Notes: a model not told the origin generated them from the letters alone. DNA of 17,490 nt from Deltaproteobacteria bacterium RIFOXYA12_FULL_61_11 (GCA_001799195.1 MGSU01000014.1:1-17490), one strand, 5' to 3'. Counted from the stretch's first letter, positions 1 to 17,490 are shown. A program made the numbers and translations.

Positions 1-713
1 CCATCCGCAAGGACGAGGTCGTCGACGAGCTCCACAGCATCTATGTAGACCAGTGGGACTGGGAACGCATCCTGCTGCCGGGCGAGCGTGAACTCGGCTT
101 CCTCCATCGGATCGTCGAGCACATCTACGCGGCCCTCCTGGCGACCGAACAGCACCTCGTCCAAAACTTCCCGGTACTCCGGCGACGCCTACCCTCGAGC
201 CTCACCTTTGTCCACAGCGAGGACCTGGAAGCCCGTTATCCCACGCTCTCCCCCCGGCTGCGCGAGGATGCAATGACCCGGGAACACGGCGCCGTCTTCC
301 TGATCGGCATCGGCCATGCCCTGCGCTCCGGCGCCCCCCACGACCTGCGAGCCGCCGATTACGACGACTGGTGGACAGAGACGAAGCCCGGCTACCATGG
401 TTTGAACGGCGATCTGTTGGTCCATGACGACCTCCGCGACAAGGCTCTCGAACTCTCCAGCATGGGTATTCGGGTCGATGCCACGGCCTTGGAAGCGCAA
501 CTCACCCTGATGGGGCTCACCGCGCGCCGCGCTTGGCCCTTTCATCAGGGAGTCCTGCAGGGTACCTTGCCGCTCACCATCGGAGGAGGGATCGGCCAGT
601 CCCGCCTCTGCATGTTCCTGCTCAGCAAAGTCCACATCGGCGAAGTCCAAGCCTCGGTCTGGCCCGAAGACTTGCTCGCCACCTGCGAGCGCCAGGGTAT
701 TCCGCTGCTCTGA
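1..713 (+). CDS. asnA: Aspartate--ammonia ligase (asparagine synthetase A), 5'-truncated by the window edge
   Basis: Makes asparagine from aspartate, ammonia and ATP (AMP-forming), in the cytoplasm. The frame is open from base 3, giving 236 residues up to the TGA at 711-713. The E. coli enzyme has 330 residues, so about 95 N-terminal residues lie outside the window. Family blocks in order: YVDQWDWER, FVHSEDL, GAVFLIGIG, DLRAADYDDW, GLNGDLLV, ELSSMGIRVDA and, near the C-terminus, TIGGGIGQSRLCMFLL. These are the class-II synthetase-like ATP/aspartate-binding segments of AsnA and rule out AsnB (glutamine-dependent, no shared fold). The C-terminal end (EVQASVWPEDL) is intact. The gene converges on the ABC-transporter operon with a gap of only 39 bp, and no clear terminator is visible in it. 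No frameshift or missing motif was seen in the visible part. Confidence 0.95.
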   Translation, partial: IRKDEVVDELHSIYVDQWDWERILLPGERELGFLHRIVEHIYAALLATEQHLVQNFPVLRRRLPSSLTFVHSEDLEARYPTLSPRLREDAMTREHGAVFLIGIGHALRSGAPHDLRAADYDDWWTETKPGYHGLNGDLLVHDDLRDKALELSSMGIRVDATALEAQLTLMGLTARRAWPFHQGVLQGTLPLTIGGGIGQSRLCMFLLSKVHIGEVQASVWPEDLLATCERQGIPLL

Positions 714-752
714 ACCACCCAGAAGATATTGTTCTTGCTCGGTTACCTACCT

Positions 753-1460
753 TCAGAGCGCTCGACCTTCCCCGCGTTCTTCGTACGTCTTGCCATCGCG
801 AATATAATAGATGCGCTTGAACGTGGGGATGATCTTCTCGTCGTGGGTGACCACGATGATCGCGGTTTGGTACTCCCGGGCGAGGCGATCGAGGATCTTC
901 ACCACCGAGAGGGCGCGTTCGCTGTCGAGCGGGGCGGTGGGTTCATCGGCGAGAACGATCGGGGGTCTGTTGACCAAGGCACGGGCGATCGCCACCCGCT
1001 GTTGCTCCCCGCCCGACAATTCCGGGATGCGCGCCCGGGCCCGGTGCTGGACATCGAGAGCGGTCAACAACTCGAGCGCCATCGCCCTCGCCACGGGATT
1101 GGCTACCCCGGCCAACATGGGCAGCAGCGCGACATTGTCGGTGGCATCGAGGAACGGGATCAAGTAGGGAGCCTGGAACACGAAACCGATGCGGTCTCGC
1201 CGTAACGCTCGCAGGTCCTTCCGTTTCCAGGCATTGTCGTAGATCACCTCGCCCGCCAGGGTGAAGCGCCCTGACGTCGGTTCAATGACCGCTCCCAGGC
1301 ATTTCAACAAGGTCGTCTTGCCGGATCCCGAAGGACCGATGAGGCCCACGACCTCGCCGCGTTCTATTCGCATATCCACGCCCTTGAGCGCGTCCACGGC
1401 TGTCGGGCCGCTCCCATAGCGTTTGGTGAGGTTCTCAATGAGAATCGCGGGCTCGCTCAT
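753..1460 (-). CDS. ABC transporter ATP-binding protein (DevA/LolD/MacB-type)
   Basis: 235-residue cytoplasmic ATPase that should power the permease encoded just upstream. All nucleotide-binding motifs are present: Walker A GPSGSGKT (42-49), Q-loop glutamine at 96 (FVFQAP), signature LSGGEQQR (148-155), Walker B IVLADEP with catalytic Glu173, D-loop after LDS (178-180) and switch His206 (VTHDEK). The DEPTAPLD form resembles the DEPTAALD of DevA-type ATPases rather than the DEPTGNLD of LolD. The C-terminal RIYYIRDGKTYEE is typical of ATPases paired with FtsX-like permeases. The ATG at 1460 lies 5 bp after the permease stop, with GGAGG about 9 bp upstream. It is the last gene of the operon. The substrate cannot be deduced. 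Confidence 0.93.
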   Translation of the reverse strand: MSEPAILIENLTKRYGSGPTAVDALKGVDMRIERGEVVGLIGPSGSGKTTLLKCLGAVIEPTSGRFTLAGEVIYDNAWKRKDLRALRRDRIGFVFQAPYLIPFLDATDNVALLPMLAGVANPVARAMALELLTALDVQHRARARIPELSGGEQQRVAIARALVNRPPIVLADEPTAPLDSERALSVVKILDRLAREYQTAIIVVTHDEKIIPTFKRIYYIRDGKTYEERGEGRAL

Positions 1461-1465
1461 GTCCT

Positions 1466-2659
1466 TCAGCCTCCGATCGCTTCTGCTGGATCGATGCGCA
1501 GGGCCGCACGGATTGCCAGCACGGAGGCCAGGGCACAGATCGCCAAGGTGATCCCAAAGGCCCTCAGGGCATCGTCGGTCAAGAGGAGTACATGCTTGGG
1601 AAACACCGGCGCCCAGAGGGTTGCAGCGAACTTGCCGACGAAGAAGCCAATGAAGCCGAGCCCCAGGGCTTCTTGCAGGATCATCGCGGCAATGGTGCGG
1701 TCGCGGGTGCCGATCAGCTTGAGTACGGCGAGTTCTTTGAGCTTGCCGAGGGTCATCGTATAAATGATGAAGGCCACGATGGCGGCGCTCACCACGGCGA
1801 GGATGATCAAGAACAGGGCGATCTGCCGGGCTGCGGTGGCGATCAGCTTGGCGATGAGGATGTCTTCCATCTCCTTGTTGGTGTAAGCGGTGAGGTGCTT
1901 CCAGCGCTTGATGGTATCGGCAATGCGCCTCGGATCCTGGCCGGTTTCCACCCGTACCAGGACCGCGTTGACCCTGTGACTTTCCGTCTGGAGCTCCTCG
2001 ACCACCGGGAGTAGTCCCGGTTGACCCGGTTTATTCACCGAGGGATTGGCGGCGAGGCGTTCGCGGTCATTGATAATGGCTTCATTGTCTTTCCGGAATT
2101 GGGTTTCCTGGGCATCCTTCAGCGAGAGGAACACCATTGGGTCGCCGCCGGATGACACCATACGCTTGGTGAGACCCACCACGGTATAGTCAGTGCGACG
2201 CAGACGGAGGCGATCCCCTACCTCGAACCCGGTCCTCACGTCCGCAACCGCTTCGTAATGGGCTCTGGAAATCGGTCTACCGTCGATGAGGAACGCTGGT
2301 CCTCCTAGCCGGCCGGGGGTATAACCTGCAATCATCACGCGCTGGTCTTTACCCGCGTGGGTTACCTGCATCGTGAGATAGGCAACATTGCCCGTTCTTG
2401 CGACTCCCGGCAAGCCCTCGAGGCTGCGAGCCACATCGTCTTGCAAGCTCGAGGGTTCGGCGAACGGACCCAGGGTATGCTGCTGCACGACCCAGATATC
2501 CGCACCGACAGCTCCCAAGAGGACCTTGGCATCGTCCACCATACCCCGATACACCCCGGCCATGGTCAGGGTGACCCCGATCAGCAAGCCGAGACCGAAA
2601 CCGGTGAGGATATAACGGCCGAGGTGGTTGGCGATGTCACGGCGAGCGAGGTTGATCAT
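1466..2659 (-). CDS. ABC transporter permease, FtsX/MacB/DevC-like
   Basis: 397-residue inner-membrane permease. One membrane segment lies near the N-terminus (about 17-36), followed by a large periplasmic domain (about 45-270). Three more segments follow (about 278-302, 325-348, 366-386). This is the four-helix FtsX/MacB (type VII ABC) topology. The MELK-like coupling region (KLKELAVLKLIGT, 306-318) and the C-terminal RIDPAEAIGG are recognisable motifs of the family. The periplasmic domain is MacB_PCD-like, which in this family couples ATP hydrolysis to extrusion from the periplasm rather than classical membrane transport (established for MacB; inferred here). The start codon overlaps the stop of the adaptor gene as ATGA (2656-2659), indicating translational coupling. 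Its length is close to DevC-type permeases. Confidence 0.92.
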   Translation of the reverse strand: MINLARRDIANHLGRYILTGFGLGLLIGVTLTMAGVYRGMVDDAKVLLGAVGADIWVVQQHTLGPFAEPSSLQDDVARSLEGLPGVARTGNVAYLTMQVTHAGKDQRVMIAGYTPGRLGGPAFLIDGRPISRAHYEAVADVRTGFEVGDRLRLRRTDYTVVGLTKRMVSSGGDPMVFLSLKDAQETQFRKDNEAIINDRERLAANPSVNKPGQPGLLPVVEELQTESHRVNAVLVRVETGQDPRRIADTIKRWKHLTAYTNKEMEDILIAKLIATAARQIALFLIILAVVSAAIVAFIIYTMTLGKLKELAVLKLIGTRDRTIAAMILQEALGLGFIGFFVGKFAATLWAPVFPKHVLLLTDDALRAFGITLAICALASVLAIRAALRIDPAEAIGG

Positions 2660-3828
2660 CTCGTCCCCAGGGCTTGTTCGCGAACTCGGGCGCCGGGCTC
2701 GAGCTGCGCGGAGGAGTGGACGATCACCCTCTCGCCTTCCTGCAGACCTGCGAGTACCTCGGTCACCCCCGCATAGTCCTGATTGCCGAGGGCGACAGGG
2801 AGGAAGTGGGCATGTCCCTCCACCATCCGCCAGATCCCGGCTTCCGCACCCTCATGGGCAACGGCCGCGCTGGGTACGAGGAGCACACCTGACTTGCTCG
2901 GAAGCAGGATGGTGACTTCCGCCAATTCCCCCAAGGCGAGGTGGGGAGGTGGGAGGTCGAAGGAGACCTGCACGATACGTTCTTCGGTCACGGAATCACT
3001 TTGCAGTTCGATGCGAGCTACCCGGCCGGGCATCGTCTCGCCTGGGACCGAACGCAAGACGATACCGGCGAACTGCCCCACCTGGATCCCTCCAGCGCGT
3101 GCCTGGTCGATACGGGTCCGTACCCACAATTGCGCGGGATTGATGAGTCGTACGACGGCCTGCCCGGCGACCAGGGTGGTTCCGGGCTCGGCCTCCCTCG
3201 AGACGATGATGCCCCGCACAGGGCTGCGAAGTTTCATACTGCTGCGCACGCTGACTATTCCTTGATATTCGGCTTTGAGGCGTTCGAGGTCTTGTTGCGC
3301 GGCAGCCGCGGTGGCCCGTGCTACCTCCAACGCTGCTTCGGCCCTCTCAGCGTCACTGGTGCTGTTGTCGAGTACGTGCCGGCTGATGGCTTGCTGGGCG
3401 AGGAGTCCCAGATCGCGGTCGCGATTACTCCCGGCGAGTTTGGCTCGACTCTCGGCTTCAACGACCTGCGCCTCTGCTGCCTTCAGGGCTTGCTGCGACC
3501 GCAAGCTCGCGCTCCGCGCCGCCTGGACCCGGCGATCGAGATCGATCGGATCCATTTCCGCCACAACTTGTCCAGCTTGTACTTCTTCGCCATGGTCTAC
3601 CAAAACTTTCAGCACTCGGCCGGGTGCGACGGGCCCCACCGCGTAGGTCGAGCGAGCTTCCACGGTACCGATGCCGAACACGCTGGGTTGGAGGTCGGTC
3701 CGAACGATGGTACCGAGTTGCACGCCCACCGGAGCCAGCGGACCGTGCCTCAGGAGGAGCCAGGCGAAGGACGCCGCGAACAACGCCGTACCAAGGGCCA
3801 GCCCCAGCAGCTTCGGCCACGACTTCAT
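2656..3828 (-). CDS. Periplasmic adaptor (membrane-fusion) protein of an ABC exporter, HlyD/RND-adaptor family
   Basis: 390 residues. The N-terminal membrane anchor spans about 7-26. Next comes the first half of a lipoyl-like domain (GRVLKVLVDHGEEVQAGQ, 70-87). A long alanine/glutamine-rich coiled-coil hairpin follows (about 98-188), then the second lipoyl half (KLRSPVRGIIVSREAEPG, 199-216) and beta-barrel and membrane-proximal domains to the end. The frame stays open far upstream of base 3828. I chose the ATG at 3828 because the signal anchor begins there, AGGGGG precedes it, and it overlaps the TetR stop as ATGA (3825-3828). It probably links the permease to a TolC-type outer-membrane channel, as DevB and MacA do. 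No TolC gene is in the window, so a housekeeping one would have to be used. Confidence 0.92.
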   Translation of the reverse strand: MKSWPKLLGLALGTALFAASFAWLLLRHGPLAPVGVQLGTIVRTDLQPSVFGIGTVEARSTYAVGPVAPGRVLKVLVDHGEEVQAGQVVAEMDPIDLDRRVQAARSASLRSQQALKAAEAQVVEAESRAKLAGSNRDRDLGLLAQQAISRHVLDNSTSDAERAEAALEVARATAAAAQQDLERLKAEYQGIVSVRSSMKLRSPVRGIIVSREAEPGTTLVAGQAVVRLINPAQLWVRTRIDQARAGGIQVGQFAGIVLRSVPGETMPGRVARIELQSDSVTEERIVQVSFDLPPPHLALGELAEVTILLPSKSGVLLVPSAAVAHEGAEAGIWRMVEGHAHFLPVALGNQDYAGVTEVLAGLQEGERVIVHSSAQLEPGARVREQALGTR

Positions 3829-4424
3829 GAGACCCCCTGGTTCGGGAGGAGCGCAGCCAGAAGGGTTTGCCAGGCCCGTTGCTCCATGTCTTCGATCTTC
3901 ACAGAGAGAGCACCGTCTTTCACCGCGATCAGGAAACCCATCACCATCCCGGTGATCAGGAGCACTGAGCCCTCGATATCGATATCCTTTCGGAGGAGCC
4001 CTTTTCTCGAGGCCTCGCACAAACAGGTCCTGATATACTGCCTGCCTTGGTTCCGGAGCGCCGCTATCCTTCGCTGCCCTTCCTCTCCCAAGGCATGGGC
4101 GAGGTGATCGGAGAAGAGGAGCGATTGGATGCCGGGTTGGACCGCGACGGCATGGAGTCGGTTCGTGACGAAGTCTTTCAACCGGTCGAGGGGATCTTCG
4201 GCCGGCCGGGGATCGGCCTCGAGCAATTCGTGGAGCCGGTCCAGGACAGCAGCAAGAATCGCATTCATATCTTTGAAATGACGGAATATTGTACCGTCCT
4301 TGATGCCAACCTCTTGGGCGAGCCGGGCGGCGGTGAACTCGCGCAGACCGCGTTTTCCGATGATCGTGATGGCAGCGTCGGCGATTTCTCTGCGACGTTC
4401 TGCTGTGGGCTTTCGAAGGGTCAT
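3825..4424 (-). CDS. TetR/AcrR-family transcriptional repressor
   Basis: 199 residues from the ATG at 4424. The N-terminus carries the TetR helix-turn-helix: FTAARLAQEVGI (first helix and turn) and the recognition helix DGTIFRHFKD, about residues 30-53. The remaining roughly 145 residues are all-helical and variable, as expected for a ligand-binding and dimerisation domain; no specific ligand class is recognised. An in-frame TTG at 4442 would add six residues, but the ATG is preferred because AAGAGG lies about 4 bp upstream and the TTG falls inside the inverted repeat 4435-4450. It is the first gene of the exporter operon and overlaps the adaptor gene by 4 bp. It therefore very likely represses its own operon until an exported compound, or something related, binds it (inference). 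Confidence 0.92.
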   Translation of the reverse strand: MTLRKPTAERRREIADAAITIIGKRGLREFTAARLAQEVGIKDGTIFRHFKDMNAILAAVLDRLHELLEADPRPAEDPLDRLKDFVTNRLHAVAVQPGIQSLLFSDHLAHALGEEGQRRIAALRNQGRQYIRTCLCEASRKGLLRKDIDIEGSVLLITGMVMGFLIAVKDGALSVKIEDMEQRAWQTLLAALLPNQGVS

Positions 4425-4434
4425 GGGGCCTCTT

Positions 4435-4450
4435 GCTAGCAAGTACTAGC
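4435..4450. promoter_or_regulatory. Putative TetR operator (inverted repeat)
   Basis: GCTAG, a 6-bp spacer, then CTAGC form a perfect 5-bp-arm dyad. The left arm also lies in the perfect 10-bp palindrome TTGCTAGCAA (4433-4442). It sits just downstream of the proposed -10 box, over the expected transcription start of the TetR operon, where a TetR dimer would block transcription. The assignment rests on position and symmetry only. Confidence 0.45.
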
Positions 4451-4454
4451 TTAT

Positions 4455-4483
4455 TGTTTAGGGCGCGCAAGGACCCCTGTCAA
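4455..4483 (-). promoter_or_regulatory. Putative sigma-70 promoter of the TetR-exporter operon
   Basis: On the minus strand a perfect -35 box TTGACA (4478-4483) is followed after 17 bp by TAAACA (4455-4460), a weak -10 box (3 of 6 matches). The predicted start, about 4448, lies within the inverted repeat 4435-4450 and about 24 bp ahead of the TetR start codon. Confidence 0.5.
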
Positions 4484-4585
4484 GAGGCGAGGCAAGGAAG
4501 GCCGCAATCGGACCGGGTGGTCTCGAGCTACTATCATGCAGGAGAACCTGTGGAAGAGGAGAGCAGTCCGTGGCCGATCGAGGGT

Positions 4586-5647
4586 TCAGCGTTCCAGGAG
4601 ATCGTCCTGACCGCACTGGTATCCCAGCACTCCGGCAACCCCCTTCCGACGATGACAGACAGACAGGACGAGGCCCTTGCCATCGAGGTACTGTGAGCGG
4701 AGCACGGTGGCGGTTTTTTCGAAGCGCAGCTCTTCGAGATAGACCACCTGGGTGAACGGCACTCTTGCCATGGCAATGCTCTTCACTTTTCCGGTCTGGG
4801 TTACGAGGTCCGGATACTTTTCAGCGAAGTAGCGATCGAAGGCGGCGAAAACTTCCTCGAGGGCGAGTTCCGCTTTTCGGCCGTCTTCCTTGGCTTCTTT
4901 TTGTCCGGCCATGGTAAAGACGAGATAACCGAGAGGAAGAGCGAGGATGAAGAGATTTTCGATCCCCTTGAGGCTATGCAGCGCGGCGCCGAGATCAGCA
5001 CCGTTAGAGACCGAGGCGACAAGGACCAAGCCGCCGAGCAAACCTGCCAAGCCGAACGGCAGAGCAACACCGATCCCGGGCAGCTTCCTCGCGAACGACG
5101 CGCGTTCCAGGTTCTGCTCGTGATCGAGAATGTCATTTTTCATGGCTCCGTTCTCGGGAAAGGCTTCCCGGAAGAGGTCGGAGTGGCGGAGGTATTTCTC
5201 GGCATAGGAAGGTGCTTCCGTGCAGGCTTGCACAGCGGCGGCTTCGAGGGTACCGGCCTTGCGTTCTCCATCGAGACAGAGGAGTTCTTCGACGGTCTGG
5301 AAGCCGGTGCACGCCTTGATCGCCGGCAGGAAGTCCTCACCGAGGCGATCGCGATGATAGGTCACCACGTGGCCACAGCTTCGGGCGAAGGGATTGTCCA
5401 GGGATTCTATGAGCGTGGTTCGAGTCGTTTCGTCCAGGCCCGGAACCGTGGTCAACATGGCCTCGAGTTTCGCATCGGTGTGCGTGAGGCGGTGGAGCAG
5501 ACGTTGCTTCAGCGCAGCCGCGGCGTCGAGCGGGCTTGCCAGTCGCTCGAGCAGGATCTTCACCGGACCGCCATCCTCGGACTCTTCGGCCCACAGGGGC
5601 TGTGCTACGGTCAGGCTACCCAAGATGAACAGCAGGACGATCGACAT
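4586..5647 (-). CDS. Exported or membrane protein of unknown function with two membrane segments
   Basis: I do not recognise the family. 353 residues from the ATG at 5647, which has AGGA about 8 bp upstream. The frame stays open 14 codons further, but that extension carries charged residues ahead of the signal and is unlikely. A Sec signal peptide is evident (MSIVLLFILG...QPLWA, cleavage near 20). Residues 21-188 are mostly helical and hold four cysteines (91, 113, 124, 142), compatible with periplasmic disulfides. Two hydrophobic segments follow (about 190-212 and 229-247). A charged segment (KEAKEDGRKAELALEEVF, 250-267) and a C-terminal domain with Cys331 and Cys345 end the protein. If the signal is cleaved, the two helices return the C-terminus to the periplasm. 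It appears monocistronic, divergent from the MoxR gene. Confidence 0.8.
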   Translation of the reverse strand: MSIVLLFILGSLTVAQPLWAEESEDGGPVKILLERLASPLDAAAALKQRLLHRLTHTDAKLEAMLTTVPGLDETTRTTLIESLDNPFARSCGHVVTYHRDRLGEDFLPAIKACTGFQTVEELLCLDGERKAGTLEAAAVQACTEAPSYAEKYLRHSDLFREAFPENGAMKNDILDHEQNLERASFARKLPGIGVALPFGLAGLLGGLVLVASVSNGADLGAALHSLKGIENLFILALPLGYLVFTMAGQKEAKEDGRKAELALEEVFAAFDRYFAEKYPDLVTQTGKVKSIAMARVPFTQVVYLEELRFEKTATVLRSQYLDGKGLVLSVCHRRKGVAGVLGYQCGQDDLLER

Positions 5648-5701
5648 GAGTTGATCCTCGATCCATGGCCTAGCAGGGGTAGAAAACAAGAATCATGCCC
5701 A

Positions 5702-5730
5702 ATACTATCGCTCACATCATATTGATACAA
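5702..5730 (-). promoter_or_regulatory. Possible promoter for the exported-protein gene at 4586-5647
   Basis: On the minus strand TTGTAT (5725-5730), 17 bp, then TAGTAT (5702-5707), inside an AT-rich pocket unlike its surroundings. The transcript would have a leader of about 50 bases. The boxes match consensus only at 3 and 4 of 6 positions. Confidence 0.35.
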
Positions 5731-5843
5731 CTATCGATACATAGGATCGACGCGACACCGATGTCCCTGCTCTCCCCGGTACCTCCCCGAGGGTTGCCCA
5801 TGCTTGCTCGCATCTGGAAGCCTGGGCGAGGACGAATTCCCGA

Positions 5844-5872
5844 TTGAGAACCACCTCCCGATGCGCTAGGAT
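5844..5872 (+). promoter_or_regulatory. Putative promoter of the MoxR-deoxynucleoside kinase pair
   Basis: TTGAGA (5844-5849, 5 of 6 to consensus), a 17-bp spacer, then TAGGAT (5867-5872, 4 of 6). The predicted start near 5879 leaves a leader of only about 20 bases before the GTG start. That fits the absence of a good Shine-Dalgarno sequence there. Confidence 0.45.
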
Positions 5873-5899
5873 GATGCGTCGTCCAAGTTCGGATCGCCC

Positions 5900-6838
5900 G
5901 TGAACGTCCATCCCGCCCTTTCGGCCCTCGTGGCCAACGTCGAGACCGAGTTCAGCGGCAATCGCGAGGCCATCGAGCTTGCCCTGGTCGCCCTCCTCTC
6001 CGGCGGACATCTGCTGATCGAAGACATCCCGGGCATTGGCAAGACCTCGCTCGCCCTTGCCCTCGCGGCCTCGCTCGAACTCTCCTTCCGGCGCATCCAG
6101 TTCACCAACGATCTCTTCCCAGCAGACATCCTCGGAATAACGGTCTTCGACCGGGACCGTCGGGAGTACGAGGTCCACGAAGGCCCCATCTTTGCCAACG
6201 TGGTCCTGGCCGACGAGATCAACCGGGCCACGCCGAAGACGCAGAGCGCCCTGCTCGAGGCGATGCAGGAGCGGCGGGTCACCTTGGACCTGGAAACCCG
6301 CGAACTGCCAAAACCCTTCTTCGTCATCGCCACCCAGAACCCCGTCGAGTTCGCCGGCACCTTTCCCCTGCCTGAGGCCCAACTCGACCGGTTTCTGCTC
6401 TCGCTCAGCCTCGGATATCCTTCCCTGGAGGCCGAGCGCGAGCTGGTCCTGCGCAAGCGCGATCCATACCGAGCGGTCAACCTGGCGCCGGTAGTCCAGG
6501 CCGCGACCTTTGCCGAACTCTGCCGACAGAGCGCCGCGGTCCATGTCGAACCCAAGGTCGCCGACTATCTCTTGGCCCTGTGCCGCCGCACCCGTGACCA
6601 CGAGGAGCTCGCCCTCGGGGTGAGCGTACGCGGTACCTTGTCCCTCTTCAGGGCATGCCAATCCCTGGCTTTCTTGCGCGGCCGAGACTTCGCCCTTCCC
6701 GAGGACGTCAAGGCCTTGGCCGCCCCGGTTCTTGCCCACCGCCTCGTACTGCGCAGGGAAGGGGCCGCGCGAAGCACGACGGCGCAGGCCAGAGACCTCA
6801 TCGCCCGCCTACTCCATACCCTGCCCGTGCCGAGGTGA
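5900..6838 (+). CDS. MoxR-family AAA+ ATPase
   Basis: 312-residue AAA+ ATPase of the MoxR type, thought to act as a chaperone that matures or activates client complexes, often VWA-domain proteins. Walker A DIPGIGKT (42-49), Walker B VVLADEIN (101-108), sensor 1 ATQNP (144-148), the PEAQLDRFLL block (158-167) and the C-terminal GVSVRG (240-245, usually GxSPR) are in order, so the ATPase looks active. The proline of that last motif is replaced by valine. The start is a GTG at 5900; it is the only plausible start, because the frame closes at the TAG 5867-5869. There is no strong ribosome-binding site. MoxR genes normally precede DUF58 and VWA genes, but here the next gene is a deoxynucleoside kinase 5 bp downstream, so the client is not evident. 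Confidence 0.92.
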   Translation: MNVHPALSALVANVETEFSGNREAIELALVALLSGGHLLIEDIPGIGKTSLALALAASLELSFRRIQFTNDLFPADILGITVFDRDRREYEVHEGPIFANVVLADEINRATPKTQSALLEAMQERRVTLDLETRELPKPFFVIATQNPVEFAGTFPLPEAQLDRFLLSLSLGYPSLEAERELVLRKRDPYRAVNLAPVVQAATFAELCRQSAAVHVEPKVADYLLALCRRTRDHEELALGVSVRGTLSLFRACQSLAFLRGRDFALPEDVKALAAPVLAHRLVLRREGAARSTTAQARDLIARLLHTLPVPR

Positions 6839-6843
6839 GCCCC

Positions 6844-7464
6844 ATGATGAGGAACAACTACATCACCATCGCAGGCAACATCGGAGCAGGAAAAACCTCG
6901 CTGGTCGAGTTCCTGTGCCGCCGTTATCAGGTCAAACCCTTTTTCGAACCCAACGATACCAATCCCTACCTCGAAGATTTCTACAAGGACATGCACCGTT
7001 GGGCCTTCCACTCCCAGGTCTACTTTCTGACCCATAAGTTCCGCCTCCACCAACGCCTGTCAGTGGCCTCGGGCACAGTCATCCAGGACCGGTCGATCTA
7101 CGAGGACGCCGAGATCTTCGCCCGTAACCTCCATAACGAACGCAAGATCAGCAAGCAGGACTACACAACCTATTGCGAACTCTATGCGAACATCATCCAG
7201 ATCATCAGGCCCCCGGATCTGTTGATCTATCTCAAGTGCAACCTGCGCACGATCAAGAAGCGCATCGCTTCCCGCGGCCGTCCTATGGAGAAGGACATTC
7301 CCGACGCTTACCTGCGCAAACTCAACCGGCTCTACAACGGTTGGGTCGACCGCTACGACCTCTCGCCCAAGCTCACCATCGTCACCGACAGACTCGACTA
7401 CCAGACCGATCTCTGCGATCAGATCTATCTCTTGAAGCGCATCGAGAAACACATCCTGCTCTGA
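6844..7464 (+). CDS. Deoxynucleoside kinase (dNK/dGK/dCK family)
   Basis: 206 residues. Phosphorylates deoxyribonucleosides with an NTP in the salvage pathway. The P-loop is GNIGAGKTS (11-19). FEPND (34-38) carries the likely catalytic-base Glu35. QDRSIYEDAEIFA (81-93) holds the DRS motif and the substrate-binding region. IYLKC (128-132) and the arginine-rich LID (RIASRGRPMEK, 140-150) follow. The family resembles bacterial deoxyadenosine/deoxyguanosine kinases and is unlike thymidine kinase Tdk; which base is preferred cannot be read. GAGG at 6832-6835, overlapping the MoxR stop, is 8 bp from the ATG at 6844. The next codon is also ATG (6847) and could be used. Tight spacing makes it co-transcribed with MoxR. 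Confidence 0.93.
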   Translation: MMRNNYITIAGNIGAGKTSLVEFLCRRYQVKPFFEPNDTNPYLEDFYKDMHRWAFHSQVYFLTHKFRLHQRLSVASGTVIQDRSIYEDAEIFARNLHNERKISKQDYTTYCELYANIIQIIRPPDLLIYLKCNLRTIKKRIASRGRPMEKDIPDAYLRKLNRLYNGWVDRYDLSPKLTIVTDRLDYQTDLCDQIYLLKRIEKHILL

Positions 7465-7488
7465 GACAAGAGGCGTTCACCGATCGAA

Positions 7489-7510
7489 GGGAGCCCATCG
7501 ACACGCTCCC
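7489..7510. terminator. Weak stem-loop between convergent genes
   Basis: GGGAGC (7489-7494) and GCTCCC (7505-7510) form a 6-bp GC-rich stem with a 10-base loop, 25 bp after the kinase stop and ahead of the convergent AgmX-domain gene. There is no T-run on either side, so a factor-independent terminator is doubtful; it may only slow the polymerase. Confidence 0.25.
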
Positions 7511-7579
7511 GGGGAACAACCTTCTTGGATAGGGAATGGGAACGAAGCTACAGAGTGGTGCCTAACACCGCGGACGAGG

Positions 7580-8986
7580 TCAGAAGTTGCCGAGGCGGTT
7601 GAGCATGAAGGGATACACGACTTCGGTGTTACCCCCATTCTTGGCCATGGGGAACATCCACTGCTGCACGCGGTTGATCACGCAGTTCTCGACCTGGGGA
7701 TTGTTCATGGAACTGGAGGAGTCCCTCTTTACCCATAACACTTTGCCAGTGTGCGAGATCATGAAGTTGACCGTGACCTTGCCGGAGAGGTTGGGAAAAC
7801 GCTGGAGTTGCTTCTCGTAGCAGTATCGGATCTCCGAGAGGTGCTTGTCGACGACCCGACGGATCTCTTCCTTCGAGAGTCCACCGACGATCTCGGCCAA
7901 TTCATCCTCGATCTTGACCTCGAACTTGCCCTTCTTCCGCTTGCCGGACATGTACAACCCGAGGTTATCGCCCCACGGCTTGCCCGGCACGCCGCCGCCG
8001 TCGACTTTGGCAATATCGGTGGTGTTACCGTCGAGCCCGCCCCCGACGATACCATCCGCATACCCCATCAGAGCACCGGCACCGTGACCACCGCCCTTGC
8101 CCCCGCCCTGGCCGAAGCTGCGGGCGATATTGCCCATGTTCGCTCCCTTCCCGAGCAATTTGGTCAGGCCTGGCGACCCTTTGCCCCCACCTGCGAGATA
8201 GGAGAGGACCCCGGATTGGGGTTTAGGTGGAGCCTCGGTGCTCGGTCCACCGGCCTTGGCCCTGGCGATGTTCTTCACCAACTTTTGTTTCGGACCTTTC
8301 CCGCCGGCTCCGTCATCACCCTTCTTGGCGATGCCAGTGTCCTCGCCGGTGCGCTTCTTGGTGAGCTGTTGGGCTTTTTCTTCGAGGCGTTTGGAAATCT
8401 TCTTGGGCTTGGGTGGATTGACGATCAACTCGACCATGCGTTCGGAGAGCAGGGCGAGGTCTTCCTCGGGATTGGTCCCCGGTGGTTTGACCATCAGACT
8501 GAGCGCTGCGCCGATACCGACCAGCAACAGGAAGGAGAACAGGATGAAGACCAGGAAGAACTTGTCGAAGGTGCGCTCGAACTGAGCCACGGGAGGAGGC
8601 TTGGGCACATAGCGGATATCGAAATCCACGGCCTCGATACCCAACCTAGCCTTGGTCGAAGTCTCGAAGCGGTATTGGTGGATCTTCTCCCCGGTATCCC
8701 CGATGCTCTGCTGACTTTGGGTCTTGAGCTGATCGAGCGGTATGGTTTCTCGATCGAAGACCAATTCCCCGGAGAACTCATCGAGGAAACTGATGTAGAG
8801 GTTGTCTCCCTTCTTCTCGACCAGGTTGAGGGTTTCCGGCAGAAAGTCGAACCCCAGGGGGTATTTATTGCGATCCCCCTTGCCGAGGGTGATGTTCTGG
8901 GGTTCCCAGAAGTGGTCCATTTCCAGGAGCTGTTTGTGCCAGCGCATGGAAACGGCGATGACCTTGTTCCCGAGTATCGGATCCAT
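7580..8986 (-). CDS. AgmX/PglI C-terminal-domain protein, single-pass TonB-like envelope protein
   Basis: 468 residues. The N-terminal part (1-130) is a beta-rich soluble domain like those preceding the membrane helix in other AgmX-type proteins; it should face the cytoplasm. One membrane helix spans about 143-166. A proline/lysine- and glycine-rich linker follows (about 167-350, with GGGKGGGHGAG at 295-305), long enough to cross much of the periplasm. The C-terminal domain (about 366-466) starts GGLSKEEIRRVVDKH, then IRYCYEKQL and GKVTVNFMI, and ends near QQWMFP. This is the AgmX/PglI fold, related to TonB C-terminal domains. Cys389 and Cys435 could pair. In Myxococcus, proteins with this domain belong to the Glt gliding machinery; a gliding role here is not shown. 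The ATG at 8986 has GAGGAA about 7 bp upstream. Confidence 0.85.
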   Translation of the reverse strand: MDPILGNKVIAVSMRWHKQLLEMDHFWEPQNITLGKGDRNKYPLGFDFLPETLNLVEKKGDNLYISFLDEFSGELVFDRETIPLDQLKTQSQQSIGDTGEKIHQYRFETSTKARLGIEAVDFDIRYVPKPPPVAQFERTFDKFFLVFILFSFLLLVGIGAALSLMVKPPGTNPEEDLALLSERMVELIVNPPKPKKISKRLEEKAQQLTKKRTGEDTGIAKKGDDGAGGKGPKQKLVKNIARAKAGGPSTEAPPKPQSGVLSYLAGGGKGSPGLTKLLGKGANMGNIARSFGQGGGKGGGHGAGALMGYADGIVGGGLDGNTTDIAKVDGGGVPGKPWGDNLGLYMSGKRKKGKFEVKIEDELAEIVGGLSKEEIRRVVDKHLSEIRYCYEKQLQRFPNLSGKVTVNFMISHTGKVLWVKRDSSSSMNNPQVENCVINRVQQWMFPMAKNGGNTEVVYPFMLNRLGNF

Positions 8987-9027
8987 GCAGGGTTCCTCGG
9001 TGTGGGTGGGTCTTTACAATCCGTTGG

Positions 9028-9288
9028 TCAGAGGTTCTCGGCCGAAGCGTTCATCTCGTCCTTGAAATGCTCCCGGAACTTGATCAAGGGCGGGAGTTGA
9101 GCAGCGTTCCGCGTAATGACGAACGCGTTGATGGGTCTCTTCATGTCCCCGAGGATCTCGGCGTCGTCGAAGGAGTGCTTCTGATCTTTGACGATCTGTT
9201 TCTTCTGAGCGAGCGATTCCCCGCTCAGGAACAGCACCGCGGCGAGTACCGCAAGCAGCGGCAGGAGCAGACAAGTCCGTTTTTTCAT
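9028..9288 (-). CDS. Small periplasmic protein linked to the AgmX-domain gene
   Basis: 86 residues with a classic Sec signal peptide: MKKR, a leucine/alanine-rich core, then SGESLA with cleavage near residue 27. The mature part is about 59 residues and contains DDAEILGDMKRPINAFVI and LIKFREHFKDEM. It resembles, from memory, short exported proteins found beside AgmX-type genes in myxobacteria; a search is needed to confirm this. The open frame reaches up to 9561, but the start at 9288 is favoured by the signal peptide and a GGA-rich site 9 bp upstream. Its stop is 41 bp before the AgmX-domain start, so the two are almost certainly co-transcribed and may interact. It has a single cysteine, inside the signal, so it makes no disulfide. 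Confidence 0.82.
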   Translation of the reverse strand: MKKRTCLLLPLLAVLAAVLFLSGESLAQKKQIVKDQKHSFDDAEILGDMKRPINAFVITRNAAQLPPLIKFREHFKDEMNASAENL

Positions 9289-9320
9289 TCTATTTTTTCC
9301 CGCAACTGAGAACCTCAAGA

Positions 9321-9349
9321 AGTATACTGTAGGCCCAGGAAAAAAACAA
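9321..9349 (-). promoter_or_regulatory. Possible internal promoter for the small protein and AgmX-domain gene
   Basis: On the minus strand TTGTTT (9344-9349), 17 bp, then TATACT (9321-9326, 5 of 6 to consensus). It lies in the 92-bp gap after the lipoprotein gene, about 33 bp ahead of the ATG at 9288. The -35 runs into a seven-T tract. Confidence 0.4.
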
Positions 9350-9380
9350 CTCCAACCACAGAGTCGATTGTCGCGATTCT

Positions 9381-10301
9381 TTAAGGATGGAGGCCCGTGC
9401 CCTCGATCCATAATGTCCCGGGTGGATCTTCTCGGACCATGCCGATGAAGAGGAAGTGGTCCCGAGTTCTCGGTCGTTGTTCCAACGGGCGACGTTCCTC
9501 GGGAGGCACGCCGGAGAAGCGAAACTCGAGCGTCTCGGCGGTAAAATGGCAATCCAGCCAAGCAACCAAGGTCGTAGGGTCGATTTTCTGTACCATGGCA
9601 CGGAAGTTGACCCGTTGGCTGAGCAAACCCTTGCGGTCGAGCAACAGATCATTGCATCCGATGCTCTTGCCGTAACGCTCTCTCAGAGCCTCGTTCTCCG
9701 CTATCGTCTCGGCCAATTGCTCGCGTTGGCGGCGCTGCTGCTGTATCGCCTCGAGGGTCAGGTCCAGACGCTCGACCCGCTGTTCGCTTTCTCGACGCAG
9801 ATGGCTGAGGGGAAACCGTTCAATCAACCGGCGATATAGTTCTCGGGCCCGAAGCACGTTGGCCTCACCGCCGGCTTGTTCTAATCGGGTCGCCGCGGTG
9901 AAGAACGCTTCATCCTGTTCCCGGAGTTCGAGATTCTCGCGTTCCAGGGTGAACGTCCTCTCCCGGCAGAAGGTCAAGAACTCCTGCTGATCCTGTACCC
10001 GTTGTTCGAGACGCCGCTTTTCCTCCAACAAGGCGACCACATCGTTGCCCCCGAGCGTCCCGGCCTGCCGCGACAGTTCAACCTCCTTCCGGAGTTGTCC
10101 CAGAGCAGCCTTGCTGGCGGTCAATTCTTGACGTAATCGACTGATTTCGAGTTCTTTCCGTTGGTTGAGTTCGAGAATCTCATAGACATGATCGTTGACC
10201 CGAGCAGGATCCTCGGGACATCCGGCCAGCAGCCAGGCGATACTCAGCATCGGAAGAGAGAGCACGCCATACCGAGCTTCAGAAGATCGTGATCTTGCCA
10301 T
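9381..10301 (-). CDS. Coiled-coil lipoprotein of unknown function
   Basis: 306 residues from the ATG at 10301. The lipobox LLAGC puts the acylated cysteine at 28, followed by PED, so an outer-membrane or periplasm-facing lipoprotein is likely. A long charged coiled coil covers about 42-135 and a second helical stretch about 180-212. Between them, residues 147-179 (RARELYRRLIERFPLS) look like a TPR-type helix pair. The C-terminal 90 residues are globular, with Cys216 and Cys251. The start is uncertain. The ATG at 10301 gives a proper basic n-region but overlaps the previous gene by 23 bp and has AAGG directly adjacent. GTG 10265 or ATG 10250 would give a shorter signal. The coding frame from the lipobox to the TAA at 9381 is sound. 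It sits between the other exported proteins of the operon. Confidence 0.8.
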   Translation of the reverse strand: MARSRSSEARYGVLSLPMLSIAWLLAGCPEDPARVNDHVYEILELNQRKELEISRLRQELTASKAALGQLRKEVELSRQAGTLGGNDVVALLEEKRRLEQRVQDQQEFLTFCRERTFTLERENLELREQDEAFFTAATRLEQAGGEANVLRARELYRRLIERFPLSHLRRESEQRVERLDLTLEAIQQQRRQREQLAETIAENEALRERYGKSIGCNDLLLDRKGLLSQRVNFRAMVQKIDPTTLVAWLDCHFTAETLEFRFSGVPPEERRPLEQRPRTRDHFLFIGMVREDPPGTLWIEGTGLHP

Positions 10302-11175
10302 CCTTGAACTCGGCATAGTCCTCGAGTTTGTCCGAGAGCCGGAAGGAGAGTCGCAACCTATTGGCATCTTTGCCAATTTCTGGAATTACCGCAATGGAGA
10401 GTTCCTTGACCACACCGGCGATCTCCTCCATCTTCTCCTTCTGCCAGGGGCGCTTGTTGCGCCTAAAGACTTTGTCCTGCCCATAGGCATCGTTCTTGGC
10501 CTCGATCACGACCTCGACGGTGTGACTGTCGTTGCGCTCTCCGTACTGGACCGAGGCAATGGAGAAATCGTCCCGGGTTTTCGGGATGGTAGAGAGGAAA
10601 AGTTCTTTGAGTTGATACGATTTCCAATCCTCGAGGGTGACCTTCGGGTCGTTCTGACCGCGCATCCGCGGAAAATTTTCGGGCAGCAGATCAAGGCGGT
10701 TGTCGGCATAGCTGGCAATGGTATTCAACGTCGCGTAGACTTTGCGTCCTTTGATATTAAGGACATAGGTATTGAAAAAATCGCTGGGGGTATAGGTCAC
10801 CACGAAATCGAACGTGAAATTGCTCGATTCGAGTTGGGGGAGGAAAAACCGCAGCTTGGCCATGGTCAAGAGAATGCGCTCGGCTACCTGCCGACGTTTC
10901 TGGGCCTCGGTGAGGGAGAAGAAGGAAAAATCCAGGATGCGGTAGATGCAGTGGACATTGCCACCGCGATAATAGAGGTCGTCCAGGACGAAGAACGAGG
11001 TCAGGTTGTCGCTGCTGAGGTCCAACCGGATGTTGAGCAACATCCAGTCGATGCGTTTGACCGAGACCTCCCGTTCGAGGTGGTAACTCTTGCTGTTCTT
11101 GTCCAGACTGCGGCGGGCGATCCCCGGCTGGAACATCAGGAGGCCGAGGAGACCGAGGAGGAGGTAACGCTTCAT
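10279..11175 (-). CDS. Exported protein of unknown function, first gene of the envelope operon
   Basis: 298 residues, no family recognised. The N-terminal signal peptide is MKRYLLLGLLGLLMF...GIA with likely cleavage near residue 20. The frame is open 26 codons upstream, but the signal peptide and an AAGG just before the ATG at 11175 favour this start. The mature chain has alternating beta/alpha character, no obvious membrane helix and few cysteines. Recurring features are YTPSDFFNTYVLNIKGRKVYATLNTI (given in pieces: YTPSDFFNTY, LNIKGRKVY, ATLNTI) at about residues 129-155, and a lysine-rich stretch RRNKRPWQKEKMEE (about 242-255). It overlaps the following lipoprotein gene by 23 bp if that gene starts at 10301. 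A role with the downstream lipoprotein and AgmX-domain protein is inferred from the shared operon only. Confidence 0.75.
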   Translation of the reverse strand: MKRYLLLGLLGLLMFQPGIARRSLDKNSKSYHLEREVSVKRIDWMLLNIRLDLSSDNLTSFFVLDDLYYRGGNVHCIYRILDFSFFSLTEAQKRRQVAERILLTMAKLRFFLPQLESSNFTFDFVVTYTPSDFFNTYVLNIKGRKVYATLNTIASYADNRLDLLPENFPRMRGQNDPKVTLEDWKSYQLKELFLSTIPKTRDDFSIASVQYGERNDSHTVEVVIEAKNDAYGQDKVFRRNKRPWQKEKMEEIAGVVKELSIAVIPEIGKDANRLRLSFRLSDKLEDYAEFKDGKITIF

Positions 11176-11213
11176 CGCCTTGCTTGAGGGCCTAGCAGGT
11201 ACACATCCTTCTC

Positions 11214-11242
11214 TGTATACCCGCCCCAGGCCGAGCATGCAA
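11214..11242 (-). promoter_or_regulatory. Possible proximal promoter of the envelope operon
   Basis: On the minus strand TTGCAT (11237-11242), 17 bp, then TATACA (11214-11219). The transcript would start about 32 bp ahead of the ATG at 11175. Matches are 3 and 4 of 6. Confidence 0.35.
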
Positions 11243-11378
11243 GTCAGGGGCACCTTGCGTTAGCGATTTCCTGCAGTTAACCTCGATGCCTCCCCTGTGT
11301 TGCCGAACCATCTGCACGGGAGCGTGGCGCCCCTGGGATGCAACTGAAGGGCATGATAAAACGTAAGAACTTCATACT

Positions 11379-11410
11379 ATTATACATGCAACAAGAGCGA
11401 TTAGTGTCAA
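11379..11410 (-). promoter_or_regulatory. Perfect -35 and -10 boxes with a 20-bp spacer
   Basis: On the minus strand TTGACA (11405-11410) and TATAAT (11379-11384) both match consensus exactly but are 20 bp apart. That is longer than the normal 16-18 bp and in the range of promoters that need an activator of the MerR type. I see no clear dyad in the spacer. Transcription would run toward the envelope operon with a leader of about 200 bases. Confidence 0.35.
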
Positions 11411-11433
11411 TGAAATTTGTTGGTGAGCGGAGG

Positions 11434-11462
11434 TTGCCCTGCGTGGGTATTCTTGGCATGAT
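11434..11462 (+). promoter_or_regulatory. Weak candidate promoter of the surface lipoprotein gene
   Basis: TTGCCC (11434-11439), 17 bp, then CATGAT (11457-11462); each box matches at 4 of 6. It would give a leader of about 35 bases. It was chosen for spacing and position only. Confidence 0.25.
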
Positions 11463-11503
11463 GCACTGAGCTACACACCACAACCTCAACTCACGGTGTT
11501 TGA

Positions 11504-13405
11504 ATGAAGCTTGTGCTGGTGCTCTTGCCATTGCTACTGACTTGTACCAAGGATCCGGCCCCGACCTCACATGGTACGCCCAAGAAAGGGAATGGCGACA
11601 TCCCGGCCACGCTCGTGGATAGGCTTTACTCCGAGGAGGATGTAACCATTGTCGGAGATGGGACCGTGGGCGTGAATTATTCCCAGAGAGAGGTCAATCC
11701 CTGGAGCGGGGGAAGCGGGGAACCGGGAGCAGAGACCGTGTCCGTAGCAATCTTGGAACTCGAACTTACCAGTGGCGCTATCCTTGCCCTTCCGGCCAGC
11801 GCCTTACCCCCAAAACCCCAACTCGAGGCCAAAGACCTCGACGATGAGGCCTTGAACGATGCCCTGGAACAGGCCGGGATCGACCTTGACCTGCCGGGAT
11901 TGATCGAAGCTTCGAAACTCCTCGGAAGAGTGGATACCGCCAGTAACGCCACCTTACTCGCGGCGGTGGAATTTGGGATTACCGGGCAGACGGTTTTTGA
12001 GAATACTGGTGTGGACTTGGCCTTGCCGGCTTCGGCCTTGCCGGCCGCTGCGTTGCCCTCTTCGGCTTTACCGGCCTCGGCACTGCCCTCTTCAGCTTTG
12101 CCGGCTTCGGCGCTACCCTCTTCATTGGTGGCGGAAAACACGCTGGGATTATCTGCGCTGCCTACAAGTGCGCTGCCGGCCTCGGCGCTGCCTTCCTCCT
12201 ATTTCCTCCACAAAACAGGGATTTTGAAGTTCCAAGAGGCAGACAGTAGCGGTGATGTGCAACTTCACGATGTCAGCGAGGATGGCCAACCCTACGATAT
12301 CAGCAGCGATCAACCGCTTGTAGAGGCATTATTGACCTGTTCGACAACTGATCTCGGGCTCCTGGTTGGACGTTGTCCCTACCTTGCGGCGCCAGAAGAC
12401 ACAAGCTCTGATAATGCTCATTTTTCCTGTTCCATCGACGGCCAGTTGGCCTCCCCGAGTTGTCAAATACTGGTCTTTGCGTTTCCTGGAAGAGGATATA
12501 TCCATGCAACTCTCCAGGGGGTGCCGCTGCTCCTGGTGAAAGAGAGAATCGACCTTGATGCCAATACCCCACCGCTCCTTACGATGGCCGAGCACTACAA
12601 GATCGAAGCCGGGGCACAGAGTTACCTCCTGATAGAGGCCGAGGATCCGGATCCCGATCTGCTCAGGGCTTCATGTACCGATTTACCAGGTTATGCTGTG
12701 CTGGAACATCACCGTTTGCTCTTTACTCCTGCTGAAGCAGAGGCAGGGACGAATCTTTCCCTCGAACTCACGGTTTGGGATAACGGTAATCCCAATCAGG
12801 AAGTCACCCAGACCATCACCGTGATGGTCGTGGCTCCTCCCTCACCGCCCGATCCACCGGAAACAATGTTCGATGTCACACCGGATACTGGGGGGACCTT
12901 CTCGTTTCATTCAACCCAACCAGGGGCGACCTTTCAATGCGAACTCGACAAACTGGGATTCGAAGTTTGTGAAAGTCCAAAGAGTTATTCCGGCCTTACG
13001 TTTGGCGAACATACCTTCCTGGTATATGCCATCGACGTTGCCGGGGTGAAGGATCCCTCTCCAGCGAGTTGGACCTGGGAAATTATTCCCACCGATGGTC
13101 TCTTGAACTCTGCACCAAGACTCACCGCCGCATGCGTAACTCAGGTTTATGTAGATTCGACCTATACCTGCCAGGTCGTGTCCGAGGATAGCGAGGGCGA
13201 TACGGTCACGCTCACCCCGGTCGATTTTCCGGGCAATATGATATTGGACCAGGCGGGGCTGATCACCTGGACTCCTCCCAACAGTATGGTTGGAGAGCAT
13301 ACTTTCTCTGTTGAAGGTGTGGATAGCCAAGGCGCGTCGGCCTACCCACTCACAGTAACCCTCACGGTTCTGCCGATGGGCGATGGCGGTGGTCAACCCC
13401 TTTAA
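11504..13405 (+). CDS. Large putative surface lipoprotein with ALPxS repeats and Ig-like domains
   Basis: 633 residues. The short N-terminus MKLVLVLLPLLLTC ends in a possible lipobox, LLTC with Cys14; threonine at -1 is atypical, so lipidation is probable, not certain. Residues 95-232 contain ALPxS pentads (see the repeat entry) flanking a helical segment (about 105-170). Three beta domains follow. One is cadherin/He_PIG-like (about 355-444, NTPPLL and EAEDPDPD). The second resembles the Ig-like repeat with FQCELDKLGFEVCESP and GEHTFLVYAIDVAG (about 452-527, with Cys479 and Cys489). The third is He_PIG-like (about 537-623, SEDSEGDTVTL, GLITWTP). Such domains build adhesive or structural surface proteins. 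There is no catalytic motif. Translation initiation is weak: only GGTG precedes the ATG. Sampled GC is lower than in sucA, so its history may differ from its neighbours. Confidence 0.85.
   Translation: MKLVLVLLPLLLTCTKDPAPTSHGTPKKGNGDIPATLVDRLYSEEDVTIVGDGTVGVNYSQREVNPWSGGSGEPGAETVSVAILELELTSGAILALPASALPPKPQLEAKDLDDEALNDALEQAGIDLDLPGLIEASKLLGRVDTASNATLLAAVEFGITGQTVFENTGVDLALPASALPAAALPSSALPASALPSSALPASALPSSLVAENTLGLSALPTSALPASALPSSYFLHKTGILKFQEADSSGDVQLHDVSEDGQPYDISSDQPLVEALLTCSTTDLGLLVGRCPYLAAPEDTSSDNAHFSCSIDGQLASPSCQILVFAFPGRGYIHATLQGVPLLLVKERIDLDANTPPLLTMAEHYKIEAGAQSYLLIEAEDPDPDLLRASCTDLPGYAVLEHHRLLFTPAEAEAGTNLSLELTVWDNGNPNQEVTQTITVMVVAPPSPPDPPETMFDVTPDTGGTFSFHSTQPGATFQCELDKLGFEVCESPKSYSGLTFGEHTFLVYAIDVAGVKDPSPASWTWEIIPTDGLLNSAPRLTAACVTQVYVDSTYTCQVVSEDSEGDTVTLTPVDFPGNMILDQAGLITWTPPNSMVGEHTFSVEGVDSQGASAYPLTVTLTVLPMGDGGGQPL
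12020..12199 (+). repeat. ALPxS pentad repeat tract (15-bp units, 30-bp higher-order units)
   Basis: Residues 173-207 are seven consecutive pentads of the form A-L-P-[AS]-[AS], broken by ten non-repeat residues, then three more at 218-232. An isolated pair lies earlier at residues 95-104 (11786-11815). Pentads alternate ALPAS and ALPSS, giving a 10-residue, 30-bp unit at 12035, 12065, 12095 and 12170. The copies differ mainly at synonymous positions (GCC/GCT/GCA/GCG; TTG/TTA/CTG/CTA). Confidence 0.9.
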
Positions 13406-13415
13406 TTGTCATTAC

Positions 13416-13473
13416 CCAGGGCGCCTGCCTGGCTAAAGAGCACCTCGGCAGGGGCACACTTCATTGCGCCCCT
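13416..13473. other. Overlapping hairpins after the surface lipoprotein gene
   Basis: Three short dyads follow the TAA at 13405: CCAGG/CCTGG (13416-13420/13428-13432), CCTGCC/GGCAGG (13424-13429/13447-13452) and AGGGGC/GCCCCT (13450-13455/13468-13473). The arms overlap, so the structures exclude one another. No T-run follows, so this is at most a weak terminator. Confidence 0.25.
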
Positions 13474-13578
13474 ATCCGTTGCACCAGAAACCACAGGTGG
13501 AGAGAAAACAGAAAACAAGGAATCCGCGAACAGGTGGGTACTTCCCCGGTCCAGCCCTAGGTCCGGGAGGCTCGCCGG

Positions 13579-13607
13579 TTGACAGCTCCAGGGGCCGTCG
13601 CTATGGT
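13579..13607 (+). promoter_or_regulatory. Putative sigma-70 promoter of trxB-sucA-sucB
   Basis: Perfect TTGACA (13579-13584), a 17-bp spacer and TATGGT (13602-13607, 4 of 6). Transcription would begin near 13614, about 45 bp before the trxB ATG. This is the best-spaced promoter in the window. It also argues against the longer trxB reading frame, whose start (13464) lies upstream of it. Confidence 0.55.
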
Positions 13608-13658
13608 CGCGCACGCGTCTTCTGGGACACCCAACACCCATTCGAGGGGGAACGACCC

Positions 13659-14606
13659 ATGGTAGAGAAGTTGGTCATCATCGGCTCGGGTCCGGCCGGA
13701 CACACGGCGGCCATCTACGCTGCCAGAGCTTCGCTGCAACCCTTGATGTTCGAGGGGTTCATGGCCGGAGGCGTACCGGCCGGCGGTCAACTCACCACCA
13801 CCACCGAGGTGGAGAACTTTCCGGGTTTCCCCGAAGGTATTGCCGGTCCGGAGCTGATGGAACGCATGCGCGCACAATCGCTCCGCCACGGGGCTCGCAT
13901 CGAGACCGCCACCGTGGAGCGCGTCGACCTCTCCACCAGGCCCTTCACGCTGACCGCCGACGGCGCAACGTTCACTGCTCATGCCCTGATCATCGCCACC
14001 GGCGCCACTGCCCGGCGCATGGGAGTTGCCGGCGAGGAGCGTTTCTGGCAACGCGGTATCTCGGCCTGTGCGGTGTGCGACGGCGCCCTGCCCATCTTCC
14101 GAGGCAAACCTCTTGTGGTCGTCGGCGGTGGGGATTCCGCGGCCGAGGAAGCGACGTTCTTGGCGAAATTTGCCTCCAAGGTGACCCTCCTCGTCCGGCG
14201 CGACGTCCTTCGTGCGAGCAAGGCCATGCAGGAGAAAGTCTTTAGCGACCCCAAGCTGGAGGTGCGTTGGAACACGGTCCTGCTCGAAGCTCTCGGCGAT
14301 AAGGCCCTCAGCGGGCTTCGGGTACAAGACAAAGCAACGGGCAAAGAAGACGTCCTCGAAGCGGCAGGGCTCTTCTACGCCATAGGCCATACCCCCAACA
14401 CCGCCTTCCTGCAAGGGCAAGTCCCCTTGACCGAGGACGGGTACCTCCTGACGCTCCCCGGCACCCCGCGCACCTCGATGAGCGGGGTCTTCGCATGCGG
14501 CGATGTGCAGGATAAGATCTACCGACAAGCCATCAGCGCCGCGGGTTCCGGCTGCATGGCCGCTCTGGAGGCCGAGCGCTTTCTGCGCGACCATGGCCTG
14601 GCCTGA
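13659..14606 (+). CDS. trxB: Thioredoxin reductase (NADPH), plant/fungal-like low-Mr type
   Basis: 315-residue flavoenzyme that passes electrons from NADPH through FAD and a CxxC to thioredoxin. FAD-binding GSGPAG lies at 9-14; GGQLTTTTEVENFPGFP at 42-58; the redox centre CAVCDG has Cys137 and Cys140; NADPH-binding GGGDSA is at 156-161. VRRDVLRASK (179-188) keeps the two arginines that recognise the NADPH 2'-phosphate, but valine replaces the usual histidine of HRR. FACGDVQDKIYRQA (278-291) binds FAD; Cys280 replaces the common alanine. CAVCDGA and TTTTEVENFPGFPEGI resemble plant and fungal NTRs more than the CATCDG of E. coli. GAGGGGG is 8 bp before the ATG at 13659. The sucA start is 20 bp after the stop. 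Confidence 0.95.
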   Translation: MVEKLVIIGSGPAGHTAAIYAARASLQPLMFEGFMAGGVPAGGQLTTTTEVENFPGFPEGIAGPELMERMRAQSLRHGARIETATVERVDLSTRPFTLTADGATFTAHALIIATGATARRMGVAGEERFWQRGISACAVCDGALPIFRGKPLVVVGGGDSAAEEATFLAKFASKVTLLVRRDVLRASKAMQEKVFSDPKLEVRWNTVLLEALGDKALSGLRVQDKATGKEDVLEAAGLFYAIGHTPNTAFLQGQVPLTEDGYLLTLPGTPRTSMSGVFACGDVQDKIYRQAISAAGSGCMAALEAERFLRDHGLA

Positions 14607-14626
14607 ACGCTCCGGGGAGGAGGGAT

Positions 14627-17368
14627 ATGCGCCGTCCAGAGGACGAGACCTTCCAGGCCAATGCTGACTATCTCGAAGCCCAGGAAGCCCGTTTCCACGA
14701 GGACCCCACCTCCCTGAGTCCTGAGTGGAGACGTTTCTTCGAGGGTGTTGCCTTCGCCACCGGCAAGGGGCTCGATCGAGCGGCCTTGCGTTGCGAGGGA
14801 GCGGTCATGGATCTCGTCAATGCCTACAGGAGCCACGGACACCTCGTTGCCCGGACGAACCCGGTGCGGCCGAGACGCAAGCATGACGTAGCCCTGGACC
14901 CTTCTGATTTCGGTCTGACCGAGGACGCGCTCGATCGACTGTACACGACCGGCGAGGAGGTCCAACTCGGTCCGGCGACCTTGCGAGCCATCCTCGCGCA
15001 CCTCAAAGCAGTGTACTGTGGGCCTGTCGGCATCGAGTACACCCATCTACCCGACACCTCGATACGGCGTTGGCTCGAGCGGCGGCTCGAAGGCCCCGAT
15101 GGACTAGGTTCGCCGGACCCTTCCCAACGCGCCCACCTGTTGGCCAAACTCGTCCAAGCGGTGGCCTTCGAACGCTTCCTCGATCTCAAGTACGTCGGAC
15201 AGAAACGGTTTTCCCTGCAGGGAGCCGAGAGTTTCATCCCGGCCTTCGATGCTCTGCTCAGAACCGCTGCAAACCTCGGGGTGGCCGAGGTCGTGGTCGG
15301 TATGGCCCACCGAGGCCGGCTCAATTTCCTGTGCAACATCCTCGGCAAACCCTTCGAGGACGTCTTCTCGGAGTTCGAGGGGTACTGTGCTGGGGAGGTC
15401 TTCGACGACGAGGAGGGGGACGTCAAGTACCACAAGGGCCATTCCGCGGATATCACGTTCGTCCCAGGTAGGAACCTGCACCTGACCCTTCTCGCGAACC
15501 CCTCGCACCTCGAGGCGATCAATCCGGTGATCCTCGGCAAGAGCCGCGCGAAATGTTACCAGGAATACGGCGGAGCTACCGCCAAGCTCCTCCCGGTCCT
15601 GGTCCATGGGGACGCCGCTATCGCCGGCCAAGGCGTCAACTACGAGCTCGCCAATCTCTCCAGGGTGCGCGGCTACACCACCGGCGGAACCATCCACCTC
15701 GTCCTGAACAACCAGATCGGCTTCACCACCAACTACGAGGAGACTCGCTCCAGCCTCTACTGCACCGACCTCGCGAAAATGATCCAGGCGCCGGTTTTTC
15801 ACGTCAACGGAGACGATCCCGAGGCCGTCTGTTCGGTCTTCTCCCTCGCCGTGGAGCTGCGCCAGCGCTTCCACACCGAGGTTTTCATCGACCTCCTGTC
15901 CTATCGCCGCCACGGGCACAACGAAGGCGACGAACCCCGTTTCACCCAGCCGCTCTTGTACCAGAGGATCGACGCCCATCCCGACGTGCTCGAACTCTAT
16001 CGCCAACGGCTGCTTCAGCGCGGGGACCACTCCGAAGAGACGCTTCGCGCACTGCTCGAAGAATACCGCTCCACGCTCCAGACCAGGCTCGAATTCACCC
16101 GCGCGGAGAAATCGCGGCCGAGCCCGGATTGGCTCACGGGTGTTTGGAGTCACCTGCGCCGGGCCACTGCCGTGGATTTCGAACAAAGTCCCGTTACCGG
16201 AGTCCCTGCCGAACGTTTGCAACGGGCAGCCCGAGCCCTGGTCGAACTGCCGGGAGGGTTCAACGCCCACCCCAAGCTCGTGCGCCTGCTCGAGCAACGC
16301 CGCACCATGCTCTTCGACCAGCAACAGGTCGACTGGGGCTTGGCCGAGCAACTCGCCTACGGCACCCTGCTCCTCGACGGCCACGGAGTGCGGCTCTCGG
16401 GCCAGGACTCCCGTCGGGGCACCTTCGCGCACCGCCACGCGGTCTTCTTCGACCAGTCGAACGAGAAAGAGTACCTCCCCTTGCAGAGTCTCGCGGCCGG
16501 CAAACGCGGTTTTCACATCTACAACTCGATCCTGTCCGAATACGCGGTGCTCGGCTTCGAGTACGGTTATGCCTATGCCTCTCCCGAAGAATTGGTCCTC
16601 TGGGAGGCGCAATTCGGCGACTTCAGCAATGGAGCGCAGGTCATCCTCGATCAGTTCCTCGCCTCGGCCGAGGTCAAATGGCGGCGCCAATGCGGCCTGG
16701 TGCTGCTCCTGCCGCACGGGTACGAAGGACAGGGTCCCGAACATTCCAGCGCTCGACCCGAGCGCTTCCTGCAAGTGGCCTGCTGCGCCAACCTCGTCCT
16801 CGCCCAACCGACGACCCCCTCCAATCTCTTCCATCTGTTGCGCCGTCAATTGGCGTGGCCTTTCCGGAAACCCCTGGTGGTCTTCACCGGCAAGAGTCTG
16901 CTCCGACACCCCGAGGTGCGCTCCCCGCTCGCGGAACTCGAGCAAGGCCGTTTCAGGGAACTGCTCCTCGACGAAGAAGCACGCCTCGGCAAGGCCTCTG
17001 TGGTGGTCCTGTGCAGCGGTAAGATCTACTTCGACCTCCTGAGGGAACGGCACAGAAGTGGACGTGAGGAGCTCGCCCTCTGCCGTTTGGAGCAGCTCCA
17101 TCCTCTGCCGTTCTCCCAACTCGAAGCCTTGCGCAGACGCTGTCCTCGGGCAACAACCTGGCTCTGGGTACAGGACGAGCCTGCCAACATGGGAGCCTGG
17201 AACTACCTCCAACGTGCCCTGCCCGACTGGCCGTTGCAAAAAATTTCCCGACCCGAACGGGCCAGCCCCGCGACCGGTTTGCCCGGTCGCCACGAGCAGG
17301 AACAGCGCGCCATCCTCGACCAAACCATCAACTACGGGATCGATGGGTCCCAGCGAGGTACGACATGA
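14627..17368 (+). CDS. sucA: 2-oxoglutarate dehydrogenase E1 component
   Basis: 913 residues. The thiamine-diphosphate decarboxylase of the TCA cycle converts 2-oxoglutarate to succinyl-CoA together with E2 (next gene) and E3. Blocks in order: the E2-binding-like N-terminus (NADYLEAQEARFHEDP, 12-27), VGIEYTH (134-140), MAHRGRLN (226-233), the GDAAIAGQG ThDP/metal block (328-336), LVLNNQIGFTTN (358-369), YRRHGHNEGDEPRFTQP (426-442), then SRRGTFAHRHAVFFDQ (about 596-611), NSILSEYAVLGFEYGYA (about 632-648) and YEGQGPEHSSARPERFLQ (about 700-717). All core motifs are intact. The region after the first 45 residues is shorter than in E. coli (933 residues). GGAGG is about 6 bp before the ATG. Its TGA overlaps the sucB ATG by 4 bp. 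Confidence 0.97.
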   Translation: MRRPEDETFQANADYLEAQEARFHEDPTSLSPEWRRFFEGVAFATGKGLDRAALRCEGAVMDLVNAYRSHGHLVARTNPVRPRRKHDVALDPSDFGLTEDALDRLYTTGEEVQLGPATLRAILAHLKAVYCGPVGIEYTHLPDTSIRRWLERRLEGPDGLGSPDPSQRAHLLAKLVQAVAFERFLDLKYVGQKRFSLQGAESFIPAFDALLRTAANLGVAEVVVGMAHRGRLNFLCNILGKPFEDVFSEFEGYCAGEVFDDEEGDVKYHKGHSADITFVPGRNLHLTLLANPSHLEAINPVILGKSRAKCYQEYGGATAKLLPVLVHGDAAIAGQGVNYELANLSRVRGYTTGGTIHLVLNNQIGFTTNYEETRSSLYCTDLAKMIQAPVFHVNGDDPEAVCSVFSLAVELRQRFHTEVFIDLLSYRRHGHNEGDEPRFTQPLLYQRIDAHPDVLELYRQRLLQRGDHSEETLRALLEEYRSTLQTRLEFTRAEKSRPSPDWLTGVWSHLRRATAVDFEQSPVTGVPAERLQRAARALVELPGGFNAHPKLVRLLEQRRTMLFDQQQVDWGLAEQLAYGTLLLDGHGVRLSGQDSRRGTFAHRHAVFFDQSNEKEYLPLQSLAAGKRGFHIYNSILSEYAVLGFEYGYAYASPEELVLWEAQFGDFSNGAQVILDQFLASAEVKWRRQCGLVLLLPHGYEGQGPEHSSARPERFLQVACCANLVLAQPTTPSNLFHLLRRQLAWPFRKPLVVFTGKSLLRHPEVRSPLAELEQGRFRELLLDEEARLGKASVVVLCSGKIYFDLLRERHRSGREELALCRLEQLHPLPFSQLEALRRRCPRATTWLWVQDEPANMGAWNYLQRALPDWPLQKISRPERASPATGLPGRHEQEQRAILDQTINYGIDGSQRGTT

Positions 17369-17490
17369 GTACGGCGATCGAACTCGTGGTTCCGAAGATT
17401 GGGGAATCGGTCCAGGAGGCCAGAGTGGTGGCTTGGCTCGAGGACGAGGGCAGCTTCGTCGCGCTTGATGCCCCCCTGGTCGAACTCGAA
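17365..17490 (+). CDS. sucB: 2-oxoglutarate dehydrogenase E2 (dihydrolipoamide succinyltransferase), 3'-truncated by the window edge
   Basis: The first 42 codons only. IELVVPKIGESVQEARVVAW, then DAPLVELE, is the start of a lipoyl domain of the E2 succinyltransferase type. The lipoylated lysine normally sits in the TDK that follows VELE, just beyond the window. The start overlaps the sucA stop (ATGA at 17365-17368) and has GAGG about 6 bp upstream, so E1 and E2 are translationally coupled. The rest of the gene, and any lpd (E3), lie downstream of the window. Confidence 0.93.
   Translation, partial: MSTAIELVVPKIGESVQEARVVAWLEDEGSFVALDAPLVELE

Follow-up and report, generated by a model that had tools for sequence, protein, structure and literature searches.

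A gltF-gltG gene pair encoded apart from the other Glt/Nfs-type core genes of a deltaproteobacterial genome

The window, by which we mean the whole 17,490-nucleotide stretch of DNA analysed from Deltaproteobacteria bacterium RIFOXYA12_FULL_61_11 (MGSU01000014.1:1-17490), very probably encodes one half, gltF-gltG, of a core complex of the Agl-Glt/Nfs type, with a motor encoded on another contig, C38, as its most likely drive. Judged by sequence comparison, a conserved core complex is divided between two loci, and its lineage lies outside the Glt and Nfs clades. We consider the complex split because the gltF-gltG pair of the window complements the gene set on C38 and because no other full gltG was found in the genome. 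The machine type is already known; it is related to the gliding and spore-coat motors of myxobacteria. A first-pass annotation of the window had suggested an uncharacterised machine, with a mechanism perhaps unlike that of Glt. What we find instead is the GltF-GltG pair of an Agl-Glt/Nfs core complex.

Four co-directional open reading frames on the minus strand span 7580-11175, exactly as that annotation described. The envelope signals it read in their products are real: open reading frames, hydrophobic starts, a lipobox and a membrane segment were all found. Third-position GC is coding-like throughout (A 0.76, B 0.64, C 0.78, D 0.77), with B the weakest. Genes A and B share 22 bp, whereas gaps of 92 bp and 41 bp separate B from C and C from D, respectively.

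11175-10279, minus strand: gene A, a predicted exported protein of 298 amino acids (open reading frame with a hydrophobic N-terminal start)
~10301-9381, minus strand: gene B, a coiled-coil lipoprotein of ~306 amino acids (lipobox LLAGC; start codon uncertain)
9289..9380, minus strand: the 92-bp gap between gene B and gltF, with a terminator-like hairpin and T-run at about 9366-9340
9028..9288, minus strand: gene C, an 86-amino-acid GltF/CglF homologue, predicted to be periplasmic (NF033764; alignment with GltF; upstream of gltG)
8986-7580, minus strand: gene D, a GltG-type transducer of 468 amino acids (NF033760 match)

These four genes may form one operon: they share a strand and are tightly spaced, but the 92-bp gap holds a terminator-like hairpin. 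We treat the hairpin only as a caution, since the region has no more terminator-like sites (3) than chance predicts (4.0), and shuffled versions of the gap reach folding energies just as good. A promoter ahead of gltF was considered and rejected, as the scan found none there despite a TATACT box visible by eye. Adjoining the four genes, at 11504-13405 on the plus strand, lies a divergent gene for a 633-amino-acid exported Ig-domain protein with an ALPASALPSS-type repeat.

Gene D matches the NCBIfam model of GltG, NF033760, over residues 10-466 (E 1.5e-57). Its C-terminus matches the AgmX/PglI C-terminal domain, NF033768, over residues 370-463 with 105 bits (E 1.7e-30), which passes the cut-off of 40. 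D and one protein on contig C324 are the only AgmX-domain proteins over that cut-off in the genome. The score of D against NF033760 is 195.6 bits, below the equivalog cut-off of 650; in M. xanthus, GltG scores 1094 and the Nfs-type paralogue 337. Gene C is likewise below the equivalog cut-off of its family (41.4 bits against 90 for NF033764). Hence, we regard both as family members and not as orthologues of the gliding proteins. The best match to D in M. xanthus AM003 is GltG with 136.7 bits, followed by the Nfs-type paralogue with 133.1 bits, and in our tree D falls outside the Glt and Nfs-type clades on a long branch with no supported placement. The AM003 paralogue lies in a gltC-D-E-F-G-type cluster, which we take as Nfs from its gene order; the contig with AM003 gltG also encodes another protein with an AgmX domain and a TPR protein of very great length. 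A separate observation concerns BNCN01000021.1 (L077), titled Comamonas sp. KCTC 72670, which contains an Nfs-type cluster with a GltG paralogue 94% identical to M. xanthus and is probably a mislabelled or contaminated myxobacterial genome.

D has the broad architecture of a GltG-type protein, with an FHA-type domain, one helix, a linker and an AgmX/PglI domain. An AlphaFold2 model built with 35 homologues predicts two confident domains and a disordered linker.

8603..8965, minus strand: D residues 8-128, an FHA-like beta domain, predicted to be cytoplasmic (AlphaFold2 pLDDT >90)
8489..8563, minus strand: D residues 142-166, a single transmembrane helix (AlphaFold2 model; strong membrane segment at 144-162)
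7922..8347, minus strand: D residues 214-355, a Gly-rich disordered periplasmic linker (pLDDT < 50; composition)
7595..7918, minus strand: D residues 357-464, the AgmX/PglI (TonB-like) C-terminal domain (NF033768; TonB-CTD fold)

The predicted fold of residues 8-128 resembles FHA folds (Z up to 9.3; Foldseek probability 1.00 to FHA); D has no PF00498 match, and its FHA domain is degenerate. The canonical first FHA domain, which Pfam detects in GltG of the M. xanthus type, is missing from D and present in the same-class relative. Residues 357-464 are predicted to fold like the C-terminal domain of H. pylori TonB (Z 8.7 over 99 residues, 21% identity). The first annotation was right to see in D an inner-membrane energy transducer of the AgmX/PglI type, in which a long flexible linker leads to a TonB-like end. 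D lacks the transmembrane His typical of TonB and TolA, as do many GltGs. A tie between this His in GltG and adjacency to the motor was also considered and is unsupported (10/24 versus 22/86, p 0.14).

Gene C has a hydrophobic, signal-like N-terminus and matches NF033764 at full length (E 1.1e-10, residues 7-86 on positions 8-88 of 88). It is a GltF in the broad sense: its product is small and exported, and its gene immediately precedes gltG. GltF is identical with CglF (PMC4488436). A gltF gene lies directly upstream of gltG in 74 of the 108 GltG-like ORFs that we collected, Myxococcus xanthus among them, and these loci were picked by similarity to GltG, not to GltF. The recurrence of this adjacency across GltG-like loci argues that C and D are a real pair. 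Gene order around the pair varies: barrel-barrel-gltC-gltD-gltF-gltG in a genome of the same class (G001), barrel-gltC-gltD-gltF-gltG-barrel in another genome (G034) and gltC-D-E-F-G in one myxobacterium. A further genome (G044) has the order gltD-gltE-small exported ORF-tolQ-gltG.

The motor and the remaining partners are encoded on C38, in one run on one strand: a TolQ-TolR-TolR set (AglRQS-like), a GltA/B-type barrel (OMP_myx_plus TIGR04565, 81.7 bits, cut-off 60), GltC (NF033756, E 6.5e-62), a GltD-like TPR protein (E 1.3e-57 to M. xanthus) and a GltE-like TPR lipoprotein, followed by unrelated genes. The first reading had noted the absence of a motor gene from the window and allowed for a distant one. 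We found none in the window either, and the TolQ-TolR-TolR set that accompanies GltC/D/E and the barrel on C38 of the same genome fits that expectation. GltC, GltD, GltE, GltG, TolQ and two TolR are thus present in one genome but not in a single region, with gltFG on C14 and the other core genes on C38. In M. xanthus the motor (M1), G1 and G2 likewise lie at separate loci (PMC3169522).

The genome holds 11 MotA/TolQ/ExbB matches. A second TolQ-TolR-TolR set lies on C324 (L069:5700-9584), with Thr at the proton site of the first TolR, and is followed by an 806-amino-acid FHA plus TonB/AgmX-like transducer. Because the C324 motor has an FHA-AgmX transducer of its own, the C38 motor is the likelier partner of D, and we infer that the two are paired. 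Elsewhere, 22 of 26 tolQ-tolR-tolR triplets have a GltG-like gene immediately downstream, which together with the order in G044 ties this type of motor to GltG-type transducers.

How the parts would work together can be proposed by analogy with M. xanthus. D would sit in the inner membrane, with its FHA-like domain in the cytoplasm, its linker across the periplasm and its TonB-like end beyond the linker. The proton-driven TolQ-TolR-TolR motor from C38 would most likely power D, by pulling or rotating. Together with GltF, D would pass the force on to the C38 assembly of TPR proteins GltC and GltD, TPR lipoprotein GltE and GltA/B-type barrel, and this periplasmic and outer-membrane assembly would move or strain something at the cell surface. 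Contact between motor and GltG, force transfer and surface transport are all carried over from M. xanthus, where AglR contacts GltG and NfsG in two-hybrid assays and where movement of both Glt and Nfs is powered by the proton motive force (PMC3169522, PMC3858216).

The two TolRs of the C38 motor also differ at the proton site. In 22 of 26 tolQ-tolR-tolR-type triplets, C38 included, this site is Asn in the first TolR and Asp in the second, and 4 of 26 have Asp in both, in proportions biased toward Asn by a search profile built from Asn-type sequences. The Asn/Asp pattern, seen in most such motors linked to GltG, was noted at L070:2589-3688 (C38), L187-L197, L200, L202-L211 and L213 (for example, PMMN in the first and SMMD in the second TolR). 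Asp in both TolRs is found in L212 and L214-L216, and in motors of the M. xanthus M1 and M2 types. The Asn/Asp pair suggests that the axle is a heterodimer in which only one site is active. An AglQ-AglS heterodimer is stated as unknown in PMC9389320, and a limited literature search found no paper on the Asn variant of the first TolR.

Genes A and B are possible parts of the Glt machine. The N-terminus of A (MKRYLLLGLLGLLMF) has a short hydrophobic stretch, read by eye. A has no Pfam or NCBIfam match, no relative among about 100 Glt loci and no convincing homologue in 386 genomes, where one chance-level fragment appeared (E 0.006, with stops); its AlphaFold2 model from a single sequence is uninformative (pLDDT 39.9). 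B has its lipobox, LLAGC, also read by eye, and one weak TPR-like stretch. Relatives of B were found neither in the 386 genomes nor when 84,980 species genomes were scanned with a pattern, a method that detects close relatives only. We rejected B as a candidate GltE, as NF033758 is silent and a better GltE is on C38. Both genes occupy the position held by gltD and gltE in other clusters, yet they are not those genes. The annotation had proposed co-occurrence with the AgmX-domain gene as a test; the 86-amino-acid gene does recur with it, but A and B were never found elsewhere, and for these two an accident of location is possible.

The chances are about even that A and B are envelope genes with no tie to the machine, which came to lie upstream of gltF-gltG by chance, after gltFG had parted from the C38 cluster. 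Their homologues are absent from every Glt locus searched, gltD of the same-class relative G001 is followed at once by gltF-gltG, without A/B-like genes, and the 92-bp gap precedes gltF. On the other hand, A and B overlap, share the strand and follow the same envelope logic, and no independent promoter between them and gltF was shown by the promoter scan.

One could also argue, more tentatively, that the four genes together make up a dedicated machine, a lineage-specific Glt variant whose periplasmic or outer-membrane parts are replaced or extended by A and B. In its favour are the common strand, the tight spacing, the export or membrane binding of every product and the placement of A and B where other clusters have gltD and gltE. 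Glt systems have also gained modules in the Myxococcales (PMC3169522). However, no relatives of A and B were found in the genomes searched, GltC/D/E are encoded on C38, and the gap with its hairpin lies ahead of gltF. A lineage-specific Glt machine that combines the new proteins A and B with GltF-GltG and an asymmetric motor, one TolR with Asp and the other with Asn, seems rather unlikely to us.

It is very improbable that D instead serves an outer-membrane receptor or membrane stabilisation as a TonB/TolA-like transducer, powered by an ordinary ExbBD or TolQR motor and not part of a Glt core: its C-terminal fold is TonB-like (TIGR01352, 26.8 bits) and the genome has its 11 motor loci, but D matches GltG over its full length, FHA-like domain included, a GltF partner adjoins it, the Glt partner set is in the genome, and other motor loci, for example those on C324 and C121, have TonB-like genes of their own. 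D shares with TonB and TolA the inner-membrane anchor, the flexible linker and the TonB-like C-terminal fold; it differs from them in its FHA-like cytoplasmic domain, its GltF neighbour, its Glt partners and the lack of the TonB-type transmembrane His.

Among known systems, the Glt/Nfs-type core proposed here shares with Agl-Glt of M. xanthus (GltA-K with AglRQS) the GltF-GltG pair, GltC/D/E, an outer-membrane barrel and TolQ-TolR-TolR, and D shares with its GltG the FHA-type domain, the one helix, the linker and the AgmX/PglI C-terminal domain. It differs in that D is without the first canonical FHA domain and below the equivalog cut-off, in that gltFG lie apart from gltCDE, and in the Asn at the proton site of the first C38 TolR, where M. 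xanthus has Asp. The MglB-type roadblock protein of Agl-Glt was not found either: a search for roadblock/LC7 (PF03259) gave no match in this genome, which is about 87% complete and has gliding-type core genes. With no MglB detected at that completeness, reversing gliding in the style of M. xanthus is not supported.

The gene set is also paralogous to the Nfs spore-coat machinery of M. xanthus (NfsA-H), and of the AM003 loci compared, it is the gltC-D-E-F-G-type cluster that GltC and GltD of this genome resemble most. In contrast, NfsA-H lie in one cluster, and the window GltG is outside the Nfs-type clade. The same gene set is found in the ancestral core, the Group B genes (gltC, D, E, G and aglRQS) of non-gliding bacteria, where its function is unknown (PMC3169522). 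A survey of 2011 found GltF only in Myxococcales and Bdellovibrionales and the core genes in a single region in non-delta genomes (PMC3169522). Compared with that core, the genes here are split over two loci and GltF is present. Polymer transport or a simpler kind of gliding is a possible cellular role.

Our results extend the Glt/Nfs core, GltF included, to a deep and rarely sampled lineage, a class of two genomes among those examined. They also mean that gltF-gltG can exist as a separate unit, away from the motor. Finally, a conserved Asn in one of the two TolRs would fit a heterodimer of the AglQ/AglS type with a single active proton site.
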